A stretch of 64,000 bases of DNA from Verrucomicrobiia bacterium. Its GTDB lineage: Bacteria > Verrucomicrobiota > Verrucomicrobiia > Verrucomicrobiales > DEV007. Shown here piece by piece: positions 1-64,000 of the stretch. The DNA is taken from NCBI GenBank assembly GCA_030425385.1, contig JAUIAH010000001.1, positions 310,001 to 374,000 of the forward strand, read 5' to 3'. Every line of letters begins with the position of its first letter. Position 1 is the stretch's first letter. The notes under the pieces were generated by a model. That model made no database searches. It worked only from the letters and a program-made list of their open reading frames with translations, and had not been told where the DNA came from. The position numbers and the translations under genes are program-made.

Positions 1-992
1 CGCTGAGCTTTGAAAGCGCTCCAGAAGGCATGGTGATCACCGACTACAGCGGATCGATCAAGGCCTGGAACCACGCGGCGACTCGCCTGTTCGGCTATTC
101 GGAATCAGAATCTCTCGGCCAACCGTTTCCGGCTCTCTTCGGTGTGGAATCGATCGAGGGGCTCACCCGGCGCCTTGAGCAGGTGGACGGGCACTGGTAT
201 CGCGGCGAATTGCCCTGCATCCGCAAAGACCAATCCGAGGGCTTGGTGGAACTCACCTTTGGTGCCGTCAAAGATGACGAGGGCCAACTGCAGGGGCAGT
301 TGATTACCATTCGTCCTTCAGCACCAAAGCCACCTGCGCCTGCTGCGGAGCCTCCGGTCGATCGCAAGGCTTTGGAGGAGCAGTTGCGTCGGGAAACCAT
401 GGCCGATCTCGTCCCGCAAATGCATCAGCGCTTGCGAAACAACCTCCAGATCATCGGCACGCTTCTCAATCTGCAATACAAAGCGCAGGTGGAGCCCACC
501 ACGCGCGAAGCGCTCCGCACCAGTCGGAACCGCTCCCACGCGCTCATGATCCTGCATGAGCAGATCCACAATGAGCACGACGAGCAAGCGATCGACTTCG
601 GCAAATTTGTGCAAGCCCTTGCCGCGCACCTCCTGGCCAGCTACGAGGCCTCCGAGCGCGTGCAGACGCGTCTGCTGGTGGAGGGCTCGCTCGATCTCCA
701 AGCCGCCAGTCCGTTGGCCTTGATCACGAATGAACTGCTCAGCAACGCCATTCACCACGGATTTCCCGATGATCGGAGAGGTGTCGTGCAAGTTGCCATG
801 AGGCTCACCACCGGAAGCGGAGAGCTGACGGTGACTGACAACGGAATCGGGCTTCCTTCCGCCCACAAGGGCGCAGGGATGGGTCTGCAAATTGTGAAAA
901 CTCTCGCGAGCCAGATTGGCGGGACTCTGGAAAAAATAGATTCTACGGAAACTGAATTTCGAGTTTACTTTAAGACCTCGTTGCGGCAATAG
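1..992 (+). CDS. PAS-domain sensor histidine kinase (HisKA_2 type), 5' end outside window
   Basis: Two-component sensor kinase. The reading frame is open from the first bases of the window (codons from position 3 read LSFESAPEGMVITD), so the ATG at 30 is internal to a PAS domain and the true start lies upstream. After the PAS domain and a proline-rich linker comes a HisKA_2-type dimerisation region. Its likely phospho-accepting His is codon 423-425, in the context MHQRLRNNLQ, close to the family pattern H-R-V-K-N-N-L-Q. A C-terminal HATPase_c domain follows, with an N-box (LITNELLSNAIHHG), G1 box (DNGIGLP) and G2 box (GAGMGLQIV). No transmembrane segment is visible in the part seen. It ends 8 nt before the next kinase gene, so the two are probably co-transcribed. 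Family confidence is high; the signal sensed is unknown. Confidence 0.9.
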   Translation, partial: LSFESAPEGMVITDYSGSIKAWNHAATRLFGYSESESLGQPFPALFGVESIEGLTRRLEQVDGHWYRGELPCIRKDQSEGLVELTFGAVKDDEGQLQGQLITIRPSAPKPPAPAAEPPVDRKALEEQLRRETMADLVPQMHQRLRNNLQIIGTLLNLQYKAQVEPTTREALRTSRNRSHALMILHEQIHNEHDEQAIDFGKFVQALAAHLLASYEASERVQTRLLVEGSLDLQAASPLALITNELLSNAIHHGFPDDRRGVVQVAMRLTTGSGELTVTDNGIGLPSAHKGAGMGLQIVKTLASQIGGTLEKIDSTETEFRVYFKTSLRQ

Positions 993-1000
993 CTGAGGCG

Positions 1001-3313
1001 TTGATACCACAGCCTACCATTCTGGTCGTCCAGCACGAACAGACCGTGTTGAGGGCGCTTGAAGAGAGCCTATCCAGAATGGGGTACACGGCTCGTGGCT
1101 TCCATTCGGGAAATCGAGCCCTGGAATGGCTGGAAGAACAGGGAGATCATCACGGAATTCTTGGGCTGGTGGATCTCCGACTTCCCGGCGATCCAGGTGG
1201 TCTGCAGCTCGGCCATCAATTGTCTGCTGTCTACCGGCTTCCATATTTCTATCTCGCTCAGAAAGCAGAAGACCTTCAGGACCCCAAGGTCGTGCTTTCG
1301 CAGCCAGCAGGCTATTTCACCTTTCCGCTGGATGACGCGGAACTGCATGCCTCCATCGCGCTCACGTTGGAATCGCAGAAAGAGCGCCAGCCAGGAGGCG
1401 AGGCTCTCCTCGCTCCCGCGTCTACTGACGAAGCCATCCTGGTGACGGATCTGCATGGTCGGATCACCTACATGAACACGCTGGCGGAAGATCTGACTGG
1501 CTGGAGTTTGAACGAGGCTCGCCAGCGCCCCTACCATCAGATCTTTGAACTGTTAGATGTGAACGGTGCGCCCGCCCATCATCAGCCCTTCAACGAAGAC
1601 CGCGTGGCCTCCAAAAGTTACCCCGCCATTCTCAAGCGACGCACGGGCGAACGCGTGACCATCTTGGAGCGCACCACCAGTCTCATGGATGGCAATGGAA
1701 GCCTCGCTGGACTCCACCTCGTCTTTCATCGTGGCTCCCCTTTCCAAGCCGACGATCAGGCAGCGCCCGCTGAAGCAGCGCCAACAGGGAATGCCCCGAA
1801 ATTTGGACAACCCCTGAAGGCCATTGTGAGTGCGATCACGGACCCGCTCTTCGCCATGGATCCCAGCTGGTGCCTGACCTATGTGAACCGCAGTGCCGAG
1901 CAGCACCTGGGGCGCCCCTCCAAGGCCCTTCTTGGGAAGAACTTCTGGGACACCTTCCCGGATTCGATCCACACGAAATACTATCATGAATACCACAAAG
2001 CGGTCACCAACCAGGAACCACGTGAATTCGAGTTTTACCACGAGATTCAAGGCCGCTGGTTTGAAGCCAGTGTCTACCCCTTTGCTGAAGGATTGTTGGT
2101 GTTTCTGCGAGATGTGACGCAACGTCACCAAGCGCAGGAGAAAGCTCGCAAGCTAGAGAAGCTCGAAGGACTCGGGCTACTCGCTCGCGGCTTTGCTCAT
2201 GATTTCAACAACCTCTTGACTATTCTGTTAGGAAACGTTTCTCTCGCCCGTTATGCCCAGCCAGGAGAGACTGACTACCAGCAATCACTCGACGCGGCCA
2301 AACTGGCAACCAACCAAGCACAGAGCCTCGTGCAGCAACTCCTCACCTTTGCCAAGGGAGGTGCCCCCATCACCGAGACGGTGGATCTCAACAAGGACGT
2401 CATCAAGGAACTGCTCAATAGAAGACGTCGTCAGCCACACCTGCAATACGTATTCAATCTAACAGAAGAATCTGTCCTCGTAGAGGCCGATCCCGGCCAA
2501 TTGCAGCGCGTCGTTGGCAACTTGATCGAGAATGCTGAGGAGGCCATGCTCAGCGGTGGGACGCTCACCCTCACCACGTCGATCGTGCATGCAAATGCGA
2601 GGAATCGCCAGGAGCTTTCCGATAAGCTCGATCCCCATACCGACTACACCATCCTCGAAGTCCACGACACTGGCGAAGGGATTCCCGATGTTCACCTGGA
2701 TAAAGTGCTAGAGCCCTACTTCAGCACGCGTTCCGATGCCAATGCCACCGGTCTGGGGCTCACCGTATGCGACTCCATCGCACGCTCTCACGGCGGGTTC
2801 CTCGCCATTGACTCCAAGCTCGGTAGCCACACCGCCGTTCGTCTCTTCCTTCCCACCCAACGGCAACGCTGGCAATCCAAGGAACCCTCAACGGGAGCTC
2901 CCAAGCGCCAGCTCAACCAACCGCCGCGCATCCTGATCCTCGAAGACGAACGCCCCATCCGACTCCTCATCAGTCTGTCTCTCAAGAAAGATGGCTACCA
3001 CGTGGTCGAGACCGAGGAAGGGAGCCAGACGGTGGAAACCTACCGCGCCGCCATGGCGGAAGGGAAGCACTTCGATCTCGTCATCATGGATCTCTCCATT
3101 CCCAACGGCATGGGCGGTGCCGAGGCCATCCAGCAGATTCGCTATGCTGATCCGGATGTGGTGGCGGTCGTTTCTAGTGGCTACTCGGATGACCCGGTGA
3201 TGGCAAATTACACGGAATACGGATTTGCCGCCGTCCTGCCCAAGCCCTATGAACCTTCCGCCCTTCGAGAACTCGCGAGCAGTTTGCTCTCCCAGAGCTC
3301 GAAGAATTCCTAA
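1001..3313 (+). CDS. Hybrid sensor histidine kinase (receiver-PAS-PAS-HisKA-HATPase-receiver)
   Basis: A 770-residue soluble hybrid kinase starting with TTG. Domain order: N-terminal receiver (about 5-125), PAS (145-250), PAS (272-375), HisKA with phospho-His near residue 400 (context GFAHDFNNLL), HATPase_c (490-620, with DTGEGIP and GLGLTV boxes), and a C-terminal receiver (645-765). The C-terminal receiver looks complete: acidic pair EDE, phospho-acceptor Asp near 697 (VIMDLS) and Lys near 748 (PKPYE). The N-terminal receiver is degenerate. It keeps an Asp near 58 (LVDLRLPG), but its acidic pocket reads QHE and the usual Lys-Pro is replaced by Phe-Pro. It has no membrane segment and probably works with the kinase just upstream. 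Architecture confidence is high; pathway unknown. Confidence 0.9.
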   Translation: MIPQPTILVVQHEQTVLRALEESLSRMGYTARGFHSGNRALEWLEEQGDHHGILGLVDLRLPGDPGGLQLGHQLSAVYRLPYFYLAQKAEDLQDPKVVLSQPAGYFTFPLDDAELHASIALTLESQKERQPGGEALLAPASTDEAILVTDLHGRITYMNTLAEDLTGWSLNEARQRPYHQIFELLDVNGAPAHHQPFNEDRVASKSYPAILKRRTGERVTILERTTSLMDGNGSLAGLHLVFHRGSPFQADDQAAPAEAAPTGNAPKFGQPLKAIVSAITDPLFAMDPSWCLTYVNRSAEQHLGRPSKALLGKNFWDTFPDSIHTKYYHEYHKAVTNQEPREFEFYHEIQGRWFEASVYPFAEGLLVFLRDVTQRHQAQEKARKLEKLEGLGLLARGFAHDFNNLLTILLGNVSLARYAQPGETDYQQSLDAAKLATNQAQSLVQQLLTFAKGGAPITETVDLNKDVIKELLNRRRRQPHLQYVFNLTEESVLVEADPGQLQRVVGNLIENAEEAMLSGGTLTLTTSIVHANARNRQELSDKLDPHTDYTILEVHDTGEGIPDVHLDKVLEPYFSTRSDANATGLGLTVCDSIARSHGGFLAIDSKLGSHTAVRLFLPTQRQRWQSKEPSTGAPKRQLNQPPRILILEDERPIRLLISLSLKKDGYHVVETEEGSQTVETYRAAMAEGKHFDLVIMDLSIPNGMGGAEAIQQIRYADPDVVAVVSSGYSDDPVMANYTEYGFAAVLPKPYEPSALRELASSLLSQSSKNS

Positions 3314-3327
3314 CATCTTCCACATCC

Positions 3328-4248
3328 ATGGCTCACTCCTCTCCACTCACTCTGGTGGTTCTCGCCGCCGGCATGGGCAGCCGTTACGGCGGCCTCAAGC
3401 AACTCGATCCCGTCGGTCCCAACGACGAGGTGATCCTCGACTACTCCGTCTACGATGCCCTCCAGGCAGGTGTGGAGAAAGTGGTCTTCGTCATCCGCGA
3501 CGATTTCGAGCATGCCTTCCGCGACCAACTGGGTCGCCGCTTTGAAGATCGCCTCCAGGTCGAGTATGCCTTTCAACGGCTCGACGCCTTGCCGGACGGC
3601 CACACCGTGCCTGACGGACGCACCAAACCCTGGGGCACAGGGCACGCCATTCTCGCCGCCAAAGACGTTGTCGACACGCCCTTCATCGTCATCAATGCCG
3701 ACGACTTTTACGGACGTGCTAGTTATCAAACCCTAGCCGAATTCTTACGTGAACCTCTCACAGGACCCAAGGAGAGCATTTCCATGGTCGGCTTCCCCTT
3801 GCGGAACACACTCTCCGAACATGGAACGGTCGCTCGCGGACTCTGTCAGTGTGATGCGCAAATGAACTTGGAGTCGGTGCGTGAAATCACCAACATCCAC
3901 AAGACCGCCACGGGAGCCGCCTATGAGGAAGCCAACGGCGACACCGTGTCTCTGTCAGGAGACGAGCGGGTCTCTATGAACATGTGGGGATTCCAGCCCA
4001 GCTTCCTACCGCTCCTAGAGGAACGCTTCGTCGCCTTCATGGATAGCCACGGGCAATCGCCCAAATCTGAATTCTACATCCCCTTCGCGGTCGACGAATT
4101 GATCCAAAGCCAGCGAGCCACGACTCGAGTCCTCACCACCGAGAGCCAATGGTTTGGTGTCACCTATCAAGAGGACAAACCGTTCGTCGTGGCGGCACTC
4201 CAACAGCTCGCCGATCAAGGCACCTATCCCTCGCCCCTTTGGGGTTAA
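3328..4248 (+). CDS. Sugar-phosphate nucleotidyltransferase family protein
   Basis: A 306-residue cytoplasmic protein of the NTP_transferase (GT-A-like) fold. The N-terminus carries the nucleotide-binding signature LAAGMGSRYGGLKQL, and a later NADDFYG matches the metal-binding Asp region of nucleotidyltransferases. Such enzymes make NDP-sugars from a sugar-1-phosphate and an NTP, but the substrate cannot be read from sequence. It starts at ATG 14 nt after the hybrid kinase stop, so the three genes may form one unit. A CTAACA copy overlaps the preceding stop codon. Confidence is high for the fold and low for the substrate. Confidence 0.8.
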   Translation: MAHSSPLTLVVLAAGMGSRYGGLKQLDPVGPNDEVILDYSVYDALQAGVEKVVFVIRDDFEHAFRDQLGRRFEDRLQVEYAFQRLDALPDGHTVPDGRTKPWGTGHAILAAKDVVDTPFIVINADDFYGRASYQTLAEFLREPLTGPKESISMVGFPLRNTLSEHGTVARGLCQCDAQMNLESVREITNIHKTATGAAYEEANGDTVSLSGDERVSMNMWGFQPSFLPLLEERFVAFMDSHGQSPKSEFYIPFAVDELIQSQRATTRVLTTESQWFGVTYQEDKPFVVAALQQLADQGTYPSPLWG

Positions 4249-4354
4249 AGCCTGCGCCTCCTGCGATGGCACTAACGATGCCACCGACAATCGCGGCATT
4301 GGTATCGCAGTCGCGCTCCACTTCAATAGAGCTGATGATCGCCTCCTGGTAATC
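4235..4354 (-). pseudogene. Remnant of an ADP-ribosylglycohydrolase family gene
   Basis: On the minus strand about 40 codons read DYQEAIISSIEVERDCDTNA and continue AIVGGIVSAIAGGAGF. This resembles the C-terminal metal-binding block of ADP-ribosylglycohydrolases, where the family has a G-D-T/C-D-T-x-A-A-I-x-G-G pattern. There is no start, no N-terminal half and no continuation, and the fragment runs into the 3' end of the nucleotidyltransferase gene. I infer a decayed gene, with sequence on either side lost. A chance match in a short stretch cannot be excluded. Confidence 0.45.
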
Positions 4355-4388
4355 GGATAGGCAGCGACACGCATTCGTTTAGTTTAGA

Positions 4389-5879
4389 TTAGAATTGATC
4401 CTCAACTCTCTCGACTCGAACCCTGACAACGTATCGAGCCGTCCGATTCTCCAGACGGAGCGTGTAGCGGTCTCGTTGGCACTCGTAGCCAACTTGATCA
4501 CCTGGGTCATCGAGAATTTCTCCTGTGCCCGTGATGCTGGCCACGCGATTCCAATCTTCAAGATCTTCGGATGCTTCAAGATGATACCACAGATCTTGCC
4601 GATCTCTTGGAAGATGGATGTCAAGGCCCGTTTCCAAAGCAGCTCCCCACGTCACCGGCCCAGGCATGAACGGAAGGGTATCGAAGGCATACTCACAGAA
4701 TTGATTGCAGCCATCCCCATCAGGGTCCGCCTCCGGCGCAAAGCTTTCATCTGGTGCCTGAGGGTGTTCCGCACGTTGATGCGCCAACCAGCTCTCCCAG
4801 GTCAGCGGAATCGGCTCGAGACTAGCATAGCGCAACCCATAAACAATGGTGCCTCCGTTAGGTGGAAGGTGCCCCACGCTATAGACCAGGTGCGGACGAT
4901 CATCGTCATCCAGCGCCAGGTCTCCATGATCTCCTCCAAAGGAGAGGTCTTCCACCACCGGGCGCGCCGTCCAGGTTTCGCCCGTCCATTGGCCTAACCA
5001 ATAGCTACTGCCAGAAGTCCCTCCCTGTCGATGGAAGGTCACCACAGGGTGTCCATCTGAAGTCAGGGAGAGATTGGTAGGCCAGGGCTGGACGGCTCCC
5101 GACTCATGCGCCTCTTGAAACAATTCTTGGACTGACCATTGCCCATCGGAGAAGAGTCCGTAGGCAAGACCTCCACGGACCACCATCGCCATGTGCACCC
5201 TATCATTCGCGTCAATCACAATGCTCGGATGCGTTCCATGCAAGCTCATCGGCAAGGGTGTCACCTGCCACTGGCCGCCCTCTTTCATCGCATGATAAGA
5301 GGTTGTCAGATCTGCGTAGACGATGTGGACCTGCCCGTTGGAAGTGTAGGCTGCGGCGCTGTGCTGATGCGCGATCTGAACGGTGGCCACCTCTTCTTCT
5401 TGCCATCCACCGAAGAAATCGCGCCACGCCAGGCGAACCATTCCCGATCGGATGTAGGAGAATGAAGCGCGGCCCTGCGGATCCAGAGTGAGATGAAGGC
5501 GCCCCGCAAACGTCGAGCTCGTCCGCTCATCATCGATCACGCGAGTGCTCCACTGCTCACCCTCCCAGTGGGCGACGGTGACCGCATCGTCGACGTAGGC
5601 CAACGTCCAGTCCCCGTCACCCTCCACCGTGAAGTCGCCGAAGTTTCCAAAGGGAGCCATTGTGAACTCCCAACATCCCGCAGCGGAGCGTTCTCCAATA
5701 CGGGCTTCATTTCCAAAGTCCCAATCCAAGACCACTGGCTTTCCCCTAGCAGAAATCGCAATCATGCCGAAGGGTTGCGCTTCCTGTGCCGCCACGACGG
5801 TTTCTTCAACCCACTCCTCTTGTGCATACGTCAGGATATGGGTGCCTATCGCAAGCATCCAAGCGACCATCCTTCTCAT
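4389..5879 (-). CDS. Secreted repeat protein with verrucomicrobial C-terminal region
   Basis: About 496 residues. I chose the ATG at 5879 because it starts [20 protein letters not shown], a credible Sec signal peptide; the upstream extension is low-complexity shadow sequence. The body has repeated short motifs of the kind D-x-x-x-R/G-x-P/A-H/S-x-V/S-Y ([40 protein letters not shown]), suggesting a beta-propeller. The C-terminus has [15 protein letters not shown], then [11 protein letters not shown] and a final RYVVRVRV strand. This layout is common at the ends of secreted proteins in Verrucomicrobiota. Function is unknown; extracellular or cell-surface location is inferred. It diverges from the amino-sugar operon with about 113 nt between starts. 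Confidence 0.7.
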
Positions 5880-5992
5880 GGGAACTACCATGCCACACCC
5901 TATTGGCGCACCTTTCACTGCGCAATGGACAAGAAGTGGGAGATCCCATCTCTGGTGTTGCCAGCATCGATGAGTTTGCGGATGGTGCCCTT

Positions 5993-6733
5993 GTGGACAC
6001 AACCATTTCTCCAGACAAACAGGAATCCGGGCGCGTAGCCGCCGAGCACGGCGCGCGCTTGATTCGCGAAGCTTTGCAGACGCAGGGGCAGGCGACCATA
6101 ATCGTGGCGACGGGCGCGTCGCAGTTTGATATGTTAGAGGCCCTGGTGAAGGAGCCAGACATCGATTGGTCCCGCGTCACGGGGTTTCACCTTGATGAAT
6201 ACGTAGGCATTCCCATCACTCATGGGGCCTCTTTCCGGCTCTACCTCTGGCAACGTTTCGTGCGTAAACTGCCATTGCCACTGAAGGCCTTTCACTTTCT
6301 CAATGGCGAAGGCGATCCGCAAGCAGAGTGCGCCCGAGTAGGTGGCCTTCTGGCGGAGCATGCGGTCGATGTCGCCTTCATCGGCATCGGCGAGAATGCG
6401 CACATCGCCTTCAACGATCCTCCGGCGGACTTTAACACGACCGATCCCTATCTCGTGGTGGATCTAGACGACGCCTGTCGACGCCAACAACTGGGTGAGG
6501 GCTGGTTTCCCACCTTCGATGACGTTCCTAAGCAAGCCATTTCGATGTCTGTCAGTCAGATCATGAAGAGCCGGGCCATCATCTGCACGGTGCCCGATGC
6601 CCGCAAGGCAGAGGCCGTGGCCAAGTCCCTGCAAGGTTCCATCCAGCCCGAGGTCCCTGCTTCGATCTTGCAGAAGCACCAAGCCTGCCATCTCTATCTG
6701 GATCAACCCGCCGCATCTCAGTTGGACCAATGA
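5993..6733 (+). CDS. nagB: Glucosamine-6-phosphate deaminase/isomerase family protein (NagB-like)
   Basis: Predicted cytosolic enzyme of the NagB/6-phosphogluconolactonase fold, converting glucosamine-6-phosphate to fructose-6-phosphate and ammonia. Visible signatures are VATGAS (phosphate loop, canonically PTGSTP), [10 protein letters not shown] (NagB MDEYVGLP) and [15 protein letters not shown] (canonical GxGxDGHIAFNEP; the usual DGH is NAH here). No ATG lies at the expected place. I use GTG at 5993, which gives 246 residues with the usual N-terminal strand and helix; GTG at 5936 is the alternative. It ends in an ATGA overlap with the next gene and heads a coupled operon with an oxidoreductase and a NagA-like deacetylase, which supports amino-sugar catabolism. 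The altered active-site loop leaves the exact substrate open. Confidence 0.75.
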
Positions 6734-7866
6734 ACCCGTCTATCACTCCCACACGCGTTGGATTTGTCGGAGCGGGTTGGATGGGAACCACTCTCATGCA
6801 GCGACTCGTAGAGCATCCGGGGGCCGAAGTGGTGGGCCTCCACCAACGGACCCAGGCAAATGCCGCGGCGGCCCTGGAGCAAGTCGGCTTGCCAGCATCG
6901 CTCTTCTGTGAGGATTTCCACACCATGGTGACGCGTCCTGATGTGGATGCCGTCTTCCTCTGCAGCCCCAACAGCGCGCACGGCCCCCAATCGCTTGCGG
7001 CCTTGGAAGCGGGGAAACACGTTTTCTGTGAGAAACCCTGTGCCACGACGTTTGCCGACTTCGAGCGTCAGGTGGCTCTCGCTCAGGCTCATCCCGAGTT
7101 GATCACCTACGTGAACTACCTCATGAATTTCGATACCATGGAGCAGCGCTTGCTCGACATGGTGAAGGCGGGCGCTTTCGGCACCATCACTCAGATCCAA
7201 GTGAACTACCGCCACCCTATCAATATTGCTGGAGACAAAGCCTGGAAACTCAGTCAAGACGTGATGGGAGACGCCATTGGCATGGGCATCATCCATGCGC
7301 TCAGTGTGATGCTGAACATCATGGCCGCGCAAGACGCTCATCCCGTGCGCGTGTTTGCCACTGCCTGTGATGTGAAAACCCGCCCCTTCGAGCCCGACGC
7401 CATCTACAACATCCAGATCCAATTCAGCAATGGTGCCACGGGATTCTGCTTCGGCAACGTTGACCAGGCTAACGGCTACGATGCCTATCATAATCTTCAC
7501 GGCACGGAAGGCGGGTTTATCTTTGATAGTTACCTCGATCGCCCCCAGAAAGTACGCTACTGGTCGGAGACGATGACGGACCGCCAATGGGTACGTCCGT
7601 TAGATCTCGATCACTGTCCGGCTGCCTACCAATGGCCAGAGGGCACCACCACTCCTGACAGCGGCGATGTCATGAATCATCAGACGGGTGCCTGCGTGGC
7701 GCACTTCCTCGATTGCGTCCAATCTGGAAAGCCCTCTTTCCTCAGCTTCGAAGCCTCTGCACCGACTGCAGAATTGGGATGGGCCATCTTGTTGTCCGCG
7801 CAAACCGGTGATCCCATCGCGTTGCCACTCGATCGCGCACGCGCACGCAAGCACTTCGCCACATGA
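6730..7866 (+). CDS. Gfo/Idh/MocA family oxidoreductase
   Basis: A 378-residue NAD(P)-dependent sugar oxidoreductase homologue. The N-terminal Rossmann motif is [10 protein letters not shown], and the family-defining EKP appears as [12 protein letters not shown]. The C-terminal alpha/beta domain contains the [11 protein letters not shown] stretch, where the family places catalytic His/Asp residues. No signal peptide is seen, so it should act in the cytosol. It overlaps its neighbours by 4 nt on both sides (ATGA), lying between nagB-like and nagA-like genes. I infer a role in processing an amino sugar or a derivative before deamination; the substrate is not evident. Confidence 0.85.
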
Positions 7867-8771
7867 ACGCTTTCGATCTCCAGGTGAACGGCTATGCCGG
7901 GGCCGATTTCTGTTCGCCCGACCTAACGCCGGAGGCCTTACACGCAGCCTGCCGTTCCCTGGAAGAAGATGGCGTCACGGGATTCCTCGCCACCATCATC
8001 ACGGATCACCTCGACGCCCTTTGTGCCAAGCTCGCCCACTTGGTGCGTTTGCGAGAGCGCGACCCCCTGGCATCGCGCCTCATTCATGGATTCCACGTGG
8101 AAGGCCCTTTCCTCAATCCCAATCCAGGATGGGTCGGCGCCCATCCAGCGGATGCCGTGATTCCAGCAGACCCTGACAACGCGCAACGGTTGCTTGATGC
8201 CGGGGAGGGATTGGTCAAACTCGTCACCCTGGCACCCGAATGCGATCCTCACATGGCCACGACACGTCATTTGAGCAAGCAAGGCGTCACTGTTTCCGCT
8301 GGCCACTGCAATCCCAGCATGGATGAACTGAAAGCGGGGATCGACCACGGCTTGAGCATGTTCACCCACTTGGGAAATGGCTGCCCTGTGGACTTGCCCC
8401 GACATGATCACATCATCAACCGAGTCTTACACTTGCGCGAACATCTGTGGATCGGTTTCATTCCAGACGGTGCCCATGTGGATTTCTTCGCTCTCGATCT
8501 CTATCTCCAATTGGCCGGGATGGACCGCGCCTTTGTCGTGACCGACGCCATCGCCGCCGCGCGCATGGGCCCGGGCCTGCATCAGCTTTCGGGCATGGAC
8601 GTGGAAGTGGATGCACAGGGCGTGGCGCGCCGCCCCGGTTCGCCCTACCTTGCAGGATCCACGATCACCATGCCTCAGATCCGCACGCATCTCGCCGAGG
8701 CACTCGGCCGCTCTTCCGATGAGATCGAGGCCCTAACCGCTACCAACCCCCGCCGCGCCATCGGTCTATGA
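7863..8771 (+). CDS. nagA: N-acetylglucosamine-6-phosphate deacetylase, short form (NagA-like)
   Basis: A 302-residue amidohydrolase of the NagA family, removing acetate from N-acetylglucosamine-6-phosphate. Motifs: FHVEGPFLNP (metal-ligand Glu near residue 80), VSAGHCNPSMDEL and MFTHLGNGCP (metal-ligand His residues) and VVTDAIAAA (catalytic Asp). It starts directly at [13 protein letters not shown], so it lacks the small N-terminal beta-sandwich part found in full-length NagA, such as the second copy at 49708. The 4-nt overlaps with the upstream and downstream genes indicate translational coupling. Family confidence is high. The shortened N-terminus may reflect a different acylated sugar substrate. 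Confidence 0.82.
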   Translation: MNAFDLQVNGYAGADFCSPDLTPEALHAACRSLEEDGVTGFLATIITDHLDALCAKLAHLVRLRERDPLASRLIHGFHVEGPFLNPNPGWVGAHPADAVIPADPDNAQRLLDAGEGLVKLVTLAPECDPHMATTRHLSKQGVTVSAGHCNPSMDELKAGIDHGLSMFTHLGNGCPVDLPRHDHIINRVLHLREHLWIGFIPDGAHVDFFALDLYLQLAGMDRAFVVTDAIAAARMGPGLHQLSGMDVEVDAQGVARRPGSPYLAGSTITMPQIRTHLAEALGRSSDEIEALTATNPRRAIGL

Positions 8772-9709
8772 AGCTCGCCCTCGCTGTGTTATTCGTCGCT
8801 TCACTGGCACATTGCGCCAGTGTGGAGCCCGTGGAGACACCTCCGGCGAAGGCTACTCACGGGAAAGAACCTTGGGAAACGGTCGCACGATTCCAGGCGA
8901 AAGCGTTAGAAGAAATCAGCGGCCTGGCTGCTTCCGGTCGCCGTGAAGACGTGTTCTGGTCGCACAATGACAGTGGCGGCCAGGCAGCCCTCCACGCCCT
9001 CCAGATGAGCGGTGCCTTCCTCGGCTCCGTGACCTTGGAAGGGGTTCGGAACATCGATTGGGAGGACATGGCGGCCTTCACTCATCGGGGCGAGCCCCAT
9101 TTGCTCATTGCTGATACTGGTGACAATGAGAAGAAGCGCTCATTCGTGCACTTGCACGCGGTGGTGGAACCGAAGGCGGCCGCCAATGGACGCTATGAGG
9201 CCATGACCGCTTCTGTCGCGTGGACCCTCACCGTTCGCTATGCCGACGGCCCACAAGATTGCGAAGCGATCGGGATCGATCCCCAAGGAAAGCGCGTGTT
9301 TCTCCTCAACAAAGACAGCGGTGAATCCGTCATCTATGCGGTGCCTTTGTTCCCGAACCAAGAGCCCATCGTGGCTGAGCGGGTGGCAGTCCTCCCCAAA
9401 ATCAGCAATGCCACTCGCGACATGGTCGCCATCTTGAAGGCGGGAGTGTTAGGCACGCGCGCCACCGCCATGGACGTCTCGGCAGACGGCCGCACGGCCG
9501 CCGTTCTCACCTACACCGATATCCGCATCTTCCGCCGACCGCCGCAGCAAGCCTGGTCCGAAGCCTTCACGCAACGCCCACATGTCCTGGCATTGCCCGC
9601 CGTTTACCAGCCAGAAGCTGCGTGCTTCAGTCCTGATGGAAAGGCCCTCTACGTCAGTTCTGAGGAAACACCGACCCCACTCGTGCGCCATCGGCTGACT
9701 GCTCCGTGA
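8768..9709 (+). CDS. Predicted lipoprotein, beta-propeller-like, unknown function
   Basis: A 313-residue protein with an N-terminal lipoprotein signal: MKLALAVLFVASLAHC ends in a lipobox-like L-A-H-C. The body has SHNDSGG, NIDWEDMAAF and LIADTGDN motifs, and a late DGKALYVSSEE strand. These belong to a class of exported propeller proteins, some annotated as esterase-like phytase or SdiA-regulated relatives; I cannot assign an activity. It is the last gene of the coupled amino-sugar operon (ATGA overlap with nagA), so an envelope role linked to glycan turnover is a reasonable guess only. A strong hairpin begins at its stop codon. Confidence 0.65.
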   Translation: MKLALAVLFVASLAHCASVEPVETPPAKATHGKEPWETVARFQAKALEEISGLAASGRREDVFWSHNDSGGQAALHALQMSGAFLGSVTLEGVRNIDWEDMAAFTHRGEPHLLIADTGDNEKKRSFVHLHAVVEPKAAANGRYEAMTASVAWTLTVRYADGPQDCEAIGIDPQGKRVFLLNKDSGESVIYAVPLFPNQEPIVAERVAVLPKISNATRDMVAILKAGVLGTRATAMDVSADGRTAAVLTYTDIRIFRRPPQQAWSEAFTQRPHVLALPAVYQPEAACFSPDGKALYVSSEETPTPLVRHRLTAP

Positions 9710-9742
9710 GGGGCGGCAAAGCCTTTCGGTGCCGCGTCCCTC
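9708..9742 (+). terminator. Hairpin at end of amino-sugar operon (putative terminator)
   Basis: GAGGG plus GCGGCA (9708-9718) pair with TGCCGC and CCCTC (9730-9742, with a 2-nt bulge), overlapping the TGA stop of the lipoprotein gene. No clear U-run follows, so termination may be weak or factor-assisted. Confidence 0.45.
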
Positions 9743-9812
9743 CACGGAGGCTGGGGTTTTCCTCAGAAGGTTTGACTTCAACCGTCAAATGACAACCATT
9801 CCCATGATGACT

Positions 9813-11249
9813 ATGAAACACACACGACGATCTTTCCTTGCCACCTCTGCGCTTGCTTCCGTGAGCGCTGTTTCCGCCTCCAAGGTGATTGGAGCCAACG
9901 ACCGCATCCGCATCGGGATGATCGGCATGGGAGGACGGGGTAGCGGTTCTGCCAGGTGGTTCAGCAAGTTGGAAGGCGTGGAAATAGCCGCGGTGTGTGA
10001 CGCCGATCAGAAACAGATCGATCGCGCCAAGAAGCAGTACCCCGATGCCAAAGGCGTCCAGGATCTGCGGAAGGTGATTGAAGATCCTGACATCGATGCC
10101 GTCGTGATTTCCACGGCGAATCACTGGCACGTGCTGGCCAGCATTTGGGCCTGTCAGGCGGGCAAAGATGTCTATGTGGAGAAGCCCATTTCTCACAACA
10201 TTTGGGAAGGGCGCAAGTTGGTCGAGGCCGCACGCAAATACAATCGTATCGTGCAAGGGGGCACTCAGCAGCGGAGCGATGAGTTGCAAGATCGGATCAA
10301 GGCTTTCCTCGATTCGGGCAAATTGGGCAAGATCAAGTATGTGCGCTGCAATCGCTATGGCATGCGCGATAGCATTGGGAAGCGCGACACACCCCTTCCC
10401 CTGCCTGATAGCGTTGATTATGATCTTTGGTTAGGGCCCGCACAGGATCTCCCTCTGTATCGCGAGAAATTGCATTATGACTGGCATTGGGATTGGAATT
10501 TGGGGAATGGCGAGCTCGGCAATTGGGGGCCTCATATCATTGATGACCTGCGCAATGTCGTCTTCCGGGATCAATTGAAGTATCCGAAACGGGTTATCGC
10601 TGGGGGCGGACGTTTGGGTTGGAATGACGCGGGCACCACACCCAATACGCATTTCGTCTACATGGATTGCGGGGATATCCCAGTCATCATGGATGTTCAT
10701 AATTTGCCTCGCGCCAAAGGCGTGAAGGGCGGCGACATTTATAAGCGCCGTCGCACCGGTAGTTTCCTGATCATTGAATGTGAGAATGGCTACTACGCTG
10801 GCGGTCGTGGTGGAGGACGCGCCTACGATTTGGAAGGCAATCAGATCGAGAAATTCCGCGGTGATGGCGGCGGGGCCCACGCGCAGAATTTCATTGATGC
10901 GATGCGGTCACGCAAACGTGAGGAACTCAAGGCGGAGATCGAGGATATCCATCTCTCCAGCGCCTGGTGTCATCTGGGCAATATTTCTTATCGACTCGGC
11001 GCCCCCTACGAACGCGAAGCGGCGGAAGCCCAAGTGGACTTCACCGGCTGGAAAGAAGTGATCGAAGACTTCCACGCGCATCTGCAGGCGAATGAGATCG
11101 ATCCGGGCAATGAGAATGTCCGCCTAGGTGCCATGTTAGAGATCGATGCTGAGAATGAGACTTTCGTGGGGTCGACCGCGACCACGCCAGCACTCAATCT
11201 TCTCACCCGCGATTATCGTCGCGGGTATGAAGTGCCTAGCAAAGTCTAA
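9813..11249 (+). CDS. Tat-exported Gfo/Idh/MocA family oxidoreductase
   Basis: A 478-residue oxidoreductase with a twin-arginine leader. I chose ATG 9813, giving MKHTRRSFLATSALASVSA; in-frame ATGs at 9789, 9804 and 9807 would only lengthen the n-region. The Rossmann motif is GMIGMGGRGSG, and the EKP signature appears as DVYVEKPISHN. The C-terminal part, with WDWNLGNGELGNWGPHIIDD, is typical of the exported oxidoreductases abundant in Planctomycetes and Verrucomicrobia. Tat export implies folding with NAD(P) in the cytosol before transport. It is a single gene bounded by hairpins on both sides. Substrate unknown. Confidence 0.88.
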   Translation: MKHTRRSFLATSALASVSAVSASKVIGANDRIRIGMIGMGGRGSGSARWFSKLEGVEIAAVCDADQKQIDRAKKQYPDAKGVQDLRKVIEDPDIDAVVISTANHWHVLASIWACQAGKDVYVEKPISHNIWEGRKLVEAARKYNRIVQGGTQQRSDELQDRIKAFLDSGKLGKIKYVRCNRYGMRDSIGKRDTPLPLPDSVDYDLWLGPAQDLPLYREKLHYDWHWDWNLGNGELGNWGPHIIDDLRNVVFRDQLKYPKRVIAGGGRLGWNDAGTTPNTHFVYMDCGDIPVIMDVHNLPRAKGVKGGDIYKRRRTGSFLIIECENGYYAGGRGGGRAYDLEGNQIEKFRGDGGGAHAQNFIDAMRSRKREELKAEIEDIHLSSAWCHLGNISYRLGAPYEREAAEAQVDFTGWKEVIEDFHAHLQANEIDPGNENVRLGAMLEIDAENETFVGSTATTPALNLLTRDYRRGYEVPSKV

Positions 11250-11273
11250 GCACGCGCCATTTCATGTTTTCCG

Positions 11274-11305
11274 AAGGGCGATGCTCCGCAAGGGGCATCG
11301 CCCTT
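11274..11305 (+). terminator. Rho-independent-like terminator hairpin
   Basis: A perfect 11-bp stem: AAGGGCGATGC (11274-11284) pairs with GCATCGCCCTT (11295-11305), with a 10-nt loop. It lies 25 nt after the Tat-oxidoreductase stop. The tail is TTGTGC rather than a long U-run. The stem resembles the hairpin at 51757-51788. Confidence 0.7.
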
Positions 11306-11365
11306 GTGCATGGACGGATACGAAATTTCTCCTCTTCCTGGCCCATCCCATGCTAAACTCGCGGT

Positions 11366-12190
11366 GTGATCGCGAACCGTACTTTCCGCTGGGCCGTGAC
11401 GTTCCTCCTTCTGCTAGGGCCTGTGGTGCTCTGGGCGCAATTCCGCAGGCGTGGCTGGCGAGAACCACGACTCCCACGAGGCGGCGTTCCTGAATGGAAA
11501 GCGGATGAAGACTTGCCCCATGATGTCTTCACCTTTGCCCGCGTGCGTTACTCCTCCTATTGGCATGGCGCCAAGTGGGCGACAGACTATCCCGAGAGCG
11601 ACTACAATTTCTCTTATCGCTTACAAGAGCTCACGTCGTTTGAAGTCGCCCCCGATCCCGTCGTGGTGGACCTGACTGATGAAGATCTCTTTCAATATCC
11701 CTTTCTGTATATGATCGAAGTGGGTGATTTGGTCTTCGATGAAGAAGAAGTGAAGGCGCTGCGGTCCTATCTCTTGCGCGGTGGCTTTCTAATGGTGGAT
11801 GATTTCTGGGGCGATGATGAATATGCCAATTTCGAGTATGAGATAGGGCGCGTCTTTCCCGATCGTCCACTCCAAGACATTCCATTCAAACACCCTATCT
11901 TTCAGGACGGCATCTTTGAATTGGATTGCAAACCGCAAATACCCTCAATCAATGTGGCGCTTCGCGGACGACGACAAGGAATCACCTGGGAACGCCCCGA
12001 TGCCCGTGAACCTCGTTATCAAGCAATCGTCGATGATCGCGGACGGATCATGTGCATTGTCTGCCATAATACCGACCTTGGTGATGGCTGGGAGCGCGAA
12101 GGTGAGAACAAATGGTATTTCGAAAACTTTTCCGAACCCTATGCGTACCCGTTAGGCATCAATATTGTGTTTTATGCCATGACCCATTGA
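11366..12190 (+). CDS. DUF4159 domain protein, exported
   Basis: A 274-residue protein starting at GTG with an N-terminal hydrophobic segment (VTFLLLLGPVVLWA), a probable signal peptide or anchor. The rest matches the DUF4159 type: FTFARVRYSSY near the start, then LRSYLLRGGFLMVDDFWGDDE, where a glutamine-amidotransferase-like fold is thought to lie, and a C-terminal NIVFYAMTH. DUF4159 proteins usually occur with von Willebrand/AAA ATPase clusters in Planctomycetes and Verrucomicrobia, but no such partners are adjacent here. Convergent with the kinase gene downstream (11 nt apart). Molecular function unknown. Confidence 0.8.
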   Translation: MIANRTFRWAVTFLLLLGPVVLWAQFRRRGWREPRLPRGGVPEWKADEDLPHDVFTFARVRYSSYWHGAKWATDYPESDYNFSYRLQELTSFEVAPDPVVVDLTDEDLFQYPFLYMIEVGDLVFDEEEVKALRSYLLRGGFLMVDDFWGDDEYANFEYEIGRVFPDRPLQDIPFKHPIFQDGIFELDCKPQIPSINVALRGRRQGITWERPDAREPRYQAIVDDRGRIMCIVCHNTDLGDGWEREGENKWYFENFSEPYAYPLGINIVFYAMTH

Positions 12191-12201
12191 GGCAATGGGG
12201 C

Positions 12202-12966
12202 TTATTTGCCAAATCGGCGTTTCCGATAGGCGATGACACGATTGGCCCACTGATCCACCACGGTGGGATCGTCACATTCGAGATAAACTTGGAGAAACAG
12301 TCGTCTGTCTTCCTCCGTGCACCGTTGATGGGCTCGGAGATCTAAGGTGGCCAGATCTTTGATCCGTCCACGTTGCCGCCGCCAGCGAAGACCTGTCTGA
12401 TATCCGGCAGGGCAATCGATCCATACCAGGTGATCGGCTTGATCAATGAGGAGATTGCGCCATTTCAGATCCTGGTGAAAGAAGTGCACCTGATGGAGGC
12501 GCCGTGTCTGCTGAGCCAGCGTCGTGATCCACGCTCGCCGTGTCTCTTCGTCGGGAGCCTTTTCCCGGGAAGGCCAGATTTCTTTCAACGACCGCGCTCC
12601 TGGGACGGCCTCCGTGATGAGGAAGCTGCGATCACTGCAAAGGCCGGCCGAACGGCGTTCGCTTCCCCAAGCGACCAAGGCCGGGGTGGGAATGCCAATT
12701 TCGGCAAAGAAGCGCAGATTTCGGCATTCGCGCAAGGCGCGCGCCCGTCGTCCCAGACCGCTCCAAGGGCGCTTTCGGCTGGCATACACCTTGAAATACA
12801 CGGTTAAGGCTTCGCCCGCATCATTGTTCCATTCGGAGCGGTGCACTTTGGTCCGCTTCACGTGCCCGCGGAGATCCATGCCGAGAAACGTCGCCAACGC
12901 CTCCAAAGAGCGACACGCGTCCGCAGGGAACCACGAAGCGAATGCGGGAGCGATGTGCACGGACAT
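12202..12966 (-). CDS. Lipopolysaccharide core heptose kinase family protein (WaaP/InaA-like)
   Basis: A 254-residue protein-kinase-fold enzyme of the Kdo/WaaP family. The catalytic loop reads HFFHQDLKWRNLLI (family H-x-D-L-K-x-x-N) and the metal-binding segment reads VWIDCPAG, where WaaP-like proteins have an ID-C/F motif. An N-terminal nucleotide-binding Lys is plausible in YFKVYASRKRP. It would phosphorylate inner-core sugar of LPS at the cytoplasmic face, fitting a Gram-negative envelope. It is divergent from the PPC-domain gene, with 56 nt between the two start codons, so that gap must hold both promoters. Confidence 0.8.
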   Translation of the reverse strand: MSVHIAPAFASWFPADACRSLEALATFLGMDLRGHVKRTKVHRSEWNNDAGEALTVYFKVYASRKRPWSGLGRRARALRECRNLRFFAEIGIPTPALVAWGSERRSAGLCSDRSFLITEAVPGARSLKEIWPSREKAPDEETRRAWITTLAQQTRRLHQVHFFHQDLKWRNLLIDQADHLVWIDCPAGYQTGLRWRRQRGRIKDLATLDLRAHQRCTEEDRRLFLQVYLECDDPTVVDQWANRVIAYRKRRFGK

Positions 12967-13022
12967 CCGTTCTTCTGCACCCTCAGGGCGCGACTGGCGA
13001 GGTCTTCTTCAGTTCAATCCCC

Positions 13023-15263
13023 ATGCCGAACGCGCCGCGATTCCTCCTTCTCCTCGCTCTGGCGACTGCCAGTCTGCGCGCTCAGGTGCCCACTGCCACG
13101 CTCGACGCCCTCACGCCGCCCGGTGGACCGATCGGAGAAACCGTCGCCGTCAGCGTCCACGGAACTTTCCTCGACGACATCCAGGCGGTCTTCACGTCCC
13201 ACCCCAAGGTGAGCGGCAAGGTTGCGGAGGGAAAGATCCACTTGGCCATTCCCAAGGATCTCGCACCACAGGTGATCGATGTGCGTGTGCAGGGTCGCTA
13301 CGGTGTGTCCAACCCTCGTGCATTCGTGTTAGGGCCTCACCCCGAATCCCTGGAGACCAGCACGCACACCACGCGCGAGCAGGCGCAACCCTGCCCTATC
13401 AATCACACCGTCAGCGGTACCGTTGCGCCGGCGACGATTGATTGGTATCAATGTCAGCTTTCAGGCATGGAGCCGATCCACCTGGATGTGATGGCGGAGC
13501 GCATCGATTCGCGGATGGATCCGACCCTCATCATCTACGATCATCGGGGACGCGAGTTGGCCCGTTACCGCGATGGTCGAGGACGCGACATCACGACCAC
13601 CTTCACGCCGACAGAAGCCGACGCCACGATCACCCTCGCGGTCCATGACTTCCTCTTTGAAGGCGGTGCCTCGTATTTCTATCGCCTCACAGTAAGCGAG
13701 ATGGCGCTACCCATCACCACTCCGATGCGCACGCCCGCCGAACTGCCATGCGCCAATCTGGCTCCCGATCCCGACTCCTATCCCTCCGATGAAGCCGTCC
13801 GCCTCTTGCCCGCGAGTTACCAGGGCAAACTCCCACGCGGGGAGACGGGTTCCATGGATTTCCAGCCGGAAGCATCTGGTCCTGTGGTGGTGGAAATCTT
13901 CTCGGAAAGGCTCGGAGACCCGTCGGATTTCCGCCTGCGAATTGATCGGGTCACCGAGGAAGATACGCTTCAGAAGATCGGTGAGAATGACGACATCGCG
14001 GATCCTATCAGAAATAAACGGCACCGCTTTGGCAGTCGGGATCCGCTGCTTCGGTTTGAGGCCACCAAAGCGAAACGCTATCGCCTCACCTGGCGAAATC
14101 AGTTCCGGACAGGCGGCGCCTTTCGCCTCGAGATCCGCCAGCCGCAGCCTCACATTCACCTCATCGCCGCAACCGATAAGCCTGCGGAGGTAGGGAATCA
14201 GCTCAGCCCATGGAATCCGGTGCTGCGCCGTGGAGACACCGTGAGTTGGGAAATCCTCGCCTTACGACGTGATGGAATGGGTGCCCCCATCACGGTGACC
14301 GTTCCCTCGCTCCCCAAGGGCGTGACCGCGTCTCCTCTCGTGATCGACCGTGGCCACCACCACGGCACCCTCACATTGACCGCGCATGGGGAGGCCGAGG
14401 CCTTCGCCGGTCCGCTCGTCATTCAGGGCACCTCTCAACAGGGAGAGAAGACGTTTCAATGTCAGGCACAAGGGGCGGGCCTCTTGTGGAAAGTGAACGA
14501 TGCCAATCAAGAGCGCTGGGCCAGCCGACTCTCTCCGCAACCGTTCCTCACCGTGCTGGCCGAATCCCCCGCACCCATCGCGCTCACACCCTCACAAACA
14601 CACTACGACACCTGTCTTGGTGCTCAGCTTGCCTTCACCTTTGGCATCGAACGCGCCTACGGTCAGGCGGGCAACTTCAAGACGCGTCTCCACGGCCTGC
14701 CGGGCATGCGACGCCCACCCGAGGCCACCTTTGACCCGAATGCCAAGGAAGTGACGTTGACGCTCAATCTGGTCAATCGCGACAACAACACGTTCGCACC
14801 TGGCACCTATGCTATTCACGCCTGCGGCACCGAGGGGAAGGTTCGTTATCGACCTGATCTGGCGAAGGAAGAGACCAAGGAGTATGAGCACGCATTCATT
14901 TCACCGCCCATCACGTTGGCGATCGCCGATGGCCCACTAACATTCTCCACCATCACACCATTTGAGATTCCTGCGGGGGATTCCCGAGCCGTTCCTATCG
15001 CTGTGAAACGTCAGTTCGGCTTTGCCGACGCCGTTCAGCTTGCCCTCGTGCCTCCCAAGGAGCCGGAGCCGACGTTCACCAAGGCTGAAGCGTCATTGGC
15101 CAAAGACCAGACGGAGGCGACCCTCCAAGTCGCGGCACCGCAAGCCGCAACGCCAGGCACCTACGAAGCCACTCTTGAGGCCAAACTGAACTTCAACGGC
15201 CAGGCCCTCACCATGACACGCCCTGTCACGTTCACCATTCTCGCACCCACCCCATCCTCATGA
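13023..15263 (+). CDS. Secreted PPC-domain protein
   Basis: About 746 residues. I chose ATG 13023 because it begins MPNAPRFLLLLALATASLRA, a clear Sec signal peptide; longer versions would bury it. An N-terminal Ig/TIG-like part (TLDALTPPGGPIGETVAVSV) is followed around residues 115-220 by a bacterial pre-peptidase C-terminal (PPC) type domain, with IDWYQCQLSG and DPTLIIYDHRGREL. Several beta-sandwich regions follow. Such genes sit next to planctomycete cytochrome/WD40 genes in many Planctomycetes and Verrucomicrobia, as here: the stop overlaps the next start (ATGA). No enzymatic motif was found. It is probably a periplasmic or surface partner of the downstream protein. Confidence 0.75.
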   Translation: MPNAPRFLLLLALATASLRAQVPTATLDALTPPGGPIGETVAVSVHGTFLDDIQAVFTSHPKVSGKVAEGKIHLAIPKDLAPQVIDVRVQGRYGVSNPRAFVLGPHPESLETSTHTTREQAQPCPINHTVSGTVAPATIDWYQCQLSGMEPIHLDVMAERIDSRMDPTLIIYDHRGRELARYRDGRGRDITTTFTPTEADATITLAVHDFLFEGGASYFYRLTVSEMALPITTPMRTPAELPCANLAPDPDSYPSDEAVRLLPASYQGKLPRGETGSMDFQPEASGPVVVEIFSERLGDPSDFRLRIDRVTEEDTLQKIGENDDIADPIRNKRHRFGSRDPLLRFEATKAKRYRLTWRNQFRTGGAFRLEIRQPQPHIHLIAATDKPAEVGNQLSPWNPVLRRGDTVSWEILALRRDGMGAPITVTVPSLPKGVTASPLVIDRGHHHGTLTLTAHGEAEAFAGPLVIQGTSQQGEKTFQCQAQGAGLLWKVNDANQERWASRLSPQPFLTVLAESPAPIALTPSQTHYDTCLGAQLAFTFGIERAYGQAGNFKTRLHGLPGMRRPPEATFDPNAKEVTLTLNLVNRDNNTFAPGTYAIHACGTEGKVRYRPDLAKEETKEYEHAFISPPITLAIADGPLTFSTITPFEIPAGDSRAVPIAVKRQFGFADAVQLALVPPKEPEPTFTKAEASLAKDQTEATLQVAAPQAATPGTYEATLEAKLNFNGQALTMTRPVTFTILAPTPSS

Positions 15264-18200
15264 GATCCCAAGCTTCGATCGCGCTCCTCACCCTTTGCTT
15301 GAGCGCCATTCCCTTCGCTGGGCACGCCCAGATTCCGATCACACCCATCGACCGGGAGACACCGATCGATTTCGCCAAAGAAATCTATCCCTTGCTCAAG
15401 AAGAATTGCATCGCCTGTCACAGCCGATCCACCACCAAAGGCCAGCTCAACCTTGAGACGCCCAAGGACATTCTCAAGGGCGGCTCGGAAGGACCGTCGG
15501 TGATTCCTGGAAAGCCCGAGGACAGCTTTCTGCTCCAAGTGGCCGCACATCAGGAAGATCCGATCATGCCCCCCGAGAAGAATAAGGCCAATGCCGTCCC
15601 ATTCACCTCGGAAGAATTGGGATTGCTCCAGCAATGGATTGCGGAAGGTGCAGAAGGCGACGTGCTCGTGGCCACCCCGACTCCAGAAACGTGGGCCCTC
15701 GCCAAACGCCATGATTATCCCGTCTACCACATGGCGCTGGGCCCGCATGATCGCTTCGTCGCTGCCTCAAGAGGACAACGCGTCTTCCTTTATGATATCC
15801 AGCACCTTGAAGAGTTGGGAGAATTGATCGATCCCAAGCTGACGGCAGACGAGACCTTTAAGGCACAGCCCCCGGCTCACCACGACTTTGTTCAGAGTCT
15901 CGCTTTCAGCCCCCAAGGGTGGATCGCCAGTGGCGGTTTTCGCAACGTGAAGCTGTGGCAGCCGAAAGCGCCCACCAGTCAGGTCGTGCGCACGTTTGAC
16001 GAGCCTGTCAGTGTCCTCGCTGTCACCCTGGATCACACGCGGGGAGCCGCGGCCGGGTCCTCAGGGAACGTACATCTTTGGGATCGCGACGGCAGCCATC
16101 AGGCCTATCAATGGCACGAAGGTGCCGTGCACGCCCTCGCGTGGTCTCCCGACGGGAAGTGGCTCGCCACCAGTGGGGCCGATGGCCACGTCCATCTCAT
16201 TTCCCCCGGAAAAGAGCAGCCGACCTACTCTCACAAACCAACCGCGCCAGCAACAGCCTTGCACTTTCTCCATGGACGGCTCGCGGCCGGATTGGCAAAT
16301 GGACACCTCGTGCAATGGGCAGTGGGCGACGGGAAAGAGCTTTCCCAAACCGAAGCACACACCGCCCCGATCACTGCATTGGCGTCTGCCAATCACTCTC
16401 GCGTCTATTCCTCAAGCCAAGACGGGACCGTGAAGGCCTGGGAGTTCGACAACGAATCAGCTGTCCAAACCCTCGAACACGGCGCGCCTATCATTGATCT
16501 AGCCCTGTCGCCCGATGGCACCGAACTCGTTTCCATCGCAGCGGACAGCGCCAAATCTTGGAAGACCGCAGATGGCTCTCTCCTCCACGAATGGCCGATC
16601 GATCCTCCAGGACAACGCGCCTTAGAAGAGCAGAAGCGCGCGCAAGCCACGGCTCAAGCGCTCTTGGCGCACCGCAAGAAGAAGGTCGAGGAAAGGGAGA
16701 AGCTTTGGAACGATGAAGTGGCCAAAGCGAAGAAGGCGGCTCACGACCGACGTGATGCCCTCACCAAACACGATGAAGCTGCCCATGCCGAACACGCCGC
16801 GCGCCTCGCCCATGCCGATCATCTGGCAGCCCTTGCAGACGCTCAAGAAGGCCTTTCAGAAGCGCAAGAACAAGCCGCCGCTTTGAAAGCCGAACACGAA
16901 GCTACCGAGGCCCGGATGAAGGAACAACAAGCCGAGGCCGCTCCCGCCTTGGAATCTCTCAAGAATGCCATAGCGGAGGCCACTTCCAAACAAGCCACCC
17001 TGACAGAACGTCTTCAGCAACTTGAAGAGCGTCGCAAACGGCTCCAATTCATGAAGCGCGAGGCGCAGACGGCACGCGCTTCCCTCCAGCAATTGCAAGC
17101 GCTCGCCAAGGATCCCGATACCCTAACAGAAGCCATCACGGCCACGGAGAACGTTCTTGCAGATACCCAACAGGAACTCTGCAGACAAGAGGACCTGGCG
17201 AATGAGGCCGTCGCGCTGCAGAATCACCTGGACGCGTTGCGGCAACGAGAGACCCAACAACAGGAGGAACTGCACGCACTCTCACAGAACGTCTTTCGAA
17301 AGTCCAAGGCCCTTGGCATGGCCACCGCCATCCAGGAGAAGCTGGCAAAACGCGTTCAGCAATTGACCGAGTCCGGCAAGAAGCTCGACGAGGCGACCAA
17401 GAAAGCCGTCGACGCCCTGGACGGCACGGGCAAGGCCCTCAGGCAGGCGAAAGAGAACGAAGAACTCGCCATTCGCCTCACCCAACGAGCCGCGGAAGCC
17501 CTCCTCCGTGCTCAGACCGCGTTCGGTCTGGCAGAGACCCAATTGGCGAAGGCCACCGAGATTGCCGAAGCAGCTCACCCCAGCCCCCCGCTCTTGGGCG
17601 CCGCATGGTCTGCAGATGGTCAATCACTCGCGTTCATTCGCTCCGATGCTAGCATGCTCGTCGTGAATCCCGAGGCCCCTGACGTGGCCGATGCCCTTCA
17701 AGAAGCGGCCGTCACGGATGTCGTGGCTGCTCCCACTGGTGGCTGGTTTGTAACAACTGACAAAACACTCAAGCGAGTGGAGGCATCACGCGGTTGGGAT
17801 TGGAAACGCACGCTTGGCACTATTGACGATCCCACACGCATCATCGATCGCGTCACCGCCCTCGCTTTCTCTCCCGATGGCCGCTTGCTAGCCACAGGCA
17901 GTGGTTCCCCCTCACGAAGTGGTCAACTCAAGATTTGGCGCGTGGCTGACGGAAGCCTTCTGCATGAGATAGAGGATCCTCATAGTGACACGATTGTTAG
18001 TCTAGAGTTCTCTCCGGACGGCCAACACCTTGCCACAGCATCTACTGACCGTTTCGCCAAAGTATTCGATGTCCAAGAGGGGAGCCTCGTCAGCGCCTTC
18101 GAGGGACACACGGGCCATGTCCTCGACGTGAGCTGGCGTGCCGACGGATTAGTCCTCGCCACCGCTGGGGCTGACAAAGTCATCAAGCTTTGGGACTTCG

Positions 18201-18475
18201 AGGAAGAACGCCAGCTCAAGACGATCGATGGTTACAATCAGGAGATCACCTCTGTCGCCTTCGCAGACACGGCGGAAAAGCTAGTCACCAGCTCAGGAGA
18301 TAAGTCGGTCCGCCTCGGTGGTGATCGCCTTGACGGTAAGGGTTTCGTCTATGCCAGCGCTCTCACCCAAGACGGCGATGTCCTCCTCGCTGCCAGCCAG
18401 GATAGCGCTGTCCGCCTCTGGCAAACACGCGATAAGAAGCTTCTCAAAGAGTTCACGCCTCCCCAAAGCAAGTAA
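15260..18475 (+). CDS. Planctomycete-type cytochrome c / WD40 protein with central coiled coil
   Basis: A 1071-residue exported protein. After the signal peptide (MRSQASIALLTLCLSAIPFA) comes a PSCyt1-type domain with one haem c motif CIACH (Cys50, Cys53, His54) and the typical KGQLNLETP and IMPPEKN segments. WD40 repeats run from about 150 to 445 (ALAWSPDGKWLATSGADGHV). A long Glu/Lys/Ala/Gln-rich coiled coil then fills about 450-775, followed by a second WD40 block to the C-terminus (LEFSPDGQHLATASTDR). The coiled coil thus splits the propeller repeats into two blocks. The protein is translationally coupled to the PPC protein upstream. Probably a periplasmic redox or scaffold protein; no substrate can be named. 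Confidence 0.85.
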   Translation: MRSQASIALLTLCLSAIPFAGHAQIPITPIDRETPIDFAKEIYPLLKKNCIACHSRSTTKGQLNLETPKDILKGGSEGPSVIPGKPEDSFLLQVAAHQEDPIMPPEKNKANAVPFTSEELGLLQQWIAEGAEGDVLVATPTPETWALAKRHDYPVYHMALGPHDRFVAASRGQRVFLYDIQHLEELGELIDPKLTADETFKAQPPAHHDFVQSLAFSPQGWIASGGFRNVKLWQPKAPTSQVVRTFDEPVSVLAVTLDHTRGAAAGSSGNVHLWDRDGSHQAYQWHEGAVHALAWSPDGKWLATSGADGHVHLISPGKEQPTYSHKPTAPATALHFLHGRLAAGLANGHLVQWAVGDGKELSQTEAHTAPITALASANHSRVYSSSQDGTVKAWEFDNESAVQTLEHGAPIIDLALSPDGTELVSIAADSAKSWKTADGSLLHEWPIDPPGQRALEEQKRAQATAQALLAHRKKKVEEREKLWNDEVAKAKKAAHDRRDALTKHDEAAHAEHAARLAHADHLAALADAQEGLSEAQEQAAALKAEHEATEARMKEQQAEAAPALESLKNAIAEATSKQATLTERLQQLEERRKRLQFMKREAQTARASLQQLQALAKDPDTLTEAITATENVLADTQQELCRQEDLANEAVALQNHLDALRQRETQQQEELHALSQNVFRKSKALGMATAIQEKLAKRVQQLTESGKKLDEATKKAVDALDGTGKALRQAKENEELAIRLTQRAAEALLRAQTAFGLAETQLAKATEIAEAAHPSPPLLGAAWSADGQSLAFIRSDASMLVVNPEAPDVADALQEAAVTDVVAAPTGGWFVTTDKTLKRVEASRGWDWKRTLGTIDDPTRIIDRVTALAFSPDGRLLATGSGSPSRSGQLKIWRVADGSLLHEIEDPHSDTIVSLEFSPDGQHLATASTDRFAKVFDVQEGSLVSAFEGHTGHVLDVSWRADGLVLATAGADKVIKLWDFEEERQLKTIDGYNQEITSVAFADTAEKLVTSSGDKSVRLGGDRLDGKGFVYASALTQDGDVLLAASQDSAVRLWQTRDKKLLKEFTPPQSK

Positions 18476-18549
18476 CATTTCACCAATGCACGCGGTTCCA
18501 TTTGATTGGTTGTTAGGTTTTCCATCTCGACCCTCCATTCATGGCTTGC

Positions 18550-18948
18550 CTACAGCCCTGTGTGTATCTCCCTCACCTCATGGCTAAGAAAGTGAGTGTC
18601 CACATCAACGTAGCACCGAATCGAGATAGCTGTGCTGACGATCAACGACTTCCTCACACCACGTTTGATACCCACGAGAACCCACTTGGCTTCGTCTGGA
18701 AGAGCACTCCGGAACCATTCGTCTCGGATATCAACGACAGTGAATTTAAAGCCTTCCTTTCGCAAGAAGGCTTCCACTGACGATAGCGCCAATGGTTTCA
18801 CTCCTCTGATTTCCTCAAACCGCCTCTGCAACGTCTCCTCGGTATAGCCTGAGTCATGGCTCAATGCCCAAGAGACAATCACTATCAACGTGATCGCAAA
18901 GAGCAGAAAGCTCATCACCAACAGAAATGCCTTCCGAAGGAAACGCAT
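18550..18948 (-). CDS. Small single-pass membrane or exported protein, unknown function
   Basis: A 132-residue protein with a strongly hydrophobic N-terminal segment (FLLVMSFLLFAITLIVIVSW, residues 8-27) that would serve as an uncleaved anchor. A soluble mixed-charge domain of about 100 residues follows. I recognise no family. It is read on the minus strand, convergent with the cytochrome/WD40 gene. It is supported by the ATG start, the anchor and the lack of any competing gene. Its codon use is more A+T-rich than its neighbours. Confidence 0.5.
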   Translation of the reverse strand: MRFLRKAFLLVMSFLLFAITLIVIVSWALSHDSGYTEETLQRRFEEIRGVKPLALSSVEAFLRKEGFKFTVVDIRDEWFRSALPDEAKWVLVGIKRGVRKSLIVSTAISIRCYVDVDTHFLSHEVREIHTGL

Positions 18949-19471
18949 CTAGGAGTCTAACCGCCAACGTCACCCGAACAACCTATAGTTCCCGCATCGG
19001 CGCCGTTCTCAATCTACAGATTTAGATAGAATCCCACATCTCTTCGATGGCACATGTTAGAGAATGAAGGAGCTTGGCGTTGATACAGGCCAATGGTCTG
19101 CCTAATTAAATTTAAATCTAGCACATATCAACGCCGTCCCCGTTCACGCGAAGGCGCGAGCAACGGGGCTGAAGGCCCCAGAGAGCTAAGCCCAAGGCTT
19201 CAGCCTTGGGGTGCGTCCGCGAAAAGGATGGGCGGCCTGAAGGGTCGCGAGAGATCTACCAATGGCGAGTGGTCAGTGTTTCTCAGGGCGTGCCGTTCGG
19301 CATCCTTGTATCAGACATGAAAAGGGGAGATCTTAAAGGCTAGCATTGTCCAATCAGCGTGACATGAGTTAAAATTCCAGTGATCTCAAGAACCTACCCG
19401 CGACTCTCAATCGCAACCTCGTTCACGAGAGTCCTTGGCAGGGGATCAGGATGGGTTATGCTCCTGAGTCC
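18949..19471. other. Intergenic region of about 520 nt
   Basis: No convincing gene. It is A+T-richer than its surroundings, with stop codons in all frames. It holds the palindromic element at 19138-19210 and one TGTTAG copy at 19055. It should also carry promoters for the flanking divergent genes, but I see no clear -35/-10 pair. Confidence 0.6.
19138..19210. repeat. REP-like palindromic element (paired hairpins)
   Basis: CCCAAGGC (19191-19198) and GCCTTGGG (19203-19210) form a perfect 8-bp stem with a TTCA loop. Just before it GGGGCT (19165-19170) pairs with GGCCCC (19174-19179). An alternative stem is CCCCGTT (19138-19144) with AACGGGG (19162-19168). Twin G+C-rich hairpins in an intergenic region resemble REP elements mobilised by Y1 transposases such as the one at 44106. 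No second copy of this exact element was found in the window. Confidence 0.5.
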
Positions 19472-20584
19472 ATGCGATTTGTCCTCACGGCTTTTCTCTT
19501 CTTGGCCGCATTGGTTTCCGCCTGTGCTTGCTCGGTTCCTGTCTTTCGGTACGCGTTGGAGCGCTGGCCACCCGATCCCTTTCTAGCGACGATCTATCAT
19601 GAAGGCTCCTTGTCGGTTGAAGAAGAGTCGCTGGTGGCATCCTTGGAGGCTTCACCGGCCAATCTGAATGTGGTGCGCGTTGATTTGGCAACGACGACCG
19701 ACCCGGCCGTGCGGGCGGTGTGGGATGAACAGGAAACCTCTACCCTGCCTTGGCTCTACGTGACTTATCCCACGTCGCATCCCATCGCCATCGAGCTGGA
19801 GGCGGGCCCGCTCGCGGCATCACGAGTGAAGGCCCTTCTCAACACGCCCGTTCGGCAAGGCATCGCGGATGCGTTGGTAGCTGGCGAGACGGCTGTTTGG
19901 GTCTTGTTAGAATCTGGCGACACGGCGAAGGATGCAGCTGCTTGGAAGACACTGACAGAGCAACTGCGTCATCTGGAATCGACTCTGGAACTCCCCGATG
20001 TGGAGCAAGAAGACATCGATGCCGGACTCCTCGCCCTGGATGAAGATCAGCTGAAGATCGCTTTCTCCGCACAGCGGGTCTCGCGGACCGATCCACAGGA
20101 TGAGATCTTCGTGCGGATGTTGCTAGATACGGAAGATGATTTGTTAGACTCCGATGATCCGATGATTTTTCCCATCTTCGGGCGAGGCCGGATCCTTTAC
20201 GCCATCGTCGGCGACGGTATCGAGGCGGACACCTTGAGGACCGCAGCATCGTATCTGGTGGGAGCGTGTTCCTGTCAGGTGAAGGCGGACAATCCCGGCG
20301 TCGACATGCTCATGTCCATGCCCTGGGATGACTTGGTCGAGTCGACGGCCAAGAGTCCTGAATTGCCGGAGTTGGCCGGCATTGTGCCTGAACCTCCCAA
20401 GGCCGAGCCACCCGTGTCGACGACAGAGCCCACAGCCGACCGTCCACCGATGGACAATCCGCCCGTGGCCCTCGCTGAAGACTCTAGCAGTCACACGCTT
20501 CTTTGGACCACCCTTGGAACCTTGTTGCTGATGCTCTTGGGCGTGGCGGCAAGCAGCACCCTTTTCCAACAGAAAACCCCATGA
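19472..20584 (+). CDS. Exported protein with C-terminal membrane anchor, partner of ABC transporter
   Basis: About 370 residues. I chose ATG 19472, giving MRFVLTAFLFLAALVSACAC, a Sec or lipoprotein-type signal; the earlier in-frame start at 19451 adds only seven residues. The central part is acidic with no known motif. A proline-rich stretch (about 290-330) precedes a C-terminal transmembrane helix (TLGTLLLMLLGVAAS). It overlaps the permease gene by 4 nt (ATGA) and so is probably an accessory subunit of that transporter. An N-terminal fold resembling thiol-disulfide proteins is possible but I cannot support it. Confidence 0.65.
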   Translation: MRFVLTAFLFLAALVSACACSVPVFRYALERWPPDPFLATIYHEGSLSVEEESLVASLEASPANLNVVRVDLATTTDPAVRAVWDEQETSTLPWLYVTYPTSHPIAIELEAGPLAASRVKALLNTPVRQGIADALVAGETAVWVLLESGDTAKDAAAWKTLTEQLRHLESTLELPDVEQEDIDAGLLALDEDQLKIAFSAQRVSRTDPQDEIFVRMLLDTEDDLLDSDDPMIFPIFGRGRILYAIVGDGIEADTLRTAASYLVGACSCQVKADNPGVDMLMSMPWDDLVESTAKSPELPELAGIVPEPPKAEPPVSTTEPTADRPPMDNPPVALAEDSSSHTLLWTTLGTLLLMLLGVAASSTLFQQKTP

Positions 20585-21840
20585 GAATCTGGCACTTTGT
20601 CTTGCGCGAACTGAAGCACCGCAAACTGAACGCGCTGCTTGCGATCGCAGCGGTCTCCGTGGCCACGGCATGTCTCACGGATGCCCTCATGCTCTTAAAG
20701 GCCGATGCCGCTGCGACGGAAGCGGTCCTGGCAGAGAAACACGCGGCGGTGGAGAAAGCAGGTGCCGAGCTGAATGATGCCATGCGCAAGATCACGAAAG
20801 GCCTGGGCTTCAATGTCGTCATCCTGCCCAAAGATCAAGATCTCCAGGAGATGCATCACAGTGGGACGATCTCGAAGTCGATGCCAGAGGAGTATGTGGT
20901 GCGTTTGGCGAATTCCAACATTGTCACAGTGAACCATCTCTTGCCGACGGTGACCAAGAAGCTCACCTGGCCCGAGCAGGGAGACATTCCCATTGTGCTC
21001 TACGGGACACGTGGCGAGGTACCCATCGCCCATCGTGATCCGAAGAAACCTTTGCTCGATGCGGTGCCACGCGGCTCCATGATCGTGGGCTATCATTTGG
21101 CAAAGAAGTTAGACCTTCGCACCGACACCGAGGTGACCTTGTTAGGCCGCCCTTTCAAAGTTCTCAAGACACATGATGAACGCGGAACGGTCGATGACAC
21201 CACGGTATGGATCAATCTACGGGAAGCGCAGGAAATGTTAGGGATGGAGAATTTGATTCATGCCATCCAGGCTCTGGAATGCCATTGCGCCGGGGATCGC
21301 ATCACGCAGATCCGCGAAGAGATCACGGCGATCCTTCCCGGCACACAAGCCATCGAGCGCGGCGCTCCTGCGCTGGCACGGGCCGAGGCCCGTGATAAAG
21401 CGAAGATATCTGCGGAAACCTCCCTGAGTCGTGAGGTGGCTCATCGGCAACAACTCCGCAGTCAACGGGAGAAGGTGGCAGCGATCCTCGTGCCGCTCGC
21501 CACCATTGGCAGTGCCCTGCTCATGGGCTTGATGACCCTGACAAATGTGCGCCAACGCCGCCAAGAGATTGCCATTCTGCGCGCGATCGGGCTGCGTTCG
21601 CGTCAGGTGCTAGGCATCTTTCTGGGCAAGGCCCTCGTGATCGGCGTGATTGGTGCCTTGATCGGCATCATTCTCGGCATGGCGCTGGGCGCGGTGCTCC
21701 ACGAGGAGACCACGGCACCGGATGCGCTCGCCATTCTCCTCCCAGCAGGCTTGGCCGTGGGCGTGGCGCTATTAGGATCGTGGTTACCTGCGGTGGCGGC
21801 CGCGCGTCAAGACGCCGCCACGGTGTTACAAGAAGAATAG
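20581..21840 (+). CDS. ABC transporter permease, FtsX/MacB/LolC-type
   Basis: About 419 residues. The N-terminal transmembrane helix sits in MRIWHFVLRELKHRKLNALL, followed by a large periplasmic domain and three C-terminal helices (about 300-410). Just before helix 3 is the FtsX-family loop RQRRQEIAILRAIGLRSRQV, which couples the permease to its ATPase. This is the MacB/LolE four-helix layout with a periplasmic mechanotransmission domain. The ATG at 20581 overlaps the upstream stop. With the ATPase it probably forms a homodimeric permease exporting or extracting a lipoprotein, peptide or envelope lipid. Confidence 0.85.
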   Translation: MRIWHFVLRELKHRKLNALLAIAAVSVATACLTDALMLLKADAAATEAVLAEKHAAVEKAGAELNDAMRKITKGLGFNVVILPKDQDLQEMHHSGTISKSMPEEYVVRLANSNIVTVNHLLPTVTKKLTWPEQGDIPIVLYGTRGEVPIAHRDPKKPLLDAVPRGSMIVGYHLAKKLDLRTDTEVTLLGRPFKVLKTHDERGTVDDTTVWINLREAQEMLGMENLIHAIQALECHCAGDRITQIREEITAILPGTQAIERGAPALARAEARDKAKISAETSLSREVAHRQQLRSQREKVAAILVPLATIGSALLMGLMTLTNVRQRRQEIAILRAIGLRSRQVLGIFLGKALVIGVIGALIGIILGMALGAVLHEETTAPDALAILLPAGLAVGVALLGSWLPAVAAARQDAATVLQEE

Positions 21841-21864
21841 CGCCGTACCTCGTTTGCTACTCTC

Positions 21865-22509
21865 ATGATTCAGTTAGACCACGTCTCACATCAATACCGC
21901 TCACCTGAAGGGCCGGATGTCCTCGCTGTCGATCAGACCGATCTCCACGTGAAGGCGGGCGAATTCCTCGCCCTCAGAGGACCGAGCGGCTGTGGAAAGA
22001 CGACGCTCTTGCTCATTGCCGGGGGGCTCCTGCGTCCCACCAGCGGCGAAGTCACCGTGGCGGGAAAGCAACCCTATCATCTTTCTCAAGAAGCACGCGC
22101 GGCGTTTCGCGCCGAGAGCATTGGATTTGTCTTCCAGCAATTCCACCTCGTCCCTTACCTCGATGTTCTCGACAACATCTTGGCCCCCTCTGCGGCAAGC
22201 GGCACCACCGATCGTCAACGCGCCGAGGCTTTGATGCGCGAATTCGGCCTGGAAACGCGGGCCCATCACACACCAGCAGCCTTAAGCACTGGAGAACGGC
22301 AACGCACTGCCATGGCGCGTGCGCTTTACAATGACCCTCAGGTGTTGTTGGCAGACGAGCCCACTGGCAACTTGGACCCTGACAATGCGGCGATCATTCT
22401 TGAACGTCTGCAAGCCTTTGCAGCCAAGGGAGGTGCCGTCCTCATGGTCACCCACGAGGACCAGGCTTGCCGAGCAGCTGACAAGACCCTCACGCTTTCC
22501 AAACCCTAG
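21865..22509 (+). CDS. ABC transporter ATP-binding protein, LolD/MacB-type
   Basis: A 214-residue ATPase. Walker A is GPSGCGKTT, the Q-loop lies in FVFQQFHLVPYL, the signature is LSTGERQRTAMARAL (LSTGE in place of LSGGE) and Walker B/D-loop is VLLADEPTGNLD. The H-loop His is in VTHEDQA. The length fits the LolD/MacB subfamily, which energises FtsX-type permeases. It follows the permease by 24 nt and precedes the PQQ-propeller gene by 21 nt. The unit probably couples ATP hydrolysis to an envelope export step. Confidence 0.9.
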   Translation: MIQLDHVSHQYRSPEGPDVLAVDQTDLHVKAGEFLALRGPSGCGKTTLLLIAGGLLRPTSGEVTVAGKQPYHLSQEARAAFRAESIGFVFQQFHLVPYLDVLDNILAPSAASGTTDRQRAEALMREFGLETRAHHTPAALSTGERQRTAMARALYNDPQVLLADEPTGNLDPDNAAIILERLQAFAAKGGAVLMVTHEDQACRAADKTLTLSKP

Positions 22510-22530
22510 CGCAAAGCGCTTTCCCTCTTC

Positions 22531-25500
22531 ATGCACTCAACTCTCCGAGCGTTCAGCTTCACATTCATCCTAACATTCTCGTTGTGCTCCGGCGCGGATT
22601 GGCCCATGTGGCGGGCCGATGCTGGACATACTGCTGTGTCCGAAGAGACACTGGCAGATCAGCTGCATTTGCAATGGATCTTGACCTTCTCCGAACGGAA
22701 ACGCGTTTGGGATGATCCGCTCAACCACGACTTGATGTCTTACGACAAGGTCTTAGAGCCAATCGTGCTCGGTGATTTGCTATTTGTCAGTCTCGCCGAC
22801 AAAGACAAGCTCTCCGCATTCGATATCGAATCGGGTGAGGAGAGGTGGTCTTTCTACGCGGATGGGCCCCTCCGATTCGCACCGGTCGGTTGGCGAGACA
22901 AGGTCTACGTCTGTAGTGATGATGGCTATCTTTACTGTCTCGGGGCACGCGATGGCGGCCTGCAATGGAAGTTTCGGGGTGCGCCTAGTGATCGCAAAGC
23001 GTTGGGGAACGAACGCGTTATTTCCACCTGGCCCGCTCGGGGTGGTCCAGTGATTCGGGACGGCGTGGTCTACTTCGCTGCGAGCATCTGGCCCTTCATG
23101 GGCACTTTCATCTACGCTCTGGAAGCCCACTCGGGAGATGTCGTCTGGGTGAATGATGGGACGGGAGCCGACTATATCAAGCAACCCCACAGCGCCCCAT
23201 CATTTGCCGGAGTCGCGCCGCAAGGCACCTTGGTTGCCTTGAAAGATCATCTGTTAGTGCCGGGCGGTCGGTCGGTCCCCGCAGCGTTTGATCGCGAGAC
23301 GGGTGCGCTCGTGCATTTCCACCTCAACGATGGTGGCAAGGCCAACGGCGGGTCGTTTGTGGCTGGGCTAGGAGAGCGTTTCTATGTCCACACGCGGTAT
23401 CGCGGCGTGCGCGCATATGAAACGAAGTCAGGAAAGAAGACGGGATTCACATTGAATGAACCCGTGCTCACGGAGAACCTGATCTACACGGCGGCGGCGC
23501 AGCCCGATCTCAAGACGCGGCTGGAGGCAGCCACCAAGGCAGCGAAAGATGCAGAGGCGGATTGGAAGAAGGCTGCCAAGAAGCTCGACACCGCCTTGGC
23601 CGACAAGACGCGTCCGTTGACAGAACCTCAGAAGGCTTTCGACGAGGCAACAGCCGCCCATGAGAAGGCGGCTCATGCCCTGGAAGAATTAGCGATTTCG
23701 TTAGACAAAGAGGACCCCTTTGTCAAAGAAGCTGAGACGACGCTGAGCAAGGCGAAGAAAGCCATGGACGAGGCGAAGAAGAAGCTTGAGAGCGCGAAGA
23801 AGAAGCGTCGAGATCCCATCGACAAGAAGCTGATTGAGGAAGAGGCCAAACAAGAATTGAGACTTTGTGAGAAGGCCCTGGCCCATCACGCCCTGGCCCA
23901 AGAATGGGCCACTCGTGGACGCGATGTCCGTGTCGTGCAGGCCTACGATGCGAAGAACGCCTTGCAGTGGGAGTTTGAAGCCGACGCCTCAGGAGATCTC
24001 ATCAAGGCCGGTGATCATCTCTACGCCGCAGGTCCAGACGAGATTGTGGCGGTGAGCCTCACGGAGAACAAAGTCACTTGGAAACATGCTATCGATGGCG
24101 AGGTGCTGCGCTTGTTAGCCGCCAATGGCAAACTCTTCGCCGTCACCTTGGACGGCCGCATTCTATGTTATGGAGCGGATCGGCAACGCGACCCGCGCAA
24201 GCCCCTCTTGAAAGTGGCCGCCGACAAGGCTTGGCCGTTCTCCAAGAGTGCCGACAACAAGTTGGCCCGCCAAGTACTGGCCCTGGCAGATGCCGATGAA
24301 GGGTATGCGCTCGCCTTCGGCGTGGATGACGGGCGGATGCTAGAAGCGTTTGCAGAAGAGTCATCGATGCATTTCGTCGCCACCGATCCTGACGAAGCCA
24401 CCGTGAATGGATTGCGCCGCAAGTATGACTACATGGATCTCTATGGGGAACGCATCGTTCTCCAGCAAGGCGATCCCCAACAGTTCCAGGCCCCACCTTA
24501 TCTCTTCAATCTTGTCATGCTAGGGGATGCCACCGCGGCGCGCTTGCACGATCCGGCCACCATCCGGCTGATCTACGAATCGGTCCGGCCCTACGGTGGA
24601 GCGCTATGGTTTCGTCAAGAAGCACGCTTAAGAGCATTAATTACATCGTTAGACCTTCCTGGCGCGGAAGTCATGTCAGGGCCTCAGGGGAGCACGTTTG
24701 TCTTTCGGCAAGGACCTCTCCCGGACGCCGCTGATTGGACGCATCAGTATGGTAACATGGCTAACACGGTGAAGTCTGACGACAAGCTGGTAAAGCTTCC
24801 GTTAGGCATCTTGTGGTTTGGCGGAAGCCCTAACACGGATGTCCTCCCGCGCCACGGCCATGGACCTTCAGAGCAAGTGATCGGTGGACGCACAATCATC
24901 GAAGGCATGAATCGCCTCAGTGCCCGCGATGTCTATACCGGACGCATCTTGTGGAAGCGTGATTTCGAGAACCTTGGCACCTACGGAGTCTACTACGACC
25001 ACACCTACACGGATGATCCGTTGAACCCCGCCTACAATCAGGTGCACATTCCTGGTGCTAATGGTAGGGGAACGAATTACATCGCCACTGAAGAGGCGAT
25101 CTATGTGGCGATCGGCAGCGCCTGCCACGTCCTCGATGCCGAGACGGGTCAGGATCTCAAGATTATCGAAATGCCTCAAGCCAAGGACGCGGCCCGTGCT
25201 CCCGCGTGGGCTTTTATTGGCGTGCATGACAATCTGCTGCTGGCAGGAAATGACTTTGCCCACTTTGAGGCGCGCTATCAATTGAATGAGAAGAAGAAGA
25301 CGGACAGTAGTAAAGAGACCTCTGGACGTCACGGCAGGAAACGGAAGCGCAAGACGAGTGAAGATTCAGCGAAACCCAAGGAAGTGCCTTCCATCGAAGA
25401 CCTTTCCGCGAGCCAGGGCCTGATCGCCTTTGATCGGGAGACGGACGAAGTGTTATGGGAAGTGAAGGCCGAATTCAGTTTCCTCCACAACGGGATCGTG

Positions 25501-27924
25501 GCGGGAACGGATCTCATCTACTTGTTAGACAAATTTCCCAAGAGCGTGGAAGAGAAGCTCAAGCGCCGTGGTTTGGCCAAGCCTGAAGACTATCGCATTC
25601 TTGCTGTGGATGCCAAGACGGGTGAGAAGGTTTGGGAGCATCGGGGAGAGATCTTTGGGACTTGGTTAGCCTACTCGGCCAAGCACCACATCCTCCTTCA
25701 GGCTGGCGCCAAAGGACGGGATCGACTCAAGGATGAGGTGGGCGAAGGCCTCTTCACGTACGAAGCGGACACTGGCAAGCTCATCTGGAAGAAGCCCAAG
25801 CTGGCCTATGCCGGACCGTGCATTCTTCACAATGACCTCATTCTCACGGCCCCTGATCAGTATGCAGACTCTGCTGGCGCCTATCATTTGACTACAGGCG
25901 AAGCTTACATGATCACCAACCCTCTCACGGGCAAGAAGGAGCCTTGGCGTATCACCCGGGCTTATGGCTGCAACAATCCCATCGCCGGGGAACACTTGTT
26001 GACCTTCCGGTCTGGAGCCGCCGGCTATTACGATCTCGATAATATGAGTGGGACGGGAAACTTCGGTGGCTTCAAGTCTGGCTGCACGAGTAATCTCATT
26101 CCCGCTAACGGTGTCCTCAATGCCCCGGACTACACGCGGACGTGTAGCTGTGGCTATCAGAACCAAACCTCGCTCGCCTTGGTGCATATGCCAGATGTGG
26201 AGCTGTGGACCTACAATCGCTACGGCGTGGATGCGGATGAACACGAAGCGGTGTCTCGCGTGGGAATCAACTTCGGCGCTCCAGGTGATCGCCGAGATGG
26301 GGATGGCACCCTTTGGTTGGAACATCCCAGCGTGGGCGGATCCTCTCCGGCCGTCACGGTGACCGTGGAAGCGCCAGCGGAGGCGAAGATCGAGACGTTC
26401 CGACGCCATTCCTCACAAGTGCACACGCAGCAGAGCCTGAGCTGGGTGGCAGCCTCCGGGATCCGCAATCCCAAGAAGATCACCATCACGCCACGGATGC
26501 AGTTTCAGGCTAAGTCTAGCAAAGACAAATTAGAGATCCGCGTCAACTCAAGCAATGACGATGCCGAAGAGGCCGCAGACGGCAGTGTCGATCCCGCCAG
26601 CAGTGACTTGGAATTGGTCGAGGATGAGGGCACCCAACTCGTCGGCCTGCGTTTCGAGGACTTGGCGTTGTTCCCAGGTGAACGCATCAAGGAAGCCTAT
26701 ATCCAATTCTCCGTGGACGAGCCCGATCCGAAACTGGAGAAGGGCGAGAAGGCCCCGGAAACGGTCCTGGTCATTCACATCGAAGACGCCTCCGATGCCC
26801 CTGCATTCTCGGGCGCACCGCACGATCTGTCGTCGCGAACGCGTGTGCAGCAGCCAATCGAATGGAAGCCTAAGGCGTGGGCGAAGAAAGATGACCATGG
26901 TGGTGATCAACGCACGCCGAACCTCGCCCCGTTGTTGCAATCCGTGGTCGATCGTTCCGGCTGGGCGCTTGGCCATGCCGTCGTCTTTCTCATCGATGGA
27001 CAAGGGAAACGGGTTGCCCATGCTTATGACAAGGATCCTGGCAAAGCGCCCAGATTGGTGATTGAGTTAGAATCGATTCAGCCGCGTGTGCGGGTGGCCG
27101 CCCGCGAGGATGACGCAGAAGAGCACGCCGATGGGACGGTGAAGCTGGACAGCAGTGACCTCGAACTCACCCATGACTCGGAGAAGGAAGGCGCTCAGAC
27201 CATCGGCATCCGTTTCCGCGACTTGCAGATTCCACGCGGCCAACGCTTGGCTGGTGCCCACCTGCAGTTCACCACGAAATCCCCCTCCAAGGAGCCGACA
27301 GCACTAGAAATTCGCGTTGAGGACACCGTGGATCCACCACCGTATAAGAGCGACTCACACTTTCTCACCAGTCGAACCACGACGAGTGCCGTGATTGCCT
27401 GGCAGCCCGAGCCATGGATCGGCAAGGACCACGCGCGCTCGGCGCAGCGCAGCCCGGATCTCAGCGCGCTGATCCAGCCCCTTCTGAATCGTGACTCTTG
27501 GGAGCCTGGTCACGCGGTCAGTTTTCTCATCAGCGGCACGGGACAACGCATGCCTCATTCGTTCGACGGCAAGAAGGAACTCGCGCCCAAGCTCATGCTG
27601 CGCTACGCGGACGAGGCCTCTTCGGAATCGATCGCCATGGACGCCGCACCCCGTTTCACCGTCCGGCTCCATTTCTTTGATCCCGATCACCTCCCGGCAG
27701 GCAAACGTCAGTTTCATGTGACTCTGCAAGGACAACGCTGTCTGAGCGATCTCGATCTGGCCCATGCTCGCACGGACAAGGAAAGCGTCAGGGTAGCAGA
27801 GTTCACCAACATTCCCATTCCCCATCATCTCGATATCGAGTTCGAGGCGGAGGTGGGGCAGGAGCCGCCGGTGCTATCGGGCGTGGAGCTGATCCGGGAG
27901 GAGCCAACCGCAAGCCTGCGATAG
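22531..27924 (+). CDS. Giant exported PQQ-like propeller protein with methyltransferase-like insert and malectin/CBM-like repeats
   Basis: A 1797-residue protein with a Sec signal (MHSTLRAFSFTFILTFSLCS). The PQQ/quinoprotein-type propeller starts about 20-320 (DIESGEERWSFYADGPL). A Lys/Glu/Ala-rich coiled coil follows (325-460). A Rossmann domain resembling class I SAM methyltransferases comes next (575-715), with GYALAFGVDDGRMLEAF and FVATDPDEATVNGLRR. Propeller repeats then resume (720-1270). Two tandem beta-sandwich repeats of about 185 residues (1331-1517 and 1517-1703) share the D-A-E-E-x-A-D-G-x-V-x-x-x-S-S-D-L-E-L motif. A C-terminal malectin-like domain (VRLHFFDPDHLPAGK) ends the protein. 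It is the last gene of the ABC operon and probably acts outside the inner membrane. Catalysis is unproven. Confidence 0.85.
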   Translation: MHSTLRAFSFTFILTFSLCSGADWPMWRADAGHTAVSEETLADQLHLQWILTFSERKRVWDDPLNHDLMSYDKVLEPIVLGDLLFVSLADKDKLSAFDIESGEERWSFYADGPLRFAPVGWRDKVYVCSDDGYLYCLGARDGGLQWKFRGAPSDRKALGNERVISTWPARGGPVIRDGVVYFAASIWPFMGTFIYALEAHSGDVVWVNDGTGADYIKQPHSAPSFAGVAPQGTLVALKDHLLVPGGRSVPAAFDRETGALVHFHLNDGGKANGGSFVAGLGERFYVHTRYRGVRAYETKSGKKTGFTLNEPVLTENLIYTAAAQPDLKTRLEAATKAAKDAEADWKKAAKKLDTALADKTRPLTEPQKAFDEATAAHEKAAHALEELAISLDKEDPFVKEAETTLSKAKKAMDEAKKKLESAKKKRRDPIDKKLIEEEAKQELRLCEKALAHHALAQEWATRGRDVRVVQAYDAKNALQWEFEADASGDLIKAGDHLYAAGPDEIVAVSLTENKVTWKHAIDGEVLRLLAANGKLFAVTLDGRILCYGADRQRDPRKPLLKVAADKAWPFSKSADNKLARQVLALADADEGYALAFGVDDGRMLEAFAEESSMHFVATDPDEATVNGLRRKYDYMDLYGERIVLQQGDPQQFQAPPYLFNLVMLGDATAARLHDPATIRLIYESVRPYGGALWFRQEARLRALITSLDLPGAEVMSGPQGSTFVFRQGPLPDAADWTHQYGNMANTVKSDDKLVKLPLGILWFGGSPNTDVLPRHGHGPSEQVIGGRTIIEGMNRLSARDVYTGRILWKRDFENLGTYGVYYDHTYTDDPLNPAYNQVHIPGANGRGTNYIATEEAIYVAIGSACHVLDAETGQDLKIIEMPQAKDAARAPAWAFIGVHDNLLLAGNDFAHFEARYQLNEKKKTDSSKETSGRHGRKRKRKTSEDSAKPKEVPSIEDLSASQGLIAFDRETDEVLWEVKAEFSFLHNGIVAGTDLIYLLDKFPKSVEEKLKRRGLAKPEDYRILAVDAKTGEKVWEHRGEIFGTWLAYSAKHHILLQAGAKGRDRLKDEVGEGLFTYEADTGKLIWKKPKLAYAGPCILHNDLILTAPDQYADSAGAYHLTTGEAYMITNPLTGKKEPWRITRAYGCNNPIAGEHLLTFRSGAAGYYDLDNMSGTGNFGGFKSGCTSNLIPANGVLNAPDYTRTCSCGYQNQTSLALVHMPDVELWTYNRYGVDADEHEAVSRVGINFGAPGDRRDGDGTLWLEHPSVGGSSPAVTVTVEAPAEAKIETFRRHSSQVHTQQSLSWVAASGIRNPKKITITPRMQFQAKSSKDKLEIRVNSSNDDAEEAADGSVDPASSDLELVEDEGTQLVGLRFEDLALFPGERIKEAYIQFSVDEPDPKLEKGEKAPETVLVIHIEDASDAPAFSGAPHDLSSRTRVQQPIEWKPKAWAKKDDHGGDQRTPNLAPLLQSVVDRSGWALGHAVVFLIDGQGKRVAHAYDKDPGKAPRLVIELESIQPRVRVAAREDDAEEHADGTVKLDSSDLELTHDSEKEGAQTIGIRFRDLQIPRGQRLAGAHLQFTTKSPSKEPTALEIRVEDTVDPPPYKSDSHFLTSRTTTSAVIAWQPEPWIGKDHARSAQRSPDLSALIQPLLNRDSWEPGHAVSFLISGTGQRMPHSFDGKKELAPKLMLRYADEASSESIAMDAAPRFTVRLHFFDPDHLPAGKRQFHVTLQGQRCLSDLDLAHARTDKESVRVAEFTNIPIPHHLDIEFEAEVGQEPPVLSGVELIREEPTASLR

Positions 27925-28021
27925 CGGGGCGCTCTTCGTTTGCAGAATGCGCCATTCAGTGGTGAATGTCGTCCCTAGTTGGAACGAATCCAGCTGTCCA
28001 TTCTCCTGAAACTTTCCAATC

Positions 28022-29686
28022 ATGCCCACCTCCTTTCTACCGGAACCCTACGCGCATCCCTACGATATCGATCCCAAGTACGCTCGCAGCGCGGTCTATC
28101 TCAGCAGTGAATTTGCCATTGATCAGAGTTTCAAGATCTACTCCGGGGGGCTCGGTTTCCTCGCCGGATCTCACATGCTGTCAGCCGCCGCGCTGAAGCA
28201 GAATCTCTGTGGGATCGGCGTGTGGTGGACTTGCGGATACTACAACCAGACCCGCGGTGAAGGCCGCGAGATGGCGGTGCAATTCCGTCGCAAAGACTGT
28301 GCCTTTCTCCAGGATACCGGGATCCGCTTTCAGCTCCCAGTGTATGGCAATCAAGTCTGCGTGGGCGCGCTCTTTCTTCCAGCGGAGACCTTCGGGACCG
28401 TCCCCATGTTCTTCCTGACCACGGACATCGATGAGAACAACGAGATGGATCGCGAGATCACCCGGCGTCTCTACGACAACGATCACCACCGTCGCATCGC
28501 CCAGAACATCGTCCTTGGTGCCGGGGGTGCTCGCCTTCTCGAGATCCTCAAGGTGGATCCCGAGATCTGGCATCTGAACGAAGCCCATGGCCTCTCCGCT
28601 GCCTTCCGGGTGCTGGAGAAACACGGCGGCCATGTTGATGAAGTACGTAAGCGTTTCGTCTTCACCACGCATACCCCTGAAGAAGCTGGGAATGCCAAGA
28701 ATAGCTTTCATGAACTCATGCACGCCTCCTTCTTTGGCGGTCTGAATGAGAAGCAGGTGCGCGACGCCACCGCCATTGGCGACGAGGTATTCAATCACTC
28801 GCTCGCCGCGATGCGGCTCAGTCACAAGGCCAATGGCGTCTCCAAACTTCATGGCGAGGTCGCACGGGAAATGTGGGGACACCATGATGGCATCTGCCCC
28901 ATCAGCCATGTGACCAACGCTCAGAATGCCACGTATTGGAAAGATCGTGGCTTGGAGAAGGCTCGTCTCAACCATGATGCGGAGTTCCTTAAGGAACGCA
29001 AAGCTGAGCTGAAAGAACGACTTTTCCGAACCGTCGCCGATCAGAGCGGCAAGCTGATGGACCCTGACATTCTCACACTCGTCTGGGCGCGCCGTTTCGC
29101 CGGATACAAACGGGCAGAACTCATCACGCGAGACCTTGACCGCTTTCGCGCGCTGTTAGAGAACAATGACCACCCCATCCAGATCCTCTGGGCCGGCAAA
29201 CCCTATCCGTTCGACTACGGAGCGATTGAGAATTTCAACCATCTCGTCCGCCTCACTCAGGACGCCCCCAATGCGACCGTGCTCGTTGGTCATGAGTTGG
29301 AGCTATCTCGACAATTGAAGTGCGGTTCGGACATCTGGCTCAACAATCCCATCGTCACCCGAGAAGCCTCCGGCACCTCTGGCATGTCGGCCGCGATGAA
29401 TGCCTGCGTCAATCTCTCGACCGATGATGGCTGGGTGTGTGAATTTGCCAAAGATGGGCACAACAGCTTCATCGTACCCAAAGCGGACCCCTCGCTCGAT
29501 CACCACGCACGAGACGAGTATGACCGCACCCAACTTCTCAGCATCCTTGAGGATAAGATCCTACCACTTTACTACGATCAGCCTGACGACTGGTGGCAGC
29601 TTGCTCTCAATTCCATGAATGACGTTGTGCCCTTCTTCGATTCGGACCGGATGGCGGACGAATACTACACCAAGGTCTACTCGTAA
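28022..29686 (+). CDS. Alpha-glucan phosphorylase homologue (GT35, short form) lacking the PLP lysine
   Basis: A 554-residue protein of the glycogen/alpha-glucan phosphorylase family, which releases glucose-1-phosphate from glycogen using pyridoxal phosphate. Recognisable blocks: VYLSSEFAIDQSFKIYSGGL, WHLNEAHGLSAAF, FTTHTPEEAGN, WARRFAGYKRAE and REASGTSGMSAAMNA. In phosphorylases the last block reads G-T-S-G-M-K or G-T-G-N-M-K, the Lys forming the PLP Schiff base. Here it is Ser456 (codon TCG, 29387-29389). The short form lacks the N-terminal extension of related proteins. Loss of the Lys should abolish normal phosphorylase chemistry. It may be an inactive relative, a regulator or a different glucosyltransferase. 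Monocistronic. Confidence 0.85.
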   Translation: MPTSFLPEPYAHPYDIDPKYARSAVYLSSEFAIDQSFKIYSGGLGFLAGSHMLSAAALKQNLCGIGVWWTCGYYNQTRGEGREMAVQFRRKDCAFLQDTGIRFQLPVYGNQVCVGALFLPAETFGTVPMFFLTTDIDENNEMDREITRRLYDNDHHRRIAQNIVLGAGGARLLEILKVDPEIWHLNEAHGLSAAFRVLEKHGGHVDEVRKRFVFTTHTPEEAGNAKNSFHELMHASFFGGLNEKQVRDATAIGDEVFNHSLAAMRLSHKANGVSKLHGEVAREMWGHHDGICPISHVTNAQNATYWKDRGLEKARLNHDAEFLKERKAELKERLFRTVADQSGKLMDPDILTLVWARRFAGYKRAELITRDLDRFRALLENNDHPIQILWAGKPYPFDYGAIENFNHLVRLTQDAPNATVLVGHELELSRQLKCGSDIWLNNPIVTREASGTSGMSAAMNACVNLSTDDGWVCEFAKDGHNSFIVPKADPSLDHHARDEYDRTQLLSILEDKILPLYYDQPDDWWQLALNSMNDVVPFFDSDRMADEYYTKVYS

Positions 29687-29719
29687 GTTGATGATTCGCG
29701 CCCAGATGCCTGGGGCTGA

Positions 29720-30391
29720 CTACTGAGGATACTCGTGACAGAGATAGCGATAGGGGGCTTCATCTTCTTCAATCGCGGGGAACCTACCTAACGGTTCCAG
29801 GAATCGATTGTCTGCGTGGTCATCATTGGTGCGCGATACCTCTCCGACGAGGACCGCTTCGCGGTGCCCATGGAATTGATGATAGAGCTTGGGCGGCAAG
29901 GTCACGCTTTCGCCGGGCGTCAGCACGAGGTCACCTCCCGCTGGCAGGTGGCGTTCGACGCCATCGCAGGTGACGCAAACCTCGCGTGAACTCAGATGCG
30001 CTTCGTCATCGGTGGCCCAGGCCAAGGTGACGACCAGGTCGCCTCCACCACGGTTGATGATATCTTCGGTCTTGTGCCAATGAAAGTGCCAGGGCGTCAC
30101 TTGATTGGCCCCGCTGATCATGATCTTCTCGGCATAGGTCTTGGGATCCGCCGGGTCGAGCGCATGGCCATTGCGCAACGTGAAGAGGATCAATCCTTCC
30201 TCTTCGAAATGGCCTTTGCCCAAGTCCGTCACATCCCAACCCAAACCGAGCGCCCGAATGGCGTCCGCTTCAGGGCCTTTGTGAGACCAATCCTCAGGCG
30301 TCCATGAACTGAATGGCGGCAAATGAAAGTGGTGCTTTTGAAAGAATGCCTCCGCTGCGTGCACGTGCGCATTGATCTCACTGCGTTTCAT
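29720..30391 (-). CDS. D-lyxose ketol-isomerase family protein
   Basis: About 223 residues from ATG 30391 (MKRSEINAHVHAAEAFFQKH), the normal length of the cupin-fold D-lyxose isomerases (YdaE/EcSI type), which interconvert D-lyxose/D-xylulose and D-mannose/D-fructose. The metal-binding cupin motif is TPWHFHWHKTEDIINRGGGD, with His-x-His and Glu, and a later His lies in PPKLYHQFHG. Other family marks are SHKGPEADAIRALGLGWDVT and KIMISGANQ. The start is 8 nt after the stop of the FG-GAP selenoprotein candidate, so it is probably the last gene of that operon. No signal peptide; cytosolic. Confidence 0.85.
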   Translation of the reverse strand: MKRSEINAHVHAAEAFFQKHHFHLPPFSSWTPEDWSHKGPEADAIRALGLGWDVTDLGKGHFEEEGLILFTLRNGHALDPADPKTYAEKIMISGANQVTPWHFHWHKTEDIINRGGGDLVVTLAWATDDEAHLSSREVCVTCDGVERHLPAGGDLVLTPGESVTLPPKLYHQFHGHREAVLVGEVSRTNDDHADNRFLEPLGRFPAIEEDEAPYRYLCHEYPQ

Positions 30392-30398
30392 GAGGCCT

Positions 30399-33300
30399 TC
30401 ACTGGGCGTAGGGCTGACCCGCCTGGTATTTCTTGAGGGCCATTTGCAGGCTTTGCCGTAGAGCTTGGTTTCCTTGTTGTCGTGCGAGGGCGATCCCGCG
30501 TTGTGTGGCGGCGACGGCTTTCTCAAAAGCGCCAGCCTCAGCGTAGGCTGCAGCAAGGGTGTCGAGGACTCCGGGATCGTTCTGTGCGGTGAGATGCGTG
30601 GCTCTCTCCGCCCACCGGACGGCTTCCGTTCCGTTCCGTATGGTTTTGTCAGGGTGCGTGGCCAGTTGCCATGCCAGGTTGTTGAGCACGAGGACATTCT
30701 TATCATCCTCCGCCAGGGCGGCTCGATAGTGGGCCATGCCTTCTTTCGGGCGCTTCTTCGCAATAAACCCATCACCGATCCAGGTGAGTAACTTGCCGTA
30801 CTCGCTGCTCCGGGCTTGGAACGTGGCCTTGCCTCGTTGCGCGAGTTCAGCAGCGTCTTCCACCTGCCCGTGATCCATGAGGTCGAGGCCCAAGAGGATG
30901 GGATCGAGCGGTTGAGGCCTCACATACCATTGCCCTGGAAATGGCAATGAGGCATCGTGCCAAGCTTCCCACGCGCCGGCCGCCTGCCTGGCATCGGTGA
31001 GGATCCGCTCTATCGGGACAGCGCCTTTATAGAAGGCGAGGACGGCGCCCTGCTGGTCTAACAAGACACTTGTCGGCACAGGAAGTGCCCACTGCGGTCC
31101 GAAGAGACGTGCGTAGAGGACTTCCAAGCGGCGAACCGTTTCCGCCGTGGCGCGGCCACCCGTGAACGGGAGCTTGAGACGCCTGAAATAGGCTGCTGGA
31201 TCAGCATCCGATGCCGCGGTGGCATCCCCAACTTGCAAGCCATCCACGGACAGGGCAACCACATCGATATTCGCCTTCTCCAGCGCCTTAGCGTTCTGTG
31301 AGAATGCTTTCAGTTCCGCCACACAAGGCACACACCAAGTGGCCCAAAGGTTGACCAAGGTGTGTTTGTCAGAGGCACCACCGGCGTAGGCTGGGCGCCC
31401 GTCCCAGGTCGTGTAGGGCAATCGAGGGAGCGGCCATCGCGACGGCGTGACGGCATGCGCGGTTCCAGAAACCGTCTCAGCAGAAGGCGCCTCCGAGGCA
31501 GCCAACGCAATCGTCTTTGGGCCCGTGACCGGTTGAGCCCTTCCCGTGCCCTGCACGAGTCGATAGCGTCCGCTGAGCGGTGCCTCAGTGAAGCGCTCGC
31601 GCGCGCCTCCCGGCCAGTGCACCTCGATCCGCGCGATGCCAGCCGTGCTGCCCAACCCGAAGTGAAGCCACTTGCTCGATTGACTGAGAAACCCATCGCC
31701 AGCTTTGAGTGTCTTGGTTAGGCTTCGCCCCTCCGCTAGAGTGACCACCACCCGCGCGCCGATCCCATCGCGATTGCTTTGCTTCCCTTGTAAGCGGAAC
31801 GCCACCCAGGTGGACGCCGCCTGCTCTTGGAGTTGATTCCGCACCAATCGCAGCATCGGTGCCGTGCGATTGGTGATCCAGAAGTCGAGATCGCCATCAC
31901 GGTCCCAATCCACGGCAGCAGTCGCCCTGGCATCATCATCGAAATCGAGCCCCAGAGCGGCACTGGCCGTGACGAACCGACGCGTTTCCGATCCTGGCAG
32001 AGGCACATTGAGAAAGGCACAGTTGCGTTCGTGACCACTGAGGGAAACACCCTGGTCCATGAGCGTGTCCAACTGCATCAAGGCTTTGCGATAAGGCGCT
32101 TCGCGGCTCTTGACCTGGGCCAGATCCCCCGCGTCGAGTGGCGAAGACGGCAGAACCTGCCGCCAATAGAAACTTCACAAATCGTCCGGCACTCTTCCCG
32201 TGACGAAGCCATTGGCGACAAGGAGATCTTCCCAGCCATCGTTGTTCATGTCCGCAAAGATCGATCCCCAACTCCAGCGGCCCATCGTCGCTCCAGTGGC
32301 CATGCTGACATCCTCGAACACCCCTTGCCGTCCGGTGTTCCGAAAGAGACTGTTGCCCCGCGCCATGCGTTGCGAACGCTCTAACAAATCCTTTGACGTT
32401 CCTGGCAGGAAGTTTGGCTGCGTCGTCACGCGACTGCCAGCAGCGGAGAACATGTTGCCCGCGTAGAGATCTGGTCGGCCATCGCCATCATAATCGGCTG
32501 AGGCAGCCGACATGCCGAAACTCCCGTCATCGATCCCAGCCGCTTTGGCATGATCCCGGAAATGCCCACTTTCATTGAGATAAAGATTCTTGAGTCCAAA
32601 GTCATTGGCCACAAATAGATCCTGGTCGCCATCGAGATCCACGTCTTCCCAGGTCGCAGCGAAGGAGAACCGTGTGTTGTTCGCTTCCGCCAACCCACTT
32701 TCGGCCGTGGCATCCGTGAAGTTGAGCCATCGATCTGCCGTCGTCGCCGCGCCATCATTGCGAATGAGGAAGTTGCCTCCTCCGTTGTTCGCATCAAAGT
32801 AAGGGACCGGCACCGCGAGATCCGCGCCTTCGTCCTTGTTTGCAAAGTAACGGCATACGTAAAGATCGAGATCGCCGTCATTGTCGTAATCAGCCGCGCT
32901 CACACTGAACGCATTGCGAACAGGTCGATAGCGTAGCTTGGCCTCGAACCTGCCGGAGCCATTATTGCGAAAGGCCAGCAACCCGGTGTCTGCAGCCAAG
33001 ACCAAATCCTGATCGCCGTCATTGTCGAGATCCACGAGCAAGGCGGACCGCGTCAGGTCGAGCAAGTCTACTCCCATCTCCGCAGCCACATCGATGGCGG
33101 TGCCGTCAGGCTGCTGTACGAACAGGCGGTTCGGCAAGCCGCCGTTCTGACAGACATACACATCATCACGTCCATCGCCATTCACATCGCCTACCGCCAC
33201 GCCTTGATGGCCAAACTTGAAGAACCGATTGAAGAGTTCGATGCGTTGCCGCCAATAGGTATTCCCATGACGCAGGTGTTTCTGATAGGCCTCGGTCCCT

Positions 33301-33896
33301 CCGAGAACGGCGGCGGTGGCATCGACAAAGGACGGCTGATTCCCCTCCGTCTTGACCAGAATTTCTTCATAATGGGCCAGCTCCAGGTCGCGAATGCGTG
33401 GCACGTCTGCGTCCGTGGCAGGCGTTTCCCAGGTCACCTGCCATCGCATGTTGATCTCCAGGAGACCTTCTGCCGTCTTTCCCGCCAGGGTCACCAAGGC
33501 ATCCGTCACGGGAGCGGACCCTGACAGGTCCACACTGACAAGTTTAAACTTCGTGCGACTGAGCGTCTCCGTGAAGGGCTCTAACAAAGCCGCCCAGGGC
33601 GAGGAGTTCGGCGCGGGCCGAGCGGCAGGTTTCCCAAAGGCGACTCGAACGCGTGCGTCATCGACAACCACCTCTCTTTCTGGGCGTAAGTTTGGAAGGG
33701 AGGGCGTTCGGCTCAGCACTCCGGAGGCTGGCGCTTTCCGCTCATGGAGCGCTTTGCCCAGGGCTTTGAGCTGGGTCAGGGCAACTTCCGAGAAGGCCTC
33801 ACTTCGCCACGCCTGAGGAATGCCCGGGGCCTCTTGGGCGGCGAGCGCGCAGGGGAAGAGCATAATGACCAGGCAAAGCCGCGGGAGGAATGACAT
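30399..33896 (-). CDS. Candidate selenoprotein: secreted FG-GAP/UnbV - thioredoxin-like - TPR fusion with in-frame UGA
   Basis: One 1166-codon frame from ATG 33896 to TGA 30401-30399, interrupted only by a TGA at 32177-32175 (codon 574). Both sides are in the same frame, and the codons after the TGA stay open (S-F-Y-W-R-Q-V-L-P) into the next conserved block. Layout: signal peptide MSFLPRLCLVIMLFPCALAA; FG-GAP/VCBS propeller with Asp-rich calcium loops (about 228-573, e.g. VGDVNGDGRDDVYV); UGA; ASPIC/UnbV domain (about 670-785); TlpA/thioredoxin-like domain with WCVPC (Cys855, Cys858); TPR repeats (about 1035-1160). A SECIS-like hairpin follows the UGA. I interpret UGA as selenocysteine. The alternatives are a nonsense mutation or two separate proteins restarting near 32081. 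An exported redox role is inferred. Confidence 0.72.
32146..32164 (-). promoter_or_regulatory. Bacterial SECIS-like hairpin downstream of the in-frame UGA
   Basis: Read on the minus strand, CGGCAG pairs perfectly with CTGCCG around a GTT loop, extended by a G-U and a G-C pair to 8 bp. The loop begins with G then U, as bacterial SECIS loops do, and 18 nt separate the UGA from the loop G. In E. coli fdhF the corresponding loop also follows GCA and begins GGU at nearly the same distance. This is what SelB would need to recode UGA. Confidence 0.65.
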
Positions 33897-33946
33897 GCCA
33901 AGAGACTACCGAGCAGGACCCGGTGGGTTCAAGACCACGATTCGCC

Positions 33947-35083
33947 TCAGTCACCAATCCTGAATGGGATAGAGACCACCGTCGGCTTCGTCGTTGGGTC
34001 ATCGATCTTCTCGAAGATATCGACCTCGAACCGCTTGCCGATGTTGTTCCCAGCCAGATCCTCGATGATGGCAGGCACCATCACCTTGTATTCCCCGGGT
34101 GACCAGGGATCCTTGGGTTCCAAGACCCACCGCCGCTCGTCGTCATGCAAGCGCACGTCACCCACCACATGAGCTACTCGGATCAAGCGCTTTGCTAGAG
34201 CAGCCTCCATCGGTTCTGGGAAGGTGATGGAAAGCGGATCTCGCGTGTTCGCCTTCGGCGGAGCAATGACCCACTGGGTAGGGTTTGGCGGGTCACGATC
34301 GGGTGAACCAACGCGAAAGGTTTTCTGATAGGCTTCCTTCAACGGTAGCCCCTCAGCATCCAGCCAATTCGCATCAATGGTAAGGGTGTATTCGGACCCT
34401 GCTTGGAGCGAAGGGCCAAGATCTTCCAGGGGCTTCACGCCTCGCTTGATCCGACCTGGATCGATGAATAGTGTGAGCCGCCTCATCTCCGGACTCCAAA
34501 GCTCCTCATCGATCTCAAGAAAGGGCAATTCCACCTCTTTCCCTTCCGCATCCGTCAGGTGAATGTGGTCATAGACGTCACCTCGACTCATGGGCGCTGA
34601 GAAATGGAGATAGAATTTCAGCAGATTCTCTGGGAGGACATTGCTACTGGGATAAATGTGAGAAACCACCGTGATAGGCGTCGTGCGTTCGCGAGGCACG
34701 TCGAAACGGACCACGAGCGGCTTCCCTTCCGTCTTCAACGTAGCGCGGTAACGGAGCCCTGGTTGCAACCCAAACTGCGGGATGAAACGCACGCCTCCTT
34801 TGGTCGTTTGATAGGATCCCAACATCGGGGGCGTCCTCAGAGCCGTGTGCAGATCCTCATGCACCACGTGCACGGTGAGGACTGTCTCCCACTTTTCGGG
34901 TGCACCAGCGTCCCACCCTTCCACGTCGACGTAGGCCTCGCGAGGATCGCCTTCGGCCACCCAGCGCAGCGTGGGGGAGGGTGTGTCCGTCTCCGGCGCG
35001 GCACCGCTTGTCATCAGCGCGAGGCCGTGCGCTGCCAGCGCGCCGATCATCAGCGCGCTGGCAGAAACCCTTGTGAGGCTCAC
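33947..35083 (-). CDS. Secreted Ig-like (Big_5 type) domain protein
   Basis: A 378-residue exported protein starting at GTG, which overlaps the upstream stop (GTGA). The N-terminus (ASALMIGALAAHGLALMTSG) is a signal peptide. The body holds two or more bacterial Ig-like regions: LPENLLKFYLHFSAPMSRGDV and PLSITFPEPMEAAL are typical Big_5 strands, each followed by a W/L-P-G-EY type ending (SPGEYKVMVPAIIEDLAGN). No catalytic motif is visible. It lies between a propeller-like protein and the selenoprotein candidate in one minus-strand operon, so it is probably a periplasmic or surface component of the same system. Confidence 0.7.
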   Translation of the reverse strand: MSLTRVSASALMIGALAAHGLALMTSGAAPETDTPSPTLRWVAEGDPREAYVDVEGWDAGAPEKWETVLTVHVVHEDLHTALRTPPMLGSYQTTKGGVRFIPQFGLQPGLRYRATLKTEGKPLVVRFDVPRERTTPITVVSHIYPSSNVLPENLLKFYLHFSAPMSRGDVYDHIHLTDAEGKEVELPFLEIDEELWSPEMRRLTLFIDPGRIKRGVKPLEDLGPSLQAGSEYTLTIDANWLDAEGLPLKEAYQKTFRVGSPDRDPPNPTQWVIAPPKANTRDPLSITFPEPMEAALAKRLIRVAHVVGDVRLHDDERRWVLEPKDPWSPGEYKVMVPAIIEDLAGNNIGKRFEVDIFEKIDDPTTKPTVVSIPFRIGD

Positions 35084-36183
35084 GGGAGTGCGAGCGATTC
35101 CAGATTCTGGCTGTCCTCACTGGTGGCGCGCAAGACGAGTGCCTGCGCATCATCCAACTGATCCAATTGACGGATCCCTTCCCAGCTATCGATCGTGTTG
35201 TAAGTCACGCCGCCCGTGCCGCGCACACGATCTTCGATGCTACCCGCGCCCGCAATCTGGCTCGCATCAATCTTCATGATTCCACGATTATTGTTCGCTA
35301 GCAGGAGGTAGTCCTTGCCGTCCTTCTGATAGACGATCATGTCGAGCGGTCGATTACGATTGCCCAGCTCCGCGATGGTCTTCCCTTTGATCTGCGCTCC
35401 AGGCTTGAGGCTTTTGACAGGGAACTGTACGAGGGGTGTGCAGGTGTAAGCGGCTAACAAATGCGGTTCCTCACCAATGGTGAAGGGGACAAAGGTGCGC
35501 ACGGGCGAGCGCGTTTCAAAGCGTCCATGCGCCCCATGGAAGATCTCCACCGTGGTGCCGCCTTCGATGTTCTTGAAGGGAAACGGAATGGCGCGGAAAG
35601 AGGAGGCAAACTCCTCATTAGCCAATCCCGCGATCAACACGCGATCCTGAAAGAAGGCGAGATCGGTGATCGACTCCGTCCTTGGATTGCGTCGCCCAGA
35701 ATCGTCATCGGCAGGAGCATCCGGCAACTGCGCCACGGCGTGCTTCACCTTCTCTAGCGAAACCACCTCAGGCATGCCCTCACTCCCCACTCGCACAAGG
35801 ATAGGCTTCGCTTCCGGGCCCCGACCTCGGGACACGGCAAGGTAGGCCTTCCGTGACAAGGGATTCACCGCCAGGTCATCGATCAAGATCTGATCGGCTC
35901 CGACGCCTAGCATACCGGCGAGTTTGACGTTGATCGCCTCTACCTTGATCGTCTTGGCGCCCTCAGCCTTCTCGGTGTCGCCGGTGGCAATCGCCGTCAC
36001 CGTGGCGGAAAGCGCGTCGCCCACCAGAAGGATGCCTTCCGGTCCGAAGGCGAGCGGTCCCATGGATTGAAAGGTGACCTTGCCTTCCGTCATCCCGGAC
36101 GTCCAGTCAGTAGCCTTGGCAGGAAATAGCGTCACCTGGCAGGCAAGGCATGCCGCCAAGGATAGAAATGATAGATTTCTCAT
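35080..36183 (-). CDS. Exported propeller-like protein, unknown function
   Basis: About 367 residues from ATG 36183 (MRNLSFLSLAACLACQVTLF), which gives a signal peptide; a lipobox reading L-A-A-C is possible. Beta-strand-rich blocks recur (MGPLAFGPEGILLVGDALSA, DDLAVNPLSRKAYLAVSRG, LDMIVYQKDGKDYLLLANN), consistent with a propeller of the NHL/YVTN kind, but no named family is recognised. It follows the small cytochrome gene by 20 nt and overlaps the next gene by 4 nt. A CTAACA copy sits in its leader, two bases before the ATG (minus strand). Confidence 0.65.
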   Translation of the reverse strand: MRNLSFLSLAACLACQVTLFPAKATDWTSGMTEGKVTFQSMGPLAFGPEGILLVGDALSATVTAIATGDTEKAEGAKTIKVEAINVKLAGMLGVGADQILIDDLAVNPLSRKAYLAVSRGRGPEAKPILVRVGSEGMPEVVSLEKVKHAVAQLPDAPADDDSGRRNPRTESITDLAFFQDRVLIAGLANEEFASSFRAIPFPFKNIEGGTTVEIFHGAHGRFETRSPVRTFVPFTIGEEPHLLAAYTCTPLVQFPVKSLKPGAQIKGKTIAELGNRNRPLDMIVYQKDGKDYLLLANNNRGIMKIDASQIAGAGSIEDRVRGTGGVTYNTIDSWEGIRQLDQLDDAQALVLRATSEDSQNLESLALP

Positions 36184-36203
36184 GATGTTAGGTTCGGTTG
36201 AAA

Positions 36204-36608
36204 TCAATCAGGCTTGTGATCGCTATGGCAGGCTTTGCAATTGGAAGCCGTCTTGAGCATCTCGCGAGCCCCATCGCGCTCCGCATAGACGTAGATCGCG
36301 GCTTTGGTTAGGGCATCCGTCTTCTCTTTCCAACTCGCGGCCTCCCCCTCTGGCGCTTCGTGTTTCTCAAGCGTCAAGCATAGTTCAATCAATTGCTTGA
36401 TCTCATCGTCTTTCTCATCACCGGCGATGATCCGTTTGACCATGCTTTCTTTCCCTTTGAAGCCTGCTTTCATGACATCTGAGATGGATTTCCCACCCTG
36501 GGAGGATTCGCCCTCCTCGTGATCATCCGCACGAATCATGCTAGTGAAGGCGAGACTACCGCCTAGGAAGATCGCGGTGACCCCTGTGAGTTTCTTGAAT
36601 TTCATCAT
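36204..36608 (-). CDS. Small periplasmic c-type cytochrome
   Basis: About 134 residues from the ATG pair at 36608 (MMKFKKLTGVTAIFLGGSLA, a signal peptide). It is mostly helical and ends with a single haem c motif CKACH close to the C-terminus, followed by SDHKPD. A C-terminal CxxCH after a helical bundle is the layout of class II cytochromes (c' type). It would carry electrons in the periplasm. It is the first gene of the minus-strand operon that includes the selenoprotein candidate with its WCVPC thioredoxin domain, so a redox link between them is plausible but unproven. Confidence 0.75.
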   Translation of the reverse strand: MMKFKKLTGVTAIFLGGSLAFTSMIRADDHEEGESSQGGKSISDVMKAGFKGKESMVKRIIAGDEKDDEIKQLIELCLTLEKHEAPEGEAASWKEKTDALTKAAIYVYAERDGAREMLKTASNCKACHSDHKPD

Positions 36609-36842
36609 GTGTGAACGTGGATTTGTTAGGTTTGGTTGGTGTTCAGTTGGCGGCGGGGAAAGCTTCGTCAAATGGGACGTGGGCATCCTTTCATTGCAAG
36701 ATGCACAGGGCAAGCGATCCTGCTTTTATCGAAGCCCGCATTTCATGGCAAGCGTCTGGTTTCGAAACGAAGAAAGCCATGACCAAATGCTGGCGCTCCA
36801 AGCCAGACTGTCTAAACTCACGCGCGAATCCTCCCAACACCC

Positions 36843-37781
36843 TTGATTCCTCACTCCATTACCCACCTTGTTCGTCAGTGGCTTGATGCAGATTACCAGC
36901 CGCGCCTAGTGCCTACTGAGAAAGAAGCACGCTTCGATGCGAGCCGTGCCACACCTTACATTGCCCTTCACTTGGGCTGTCTCGCCGTCTTCTGGGTCGG
37001 CTGGAGCGCCTTCGCCGTTGGTGCGGCCATCGTGCTCTATCTCGCGCGCATGTTTGCTATCACCGCTTTCTATCATCGCTATTTCTCTCACCGCGCGTTT
37101 CGCACCTCGCGGCTCATGCAATTTCTCTTCGCGGTGTGGGGAAATACCTCCATGCAACGCGGTCCACTCTGGTGGGCAGCCACCCATCGGCATCACCACA
37201 AGCATTCTGATCATGCCGATGACAAGCATTCGCCAACTCAACACGGGTTTCTCTGGTCCCATATAGGTTGGCTAACCAGCCCTCACAATTTCCCCACCGA
37301 TTACCGCTCTATCCCTGACTTGGCACGCTATCCTGAACTCGTCTTCCTCAACCGCCGCGACTACGTCGTTCCCATTCTCTTCGGAGCGTCCTTGTGGGGA
37401 TTAGGCTCTTTGTTAGCCTCAGTAGCTCCCGGACTGGGGACCAATGGCCCTCAGCTCTTCGTCTGGGGTGGTCTCATCAGCACCACGGTGCTCTTGCACG
37501 GTACCCTATGCATCAATTCCCTCGCGCACGTCTTCGGCCGACGCCGCTTTGACACAGAGGACGATAGTCGCAATAGCCTATCCCTTTCCCTCATCACCCT
37601 GGGGGAAGGCTGGCATAACAATCATCACCGCTTCCCTCATTCCGCTCGGCAAGGCTTCTATTGGTGGGAAATTGATATCTCGTACTATCTGCTGAAGGCC
37701 TTCGCCTGGATGGGATTGATCTGGGATTTGAAGAAGGTGCCTGACCGCATTTATCAAGAAGCTTCTGCATCTCAAGCCTAA
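36843..37781 (+). CDS. Membrane fatty-acid desaturase (acyl-CoA delta-9 type)
   Basis: A 312-residue di-iron membrane desaturase starting at TTG. All three histidine boxes are present: HRYFSH (78-83), HRHHHKHSDH (115-124) and HNNHH near 257-261 in GWHNNHHRFPHS. Hydrophobic segments lie around 40-75 and 170-225. It should introduce a cis double bond into acyl-CoA or lipid-bound acyl chains, using O2 and an electron donor. It is the first gene of a tightly packed operon whose products modify double bonds by methylation, so it may supply their unsaturated substrate. A CTAACA copy overlaps its TAA stop. Confidence 0.9.
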   Translation: MIPHSITHLVRQWLDADYQPRLVPTEKEARFDASRATPYIALHLGCLAVFWVGWSAFAVGAAIVLYLARMFAITAFYHRYFSHRAFRTSRLMQFLFAVWGNTSMQRGPLWWAATHRHHHKHSDHADDKHSPTQHGFLWSHIGWLTSPHNFPTDYRSIPDLARYPELVFLNRRDYVVPILFGASLWGLGSLLASVAPGLGTNGPQLFVWGGLISTTVLLHGTLCINSLAHVFGRRRFDTEDDSRNSLSLSLITLGEGWHNNHHRFPHSARQGFYWWEIDISYYLLKAFAWMGLIWDLKKVPDRIYQEASASQA

Positions 37782-37789
37782 CATTCCCC

Positions 37790-39052
37790 TTGGAACGGAT
37801 CGCGATCATTGGCAGCGGCATTGCTGGGCTCGGCTGCGCGCATTTCCTGCATCGCAGGGCCGCGATCACCGTGTATGAGGCCAACGCCTATCTCGGCGGC
37901 CATAGCAATACCATCGACGTGAAGGAAGCCGCTGGCCGTGTCGCGGTCTTCGACACGGGGTTCATGGTGTACAACGAAGTCACTTACCCTCACCTCACTC
38001 GATTGTTCCGCGTCCTGGAAGTGCCGACCAAGCCCACCTCCATGTCCTTCAGCGTGCGCCACGATCCTACGGGCGTGGAATGGAACGGCACGAGTCTCAA
38101 TACGCTCTTCGCGCAGCGGCGCAATCTCCTTCGGCTACGGCACTGGCGCTTTCTCCTCCAATTGAATCGCTTCAATCGTGAAGCGGTGGAAGCACTTGAG
38201 GATCCTCAATGGGCGGAGATGACCTTGGAAACGTATGTCGCCGCGCGCGATTACGGGAGCGACTTTCTCGAACACTATCTCATTCCCATGAGTTCCGCCG
38301 TGTGGTCGACTCCGCGGGAACGGATGCTGCGATTTCCCGCCATGACGCTGCTGCGATTCTGGCACAATCACGGATTCCTAGGACTGCACACGCAACATCC
38401 CTGGCGCACGGTCGATGGGGGCTCTCGCGAATATGTGCGCCGCCTGACGGCGCCTTTCCTCGATCGCGTGCGTCTGGAGACGCCGGTCCTCGGGGTGGCA
38501 GACCAGGGCGACTTCGTGGAGGTCCGGACTTCGACAGGATCAGAGCGTTATGATCGGGTTATCCTCGCCTCACATGCCGACCAAGCGCTGGCCTTGCTCG
38601 AGACTCCGACGGCGAAACAGCGCACACTGTTAGAGCCATTTCGTTATCAACACAACGCTGTCACGGTTCACAGCGAGACGGCAGTGATGCCGCAAACGCG
38701 CGATTGCTGGGCTTCCTGGAACTACCGTGCCGAGGACGCCCACACGAGCGTGCATTATTGGATGAATTCTCTACAGGGCGTGTCGCGGCACACCCATTTC
38801 TTCGTTTCCCTGAACGCAGAGAATCTGGTGCCGGAAGCCTCACGGAAACGCCAACTCGACTACGAGCACCCGCTCTTTGATCTCGCCGCGATTCAGGCCC
38901 AGAAACGATTGCCCGAATTGAACACTGACGACACGCGTGTCTATTTCTGTGGAAGCTATTTCCGTTACGGTTTCCACGAAGACGCGCTCCGATCCGCGGT
39001 GGATCTTTGCGAAAGCTTGTTAGGACACGACCCCTGGGAGGGTACCTCGTGA
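37790..39052 (+). CDS. FAD-dependent amine-oxidase-type oxidoreductase
   Basis: A 420-residue flavoprotein with the dinucleotide-binding signature IAIIGSGIAGLGCAHFL followed by the ribose-binding Glu of VYEANAYLGGHSNT. The C-terminal FAD motif is VYFCGSYFRYGFHEDALRSA. The closest family is NAD(P)/FAD oxidoreductases that occur beside DUF1365 and cyclopropane-fatty-acid synthase genes in many bacteria, exactly as here. In alphaproteobacteria, related genes were linked to furan and other methylated fatty acids. I infer oxidation or dehydrogenation of a modified acyl chain. TTG start, 8 nt after the desaturase. Confidence 0.82.
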   Translation: MERIAIIGSGIAGLGCAHFLHRRAAITVYEANAYLGGHSNTIDVKEAAGRVAVFDTGFMVYNEVTYPHLTRLFRVLEVPTKPTSMSFSVRHDPTGVEWNGTSLNTLFAQRRNLLRLRHWRFLLQLNRFNREAVEALEDPQWAEMTLETYVAARDYGSDFLEHYLIPMSSAVWSTPRERMLRFPAMTLLRFWHNHGFLGLHTQHPWRTVDGGSREYVRRLTAPFLDRVRLETPVLGVADQGDFVEVRTSTGSERYDRVILASHADQALALLETPTAKQRTLLEPFRYQHNAVTVHSETAVMPQTRDCWASWNYRAEDAHTSVHYWMNSLQGVSRHTHFFVSLNAENLVPEASRKRQLDYEHPLFDLAAIQAQKRLPELNTDDTRVYFCGSYFRYGFHEDALRSAVDLCESLLGHDPWEGTS

Positions 39053-39852
39053 ATTCCGGCCTCTACGAGTGTGAGGTCTATCATGAACGCCTCTCACCGA
39101 AACGTCATCAGTTTCGATATCAGCTCTTCTTCATGGATCTGGACCTCGACGAGTTGCCCCAGTTGGCACAACGCCTCTGGCTCTTCAGTCACAATGCCTT
39201 CAACCTCTACAGTTTCCGAGATCATGATCATTTGAATGTCGGCCAGCCCACTCTCCGCGCCAATGTCGAGGCCTGGCTGGCGACCCAAGGGATCACCCTA
39301 CCTCCCGAGGCGCGCATTCGACTGATCACCTTGCCTCGTATCGCGGGTTACATCTTCAATCCGGTGTGTTTCTACTTCATCTCGGATGCCGAGGGGCAAC
39401 CGCGCCATGCCGTGGTGGAAGTTTGCAACACCTTCCGCGAAGTGAAGCCCTGGCTCATCGACGCGCCCACTGATGACAATGATGGACGTTTCCGCCGGAG
39501 AGTCCCCAAGCACTTCTATGTCTCGCCATTCACGAGTCTGACCACCGCCTTTGATTTCCGGTTGCGCGTCCCGGATGATTCCATCGCGATTCATATCGAT
39601 GATGTGGAGAAGAATGAGACCATCTTGGTGAGTTGGATCCGCGGGAAACGGAAAGCCCTCACCAATCGACGACTGCTTTGGTACAGCGTTCGCTACCCAT
39701 TGCTCACCGTCCAAGTCATTCTCAAGATTCATTGGCAAGCGCTTAGACTCTGGTTGAAGCGCCTGCCCTACCTTCGCAAAGCGGACCATCCCTCGCAGCA
39801 GCGCGACCTCTTCCAACCTCACTCCTCCCTCACCAAACCACCTCATTCATGA
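39049..39852 (+). CDS. DUF1365 family protein
   Basis: About 267 residues. I chose GTG 39049: it overlaps the upstream stop (GTGA) and has an unusually good Shine-Dalgarno, GGGAGG at 39036-39041. The sequence has the family features ECEVYHERLSPKRHQFRY, FNPVCFYFISDAEG and KHFYVSPF. DUF1365 proteins occur almost always between an FAD oxidoreductase and a cyclopropane-fatty-acid-synthase-type methyltransferase. Their biochemical role is not established. It is coupled to the next gene by an ATGA overlap. Confidence 0.85.
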   Translation: MNSGLYECEVYHERLSPKRHQFRYQLFFMDLDLDELPQLAQRLWLFSHNAFNLYSFRDHDHLNVGQPTLRANVEAWLATQGITLPPEARIRLITLPRIAGYIFNPVCFYFISDAEGQPRHAVVEVCNTFREVKPWLIDAPTDDNDGRFRRRVPKHFYVSPFTSLTTAFDFRLRVPDDSIAIHIDDVEKNETILVSWIRGKRKALTNRRLLWYSVRYPLLTVQVILKIHWQALRLWLKRLPYLRKADHPSQQRDLFQPHSSLTKPPHS

Positions 39853-41087
39853 ACGCCATCGCCTCACGGACTCGCAAGAGTTTCTACCGTGCTCCCGTCC
39901 TCCGTACGCTCCAACGCTTTTCTCAAGGCTCCCTCACACTCATCCTTCCCGAAGGCGAAACCGTAGTTATTGGCGATAGTGATAGGGCGCCTCAGGCACG
40001 CATGCGCATCCTCGACGATGCATTCTTTCGCAAGTGCGCTCTGAGCGGAGGAGTTGGCATGGGCGAGAGCTACATGGATGCCGATTGGGAGACGGACGAT
40101 ATCGAGAAGGTGATCACGTGGTTCATTCTCAACATCCGTGCCGATGCGCGCTGTCGCGGGTCCTCACAGAAGCTGCCCCTCGTCGGTTTTCTCAAGGTGC
40201 TCGATCGGATCGGGCATCGCCTGCGCCACAATAGCAAAGACACCAGCAGACGGAACATCGAGGAGCACTACGACCTGGGCAATGATTTCTATCAATTGTG
40301 GTTGGATCCTACCATGACTTACTCCTCCGCACGATTCGAGTCTCCGGGACAGTCGCTGCAAGAAGCTCAAGTGTCGAAGTATGAGGCCCTATGTCAGAAG
40401 CTCCACCTGCAAGAGACCGATCATGTGTTAGAAATCGGTTGTGGTTGGGGCGGCTTCAGTTGCCATGCTGCCAAGCGCTATGGATGTCGGATCACCGGGG
40501 TGACCATTTCCCCGTCGCAGTTTGAAGAAGCCACTCGCCGCGTGCGTGCCGCCGGTCTGGAGGATCGCATTGAGATCCGTCTGCAAGACTATCGCGACAT
40601 AACCGGACAGTTCGACAAGATTGCTTCCATTGAAATGTTAGAGGCTGTCGGGCATCGTTATCATCAGGCGTGGGCCTCCCAGTGCGATGCCTTGCTCAAG
40701 CCAGAAGGCCTGCTGGCCGTACAAATGATTACCGTTCCCGACGCGGACTATTCCGAACTCAAGAAGGGCACGGATTTCATTCAGAAACACATCTTTCCCG
40801 GTTCCCTTCTTCTGAGTCTGCAGCGCATGAGCGAGGTCTTCCATCGAAGTGGTGATCTGTTTCTCCACGATCTCGAGGATCTTGGGCTGAGTTATGCCAA
40901 GACGCTCCACGCCTGGCACGAGCGCTTCCACGCCGCCTTGGCCGGGGTGCGAAACCTTGGTTTTTCCGAACGCTTCATCCGCAAGTGGAGCTACTATTTG
41001 AAATACTGTCAGGCAGCCTTTGCCACGCGCAATATTAGTGTGGTGCAAGCCGTCTACACCCGCCCCTGTAATCCTACCCTCACATGA
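39849..41087 (+). CDS. cfa: Cyclopropane-fatty-acyl-phospholipid synthase family methyltransferase
   Basis: A 412-residue SAM-dependent enzyme that adds a methyl or methylene group to double bonds of phospholipid acyl chains. The N-terminal lipid-binding part is followed by EEHYDLGNDFYQLWLDPTMT, the SAM loop VLEIGCGWGG, and IEMLEAVGHRYH, which carries the conserved Glu of the family. The C-terminal FIQKHIFPGSLL and KWSYYLKYCQAAF also match. Substrate is probably made by the desaturase five kilobases upstream in the same operon. It could make cyclopropane, methyl-branched or furan-precursor chains; sequence alone does not decide. Confidence 0.88.
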   Translation: MNAIASRTRKSFYRAPVLRTLQRFSQGSLTLILPEGETVVIGDSDRAPQARMRILDDAFFRKCALSGGVGMGESYMDADWETDDIEKVITWFILNIRADARCRGSSQKLPLVGFLKVLDRIGHRLRHNSKDTSRRNIEEHYDLGNDFYQLWLDPTMTYSSARFESPGQSLQEAQVSKYEALCQKLHLQETDHVLEIGCGWGGFSCHAAKRYGCRITGVTISPSQFEEATRRVRAAGLEDRIEIRLQDYRDITGQFDKIASIEMLEAVGHRYHQAWASQCDALLKPEGLLAVQMITVPDADYSELKKGTDFIQKHIFPGSLLLSLQRMSEVFHRSGDLFLHDLEDLGLSYAKTLHAWHERFHAALAGVRNLGFSERFIRKWSYYLKYCQAAFATRNISVVQAVYTRPCNPTLT

Positions 41088-41416
41088 TCCCCTATCTGCG
41101 TTGGTTCTTTGTCGTCGTCCTGGTCACCATGCTTGCCGTGACCCTCTGGGCGGGCCAGCACACACCCCTGTGGGCGATCCCTCGAGAAGTCGGGAGACAT
41201 CCTTGGTTCATCGCTTGTCTCTTCGATGCCTACTGGGGATTCCTAATCTTCTACCTTTGGGTAGCCTATCGCGAGCGCTGTCTTGGCAAACAGCTGGGAT
41301 GGCTAGTGGCCATCTTGTGCTTTGGGAACATTGCCATGGCCATCTACATGCTCTTGCTGTTGTGGCGGCTTCCCAAGAACGCCACACCATCTGACATTCT
41401 TCTAAGGCCTTCATGA
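41084..41416 (+). CDS. DUF1475 family small membrane protein
   Basis: A 110-residue protein with three hydrophobic helices: WFFVVVLVTMLAVTLWAG, WFIACLFDAYWGFLIFYLWV and WLVAILCFGNIAMAIYMLLL. The size and the W-x-x-P-R-E-V-G and FDAYWGF motifs match DUF1475. It sits between a cyclopropane-synthase gene and DUF1295, joined by ATGA overlaps on both sides. Role unknown; an inner-membrane partner of the lipid-modifying enzymes is likely from context. Confidence 0.75.
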   Translation: MIPYLRWFFVVVLVTMLAVTLWAGQHTPLWAIPREVGRHPWFIACLFDAYWGFLIFYLWVAYRERCLGKQLGWLVAILCFGNIAMAIYMLLLLWRLPKNATPSDILLRPS

Positions 41417-42189
41417 ACGCTCTCGTCCTCACAGCTACCTTTCTTGCCGTCCTTTTCCTGGGGACCTGGTGGTTCGCGCGCCGCATCCACAATGAGAGCA
41501 TCGTGGATGTCGCATGGGCCCTCGCCTTCGCGCCCACGGCCATGCTTTACGCAGCCCTGGGGAGTGGCCGGGGAACGCGACGCCTGCTGGTCGCTGGATT
41601 GATCGTCCTTTGGAGTCTCCGTTTGGGCATTCATCTTTGGGCAAGAGTCGCCAGCCATCATCCTGAGCAAGACCCGCGTTATGACATTCTCCGAGAACGC
41701 TGGTCGGCCCATCCAAAGCGCGCCTTTCTCATCTTCTTTCTGGCGCAGGGGCTGCTCGTCTGGTTGCTCATGGTTCCTCTCTCCTTGATCATGGCCAATC
41801 CGGCTTCCGGCTTCGAACCCTGGGAATGGGTAGGGTTCGGACTTTGGGCCGTTGCCCTAGGAGGCGAAGCGCTCTCGGATCGGCAGTTGAAGCGCTTCAA
41901 GCGCCGTGAACAGGATCCCAAGGCCATCTGTGAGGAAGGACTCTGGCATTATTCCCGTCATCCCAACTACTTCTTCCAATCCCTCCTTTGGTGGGGTCTC
42001 TTCTTCATGGCCCTGTCCATGCCCTGGGGTTGGTTGACCATCATTGCCCCACTCGCCATGCTCCATTTCATCCTCAACGTCACCGGCATTCCCCTAACGG
42101 AAGAACTCGCTCTGAAGAAGCGGGGCGATGCCTACCGAGACTACCAACGGCGCACCAGTGCCTTCGTTCCATTGCCTCCCAAATCGTAA
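41413..42189 (+). CDS. DUF1295 / steroid 5-alpha-reductase-like membrane protein
   Basis: A 258-residue polytopic membrane protein. The C-terminal signature LWHYSRHPNYFFQSLLWWG and the final GDAYRDYQRRTSAFVPLPPK are typical of DUF1295, which belongs with steroid reductases and isoprenylcysteine methyltransferases. N-terminal hallmarks are WWFARRIHNESIVDVAWALA and RLGIHLWARV. Members are thought to reduce double bonds with NADPH. In this operon it may reduce a methylated unsaturated acyl intermediate, as in branched-chain fatty acid pathways. ATGA overlap with the gene before; 11 nt to the next. Confidence 0.85.
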   Translation: MNALVLTATFLAVLFLGTWWFARRIHNESIVDVAWALAFAPTAMLYAALGSGRGTRRLLVAGLIVLWSLRLGIHLWARVASHHPEQDPRYDILRERWSAHPKRAFLIFFLAQGLLVWLLMVPLSLIMANPASGFEPWEWVGFGLWAVALGGEALSDRQLKRFKRREQDPKAICEEGLWHYSRHPNYFFQSLLWWGLFFMALSMPWGWLTIIAPLAMLHFILNVTGIPLTEELALKKRGDAYRDYQRRTSAFVPLPPKS

Positions 42190-42200
42190 CTGACCCACCC

Positions 42201-43241
42201 ATGAGTCCCGTCAATCGTCTCCTCGCGCGCGGCCTCTTGCCGGATCCAATCATCCGCTTCGGCATTCGACGACGTCTCGCAGACACGCTTAAGAAGCACG
42301 TCAAGGAGACGGCCTCAGCACAGCAAGAAGCGGTCGCCGCCCACGCAGAAGGCTTGCGCGCGTTGCCCGTGGCCATCGAGACAGACGCAGCCAACGAGCA
42401 GCATTACGAAGTGCCGGCGGCCTTCTACGAACAGGTCCTGGGACCACGCTTGAAGTATAGTTCCGCATGGTTCGACAGCCCGACCGATTCCCTGGCAGAC
42501 GCTGAGGAGAAGATGTTAGCACTGACCTGTGAACGCGCAGGCCTCAAAGATGGTCAGCGCATCCTCGAGCTCGGCTGCGGCTGGGGATCGCTGTCCCTAT
42601 GGATGGCAGAACACTATCCAGCCGCCGAGATTACGGTGGTGTCAAACTCCGCGAGTCAGAAAGCTCACATCGATGCCCAAGCCTCGCAACGCGGATTCAC
42701 CAATCTCACCGTACGCACGGCCAACATCGTCCACTATCCGGGTGAAGGAGAGGCCGTCTTTGACCGTGTCGTCTCTGTCGAGATGTTTGAGCATATGAAG
42801 AACTATGAAGAACTCCTCCGTCGGATCGCCTCCTGGCTACGACCTAGAGGACAACTCTTCGTCCACATCTTCACCCACCGCGTTGCCGCCTATCATTATG
42901 AAATCGAAAGTGATGACGACTGGATGGCCAAGTACTTCTTCACGGGTGGCCAAATGCCTTCCCACGATCTCCTCACGCATTTCCAAGAGCACCTCCAGCT
43001 CGAGGACGATTGGTTCGTAAACGGGAAACACTACGCGCACACAGCCAACGCCTGGTTGCGCAACATGGACGCGCATCGCACGGACCTGACGCCCCTCTTT
43101 CGCTCCACTTACGGCACGTCCGACGCTACCCGCTGGTGGCACTACTGGCGCGTCTTCTTCATGGCATGCGCCGAGCTCTGGGGCTACAAGGACGGCAAGG
43201 AATGGGGAGTCTCGCACTATCGCTTTAGCAAAGAGGCCTGA
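42201..43241 (+). CDS. Second cyclopropane-synthase-like SAM methyltransferase
   Basis: About 346 residues from ATG 42201. It has the core of the mycolic-acid-cyclopropane-synthase family: NEQHYEVPAAFYEQVLGPRL, the SAM loop ILELGCGWGSLSLWMAEHY and the VSVEMFEHMKNY helix. It differs clearly from the first copy at 39849: a shorter lipid-binding N-terminus and a C-terminal SHYRFSKEA. It resembles the coclaurine-N-methyltransferase-like branch. It could methylate the same acyl chain at a second step or a different lipid. Only a 3-nt gap separates it from the next gene. Confidence 0.82.
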   Translation: MSPVNRLLARGLLPDPIIRFGIRRRLADTLKKHVKETASAQQEAVAAHAEGLRALPVAIETDAANEQHYEVPAAFYEQVLGPRLKYSSAWFDSPTDSLADAEEKMLALTCERAGLKDGQRILELGCGWGSLSLWMAEHYPAAEITVVSNSASQKAHIDAQASQRGFTNLTVRTANIVHYPGEGEAVFDRVVSVEMFEHMKNYEELLRRIASWLRPRGQLFVHIFTHRVAAYHYEIESDDDWMAKYFFTGGQMPSHDLLTHFQEHLQLEDDWFVNGKHYAHTANAWLRNMDAHRTDLTPLFRSTYGTSDATRWWHYWRVFFMACAELWGYKDGKEWGVSHYRFSKEA

Positions 43242-43244
43242 TAG

Positions 43245-43778
43245 GTGGAAACGCGTTCGTATCCTGTGAGCCGATTGCGGCGCGGCCTGGTCCTAGGCGC
43301 ATTCTTGCCAATTCTCCTCTCAGCCGTGGCCTTCGGCTTCGCGGACGATCCCCAGATCGGTCTCATTCTCCTTCTCACCATCCTGCCAATCCTCACATTG
43401 ACCTATTGGGTCGTGCATCACACGCGTTTAATCTTAACGCCCAAGGGTGTGGTCTGGCGTCAGGTGGGATGCCGTATCGAGTCTCCCTGGGACAATATTG
43501 TGGCTTTACGGATGGAGAAAGGGCACGAAGGCTTCGTGGGCCGGAAACCCTTCTCGGGTCCTGGCGTGAAACGAATGGCCGCCTTTCGAACCGCGGGCTT
43601 GAAAGGCACCGCACTCTACAGCGAGGCCGAGCAAGCCCTGCTCGCCGAAGGTCGGCTCATGCCCCTGGCCCCATTTGCCTACGCCATCCGCAACGGCAGC
43701 ATGCTGCCAGACCTCGACCGCTGGGCACCCACTTTAGCCAAACAAGCTCGTGACGCCGCAAGCAGATCTCCAGAGTAG
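43245..43778 (+). CDS. Membrane protein with PH-like domain
   Basis: A 177-residue protein starting at GTG, with two hydrophobic helices (LVLGAFLPILLSAVAFGF and IGLILLLTILPILTLTYWVV). A beta-rich region follows: RLILTPKGVVWRQVGCRIES then PWDNIVALRME, the typical start of bacterial PH-like (bPH/YdbS-like) domains. It is the last gene of the lipid-modification operon. Function unknown; membrane association and lipid binding are plausible. Confidence 0.65.
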   Translation: METRSYPVSRLRRGLVLGAFLPILLSAVAFGFADDPQIGLILLLTILPILTLTYWVVHHTRLILTPKGVVWRQVGCRIESPWDNIVALRMEKGHEGFVGRKPFSGPGVKRMAAFRTAGLKGTALYSEAEQALLAEGRLMPLAPFAYAIRNGSMLPDLDRWAPTLAKQARDAASRSPE

Positions 43779-43828
43779 GCCAATGATCTCATTCGGCAAT
43801 CCATGTGGTCACCTACCGCATTACATTA

Positions 43829-44067
43829 TTAGGGTCAGACATTAATAAGTTGCGTGCTGTGGCTTGCTCCGGGGCGACGCCTGGCGAGCCCTTGCCACAG
43901 AGGCCAACGCCAAAGCGACCCAGTCCCGCCAAAGGCTCGCGGAGATTCCCGGAATCGAACTCCTCCTCCCTACCGAAGCCAATGCTGTCTTCGCCCGCTT
44001 CCAGCCTTCGTTCATGAAGGCCTACAGGCCAAACCCCATCGATAGCTTTTAATGGTCGGACCCTTAA
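43829..44067. repeat. Imperfect inverted repeats flanking a gene relic
   Basis: TTAGGGTCAGACATTAA at 43829-43845 recurs in inverted form at 44049-44067, whose reverse complement is TTAAGGGTCCGACCATTAA. The right copy is followed by TTGTTGACAGG just upstream of the transposase. I read these as ends of REP-transposase-associated sequence. Confidence 0.5.
43849..44052 (+). pseudogene. C-terminal fragment of a low-specificity threonine aldolase
   Basis: After a TAA at 43846, the frame reads LLRGDAWRALATEANAKATQ, then RQRLAEIPGIELLLPTEANA and VFARF, before a stop. This matches the C-terminal helix and strand of PLP-dependent threonine aldolases, where H/A-N-A-x-A-x-x-L-A then P-x-E-A-N-A-V-F-A is characteristic. 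All of the N-terminal domain, including the PLP lysine, is missing. The piece lies exactly between the inverted repeats, which suggests insertion or deletion linked to the neighbouring transposase. Confidence 0.6.
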
Positions 44068-44105
44068 TTTGTTGACAGGGTATGTTGTGTGAGTGAGATT
44101 GTGGG

Positions 44106-45143
44106 ATGAGAGCGATTCGAATCAAAGGGGAGCCTGGAGCGGCGTCTAACTGTTACCACGTGATGTCTCGAATCATTGAGGGGCGCTTCGTGCTGGAGGG
44201 GCCGGTGAAGGAGAAATTTCGGGAACTCTTGGAGATTCAGTGCGGGTTTGCCGGAGTGGAGTTGATTACCTTCTGCTTGATGGCGAATCACATCCATTTG
44301 CTGATCGAGGTGCCGAATGCCGAGGAGCATCGCGCGGCGATTGATGATGCGGAACTGCTGCGGCGGTTGGCGTTGGTGACGACCTCCGAGGAACAGTTGA
44401 TTTGGGTGCGGCAGATGTTGGCGCGGATGAAGGAGCAGTGTCCTGAGAAGGGGTATCCCGAGTATCGGCAACGCTTTCTGAATCGGATGGCGGATGTGTC
44501 GATGTTCATGAAAGAGCTGAAGCAGCGGTTCACCCAGTGGTATAACAACCAGGTTCAGCGCAAGGGGCCGCTTTGGGAGGACCGGTTTAAAAGTGTGTTG
44601 TTAGAGAATGACGAGACGGTGTTGCTGACGATGGCAGCCTACATTGACCTGAATCCGGTGCGGGCGGGGATCGTGGAGGATCCGAAGGATTATCGGTGGA
44701 GTGGGTATGGGGAGGCGGTGGCGGGGAATAGGGCGCGGCGGCGAGGGTTGATGCGGGTGTTAGGGGTGGAGCATGGGAGTCCGCAGCAATGGCGAACGTG
44801 TCAGGCGCAGTATCGGCTTTATTTGTATGGGTTTGGGGAAATAGAGAAGCCGGAGCCTGAAGAAGGAGATAGACGGCGCTCAGGGATTCGGGCGGAATCA
44901 GTGGAGAAGGTGGCGCGACAGGGAGGGCAGTTGAGCCTGGCGCAGGTGGTGCGTGTCCGTGTCCGCTACTTCAGTGAAGGCTTGGCATTGGGGAGTGAGG
45001 CCTTCATTGAGGAGGTGTTTGCGCGGCATCGAGAGGGGATGCGGGTGAAGCGTGCGCGGGGTGCGCGGCGGTTGAAATCTCCTGGGATGGAGCGTTGGCG
45101 TGGGTTGATGGATCTACGGGCAACGAAGCCCCGGGCTTCGTAG
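44106..45143 (+). CDS. REP-associated tyrosine transposase (IS200-like, Y1_Tnp/RAYT)
   Basis: A 345-residue HUH-type single-strand transposase. The metal-binding motif is MANHIHLLIEV (H-x-H). The candidate nucleophile Tyr lies in the helix SMFMKELKQRFTQWYNNQ. The following GPLWEDRFKSVLLEN and AAYIDLNPVRAGIVEDP are RAYT hallmarks. RAYTs cut and move REP hairpins rather than a full IS. Codon choice is markedly more G-rich and less C-rich than in flanking genes, supporting horizontal origin. It is flanked by the inverted repeats on the left and a perfect hairpin at its stop on the right. Confidence 0.88.
   Translation: MRAIRIKGEPGAASNCYHVMSRIIEGRFVLEGPVKEKFRELLEIQCGFAGVELITFCLMANHIHLLIEVPNAEEHRAAIDDAELLRRLALVTTSEEQLIWVRQMLARMKEQCPEKGYPEYRQRFLNRMADVSMFMKELKQRFTQWYNNQVQRKGPLWEDRFKSVLLENDETVLLTMAAYIDLNPVRAGIVEDPKDYRWSGYGEAVAGNRARRRGLMRVLGVEHGSPQQWRTCQAQYRLYLYGFGEIEKPEPEEGDRRRSGIRAESVEKVARQGGQLSLAQVVRVRVRYFSEGLALGSEAFIEEVFARHREGMRVKRARGARRLKSPGMERWRGLMDLRATKPRAS
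45123..45141. repeat. Palindromic hairpin at the RAYT 3' end
   Basis: ACGAAGCCC (45123-45131) and GGGCTTCGT (45133-45141) form a perfect 9-bp stem around a single C and end in the RAYT stop region. It could be a REP target or a terminator. Confidence 0.55.
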
Positions 45144-45269
45144 ACATTTGCGGACGAGCCGGAAAACGGATTCACCGCATAGCTCTTGAGAGTCGGCCAG
45201 TCTTGGTTACTACCAATGTGGCATTGGTTTGTAATGGGCTCATGAGGCGTTTCGCTTACAGTCGTGGGC

Positions 45270-45809
45270 ATGAAGTTGGTGTCCGTTGATTGCAATCACT
45301 GCGGTGCTCCGCTTGAAGTGGGGGAAACGACGCGCTTTGTGACGTGTGGCTATTGCTCCAAGCGCTTGGCGGTCCAGCGGACCGATAGTGCGATCTACAC
45401 GGAAGTGCTCGATGAGATTCGCCAGACAACGAATCAGTTGGCTGACGACATGGAGGTGATTAAGATGCAGAACCAGATCGAGCAATTGGACCGCGAATGG
45501 GCGATGGAACGCGAGGGTTACATGGTGCGAAATAAGCACGGGGTGAAGGAACCTCCCGTCACCGGTATTGGAGCAGTCATCGCGGTCCTTATCACGCTTG
45601 TTGCGATCGTATTCATGGGGCGACTCTTCATGGAAGTGGCCGGTGGTTCATCCATGGAGGCTTTGGTGATCTTGGGAGTGGCGGGCTTTGGGATTCTGAC
45701 AGTGGCGACGGCGGTGCGGAAAGGACAGCGTTTCCAACAGGGAAAGCAACGCTATCAAACACACCGTCAACGCATGCTCCGAGATTTGGAGCGGCTCAAG
45801 CGGCGGTGA
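45270..45809 (+). CDS. Zinc-ribbon membrane protein
   Basis: About 179 residues from ATG 45270 (GTG 45264 is possible). The N-terminus is a two-knuckle zinc ribbon, CNHC and CGYC about 19 residues apart, followed by a short coiled coil (EVLDEIRQTTNQLADDME). Two hydrophobic helices come next (GAVIAVLITLVAIVFMG and ALVILGVAGFGILTVATA), then a basic Arg/Gln-rich tail. No family with known function is recognised. It stands alone, convergent with the DUF423 gene 16 nt away. Confidence 0.7.
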   Translation: MKLVSVDCNHCGAPLEVGETTRFVTCGYCSKRLAVQRTDSAIYTEVLDEIRQTTNQLADDMEVIKMQNQIEQLDREWAMEREGYMVRNKHGVKEPPVTGIGAVIAVLITLVAIVFMGRLFMEVAGGSSMEALVILGVAGFGILTVATAVRKGQRFQQGKQRYQTHRQRMLRDLERLKRR

Positions 45810-45825
45810 TAGAGGGGCACACCTG

Positions 45826-46182
45826 TTAGAGTCCCTTGATGGCGAGCCAGGCCCAGCCAGTGAGGAAAGCGACGCCACCGAAGGGGGTCACCGCACCGAG
45901 CATGGTGACATTGGTGAGGCTCAGGATGTAGAGTGATCCCGAGAAGAGGAGGATGCCGATGAAGAAGGCCCACCAGGCGCCTTTGAGAAATGGGGCGCGT
46001 CCTGCGATGAATGCAAGGATGAGGGCATGGATCAAATGATAGAGCGCGGCGGTTTCCCAAGTATCTAAGCGTTCGTGCGCGGTTAGCGTGTCTTCCAATG
46101 CGTGGGCGCCCATGGCTCCCAAGGCCACGCCGAGAAACCCGAGGATGGCGGAGATGCGAAAGGCGAGGCGCGCATTCACCAC
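45826..46182 (-). CDS. DUF423 family membrane protein (YgdD-like)
   Basis: A 118-residue inner-membrane protein with four predicted helices. The motif ISAILGFLGVALGAMGAHAL followed by LDTWETAALYHLIHALILAF is the DUF423 signature. GTG start at 46182, directly abutting the sdhB stop, so it is probably the last gene of the sdhCAB operon. A TGTTAG/CTAACA copy spans its TAA stop. Molecular function is not known. Confidence 0.85.
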   Translation of the reverse strand: MVNARLAFRISAILGFLGVALGAMGAHALEDTLTAHERLDTWETAALYHLIHALILAFIAGRAPFLKGAWWAFFIGILLFSGSLYILSLTNVTMLGAVTPFGGVAFLTGWAWLAIKGL

Positions 46183-46956
46183 TTAGAATTCGGTGACGAC
46201 GGCCTCTTTGACCGAGGCGGCGGCGAAATCGCGATTCATCTTCGTGATGTAGGTGGCGCTGATTTCTTTCGGGCAGACGGCCTCACACTCATACTGATTG
46301 GTGCAGTTGCCAAAGCCATGATCGTCCATGGCGCGGACCATGCTAAGGACCCGACGGTCTTTCTCGGCCTTGCCCTGGGGAAGCATGCCAAGGTGTTCCA
46401 CTTTGGCGGCGACGAACAGCATGGCGGACGCATTCTTACAGGCTGCCACGCAAGCCCCGCAACCGATGCAGGCCGCGGCGTCAAAAGCGGCGTCGGCGAC
46501 GGGCTTGGGAATGGGTGTGGCATTGGCATCCACGGCCGATCCGGTGCGAGCCGAGATAAAGCCACCTGCCTGGATGATATGATCGAAGGCCGTGCGGTCG
46601 ACCATGAGATCTTTGAGAACAGGGAAAGCATCCGCCCGAAAGGGCTCGATCCAGATGGTATCGCCGTCTTGGAAGCTACGCATGTGCACCTGACAGGTGG
46701 TGACACCTTTGCCAGGACCATGCGGGCAGCCATTGATGGTGAGCGAACACATGCCACAGATGCCCTCGCGACAATCGTGATCGAACGCGATGGGTTCGCC
46801 GCCGTCGGCGATGATGCCTTCATTGACGATATCAAGCATCTCTAGGAAGGATGCCGTGACAGGAATATCCTTGGCGTCGTAGGTCTCGATGCGCCCCTCC
46901 GCTTTACCGCTGGGCTGGCGCCAGACTTTGAGGGTGAGTTGGAGTTTCTTGGCCAT
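46183..46956 (-). CDS. sdhB: Succinate dehydrogenase / fumarate reductase iron-sulfur subunit
   Basis: A 257-residue iron-sulfur subunit of complex II. The [2Fe-2S] cluster ligands are in CREGICGMC with a later Cys in GVTTCQVH. The ferredoxin-like half has [11 protein letters not shown] and further cysteines in [13 protein letters not shown], giving the usual 4Fe-4S and 3Fe-4S clusters. It transfers electrons from SdhA to the membrane subunit and quinone. Gene order sdhC-sdhA-sdhB with no sdhD matches the single-anchor (five-helix, dihaem) complex of Bacillus, Bacteroidetes and other groups. Confidence 0.95.
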
Positions 46957-46983
46957 GATCTCTAACGTTCGTTGAAGCGTTCC

Positions 46984-48918
46984 TTATTTGTAACTGCGGA
47001 CGGCGAGTTTGACGTTCTCAAACTCCAGATTCTCTTTGTGCAAGGTGGGTTCTTTCCCCACGCCTTCATGTTCCCATGCAGAAACATAGGCGTAGTTCTC
47101 ATCGTCGCGCATCGCTTCTCCTTCCTCCGTTTGGTACTCGGTGCGGAAATGACCACCACAGGATTCCTCACGGGCTCTCGCATCGTAGCATAGCAGTTCG
47201 GCAAATTCCAGGAAATCCGCCACGCGCCCAGCCTTCTCCAACTCCTGGTTGACATTATTGTTATCACCAGGGACCCTCACATTCTTCCAGAACTCTTCCC
47301 GCAATTCAGGTATCTTCTTGAGGGCTTCTGTGAGGCCTTCGCGATCACGGGCCATGCCACACTTGTCCCACACCATGAGACCGAGCTCGCGGTGGAAGCT
47401 ATCGACACTGCGATTCCCGTTGATGTTGAGAAACTGGTGGATGCGTTGACTCACTTCTTCCTCCACCTTCTTGAAGGCTTCGTGTTCCGTCGTCACCGTG
47501 CCGGGTGTTTCCCCTGCCAGGTAATTGGCGATGGTACACGGAATGACAAAGTAACCATCGGCCAGGCCTTGCATGAGCGCGCTGGCACCGAGGCGGTTGG
47601 CACCGTGGTCCGAGAAATTGGCTTCTCCGAGGACATGAAGTCCGGGGATGTTGCTCATGAGATTATAATCCACCCAGAGACCGCCCATCGTGTAGTGCAC
47701 GGCGGGAAAGATACGCATCGGTGTCTGATAGGCATTCTCTCCGGTGATCTGTTCGTACATCTGGAAGAGATTCCCGTAACGTTCGCGAATGGCGTCTTCA
47801 CCGTCACGATCGATCGCGGCGGCAAAGTCGAGATATACCCCCAAACCGGTATCCCCCACCCCGCGGCCCTCATCACAGACTTCCTTGGCTCCCCGTGAGG
47901 AAATGTCGCGTGGGGCCAAGTTCCCGAAACTCGGATACTTGCGCTCCAAGTAGTAATCGCGTTCGTCTTCAGGAATATCTCGCGGACGCCGCGTCTCCCC
48001 CGCTTTCTTGGGCACCCAGACGCGCCCATCGTTACGGAGAGATTCTGACATCAATGTCAGTTTTGATTGATACGCACCACTCACCGGGATGCAGGTGGGG
48101 TGGATCTGCGTGTAGCAGGGATTGGCAAAGTATGCGCCACGTTTGTGCGCACGATAGGCCGCCGTGACATTGCAACCCATCGCATTCGTCGAGAGATAGA
48201 AGACGTTACCGTAGCCGCCCGTCGCGAGCAAGACAGTGTCCCCCGCGAAGGAATGCACACGACCGGTGACCATGTCACGGACCACGATCCCTTTGGCGTG
48301 CCCATCAACCAAGACGAGGTCTAACATTTCCGTGCGCGGATACATTTCCACGCCACCGGCCGCGATCTGCTTGCTCAGAGCCGAGTAGGCACCGATGAGC
48401 AATTGCTGCCCGGTCTGGCCCCGCGCGTAGAAGGTTCGCGAAACCTGTGCTCCGCCGAAGGAGCGGTTGGCCAGGAGCCCGCCGTACTCGCGCGCAAAGG
48501 GGACGCCTTGAGCCACACATTGATCGATGATCTCGGTGCTGCATTCGGCGAGGCGATGCACATTCGCCTCACGCGAGCGGAAATCGCCCCCTTTCACCGT
48601 GTCATAAAAGAGCCGATAAACGCTGTCACCGTCGTTCTGATAGTTCTTGGCGGCGTTGATTCCGCCTTGCGCCGCAATGCTATGCGCACGCCGTGGGCTA
48701 TCTTGATAACAGAAACACTTCACCTTGTAGCCCAGCTCCGAGAGGGTGGCCGCCGCCGACGCCCCCGCCAAACCGCTCCCCACGACCAGGACAGTGTATT
48801 TGCGCTTGTTGTTAGGATTGATCAAGCGCGAATCCATCTTGTGTTTCGTCCACTTCTCAGCAATGGGCCCAGAAGGGATCTTGGAGTCGGGCATGTCTTT
48901 CGAGATATCGCTGACCAT
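46984..48918 (-). CDS. sdhA: Succinate dehydrogenase / fumarate reductase flavoprotein subunit
   Basis: About 644 residues from ATG 48918; the extension further upstream overlaps sdhC. FAD binding is shown by [20 protein letters not shown] and by [18 protein letters not shown], whose His carries covalent FAD. Active-site regions include [11 protein letters not shown] and the [16 protein letters not shown] block. It oxidises succinate to fumarate (or the reverse) at the cytoplasmic face. Large internal insertions relative to E. coli SdhA fit the Bacillus/Bacteroidetes-type enzyme. 22 nt after sdhC and 27 nt before sdhB. Confidence 0.95.
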
Positions 48919-48940
48919 GACAGGCGGAATAGGTGTGATG

Positions 48941-49633
48941 CTAGAATTTAAGGAAACCCAGAAGGACGGCAATGGGAATCGAGATGTTGCCGAGAAAGAT
49001 GAAGGCTGCGTAGCCGTGTCCTAACCATTTGATCATGTCGGCAGATTTCTCCGAGCGAAACCCCAAGGTCTGGAACACGCTTGAGACCCCGTGGCTGAGG
49101 TGGAAGCAGACGAATGCCATGCTCACAATGTAGAAGAGGCTAACGAGGACGTTCTGGAAGCCTTTCACCACCATGCCATACACATCCGGGCGCACATGCC
49201 CAGCCGTGGTCACATCCTTGAGGTCATTGGGGAGGATGGTGAAATGGAGCAAATGAAAGATGATGAAACACAAGATGATCGTCCCAGAAATGATCATCGT
49301 GCGCGACGCCTTTGAGGCCGTCTGCGTGCTCTCATAGGCGTAGCGCGAATGCCGCGCCGCCCGATTCTGTGCCGCCAGATGAATGGTCGCCATGATGTGG
49401 ATGCCGACCGCTCCCAGCAAGCCCACGCGCGCAATCCACACGCCCATGCCATGCAAGGCGTGATGGAGAAACTCCGCGTAGTCATTGAGCGCACCACGCC
49501 CCAAATAGATGACGAGGTTGCCCAACAGATGCCCGAGAAGGAAGAGCAATAATACCGCTCCAGAGAGCGCGACCAGAAGCTTCTTGCCAATTGAGGAGGC
49601 ATAGAATTGCTTGAAGGATTCGAGTAACTTCAT
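48941..49633 (-). CDS. sdhC: Succinate dehydrogenase cytochrome b subunit (single-anchor type)
   Basis: A 230-residue five-helix membrane anchor. Helices contain probable haem-ligand His residues in [45 protein letters not shown] and [10 protein letters not shown], consistent with two b haems. It anchors SdhAB and passes electrons to quinone. First gene of the operon; the 74-nt gap upstream is shared with the divergent nagA gene. Confidence 0.9.
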
Positions 49634-49707
49634 CGCTTTCTTTCTAAAACGGCAACCGCATCGGAATGCAAGTAGCGTTATAATAATCGCTGCATTCCAG
49701 ACAAGAT
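49634..49707. promoter_or_regulatory. Divergent promoter region between sdhC and nagA
   Basis: This short A+T-rich gap must drive both genes. TATAAT at 49679-49684 lies 23 nt before the nagA ATG and could be its -10 box, but no good -35 stands 17 nt upstream. Assignment is tentative. Confidence 0.3.
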
Positions 49708-50898
49708 ATGCTGAAGTTTACGACCATGGACGGTCTCATCACGCACGCTGATCTCTTCCTGCCCGGCGAACACCTTCCCAATGCGACCCTTGAGATCCGG
49801 GATGGTCGCATCGCGGCGCTTCATCCCAATGGTGCCCCCACTCCAGACCTCCCGGTCATTCACGACGCCGCCGGCCAACGAACCTTCCCTGGTTTCATCG
49901 ACATTCACAATCACGGTGCCCTCGGGCGCGATGTCTGCGACGGCTCGCCAGGCGCCTTGGAATCCATCGGCCGGGCCAAGATTCGCGAGGGCGTGACCAC
50001 CTTCCTGCCCACGACCCTCACCATTGATCCGCCCCTCTTGCGAAAAGTCGTCCAGTTCGCCGCTCCCTACATGGAAGCACCCACTTTTGCCAAAGCTCCC
50101 TGCCTGCACATTGAGGGCCCTTACATCAACCCCGGGGCCGTGGGCGCACAGAATCCCGCCTTCGTCCGTCCGCCAGACGCCGCCGAGATCCGCGCCCTTC
50201 ACGAGATCGCTCCCATTGGCATCGTCTCGCTCGCTCCCGAGATGGAGGGCAGCCTAACATTCATTAAAGAAATGCGAACGCTCGGCATCACGTGTTCGGT
50301 CGCGCACACCAAGGCCTCCTATGCCGAATACCGTGCCGCCCGAGACGCTGGGGCCACGCATCTCACTCATTTCTGCAATCAGATGACCCCTTTGCACCAT
50401 CGCGAAGTCGGTATCGTTGGAGCTGGTTTGTTAGACGATGAGGTTCAGATCGAACTCATCGCCGATGAAATTCATCTCTGCCCGGAGATGCTCGCCCTTG
50501 TGTTCAAGCATCGCTCGCCCGAGCGTCTCATGCTCGTCACGGACTCGATGGCCGCCTCCTGGATGCCGGAAGGCCGCTACGAACTCGCTGAACTCACCGT
50601 GCATGTGGCCGATGGCGCCGCACGGCTCGAATCGGGAGCTCTCGCGGGGAGCACCCTCGCCTTCCATCGCGGTTTCCGCAATGTCCACGCCATCGCCGAT
50701 TGGCCTCTTGAGGAACTCGTCAGGACCACCGGCCCCAATCAAGCGCGCTCTCTCGGCCTATCCGGGGCAGGTAGCCTTCAGCCCGGTTCACCTGCAGACA
50801 TCGTCATCCTGGACGACCATTTCGATCCCGTCGCTGTCTTCGTCGATGGAATCGATAAGCTTCCAGCGGCTTTGGCGGATGAGCGAGCTCAAGCCTAG
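49708..50898 (+). CDS. nagA: N-acetylglucosamine-6-phosphate deacetylase, full length
   Basis: A 396-residue amidohydrolase with the complete two-part fold. The N-terminal beta domain is followed by FPGFIDIHNHGALG (His67, His69), HIEGPYINPGAVGAQNP (metal Glu), CSVAHTKAS and THFCNQMTPLHHRE (metal His), and VTDSMAA (catalytic Asp). It deacetylates GlcNAc-6-P in amino-sugar recycling. It is distinct from the short paralogue at 7863. It is followed after 8 nt by the SRAP gene, with which it may be co-transcribed. Family confidence is high. Confidence 0.88.
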   Translation: MLKFTTMDGLITHADLFLPGEHLPNATLEIRDGRIAALHPNGAPTPDLPVIHDAAGQRTFPGFIDIHNHGALGRDVCDGSPGALESIGRAKIREGVTTFLPTTLTIDPPLLRKVVQFAAPYMEAPTFAKAPCLHIEGPYINPGAVGAQNPAFVRPPDAAEIRALHEIAPIGIVSLAPEMEGSLTFIKEMRTLGITCSVAHTKASYAEYRAARDAGATHLTHFCNQMTPLHHREVGIVGAGLLDDEVQIELIADEIHLCPEMLALVFKHRSPERLMLVTDSMAASWMPEGRYELAELTVHVADGAARLESGALAGSTLAFHRGFRNVHAIADWPLEELVRTTGPNQARSLGLSGAGSLQPGSPADIVILDDHFDPVAVFVDGIDKLPAALADERAQA

Positions 50899-50906
50899 CC
50901 TAGCGC

Positions 50907-51554
50907 ATGTGCAATCTTTATGACATCGGCCCCGAGCGCCACGGGGCTCTGGGACAGCTTGAGCAGTTGCTCTCTGGCTTGCTAGCCACACTTCCCAAGC
51001 TCTTCGGCATCCGGAAAACGGATCCTGGAGCGATCGTCCGCATCCAGTATGACGAAGGTGACGGCGCGTTGGAAGCCATCCAAGCACGCTGGGGCTTTCA
51101 TCGCCCATTCAACCCCGCCATCAACAACGCCCGCGCGGACAAGCTTACCGGTGGGATGTGGAACAAGGCATGGCGTGAACGGCGCCGATGCGTCATTCCC
51201 GCGGCCTCCTTTTATGAATGGACGGGACCGAAAGGCCACAAACAAACCCACGCGATCGAATGGCCACAAGGCCGTATGTGGATGGCGGGGCTCTGGGAGG
51301 AGGGTCCTCCCGATTGCGGGCTCTGCTTCACCACGCTCACCACCGGGGCCAATCCGACCATGAAAGCGATACATGATCGCATGCCAGTCATTCTCCCACT
51401 CGAAGTAATCGACGCCTATCTCACCGAGGACGACCCCCTAGCACTCATTCAGCCGTTCGCTAGCGAGCTCAAGACCTACCCTTGCGCCAACCCGCTCGTC
51501 AAAGGCGCTCACGTGGGCCCGCCCATCCCCTTGGAGGACGACTGGTTCGCGTGA
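50907..51554 (+). CDS. SOS-response-associated peptidase (SRAP / HMCES-YedK family)
   Basis: A 215-residue protein that crosslinks to abasic sites in single-stranded DNA through Cys2, protecting them from cleavage. After removal of Met1 the N-terminus is CNLYDIG. Other catalytic residues are visible: Asn in NNARAD, Glu in SFYEWTGPKG and His in AIHDRMPVIL. The RWGF motif is also present. The length fits the family. It lies 8 nt after nagA; a functional link is not obvious. No LexA-type box was seen upstream, as expected if it is internal to an operon. Confidence 0.9.
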   Translation: MCNLYDIGPERHGALGQLEQLLSGLLATLPKLFGIRKTDPGAIVRIQYDEGDGALEAIQARWGFHRPFNPAINNARADKLTGGMWNKAWRERRRCVIPAASFYEWTGPKGHKQTHAIEWPQGRMWMAGLWEEGPPDCGLCFTTLTTGANPTMKAIHDRMPVILPLEVIDAYLTEDDPLALIQPFASELKTYPCANPLVKGAHVGPPIPLEDDWFA

Positions 51555-51660
51555 AAGAAGGAGGGTTCACCAGACGGTGAGATTCTACCGAGTTCATCGC
51601 ACCATTGCTGAATTGCGGCGGTTCCATCCTGGGTCTAGTGCGGGGCAAACTTGTCTCGTC

Positions 51661-51728
51661 GACGGACCAAGCGCCTCTGGCTAACATCCTGGGGAGGAGT
51701 TGCTGGCCAGAGGCGCCTCTGATCCGTC
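51661..51728. repeat. Long intergenic inverted repeat
   Basis: GCGCCTCTGGC (51671-51681) pairs perfectly with GCCAGAGGCGC (51706-51716). An outer pair, GACGGA (51661-51666) with TCCGTC (51723-51728), closes a larger structure. The loop holds CTAACA. Its nature is unknown: a structured RNA or a REP-like element is possible. Confidence 0.5.
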
Positions 51729-51756
51729 GTTTGTTTATCGGCCAGGCTCTGAACCA

Positions 51757-51788
51757 ACAAGGGCGAGACCGTGCGGCCTCGCCCTTGT
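51757..51788 (-). terminator. Terminator-like hairpin after the LamG giant
   Basis: ACAAGGGCGAG (51757-51767) pairs perfectly with CTCGCCCTTGT (51778-51788), with a 10-nt loop. It lies 36 nt beyond the stop of the minus-strand LamG gene. No U-run is present on either strand. Confidence 0.6.
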
Positions 51789-51823
51789 GGCTTTCGTTCG
51801 AAAGGACTCCGATCTCTCTTTCT

Positions 51824-54800
51824 CTATGGGAGGATCGCGCGGTAGTAGCCCGCTGGGGCCGCGATCCGTCCAGCATCGGTTTCTTCGACGGCACCCGTGA
51901 GGTCAGCGCCAATAGGCGTCCAGTTCTCGAGATCCGTGGAATACTCGATCGTGACGGAGAGGCCATCAGGAACGGTGACGCCAAAGACTCCGTTGGCAGT
52001 AAACCCGACCTCCTGGAGCACCGGACGCTCCCCTTCGCCGGGATCAACAGGGCCTCCGCCACCATCGCCACTGGTGAGCGCCTGGCCGTTGAGCCCGCGG
52101 TTGTAGACATCGGTCACCTCAGCCGGGCTCAGGGCACGATTGAAGATGGCCACTTCGTCTAACAACCCACTAAAATTCTCCACACCATTCTGCCCGCCGA
52201 TGTAGAGAGGCTGCGGGTTGAGAGGATTCCCCGTGACTTCACCGCTACCGATGACGACCCCGTTTCGATAATACGTGAGGGTCGTACCACTCTTGACCAC
52301 GAGATTGTGCGACCAAACCCCGACTTCAAATGCGGTCTCGTCGTTCCCCACATTCTCCCCCGCGTCATTGAAATGCCACTCGAATGCTGTGGGGGTAAAT
52401 TTAATGAATTCACGCGGGGCGAAGTCGGTGCCATCAGGGCTGTAACGATTGCCAAAGACAATATTATTGTTCGCTGTTTCGTTAGGATTCACCCAGAAGG
52501 ACCAGGTGAAATCCGTGCTGGCATCGAGGACAGGGATGACGGCATCTCCCAAGTCGATAGAGCTTCCGCCGCCAGACTGATACACAGCCCCGCGCTCAGG
52601 ATCATTGACCCAGGCATTGTCACCTGCCTCCACGACTCCGTGGACGCCATTGCCACTGGCGTCATCGGCTCCCGTGTCGAGAGGCCAATAGCCGACGAGA
52701 CCCGCAAGATCCCCGCCGCCGCCGGTGGTCACGCCGACACCCACGAGTGAGATCATGTTAGATCCAGCAATACCGTTGCTGTTCACGGCAATGGATGTGG
52801 AAGGCTCTGGCTGCGTGTAGACCGCGTAGAATTGGTTCAATCCGCCGTCACCGCTCTCGTCCACACCGACGTAGTCTGCTTGGCCGTTGGGGGAAATGCC
52901 CGTGTTCACGCGTTCCCAGCCACCATCAATGATCCACTGCAGGGCGCCCCCGAGGACAGGATCCTCCGTGTTCGGGCTGCCAGTGCTAGCCGACGGCCCG
53001 TCCAGGCGGTTATCCACAAGCAGATACCATTTGGTGGGTCCGCTAGAGTTCACCGTTCCCACATAGTTGGCATTGTCTCGAGCATTGTTGGCGAAGCGTA
53101 TGTAGCTCTGACCCGTCATGTAGTCTGGCAAAGGCACCACCAAGTCACCGTTCACGTCCAAGGTGCCACTGGCGGAATCGAAAGCAGCGCCGTTGTGTTC
53201 GTGAGTGCGATCCGAGAACGTGAGCGCGTCTTCACTATAGCCTGTGCCCGCATTCTCCACGACGGCAGGCTCATCACCGTCGAGACCTTCCTCAGTGATG
53301 CTAAGCTCCACGGGGCCACCGATTTGCACACCACCACTGATGGCCTCCGTCACGCCGCCCGCGATGGCCGCGACATCACTATCAGAAAGCGCATAGCCTT
53401 TCCAAATCGCGATGTCATCAAACCAGCCACGCGTGAAACGATTGAAATGATTGGCAATGACTAACGGATCGTCATTATCGCCCATGGCCCAGAGCCCATT
53501 GTCTTGACCAGACACATCTGCCGTGGTGCGCTGACCATCCACATAAAGGCGAATCTCCTGCAACGCGCCGTCGCGGGTGACGACGAAGTGATGCCATTGA
53601 TCATCCCCGTGACTGATACCAGAATCGGAATCGACCCGTGCGCGCGGGTCGCCGCCTTCGCAACAACGTGAGTCCACCGTGAAAGATCCGGCGCGCGTTT
53701 GCAATTGCCAGTAGCCGGTGGTGGCACGGGAATCATCGTGATAGCCCTTTGTGAGGAGCCCCTGATCATCCTCGACCGCATCGGTACGATACCAGAGGGA
53801 GACAGCCCAAGACTCGCTTTCCGCAAAGCGGAACTCGGGAGCGTCCGCGACTTCGATGAAGCCGTCTGATCCATCAAAGAAGATGGCACCATCAACCTGC
53901 CCTTCACCGGGTTTCCACTCCGCCGTACCCATTACCGTGCCGGGATTGGATCCCACTGCGTCGGCAACGGTCGTTCCATCCGCCTCGTCCAGCGCCCAAT
54001 GGGCCACGATGTTTCCTGCCAAAGATCCCGTGGCGGCCGGGGCTGGGCTGAACTTGTCATTCGGATCGAATCCTGCCGCGACCTCCGCGCCATCAGACCG
54101 TTCATCACCATCGCTATCCACGTTCAAGGGGTCTGTGTTATAGACATTCACTTCATCCCCATCCGAAAGGCCATCACCATCGGTGTCTGCCTCAATCGGA
54201 TCCGTGCCAAGCGCGACCTCTTCAGCATCGGAGAGCCCATCACTATCACTATCCGCGGCACCTGGATCCTCTGGACGCAACACGTCGCCTGGTGCGGCCG
54301 CAAGGGTGGCGATGTCTTCCGCAGAGAGCGCGCGCGTGTAGACCTGGATATCATCATACGTGCCATCGGTGGCGAGTGGGCCGAAGGCACCAAAGAAGAA
54401 TGAACCGGCCTCACTGGGGAGGGCCTCGCCCATCCCTTCATTGGACCCGACGAGTTGTCCATCCAGATAGACGGAAACCTTGTCGTGATTGCCCTCTGCC
54501 ACAATCGCCAAATGCGCGGTCGTCCCGAGCGTCAAGACGGGGTCAATCGTGAACAGTGGATTCTCATCTACCTCAGGAGCCAACCAAAGGAAGCTCCCAT
54601 CCGCGGCGAGCAAGAGACTCACCGCAGGATTGGCATCCGTGATCGCTCCGCGTGAGAAGACCGCCCCAAATGGATCAGCCACTTCACTGACATTCAACCA
54701 CATGGTTGCCGTGTAGTTGGTGATATCGCCAAGTTTCCGCGCGGGCACCTGCAAGGACGCACCGCCTGAAATCCCAATACTCGATCCCGTGGCAAGGGCC

Positions 54801-56203
54801 TCCTCACCGAAAGTCAGGGCACCCGTGCCTTCGGCGTAGACACCAGGACGTCCATAACCAGTGATATCGGCTAATTCAGCTTCTTCATTGGCGGCGTCAT
54901 CCAGCGGATAATGGCCACCCGGGCCTTCCGTATTGATCACACTAGCACTGATCTCAATGGCCGCATTTGGAGTATCCGGGTCATTCGTGTCGAACGTGAT
55001 AGTCGCACTAAAGGCTCCCGTCTCGTTCAAGCTATTGAACGTGTAACGGAGGTCCGCCGTCTCACCGGGAGCGATCTCCGTCGGTCCATCATTGATGGTC
55101 ACATGTTCGGCATCCGGACCACTCACCGCCCAATTCGATAGCGTGAGAGTCATCGTCTCGCCGTTGTTGCGAAGGGTTACGATCCCTTCCGTCGTGGAGG
55201 GAACGGTCGGTAGTTGACCCAGGGCACTGCGACGCGACCAGATCACATTGGGGTCCGATCCCATTGAGGGGATCGGCTCATGGATGCCGACCTTGACATC
55301 AATAAAGTCGAAATCGAAGGCACCCGTGTGATCCGTAGCGGCGTGACCAAAGTAGAGACTGGGCTCCGTCGCCCCACCCACATTGCCATCGCCTGGTGTG
55401 ATAAAGTAGTCGACTCCTTCCGTGCTTCCATTGTGATAGAGCGTGACTTTATGCGTGGAGCCCTCCTCACCTTCCTCAGGGATGATGTGAAAGATGAACT
55501 CTTGCCAATCGATCAATTCTTCGTCCGGAATCAGGAAGATATTTCCATCTTCATCACCTCCGGTGACGCCGTTCAGCATCAACCCGGAAACAGGGTTTCC
55601 ATCCAAATCAATGAGCGCTTCGTCCGCATCAGCACGCCCTAATGCGAATCCGAAGGTGCCACTCGCCGTATCGACACCCATCGAGCCTTTGCCTCCGAAA
55701 CGCACACGGGTGCCGTCACCACCATCAGGCCACGGTCCGCCCTCAAAGATGTCCTCAAGCGGCAATCCCTGCGAGGCGTCGGCCAAGCGCACGCGCACAT
55801 GGAGCGTGACGCCCTCACCATTCTCAAGATCCAATGGATCGGTGCCCGCTTCCTCATCAAAGTTCGCTGTGAACATGATCTTGCGATTGTCGCCATCGCC
55901 ACCAGTCGTGCGAGCATCTTGAAAGCGTAGGAATTCAACACCATCTTGTTCTAACAATTCGACACCACCAGGCATCGTACCGCCATCGACGATACCCAAC
56001 GCGTTCTCCCATTGGTCGGAACCATTGTCGTGGTTCCAAATGGTCGCATCGGGATCGGTCAGATCAGGTTCATCAGCATTCCACTGGGATCCAGCATCGG
56101 GATCCTCGAGCGCCAGGTAAGTCGGTTCCTGCGCATGTGTTTGGAGAAGAAGGAAGGTGCCCATGAGAGCACCTCCCACAAAGGTCTGGAATCTTTGGGT
56201 CAT
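51824..56203 (-). CDS. Giant secreted LamG / thrombospondin-3 protein
   Basis: A 1459-residue exported protein with signal peptide MTQRFQTFVGGALMGTFLLL. Order: an N-terminal beta-sandwich; a choice-of-anchor-D type Ig region (about 335-415, LTLSNWAVSGPDAEHVTI); a LamG/concanavalin-like domain (425-640); thrombospondin type-3 calcium repeats (660-730, e.g. DTDGDGLSDGDEV); a second LamG (745-950); an unassigned region; a third LamG (1185-1380). The C-terminus has IEYSTDLENWTPIG and a final YYRAIL strand, the end region of many verrucomicrobial secreted proteins. A polysaccharide-binding or adhesive surface role is likely. No enzyme motif seen. Monocistronic. Confidence 0.85.
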   Translation of the reverse strand: MTQRFQTFVGGALMGTFLLLQTHAQEPTYLALEDPDAGSQWNADEPDLTDPDATIWNHDNGSDQWENALGIVDGGTMPGGVELLEQDGVEFLRFQDARTTGGDGDNRKIMFTANFDEEAGTDPLDLENGEGVTLHVRVRLADASQGLPLEDIFEGGPWPDGGDGTRVRFGGKGSMGVDTASGTFGFALGRADADEALIDLDGNPVSGLMLNGVTGGDEDGNIFLIPDEELIDWQEFIFHIIPEEGEEGSTHKVTLYHNGSTEGVDYFITPGDGNVGGATEPSLYFGHAATDHTGAFDFDFIDVKVGIHEPIPSMGSDPNVIWSRRSALGQLPTVPSTTEGIVTLRNNGETMTLTLSNWAVSGPDAEHVTINDGPTEIAPGETADLRYTFNSLNETGAFSATITFDTNDPDTPNAAIEISASVINTEGPGGHYPLDDAANEEAELADITGYGRPGVYAEGTGALTFGEEALATGSSIGISGGASLQVPARKLGDITNYTATMWLNVSEVADPFGAVFSRGAITDANPAVSLLLAADGSFLWLAPEVDENPLFTIDPVLTLGTTAHLAIVAEGNHDKVSVYLDGQLVGSNEGMGEALPSEAGSFFFGAFGPLATDGTYDDIQVYTRALSAEDIATLAAAPGDVLRPEDPGAADSDSDGLSDAEEVALGTDPIEADTDGDGLSDGDEVNVYNTDPLNVDSDGDERSDGAEVAAGFDPNDKFSPAPAATGSLAGNIVAHWALDEADGTTVADAVGSNPGTVMGTAEWKPGEGQVDGAIFFDGSDGFIEVADAPEFRFAESESWAVSLWYRTDAVEDDQGLLTKGYHDDSRATTGYWQLQTRAGSFTVDSRCCEGGDPRARVDSDSGISHGDDQWHHFVVTRDGALQEIRLYVDGQRTTADVSGQDNGLWAMGDNDDPLVIANHFNRFTRGWFDDIAIWKGYALSDSDVAAIAGGVTEAISGGVQIGGPVELSITEEGLDGDEPAVVENAGTGYSEDALTFSDRTHEHNGAAFDSASGTLDVNGDLVVPLPDYMTGQSYIRFANNARDNANYVGTVNSSGPTKWYLLVDNRLDGPSASTGSPNTEDPVLGGALQWIIDGGWERVNTGISPNGQADYVGVDESGDGGLNQFYAVYTQPEPSTSIAVNSNGIAGSNMISLVGVGVTTGGGGDLAGLVGYWPLDTGADDASGNGVHGVVEAGDNAWVNDPERGAVYQSGGGSSIDLGDAVIPVLDASTDFTWSFWVNPNETANNNIVFGNRYSPDGTDFAPREFIKFTPTAFEWHFNDAGENVGNDETAFEVGVWSHNLVVKSGTTLTYYRNGVVIGSGEVTGNPLNPQPLYIGGQNGVENFSGLLDEVAIFNRALSPAEVTDVYNRGLNGQALTSGDGGGGPVDPGEGERPVLQEVGFTANGVFGVTVPDGLSVTIEYSTDLENWTPIGADLTGAVEETDAGRIAAPAGYYRAILP

Positions 56204-56280
56204 AAAACGGGGTTTTTAAGGTTGGAAACACAGCCCGTCCTAGCTGCGTATTCGCGAGCTTAGAAAAGTTTTAATCCAAG

Positions 56281-56301
56281 AGGCAAGTCTTTCATTTGCC
56301 T
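56281..56301. other. Small hairpin in divergent intergenic region
   Basis: AGGCAA (56281-56286) pairs with TTGCCT (56296-56301) in the 174-nt gap between the LamG giant and the DUF4058 gene, both of which start from this gap. Possible operator or leader structure; function unknown. Confidence 0.25.
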
Positions 56302-56377
56302 ATAGAGCCATTGGCACAAGCCATCGGAATCACTTCACCTTGCGAGAGCCATGCGGCCCCTCTAAACTGAAGGCGCA

Positions 56378-57139
56378 ATGAATCGGAAGAATCCTTTCCC
56401 CGGCATGGATCCTTGGTTGGAATCCCGATGGCCTGATGTGCACACGCGTCTCATAGGATACTTGGCGGATACCTTGGGCGATTCCTTGCCAGATCATTTG
56501 GTGGCTCGCGCGGAGGAACATGTCAGTCTCGAAGAAGGCGATCGCCGTGCCGATGTCGCCGTGGTGGAGGATCGCTGGCGAGACGGCGTCGCGCCTGCTT
56601 GGCAGCCGGATGCCCAACCCACTCCCGATCCGCCAGTCCGGGTGGTCGTGGAGGAACCCACAGAACGCTGGATCGAGGTGCAAACGCTCGACGGCCAACT
56701 CGTCACCGTCATCGAGGTTCTAAGCCCTTCTAACAAGACCATCCACCTGAACGATTACTTCCGGCGACGCTCTCAATACCTGGACAACCCCATCAATCTC
56801 GTCGAGATCGATCTCCTGCGCCAAGGAGCCACCCTCTTTCCCATTCCTGACAGAGTCGCCACAACTTACGCCGTCTGTGTGAAGCGCATGACCGATCCTG
56901 GCGCCCACGAGGTCTATCCCTTCGGCCTGCGTGATCGCTTGCCCATCATTGCCATCCCGCTATGCGAAGAGGACCCCGATCTGCCCGTTGATCTCCAACC
57001 GCTCATCGACCGCGTCTACGAGAAGGGACGCTACTGGATGCTTTCTCACGACAGCTCTCTCGAGCCGCCCCTCACTACCGACGACCTCGCCTGGGCTCAG
57101 CAGCTGTGGGCGCCCTCAACCGAGGATCCTAGCAAATAA
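56378..57139 (+). CDS. DUF4058 family protein
   Basis: A 253-residue cytosolic protein beginning with NPFPGMDPWLESRWPDVHTR, the DUF4058 hallmark. A Glu-Val-Leu-Ser-Pro-x-N-K motif follows (IEVLSPSNK), resembling the E-x-K/S-P-x-N-K core of PD-(D/E)XK-like proteins, and then RRSQYLDNPINLVEIDLLRQG. Members are frequent in Cyanobacteria, Planctomycetes and Verrucomicrobia, often in many copies; the function is unknown, with a nuclease-like fold suspected. Convergent with the rhomboid gene. Confidence 0.85.
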   Translation: MNRKNPFPGMDPWLESRWPDVHTRLIGYLADTLGDSLPDHLVARAEEHVSLEEGDRRADVAVVEDRWRDGVAPAWQPDAQPTPDPPVRVVVEEPTERWIEVQTLDGQLVTVIEVLSPSNKTIHLNDYFRRRSQYLDNPINLVEIDLLRQGATLFPIPDRVATTYAVCVKRMTDPGAHEVYPFGLRDRLPIIAIPLCEEDPDLPVDLQPLIDRVYEKGRYWMLSHDSSLEPPLTTDDLAWAQQLWAPSTEDPSK

Positions 57140-57152
57140 ATTAAGATCATCC

Positions 57153-57172
57153 GTTCGAGTACGCGCTCGAAC
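57153..57172. terminator. Hairpin between convergent genes
   Basis: GTTCGAG (57153-57159) pairs with CTCGAAC (57166-57172) between the DUF4058 and rhomboid stops. It is a possible bidirectional terminator without a U-run. Confidence 0.45.
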
Positions 57173-57213
57173 TGATAGCTACCGATTCGAGGTCATCAGC
57201 GGTTTCTGGGAAC

Positions 57214-57978
57214 TCACCACCAGCGCTTGGCGCGTGCGTCTCTGCGGTAGTTCTGATAGAGCACAGAGTCCGGCTCCCGCCCTTTCAGCATGCCGCGAGC
57301 GATGACGCCCATGATGAGGCCAGCCACGAATCCTCCAATATGGGCACCGTAAGCCACGCCACCCCGTTCCCCGATGTCGCCTAGGGTGCCGGCCCCGTTC
57401 ACGACTTGCATCACCGCCCAGAGGCCGATGACGAAGACGGCGGGGATGGAAATCACGGTGTAGAAGATTAGCGCGTTCACCTTGTTGCGCGGGAAGAGCA
57501 CCACGTAGGCGCCCATCACGCCCGAGATGGCACCGGAAGCTCCCAGAGTAGGAATGACACTGTTAGGCCCCGCAGCAATCTGCACGGCCGAAGCGGCGAA
57601 CCCACTGATCAAGTAGAATGTCAGGAACTTGAGGTGACCAAAGCGATGCTCCACATTGTCTCCGAAGATCCAAAGATAGAGAAGATTTCCCCCCAAATGG
57701 GCAATGCCTCCATGCATGAACATGGATGTGAGCAGGGTGAGATAGATGGGTGAGGGTCCAGGTTCGTGCGGGATGGCGTGTCCGCTAGAGCCGACGGGCA
57801 CGGGGCCGATGAGATCCTTCCCACCGGTGATCTCGGCAGGGATGGCACTGAAACCAGTCGTGAACGCTGGGTTGAGATATTGATAGATGAAGACAGCGAC
57901 ATTGGTCCAGAAGAGGACATGCGTCACGTAGGCCGGGCCCGCCAAACGGCGGTCGTCATCAGAAATGGGAAAGAGCAT
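57214..57978 (-). CDS. Rhomboid family intramembrane serine protease
   Basis: A 254-residue polytopic membrane protein with the rhomboid active site: Ser in GASGAISGVMGAY and His in AYGAHIGGFVAG, plus FMHGGIAHLGGNLLYLW, which carries the conserved His/Asn of the oxyanion region. About six helices are visible, with a long extramembrane loop before helix 2 (GGKDLIGPVPVGSS). It would cleave transmembrane substrates. It follows the lipoprotein-sorting-like gene by 23 nt on the same strand, so they may be co-transcribed. A CTAACA copy lies in that gap. Confidence 0.88.
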   Translation of the reverse strand: MLFPISDDDRRLAGPAYVTHVLFWTNVAVFIYQYLNPAFTTGFSAIPAEITGGKDLIGPVPVGSSGHAIPHEPGPSPIYLTLLTSMFMHGGIAHLGGNLLYLWIFGDNVEHRFGHLKFLTFYLISGFAASAVQIAAGPNSVIPTLGASGAISGVMGAYVVLFPRNKVNALIFYTVISIPAVFVIGLWAVMQVVNGAGTLGDIGERGGVAYGAHIGGFVAGLIMGVIARGMLKGREPDSVLYQNYRRDARAKRWW

Positions 57979-58001
57979 GCCGATGAAATCCTAACATCCA
58001 T

Positions 58002-58796
58002 TCAGACATCTGCTTCCGTCGCTTCCTCAGCCGCCTCCGGCTCAGGCTTCGCCGGGGCGTCTTCGGCGGGCACTTGGAATAGAGTCTCCTCCAGCGGCAC
58101 GTTGTGTTTCACCTCGGTGAACTTCAGCTTGCCATTGAAGGCCGGATTCTTGATCTCAGCGGTCATGGGAATCTGGATCCCATCGACCTCTTGATAGTCC
58201 CCGAAGAGAATGGTCACCTCGATCTCCCCCTGGGCGCCTAGACTCATGGATTGCTGCATCTGACTCAGCAGCCCCGTTTCGGCATCGAGGAACCAGGTCT
58301 CTTTCTTGCCATCAGCCGTTTGGGCCTCAATCACGTGTGCCTTCTTGCCGGCAACCTCGGCGTCAGGCAGCATCTTCATGATCGGATATTCCTCCTTCAG
58401 TTGCAGCTCGCGTCTGATGTTCGATTCCCGTTTGAGCTGTTCCAGTTCAGCGCCTTCAAGCAGGCGGAATCCGAGGATGGAATCTTTGGACCAGCCTTTC
58501 TCACCGTCAAATCCCTGCGTGGCTTCCATCAATCCCGCGACCGATTGTTTCACAAAGACTTTGTTAGGCGCCTTTTGAGAAACGGTCATTGTGATGGCAA
58601 TGCCCTGCGCCGCCATGGCCATCTCTCCTTTGACCACCCGGGTCTCAATCTTCTCGATCGCTTCTTTCCCACCGGTCGCCTCGATCAATGTGTCAATCAA
58701 GGCGTGGGCTTTGGGATCCGCTTTCGGCGTCTCCTCTGTCAACGCAGGGAACGTTAGGGCGACAAGGGTGAGAATGGTTGCGGGAATGACTTTCAT
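58002..58796 (-). CDS. Periplasmic LolA/outer-membrane lipoprotein-sorting-like protein
   Basis: About 264 residues from ATG 58796 (MKVIPATILTLVALTFPALT, signal peptide). The start KAHALIDTLIEATGGKEAIE is typical of exported proteins annotated as outer-membrane lipoprotein-sorting or DUF4292-like. Beta strands such as KKETWFLDAETGLLSQM and FGDYQEVDGIQIPMTAEIK match the LolA/LolB half-barrel. The acidic Ala/Glu/Pro C-terminal tail looks disordered. A role in carrying lipids or lipoproteins in the periplasm is inferred from fold type only. Confidence 0.7.
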   Translation of the reverse strand: MKVIPATILTLVALTFPALTEETPKADPKAHALIDTLIEATGGKEAIEKIETRVVKGEMAMAAQGIAITMTVSQKAPNKVFVKQSVAGLMEATQGFDGEKGWSKDSILGFRLLEGAELEQLKRESNIRRELQLKEEYPIMKMLPDAEVAGKKAHVIEAQTADGKKETWFLDAETGLLSQMQQSMSLGAQGEIEVTILFGDYQEVDGIQIPMTAEIKNPAFNGKLKFTEVKHNVPLEETLFQVPAEDAPAKPEPEAAEEATEADV

Positions 58797-58919
58797 AGGA
58801 GACCGATGCGTGAATGTCAGACATGCTGGCTCGGATTGGGGTCTTTGTCGAGAGAGGATCGCGGCGCACACGGCACCCGGGGCTTGCAACCGCTGTCGTT
58901 GATGGGACCGTCCCATCAC

Positions 58920-60110
58920 ATGGCAAACGGCTATCGCATCGGCTTCGATCTCTGTGGCACCGACGCTGGGAAATCCGGCATCAGCACCGAGATTCGCAAT
59001 TTCCTCGCGCAATTCGTGCAACAAGCGCCTCAGCATGAGTATCATCTTGTTGGCCTGGACGAGGATCGGGAAGCCTACGTGCAAGGTGTCTACGAGGAGA
59101 CGCCGAACGTCCATTTCCATGAGGTGCCGGGCAAGTACGGTTCCCCCTCGAAGAATATCTATTGGCACATGCGTCACCTTCCCAAACTGGCGCAATCTCT
59201 TCAGTTAGACGCCTTCTACATCACAGCGGGCAATCGCCGCGGGGCGCGTCTCCCAGGCATTCCTGTCATCGCGAGTATCCCCGACTTGTGGAACAAGACG
59301 ATGAAGGGAAAGTTCGGCTTTGCTCGGCAGTTCTACCTCGACCGGGTCTTACCGCGCTACATCAAACAAGCGGAAGGCCTCACCGCCATCAGCGCCTACA
59401 CGCGTGATGACATGGTCGACCACTACGGGATTCCTGCGGAAGACATCGTGGTGACACCGTTAGGATGTGATCGCAGCATCTTCAAACCTGCGCCCTTGGA
59501 AGAAGCGCAAGCCTTCCTGGCACAACATCCCAAGGGCATTCCCACACCATTCATCGCTTACGCCGCGCGCATCGAGCACCCGGCGAAGAATCACATCGAT
59601 CTCGTACGGGCCTTTGAAATCCTCAAACGGGAGCACGACATCCCGCATGCGCTGCTCTGTCCCGGCAAGCCTTGGCCGGGATCCGAGCCACTTTACGAAG
59701 TGATCGATCAGTCGCCTTACAAAGACGCCATGCATTTCCCTGGCCTAGTCAAAGCAGACTACATCGCGGCGATGTTCCAGGCCGCCGATGTGGCCGTTTC
59801 ACCTAGCTTGTATGAAGGGTTTGGTCTTCCTGTCATTGAAGCCATGGCCTGTGGAGCTCCCATGGTGGTTTCAAACATCAAGATCTTTGATGAAGTCGCG
59901 GGAGACGCGGCCTTGAAATTTGAGCCAGGGAAACCCGAACAGTTAGCGGAACAGATGTGGAAGCTGTTATCGGATGCCACGGTGCGCGAGGACTATCGGA
60001 AACGCGGCTTGGAGAACGCGGCCAAGTTTACCTGGGAACGCTCAGGGCGACTCACCCTGGATGTCATCGAGCGCGAGATCCAGAAACAACGCGACCGGAA
60101 AGCCCATTAG
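58920..60110 (+). CDS. Glycosyltransferase family 4 protein
   Basis: About 396 residues from ATG 58920 (MANGYRIGFDLCGTDAGKSG); upstream in-frame codons overlap the divergent gene's promoter region and look non-coding. The GT-B fold is shown by AYAARIEHPAKNHIDLVRAF and the nucleotide-sugar-binding E-x7-E motif in SPSLYEGFGLPVIEAMACGAP. It retains the donor sugar stereochemistry in this family; donor and acceptor are not known. The neighbouring convergent sugar-nucleotide epimerase points to LPS or exopolysaccharide assembly. Confidence 0.88.
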   Translation: MANGYRIGFDLCGTDAGKSGISTEIRNFLAQFVQQAPQHEYHLVGLDEDREAYVQGVYEETPNVHFHEVPGKYGSPSKNIYWHMRHLPKLAQSLQLDAFYITAGNRRGARLPGIPVIASIPDLWNKTMKGKFGFARQFYLDRVLPRYIKQAEGLTAISAYTRDDMVDHYGIPAEDIVVTPLGCDRSIFKPAPLEEAQAFLAQHPKGIPTPFIAYAARIEHPAKNHIDLVRAFEILKREHDIPHALLCPGKPWPGSEPLYEVIDQSPYKDAMHFPGLVKADYIAAMFQAADVAVSPSLYEGFGLPVIEAMACGAPMVVSNIKIFDEVAGDAALKFEPGKPEQLAEQMWKLLSDATVREDYRKRGLENAAKFTWERSGRLTLDVIEREIQKQRDRKAH

Positions 60111-60129
60111 CATAGGCTTCCCGGTCGGA

Positions 60130-60143
60130 CAGACTGCCGTCTG
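60130..60143. terminator. Small hairpin between convergent genes
   Basis: CAGAC (60130-60134), a TGCC loop and GTCTG (60139-60143) lie between the convergent glycosyltransferase and epimerase genes. Weak candidate bidirectional terminator. Confidence 0.35.
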
Positions 60144-60177
60144 AGGTTGAGGAAATTCTGGAAAGCGGGGCCGTCAG

Positions 60178-61218
60178 TTAGGCCGCCTTCTTGAAAGAAG
60201 CAATGAGGTCCCGATGCTCGCCCACCCATTGGGCAAGCTTCTCAAGGCCATCCATCACGGAGGTCGTCGGCTCCCATCCCAACGCTTCCTTGAGCTTGGT
60301 GTTGTTAGAAACAAAGACTTTCTGGTCACCAGGACGTTCGTCGTCGAACTTCAAGCCGAGGTCACGCCCCTCACGTTTTGCCAAGAAATCGAGCAGCTCT
60401 AACAAACTGAGCGTGTTCCCAGGGCCACCGCCCGTGTTGAAGGCTTCCCCCTTCACGGCGTCGGGATTCTGCATGCACGCTTCATAGAGCTTCACCAAAT
60501 CTTCCACCCAGAGGAGGTCGCGGATCTGCTTGCCATCTCCGTAGACGGTGATCTGTTGATTGGTCATGGCGGCAATGGTCATCCACGCCACCCAGCCCTG
60601 ATCTTCGACTCCGAACTGGCGTGTACCATAGATGCAACTCTGACGCAAGACCACCGTCGGCAGATCATAGATGCGGCTGTAGTCACGGACATACTGATCA
60701 GCGGCGCCCTTGGAACACCCATACGGACTGTGAAAGTCTAACATTTCCTCCTCGTCAATCCCATTGGGACGATTCGAAAGTCCCCAGCGATCATTCTTCA
60801 GCTCCAGCTCGGCCTTCTCTAATCCGCCATACACTTTGTTCGTGGAACTGTAGATGAACATCTTGATGTTCGGAAGATGCTTGCGAGCAGCTTCTAACAG
60901 ATTGAACGTCCCCGTGGCATTGATCTGAAAGTCCGTCACAGGATCCGTCACACTTGTCGTGACCGCTACCTGCGCAGCAAGGTGAAGCACGACATCGATG
61001 TCTGGATGCTCCGCAAAGGCGGCATCGACCTGATCCCACTCACGGATGTCGGCCAAGATGTGATCGATGGCTCCACCCTGCTTGAGCCAAGCCAGGTTGT
61101 CCTGAGTCCCACAGCGACTCAGATTGTCGAGCACCACCACGTGATGTCCCTGGGCTCGGAAATAAGAAGCAGCGTGGGATCCGATGAACCCACATCCACC
61201 GGTGATAAGAATCTTCAT
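60178..61218 (-). CDS. NAD-dependent sugar epimerase, CDP-paratose 2-epimerase-like
   Basis: A 346-residue extended short-chain dehydrogenase. The NAD motif is ILITGGCGFIGSHAASYF. The catalytic Ser lies in FIYSSTNKVYGG and the Tyr/Lys pair in PYGCSKGAADQY. The STNKVYG context and GDQKVFVSNNTKLKEALGW are typical of CDP-paratose (tyvelose) 2-epimerases, which make CDP-tyvelose for O-antigen, though related UDP-sugar epimerases cannot be excluded. It faces a GT4 glycosyltransferase, fitting a surface-glycan role. Confidence 0.82.
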   Translation of the reverse strand: MKILITGGCGFIGSHAASYFRAQGHHVVVLDNLSRCGTQDNLAWLKQGGAIDHILADIREWDQVDAAFAEHPDIDVVLHLAAQVAVTTSVTDPVTDFQINATGTFNLLEAARKHLPNIKMFIYSSTNKVYGGLEKAELELKNDRWGLSNRPNGIDEEEMLDFHSPYGCSKGAADQYVRDYSRIYDLPTVVLRQSCIYGTRQFGVEDQGWVAWMTIAAMTNQQITVYGDGKQIRDLLWVEDLVKLYEACMQNPDAVKGEAFNTGGGPGNTLSLLELLDFLAKREGRDLGLKFDDERPGDQKVFVSNNTKLKEALGWEPTTSVMDGLEKLAQWVGEHRDLIASFKKAA

Positions 61219-61640
61219 AGAATGCGATCGTTGGTAACTAAGTTAGACTGAAATAGCAGCGCGTGGTTCTCAACTCTGAGAGCGGCTCTGGCGTTTGCCT
61301 AGTTACTTGAGTTCCTCCAGATTCTCAAATCGTCATCCCATTTCTGATCGTTTAATCGCAATTTCGATAATCACCATAGGAAACGCACGCGGTTTCCGGC
61401 TGGTTGCTAACTTGTAAACCCTCCGACCACATCACCCTCGTATCGGTACTTCGGGCATCAGGATCCAACGCGGTTTCGATCGACTAGCAAAGACCACGGG
61501 TATCGCGAAACCGTCAATGGAACAAATACGCCGCGCTTATACAAGACAGTCATGCGGAAAGCGACCGCAAAGGATGTCGACTCATTGAATGGATGCGAGA
61601 GTGCTTGCTAGGTTAGGAGTCATTCGCGTTTGATAGTGTC
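61219..61640. other. Intergenic region of about 420 nt
   Basis: No convincing gene and stops in all frames. It must hold the promoters of the divergent epimerase and the downstream exported protein. GGTTAG and CTAACT variants occur but no clear promoter pair or operator was recognised. Confidence 0.55.
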
Positions 61641-64000
61641 ATGTCGCGTCCACTATCTCTCAGCCTCATTGCGTACGCCGCGCTTCATCTCACGCTTCAA
61701 GCCGAACCCTTCACGTTCACGGGTTCGGCAGGGAGCAGCAACCCATTTGATTGGGAAACCGCTGGGAACTGGCGAACGGACACTCAGGATCCGGCGACTT
61801 CGTTTCCTAACAATGCCCAACAAGTTGACGGCGATGATGTCTCCATTGAAGGAGCCTTCGTCATTCAATTGTCCATGGATATTGGCATACGTGATTTCGT
61901 GGTCGATAGTTCGCCCTCGACCTCCGGAATCACTTTGGATCTCAATGATCAGCTACTGAATTCCACGGGGCCTGGCAGTTTCACCACCAGCTTGCTGGGC
62001 GGTAGTGGCATCACCTTTCTCGCTGGCTCCTATCAGTCCACTGCTAACATAGACCTTAGCGGACGCCTCACCCTAGATGATGCTTCTTTCTCCACCCCAT
62101 CACTGACTCTAGACGCCACTAGCAGCCTCAACCTCCACAATCTCAGCACACTCACTGCCACGTCTGCCTTGACCTTCGGCGGCGACATTGGCGTGAGTTC
62201 CAGTACCACAGACCCCGGCAACCTCGTCGTGGAAGGCATTTGGCGAAAGACCTCCGGTGCTGGCCGGAGCGACGTTACCGCCCCAGTGACTCTCGCGGAT
62301 GGGGCTTCCTTGATCATCGAGTCGGGCAACATGTTCTTCTCCCACCCTGTCACCATGGGTGACGTCACGATCGACACACAGACCGCTGGAGACTTGGTGA
62401 CATTCAATGACCATCTCGTCCTGAACGATACGCTCGACGCTGTCTTGGGACCTAACGGAGGTCTCAACATCAATGCGGCTACCCTTCCCGCACGTGTCCT
62501 CGACATGACAGATGGTGGAAGCATTGCCTCCAGTGGGAATGGGCGGGTACTTCTTGCGGGCCGTGTCATTCAGAAAGGCGGTATCCTCATGGGATCGAGC
62601 GCTTCGCCGATCATGATCTCCGGTTCGGCCTCTATTGGCGAGGAATCGACCACCACCAATGCAGGGCGCCTCATCTGGGACAGCGGAATCATCCGCGGAC
62701 TGACCAACACCGCCACGGGACCCGATTTCCTCACCATCGAAGACGCGACCCTGCCTGGGGCAGCCATCCGGCAAGTCTCCGATGGAACCCTGCGGAACGA
62801 AGGAAAGCTGCGCCACGATGGGGTCAGCGTGCAACTGCTCGAGGATGGCGTGATTGAGAACGTGTCCGGGGCGACCTATGAGTTTGGCACCAGTGGGAGC
62901 GTCACTCTGGCTGCGAATTCCAATGGGCAATTCACGAACGCTGGCACCGTCACCAAGTCAGGAGGCGGCATTTCAACCGTGAGCGCCCACGTGCAATCGG
63001 ACGGAACCCTCGAGTCCACCAATGGGACGTTACGGGTGGCCAATGCAACCCTCATCGAGGGTACCGTTCGCAGTGACCGTCGCGTCAACGCCAGCGCCGA
63101 GGTGGAACTCGGCACTTCCGGAAGCACCAATGCCTTCGGAGATGTCGTGTTCGATGTCATTGACAATGGAGTGATCCAGTTCATTTCGGGCGATCACGAA
63201 CTCCGTGGCCGATTCACGAGTTCTGGCACAGGACGTGTTGAGGCGAGCTCGTCGTTCGCCCATTTCAAGGTGTTGGATGGAAATGCAGCCACGTTTGCCT
63301 TCGGTGCGGATGCTCCATTCATCGCTGGCACCGCGACGGCAGATCCGATTGTCGATCTCATCGGTAGCCTGACGAACGAAGGCCCTATCACTTGTCTCGG
63401 TCTCCGTCTCCACGGAAGTGGATTCTTCTTCAATGATGGTCCCTTCAGCTTTCCCCAAGGCGGGTCCCTTGAAATTTCCGACGTCACCGGAGCAACCGGG
63501 GGACAGTTTCACAATCACCACACGGTCAGCTTCGATGGAAATAATGCCACTGCGCGCATTCAGGATGGTGGCTTCTTCCTCAACGCGCGTGCTGATGCCG
63601 GAGCGGGCTTCGATGAGGACGGTGTGATCTTGTTCAATGGAACCAGTCAAAGTTTCTCCACGAATGGCACAGGCGACCAACCAAAGCTCGAGAATCGATC
63701 GCTGATCCGGAATGTGAATGGAACAAACACTCTGGGGGTTCACGTGAGCCAAACGGATGCCTTGGCAGAGATGCGTGCCGAACGAGGCCGTTTGCGTTTG
63801 TCAGGGCAAGCCGACTTGATGTTAGGAACCATCGCCTCCACGAATGTCGCTGCTGATGCCACCCCCAGCCGCGTCCTGATCGATGGCGATTCCCAACTCG
63901 GGACAATCACCCTTCAGGCAGCGAACGATGGTAGGATTGAGTTCGGTGGATTCGGCTCGGAACACCAATTGACTGATGAGCTGACGAGCGCGGGTATAGG
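61641..64000 (+). CDS. Large exported beta-repeat (autotransporter-like) protein, 3' end outside window
   Basis: From ATG 61641 the frame is open for 786 codons to the window edge. The first 22 residues are a signal peptide (MSRPLSLSLIAYAALHLTLQ). Next comes NPFDWETAGNWRT, the usual opening of autotransporter-associated beta-strand repeat proteins. The rest is Ser/Thr/Gly/Asn-rich, with repeated short strands (DGGSIASSGNGRVLLAGRV, NSNGQFTNAGTVTKSGGG, DGTLESTNGTLRVANAT), indicating a right-handed beta-helix. In this phylum such proteins often end in a PEP-CTERM or autotransporter domain; the end is not visible. Probably a surface or extracellular adhesin-like protein. Confidence 0.82.
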   Translation, partial: MSRPLSLSLIAYAALHLTLQAEPFTFTGSAGSSNPFDWETAGNWRTDTQDPATSFPNNAQQVDGDDVSIEGAFVIQLSMDIGIRDFVVDSSPSTSGITLDLNDQLLNSTGPGSFTTSLLGGSGITFLAGSYQSTANIDLSGRLTLDDASFSTPSLTLDATSSLNLHNLSTLTATSALTFGGDIGVSSSTTDPGNLVVEGIWRKTSGAGRSDVTAPVTLADGASLIIESGNMFFSHPVTMGDVTIDTQTAGDLVTFNDHLVLNDTLDAVLGPNGGLNINAATLPARVLDMTDGGSIASSGNGRVLLAGRVIQKGGILMGSSASPIMISGSASIGEESTTTNAGRLIWDSGIIRGLTNTATGPDFLTIEDATLPGAAIRQVSDGTLRNEGKLRHDGVSVQLLEDGVIENVSGATYEFGTSGSVTLAANSNGQFTNAGTVTKSGGGISTVSAHVQSDGTLESTNGTLRVANATLIEGTVRSDRRVNASAEVELGTSGSTNAFGDVVFDVIDNGVIQFISGDHELRGRFTSSGTGRVEASSSFAHFKVLDGNAATFAFGADAPFIAGTATADPIVDLIGSLTNEGPITCLGLRLHGSGFFFNDGPFSFPQGGSLEISDVTGATGGQFHNHHTVSFDGNNATARIQDGGFFLNARADAGAGFDEDGVILFNGTSQSFSTNGTGDQPKLENRSLIRNVNGTNTLGVHVSQTDALAEMRAERGRLRLSGQADLMLGTIASTNVAADATPSRVLIDGDSQLGTITLQAANDGRIEFGGFGSEHQLTDELTSAGI

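Follow-up and report, generated by a model that had tools for sequence, protein, structure and literature searches.

Phosphorylases are the textbook case of enzymes that use pyridoxal phosphate (PLP) for its phosphate alone: catalysis relies on the PLP phosphate, and the Schiff base is not required. In this class (EC 2.4.1.1), the PLP lysine is located eight residues after the active-site glutamate. In E. coli GlgP, we take K549 together with the GTS turn to hold the PLP phosphate; R550, K555 and the GGLG loop would contact the substrate phosphate. There is an old precedent in which phosphorylase-bound pyridoxal-diphospho-glucose serves as the source of the transferred glucose, and in many nucleotide-sugar enzymes of the GT-B fold, the residue at the E+8 spacing of the EX7E motif binds ribose. 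PLP has been discussed as a surrogate nucleoside monophosphate in the GT35 family and proposed as a stand-in for the nucleotide of an older nucleotide-sugar enzyme (PMC11046441). Among the described relatives, the Segatella copri phosphorylase (9l6i, 852 aa) and the canonical GT35 enzymes E. coli GlgP and MalP (about 800 aa) all contain the PLP lysine.

The window, that is, the whole stretch of 64,000 nucleotides of a Verrucomicrobiia genome that was analyzed, encodes a short GT35-like protein (Table 1) with active-site residues that align with those of GlgP and MalP. This protein shares with 9l6i the fold, the GGLG loop, H217, R358, K363 and the EASGTSG motif, but is shorter, is altered in the loops 298-305, 394-395 and 423-433, has gained Lys433, and belongs to a set of proteins with Ser or Thr in place of the PLP lysine. 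It scores 54.2 bits against PF00343 (cut-off 27) and 390 bits against TIGR02094 (cut-off 191.7); no match to DUF3417 was found, and the extra length of the long forms is absent. In ungapped alignments, Ser456 falls on the PLP lysine of both 9l6i (EASGTSGEKAEMN) and E. coli GlgP (EASGTSNMK), as the earlier note on this DNA had proposed; the residue eight positions after the active-site glutamate is thus Ser. A misread frame, a misalignment or a sequencing error can be ruled out, because all 109 related loci (L032-L140) carry either Thr (60) or Ser (49) at this place. The gene is the only PF00343 match in the host genome (8.0 Mb in 74 contigs, 95.5% complete).

Table 1. Features of the GT35-like gene and protein, with positions in the window
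Feature	Position	Strand	Remarks
CDS, 554-aa GT35-like protein, short form	28022..29686	+	ATG start, ORF intact
G42 G43 L44 G45, glycine-rich loop	28145..28156	+	GlgP G123-G126
H217	28670..28672	+	GlgP H358; invariant
T298 N A Q N302, remodelled loop	28913..28927	+	TNGVH in Lys-type; Q301 in 103/103 clade rows, V/I in Lys-type
W355	29084..29086	+	W in 100/103 clade rows; F in 28/28 Lys-type; W in 9/13 GlgA sequences
R357 R358 F A G Y K363 R364, phosphate-binding residues	29090..29113	+	GlgP K549, R550, K555
P394 in GKPYP	29201..29203	+	103/103 clade rows; A in 28/28 Lys-type
K433, clade-specific lysine	29318..29320	+	103/103 clade rows; 0/28 Lys-type
REASGTSGMSAAMNA, PLP-lysine loop and helix start of phosphorylases	29360..29404	+	R447-E-A-S-G-T-S-G-M-S456-A-A-M-N-A
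E448	29363..29365	+	GlgP E653; Glu of the GlgA EPCG motif; invariant
Ser456, codon TCG, at the PLP-lysine place	29387..29389	+	E448+8

Proteins of the same form were detected in 8 of the 57 related genomes, including that of the window; the commonest genus among these is apparently Akkermansia-like, with 58-59% identity, and Thr occurs once. A scan of named genomes with the single protein as the query yielded no match. An alignment-based scan yielded 572 loci, the best 80 of which were taken; these belong to Akkermansiaceae, other Verrucomicrobiota, and Bacteroidota (Dyadobacter, Larkinella, Spirosoma, Runella, Flavobacterium and Persicobacter). At E<=1e-60, matches are present in 42 of the 288 Verrucomicrobiota genomes: the top 30 matches (at least 902 bits) are of the Ser/Thr type, and the other 12 score 285-433 bits, with all ten of those that were read being Lys-type. 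At E<=1e-25, matches occur in 262 of the 395 Bacteroidota genomes, 42 of which have matches of clade strength (at least 765 bits); the 12 such loci listed and four second copies that were read all contain Ser or Thr, and ten weaker matches from nine genomes all contain Lys.

The alignment of the clade comprised 103 sequences (the window, L032-L111, L008, L009, L124, L134, L137, L139, L140, L240-L250 and L260-L263, excluding L239 and other near-copies). The lysine column is occupied by Lys in all 28 Lys-type sequences and in E. coli GlgP, and by Thr (71) or Ser (32) in all 103 clade members, although such counts are not independent because all members of the clade descend from one ancestor. In a tree of 24 Ser/Thr, 28 Lys-type and four canonical sequences, the Ser/Thr proteins lie on one side of a branch of length 1.0, with a support of 100/100 and recovery in all of 200 bootstrap trees, and are nested among Lys-bearing short phosphorylases. 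The sister group (support 99/98) consists of two proteins of 564 and 574 aa, L141 and L251, which share the short length but retain the PLP lysine along with the Lys-type residues in the GKAHP, TNGVH and NEGH motifs; a tree without L251 agrees. Given this support and the nesting among Lys-type proteins, the PLP lysine was, most simply, lost once, in a single ancestor. The earlier note had asked whether Ser456 defines a clade: there is one clade, but the residue that defines it is Ser or Thr, not Ser. All Verrucomicrobiota sequences in the tree except L009 fall within those of Bacteroidota, which suggests transfer of the gene between the two phyla. Judging from these comparisons, we are dealing with a widespread, well-preserved branch of GT35 that lacks the PLP lysine throughout; membership in the superfamily is indicated by the matches of all 51 clade proteins scored to PF00343 and TIGR02094 at the E-values set. 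No earlier report of such a clade was found in the open-access papers searched.

The second clade copies found in some genomes (L260, L261, L262, L263 and L280) constitute a subfamily marked by certain changes of its own. In three of these (L260, L261 and L263), R357 is replaced by K and THT by NHT; the Runella second copy (L262, L280) is located beside a small gene that in L280 is annotated as a member of the pyridoxamine 5'-phosphate oxidase family. Separately, two human-gut records labeled 'Bacteriophage sp.' (MT835921.1 and MT836851.1), which carry no annotation, contain a GT35 relative with about 29-30% identity, possibly bacterial DNA.

The clade proteins appear to be actively maintained. 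Of the six unsaturated pairs within the clade, five have a dN/dS of 0.02-0.13 and one (L033/L034) has 0.44; three further pairs were saturated. These values rule out a decaying gene, and such strong purifying selection implies that the protein is kept for some job. The expectation that the protein is selected rather than decaying, and that its fold and the ARRFAGYKR segment are well kept, is therefore upheld, the latter by the alignment, an AlphaFold2 model and structure comparison. Positions G42-G45, H217, R358, K363, E448, T452 and S453 are retained across the 103 Ser/Thr and 28 Lys-type sequences; R358 and K363 are found in all 103 clade members, and position 357 is occupied by R in 100 members and by K in the other three. 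In phosphorylase structures, these are presumably the residues that contact the glucose and both phosphates. The residues of both the PLP-phosphate and the substrate-phosphate sites are thus present in the clade, and a two-phosphate active site appears to have been preserved. The loss of a cofactor-holding residue is a usual sign of a pseudoenzyme, and together with the lack of conserved gene neighbors could point to a catalytically inactive, glycogen-binding or regulatory protein. Pseudoenzymes, however, usually lose several catalytic residues, whereas here, among the residues compared, only the lysine is gone, and 103 sequences preserve the catalytic Glu and His as well as the Arg and Lys residues of both phosphate sites, which makes inactivity improbable.

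Other positions changed together with the lysine. Eight columns (S50, A/S188, Q301, V/I354, P394, F405, E425 and P486) are strictly disjoint between the Ser/Thr and Lys-type sequences, and the nearly strict ones include N302, Y305, W355, Y395 and G423. S429 is absolute in the clade, with A or G in the Lys-type proteins. Placed from a phosphorylase structure, as we take them to be, around PLP, the changed columns would line the PLP site. At position 456 itself, only Ser and Thr are found, and Ser is encoded by both TCN and AGY codons, which suggests that a hydroxyl group has been selected.

From the restriction of position 456 to hydroxyl residues and the strict change of the eight columns, we lean, with a probability of roughly 0.4, to the reading that the clade proteins are PLP-free glucosyltransferases of glycogen metabolism that would use a nucleotide-sugar donor, with the nucleotide bound at the former PLP site. 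The ancestor would have been a short GT35 phosphorylase in which PLP came to be no longer held. In phosphorylase, the PLP phosphate and the substrate phosphate would adjoin each other, and because both sites are kept, the diphosphate of an NDP-sugar could occupy them, with the nucleoside placed in the remodelled site of the PLP ring. The donor, the acceptor, the direction of the reaction and the absence of PLP are inferred.

Alternatively, the clade proteins might still be PLP-dependent alpha-glucan phosphorylases, with PLP bound non-covalently or through Lys433 and with no bond to position 456, an explanation that we regard as almost as probable. The earlier note had named a nearby Lys at the same position as evidence against its reading; by sequence, there is none at 456, but the invariant Lys433, gained exactly where Lys456 was lost (V, T, Y or I in Lys-type proteins), is located on the helix 425-435 of the AlphaFold2 model and could in principle take over the role of the lysine, although it lies two turns down the helix from 425. 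The residues W306, Y424, R357 and T452, which we assume to touch PLP, are also kept in the clade (Y424 in 94 of the 103 sequences); the window protein, however, has His424 in place of the Tyr thought to pack on PLP. The strict change of eight other columns along with the lysine is hard to square with the same cofactor.

The fold cannot separate the nucleotide-sugar reading from a phosphorylase, because the model (51 clade sequences; pLDDT 88.5, falling to 55 in the ten-residue block 441-450) fits MalP and E. coli GlgA equally well: the VIA-align Z is 31.1 for MalP and 31.0 for closed E. coli GlgA with ADP and glucose (2qzs). For 9l6i, it is 33.4 (2.4 A over 534 residues). GlgA (GT5) shares the GT-B fold with the clade, and the equivalents of R300, K305 and E377 are aligned in 13 of 13 GlgA sequences, but the clade proteins lack the KTGGL and EPCG motifs and fall far below the TIGR02095 cut-off (best score 53.1 bits among ten proteins scored, against 328.45); TIGR02095 is not among the model matches of the window protein itself. 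Of 51 Ser/Thr proteins, 30 match TIGR02095 at E<=1e-5 and 17 match the GT5 domain PF08323 at E<=0.01; among 28 Lys-type proteins, the corresponding counts are 1 and 0. The single Lys-type match to TIGR02095 (1e-10) is L251 of the sister pair, so the GlgA likeness may be older than the loss of the lysine; it lends weak support to a synthase-like function. In the discriminating columns, the GlgA majority sides with Ser/Thr three times and with the Lys-type three times, and an hhalign comparison between the clade and E. coli GlgA alone gave no significant match. A fusion to GT5 was sought among the clade genes and none was seen; the largest open frame containing a clade gene, of 1239 codons (L037), is taken to owe its extra length to an upstream stretch without a stop.

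Gene context provides no clue to the function, because no neighborhood is conserved: in the flanks of the 80 named loci, read up to 10 kb on either side, the biggest neighbor family, presumably an FAD-linked oxidase by sequence, occurs at 11 loci. In the neighborhoods read, including those on two plasmids, no glycogen gene was recognized next to the clade gene, and the genes around the plasmid copies have no evident link to glycogen. These surroundings might be taken to indicate activity on a donor or acceptor unrelated to glycogen, as in a phosphorylase acting on a different glucoside or a glucosyltransferase for small molecules, but a branching-enzyme homolog was found in every clade genome searched, a count made on clade genomes only, and we consider such a function very improbable. 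Specifically, over the clade-carrying genomes and one genome with a Lys-type protein only (G226), the branching-enzyme model TIGR01515 was matched in 54 of 54 clade genomes (43 over the cut-off) and in all 15 genomes of a second set, none over the cut-off, 14 of which carry the clade. A role in glycogen metabolism is accordingly likely.

In the window, the gene is convergent with an adjoining gene for a D-lyxose isomerase family protein (PF07385; 29720-30775, minus strand). Farther along the minus strand (30399-33896), a protein with FG-GAP, ASPIC/UnbV, thioredoxin and TPR regions is split into ORFs of 573 and 560 aa by a single in-frame TGA (32175-32177), with the frame open on either side (VPDDL*SFYWRQ); this may represent a pseudogene, a sequencing error or recoding. 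The window also encodes a 1071-aa protein (15260-18475, plus strand) with many WD40 repeats and a planctomycete-type cytochrome c domain.

The distribution of GT35 genes speaks against the nucleotide-sugar reading: clade genomes seldom hold another phosphorylase, which better suits a substitute for phosphorylase. In 13 of 15 named clade genomes and 8 of 8 probable Akkermansia genomes, the clade gene is the sole GT35 gene, despite the presence of a branching-enzyme homolog; of the two other named genomes, one adds a canonical phosphorylase and the second carries the clade gene twice. Among Bacteroidota, another kind of phosphorylase was found in 0 of 42 clade genomes versus 220 of 353 others (Fisher 6e-17, uncorrected for ancestry, with at most three candidate stretches scored per genome), an exclusivity that may merely mirror lineage. 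It is this pattern of replacement, along with Lys433, that speaks for a retained PLP-dependent phosphorylase.

As regards synthesis, no GlgC match over the cut-off was found in 15 genomes, so ADP-glucose made by the usual route is not expected in these. All 15 Verrucomicrobiota genomes searched encode a GT5-domain protein, and a second synthase would thus not be needed there. In 9 of 12 named Bacteroidota clade genomes, the best GlgA match covers the N-terminal half only; stand-alone GlgA (GT5) N-terminal halves of 274-350 aa were observed, for example, at loci L233-L237. This half is already in print as a conserved fragment, and members of Bacteroidetes have GT3 synthases (PMC11046441); Bacteroidetes are also described as lacking GlgC (PMC10395257).

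By sequence, the clade belongs to GT35 but should not be filed as PLP-dependent phosphorylase. Under the NCBI model TIGR02094, such proteins receive the name "alpha-glucan family phosphorylase", and two plasmid relatives are annotated as glgP, yet have Thr at the lysine place. Clade members, those of Akkermansia included, pass the TIGR02094 cut-off, so the phosphorylase label in databases may mislead, and models of glycogen metabolism built on it may assign the wrong reaction. More tentatively, and at rather less than even odds, the clade could represent a natural reversal within GT35: a former phosphorylase without PLP that would now be a nucleotide-sugar-dependent glucan synthase, with a nucleotide restored where PLP may have replaced one. 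Sharing this scaffold yet naturally lacking the PLP lysine, the clade allows a direct test of the idea that PLP stands in for a nucleotide, and if true, the reversal would explain glycogen synthesis without the usual GlgC/GlgA pair in several Bacteroidota and Akkermansiaceae.

Follow-up and report, generated by a model that had tools for sequence, protein, structure and literature searches.

The gene at the locus and its domains

The window analysed here, a stretch of 64,000 nucleotides, covers positions 310001-374000 of contig 55 in a genome of 8.0 Mb and 74 contigs. On the minus strand, a frame of 1165 residues extends from an ATG at 33896 to a TGA at 30401-30399 (30399-33896). Reading of the open frames places its sole internal stop, a TGA at 32177-32175, at codon 574, as stated in the preliminary description of this locus.

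The frame specifies a single polypeptide with Pfam matches to FG-GAP_3, FG-GAP, UnbV_ASPIC (residues 711-774) and AhpC-TSA/Redoxin (residues 839-961) and a weak TPR match. The FG-GAP repeats and UnbV_ASPIC are placed across and after the UGA. All features of this gene described below are on the minus strand. By inspection, the protein starts with a signal peptide (residues 1-20, MSFLPRLCLVIMLFPCALAA; 33837-33896), of which residues 5-20 are helical in the structural model. The FG-GAP beta-propeller (residues ~187-690; 31827-33338; FG-GAP_3, E=2.2e-36) resembles that of CRTAC1 (PDB 9etn; VIA-align Z 37.8 over residues 179-784 of the model) and is followed, in the order that marks CRTAC1-like FG-GAP/UnbV proteins, by the UnbV_ASPIC domain (31575-31766; PF07593, E=1.1e-16). 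The C-terminal part contains a TlpA-like thioredoxin domain (residues ~840-960; 31017-31379; AhpC-TSA, E=8.3e-9, with Foldseek matches to TlpA and ResA), in which a CxxC motif is present as WCVPC (C855 and C858; 31323-31334). It ends in TPR helices (residues ~1025-1160; 30417-30824), for which the Pfam TPR_2 match is weak and TPR chains align at Z ~17 over residues 1021-1161 of the model. The arrangement proposed earlier from the translation (propeller, UnbV, WCVPC thioredoxin and TPRs) is borne out by these matches.

The AlphaFold2 model (madc083529b3a, from 23 sequences) has a mean pLDDT of 88.8 and a pTM of 0.88. Residue 574 is predicted to be the first residue of a helix (574-584; 32145-32177) that lies beside the final portion of the propeller. 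On general chemical grounds, such a place in a helix would favour a reactive selenolate. Following the loop that carries residue 574, a conserved S-x-S-G-x-E-R-N motif (residues ~618-630; 32007-32045) contains the nearly invariant residues S620, G621, E623 and N630.

With a 281-residue query around the site, nine copies were found in the genome, each with one TGA. The propeller, UnbV domain, thioredoxin fold and TPR are present in eight of the nine (the window protein and seven paralogues), and the remaining one (L171) has the propeller and UnbV only. By inspection, most paralogues have a lipoprotein-like N-terminus instead of the signal peptide of the window protein. The apparent lipoprotein signals at the start of several paralogues suggest probable export of the family, with frequent anchoring to the membrane.

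Three genes with overlapping or touching ends lie upstream (33947-36713, minus strand). They encode a Big_5-like protein, a 375-residue exported protein without a Pfam match, and a 169-residue protein with a CKACH sequence, a possible c-type haem site. No homologues of these adjoining genes were found near the paralogues or in the loci fetched from relatives, so the neighbourhood offers no clue to an operon. PADLOC gave no match. Elsewhere in the window (22531-27924, plus strand), a gene encodes a PQQ/BamB-type propeller protein of 1797 residues whose C-terminal part weakly matches malectin.

The UGA codon, the decoding machinery and the hairpin

The genome contains all four components of the selenocysteine machinery that were looked for. 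The tRNA-Sec scores 65.1 bits (Rfam cut-off 47) and is called tRNA-SeC with anticodon TCA by ARAGORN; selA scores 490.6 bits, selB 283.4 bits (658 residues, including the C-terminal half) and selD 361.2 bits. SelD is itself a selenoprotein, its usual catalytic position being encoded by an in-frame TGA (CGUAAK). Directly upstream of SelD (L013, G000:C23:120876-121799), a HAD-like frame is joined to it through another in-frame TGA (TDSSIUNLWRPRL), which is probably an ordinary stop.

Among 96 relatives (the sister genomes being labelled Verrucomicrobiales), the TGA-containing family occurs in 28. SelA is over the cut-off in 23 of these carriers, a fragment below the cut-off in two, and absent or below the cut-off in three, which are MAGs with a completeness of 53-59%. 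Of the 68 relatives without the TGA family, 20 have SelA over the cut-off. On the strict count this co-occurrence gives a Fisher p of 3e-6, a value that is approximate because of shared ancestry. In an Edaphobacter genome (G478), SelA is over the cut-off, yet none of its three close family members has an in-frame TGA, one of them (L175) having Gln at the site; Sec was thus lost from the family there while the machinery was retained.

The assignment of the UGA at residue 574 (32175-32177) to selenocysteine draws on the frame, the TGA column of the homologues and the family alignment. All 150 best matches listed among the relatives contain exactly one TGA (one match also has a TAA). In every fetched locus checked, this TGA occupies the same alignment column; it is invariant in 29 aligned members and is embedded in the motif D-L-U-S-[FV]-[FY]-W-R-Q-V-V. 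In a wider set of 149 distinct members, 81 have the UGA, with D[L/T/G] preceding it in every case. It had been anticipated that relatives would have UGA or Cys at this position in an unvarying D-L context; conservation of the UGA was found, while Cys, with four cases, is not the main alternative and the context is somewhat broader.

In a scan of named genomes, members with the TGA turned up in Verrucomicrobiales, Planctomycetota and Acidobacteriota, and also in one MAG labelled Dehalococcoidia (Chloroflexota), which could be a binning error. In 388 sampled genomes of the phylum, TGA members were present in one further genome only, from another class, a distribution centred, within the phylum, on the order Verrucomicrobiales. 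A sister genome has at least 14 family members among the matches listed. Tandem copies were also observed, with three short TGA members on a planctomycete contig (L076) and two long ones on a Verrucomicrobiales contig (L056). In orthologue pairs dN/dS is approximately 0.1 on both flanks of the codon (0.06-0.12 before the UGA and 0.05-0.17 after it in six pairs with unsaturated dS). An in-frame UGA inside a conserved coding frame, the hallmark of a bacterial selenoprotein gene, is present.

Just downstream of the UGA, the transcript can form a hairpin with the features of a SECIS element (32146-32164, minus strand), identified by folding, pair counts, codon bias and synonymous randomisation. 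The stem GGCGGCA/UGCCGUC begins approximately 10 nt past the UGA and comprises seven pairs, including the outer G-C; the loop GGUUC (32157-32153) lies 17 nt past the UGA. The hairpin of the preliminary description is therefore real, but its GU-first loop at 18 nt was slightly off. Rules for bacterial SECIS elements demand a loop of 3-9 nt, a stem of 4-16 bp, a G among the first two loop nucleotides, a distance of 16-37 nt from the UGA and an energy of at most -7.5 (PMC13188914). The window hairpin falls within these limits with its 7-bp stem, loop GGUUC and spacing of 17 nt, and the first 48 nt fold at -17.0.

The hairpin is also kept across the family. A six-pair stem is 86% paired across 56 distinct members, and sliding the partners abolishes the pairing. 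The covariation score of the stem in these 56 members is 0.275 versus 0.143 for shuffled data (0/500), with independence overstated through kinship, and compensatory double changes occur (GAGGCA/UGCCUC, GCGCCA/UGGCGC and GCGUCA/UGACGC). Codon usage under the hairpin is skewed relative to the remainder of each gene (GTC 81% versus 34%, GTG 94% versus 37%, TCG 83% versus 20%), with p-values that overstate independence as the members are related. The mean energy is -9.5 kcal/mol, compared to -5.05 after synonymous randomisation of the codons for these peptides. The corresponding segment has -9.5 in the 81 Sec members versus -5.9 in the 68 non-Sec members, the p-value again overstating independence due to kinship. 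All six pairs are formed in 61 of the 81 Sec members, and in three acidobacterial Sec members (L205, L209 and L211) the stem is, by inspection, apparently in a shifted register. RNAalifold reported no consensus structure for the 56-row alignment, which is discordant with the explicit pair counts and the single-sequence folds. The hairpin after the UGA is far beyond chance.

Seen in a single genome, a frame interrupted by just one stop could be taken for a pseudogene or an error of sequencing or assembly, with a protein truncated after the propeller. The odds of this are negligible: the TGA occupies the same column in every listed match from the 28 genomes, TGA members occur in four phyla (counting the Chloroflexota-labelled MAG), and dN/dS stays around 0.1 after the stop. 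Conservation of the column and constraint past the UGA refute this reading. It is also highly improbable that the locus encodes two proteins, the propeller ending at the UGA and a second one starting at a TTG (32081), or that the UGA is read as Trp or another standard residue. A downstream open reading frame with this TTG start does exist, but the SFYWRQVV directly after the UGA, ahead of any such start, is among the most conserved sequences of the protein, the propeller is complete only past the UGA, and the alignment with CRTAC1 spans it. As for a standard residue, the hairpin and the machinery fit selenocysteine, and SelA and SelB are both encoded by frames that no TGA interrupts, which indicates that UGA is not generally recoded in this genome. 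Both a split gene and general recoding are rejected on the conservation past the UGA and on the SelA and SelB frames.

From the UGA, the machinery, the hairpin and the coding constraint past the UGA, selenocysteine insertion is very likely. The preliminary description had favoured it over a broken gene, and the same four lines of evidence uphold that choice. The gene almost certainly encodes a selenoprotein, predicted to be secreted, in which UGA 574 is decoded as Sec with the help of the downstream hairpin.

Relatives without selenocysteine and the thioredoxin CxxC

In one acidobacterial class, close homologues were found in 111 of 299 genomes, some with the TGA and many without. The residues at the site in the 149 distinct members are Sec (81), Met (15), Ser (14), Glu (9), Gly, Ala and Asp (6 each), Asn and Cys (4 each), Gln (3) and His (1). 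Bacterial selenoproteins typically, if not universally, have homologues in which Cys replaces Sec. Here, Cys is present in only 4 of the 68 non-Sec members, and none of these four has the CxxC. These acidobacterial members (L238, L239, L241 and L244) read DLCSFFWRRVV and have a thioredoxin-like domain lacking the motif; Cys thus apparently fails to preserve the proposed Sec/CxxC pair. More distant relatives with Cys are L025, L052, L053 and L136. In L025, a distant short paralogue (G000:C19:135057-135776), the aligned Cys is part of another motif (KDYCSQYWCHDLYTG) and a second Cys follows five residues on, and its relatives L137-L139 have Asp or Gly at the aligned site.

In the sufficiently complete Sec members, the CxxC accompanies the thioredoxin domain in 70 of 70 cases, and seven short proteins lack the domain. 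The motif is found in none of 66 similarly complete non-Sec members, 59 of which retain a detectable thioredoxin-like domain, many of them faint (profile scores below 30 bits). The propeller and the WRQV motif are retained in the non-Sec members. Several genomes contain both types, such as G564 with Glu in L184 and Sec in L206, so disappearance of the Sec machinery does not simply explain the change. The tree shows one large event in which Sec and CxxC were lost, and perhaps another (L247); the site subsequently changed freely, approximately 21 times. A test of independent pairs for Sec versus CxxC had only 1-2 pairs on the tree and no power. The joint presence and joint loss point to a Sec/CxxC redox pair, though they amount to nearly a single evolutionary experiment (1-2 events).

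The selenocysteine could instead have a metal-binding or structural role, with no redox cycle involving the fused thioredoxin domain. FG-GAP propellers are metal-binding folds, seven Sec members do without the thioredoxin domain, and the propeller and WRQV motif persist where Sec is lost, all of which would fit such a role. We nevertheless consider it unlikely, given that the CxxC accompanies Sec in every member with the domain and is absent from all non-Sec members, and that the site appears free to vary once Sec is lost, without a preference for the ligands Cys, Asp or His.

Proposed mechanism, novelty and known systems

The redox reading can be summarized as follows. SelB and tRNA-Sec almost certainly decode the UGA at codon 574, aided by the hairpin just downstream, and place Sec at the start of a helix, within the conserved D-L-U-S-F-x-W-R and S-G-x-E-R-N motifs of the CRTAC1-like propeller. 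The selenolate may act by redox chemistry on a substrate outside the cytoplasm, after which the fused CxxC thioredoxin domain would re-reduce the oxidised selenium; the short Sec members lacking this domain would require a separate reductant. We regard such a redox step with recycling by the fused domain as the likeliest mechanism, and as reasonably probable. The combined explanation, a secreted CRTAC1-like propeller selenoprotein whose Sec is recycled by its own thioredoxin domain, is well favoured by the data.

The source genomes of the family are nearly all MAGs, and the evidence is drawn from nucleotide sequence and predicted structure. A 2026 review of prokaryotic selenoproteins tabulates 119 families and subfamilies, none of which is an FG-GAP/UnbV protein (PMC13188914). 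NCBIfam 20.0 has no match over the cut-off for the window protein and a single weak one for the aligned core (XAC2610_fam, best E 0.00019, in 9 of 29 members), and the new families of the deep-Sep paper do not include this one. In the searchable literature (preprints, subscription papers and supplements lying outside the search), selenoprotein and UnbV, or selenocysteine and VCBS, never occur together, and co-occurrences with FG-GAP or CRTAC1 are unrelated, as judged by title and abstract. A 2016 planctomycete genome paper has its selenoprotein candidates in a supplementary table, and its main text names no FG-GAP or UnbV protein (PMC4807772). The earlier remark that no bacterial selenoprotein of this architecture is known to have been described agrees with these sources. 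The propeller-thioredoxin Sec family is apparently undescribed, with earlier notice possible outside the searched literature.

Current discovery methods rely on Cys/Sec pairs (PMC13188914), which fits this family's having been overlooked and suggests a likely blind spot, as such methods tend to miss families in which Sec is replaced by nearly anything but Cys. In public genomes, genes of the family probably appear as truncated or split annotations. The family adds a large group of selenoproteins on the propeller fold, a fold without an entry in the current catalogue, and the joint presence and loss of Sec and CxxC offers a mechanism open to direct test in a propeller family that also occurs in animals (CRTAC1). 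On balance, with only a slight lean towards it, these proteins may represent widespread and self-contained extracytoplasmic selenoenzymes, so far undescribed, in which a catalytic propeller Sec that Cys does not replace is recycled by a fused thioredoxin domain, and which have repeatedly multiplied inside individual genomes of Verrucomicrobiota, Planctomycetota and Acidobacteriota.

The closest structural relative is CRTAC1 (cartilage acidic protein 1), with which the propeller and UnbV fold are shared (468 residues, rmsd 2.4, 22% identity); its VIA-align score is well above the next rows at ~25, and it is also matched by sequence profile (E=9.6e-22). In contrast to CRTAC1 and the bacterial FG-GAP/UnbV_ASPIC proteins, the present family has fused thioredoxin and TPR domains and a Sec-loop motif of its own, which does not align with CRTAC1 at the sequence level. 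The C-terminal domain has the same fold, by Foldseek, as TlpA (4txo, 1jfu) and ResA, with a WCxxC-type motif; unlike in these proteins, the thioredoxin is here one domain of a propeller protein and has no Sec of its own, the Sec being located 281 residues upstream. With the known thioredoxin-like selenoproteins (the UGC-containing TlpA family and Trx UxxC; PMC13188914), the family shares UGA decoding by SelB, a bacterial SECIS and a probable redox role, but it differs from them in that Cys is not the usual replacement for Sec.
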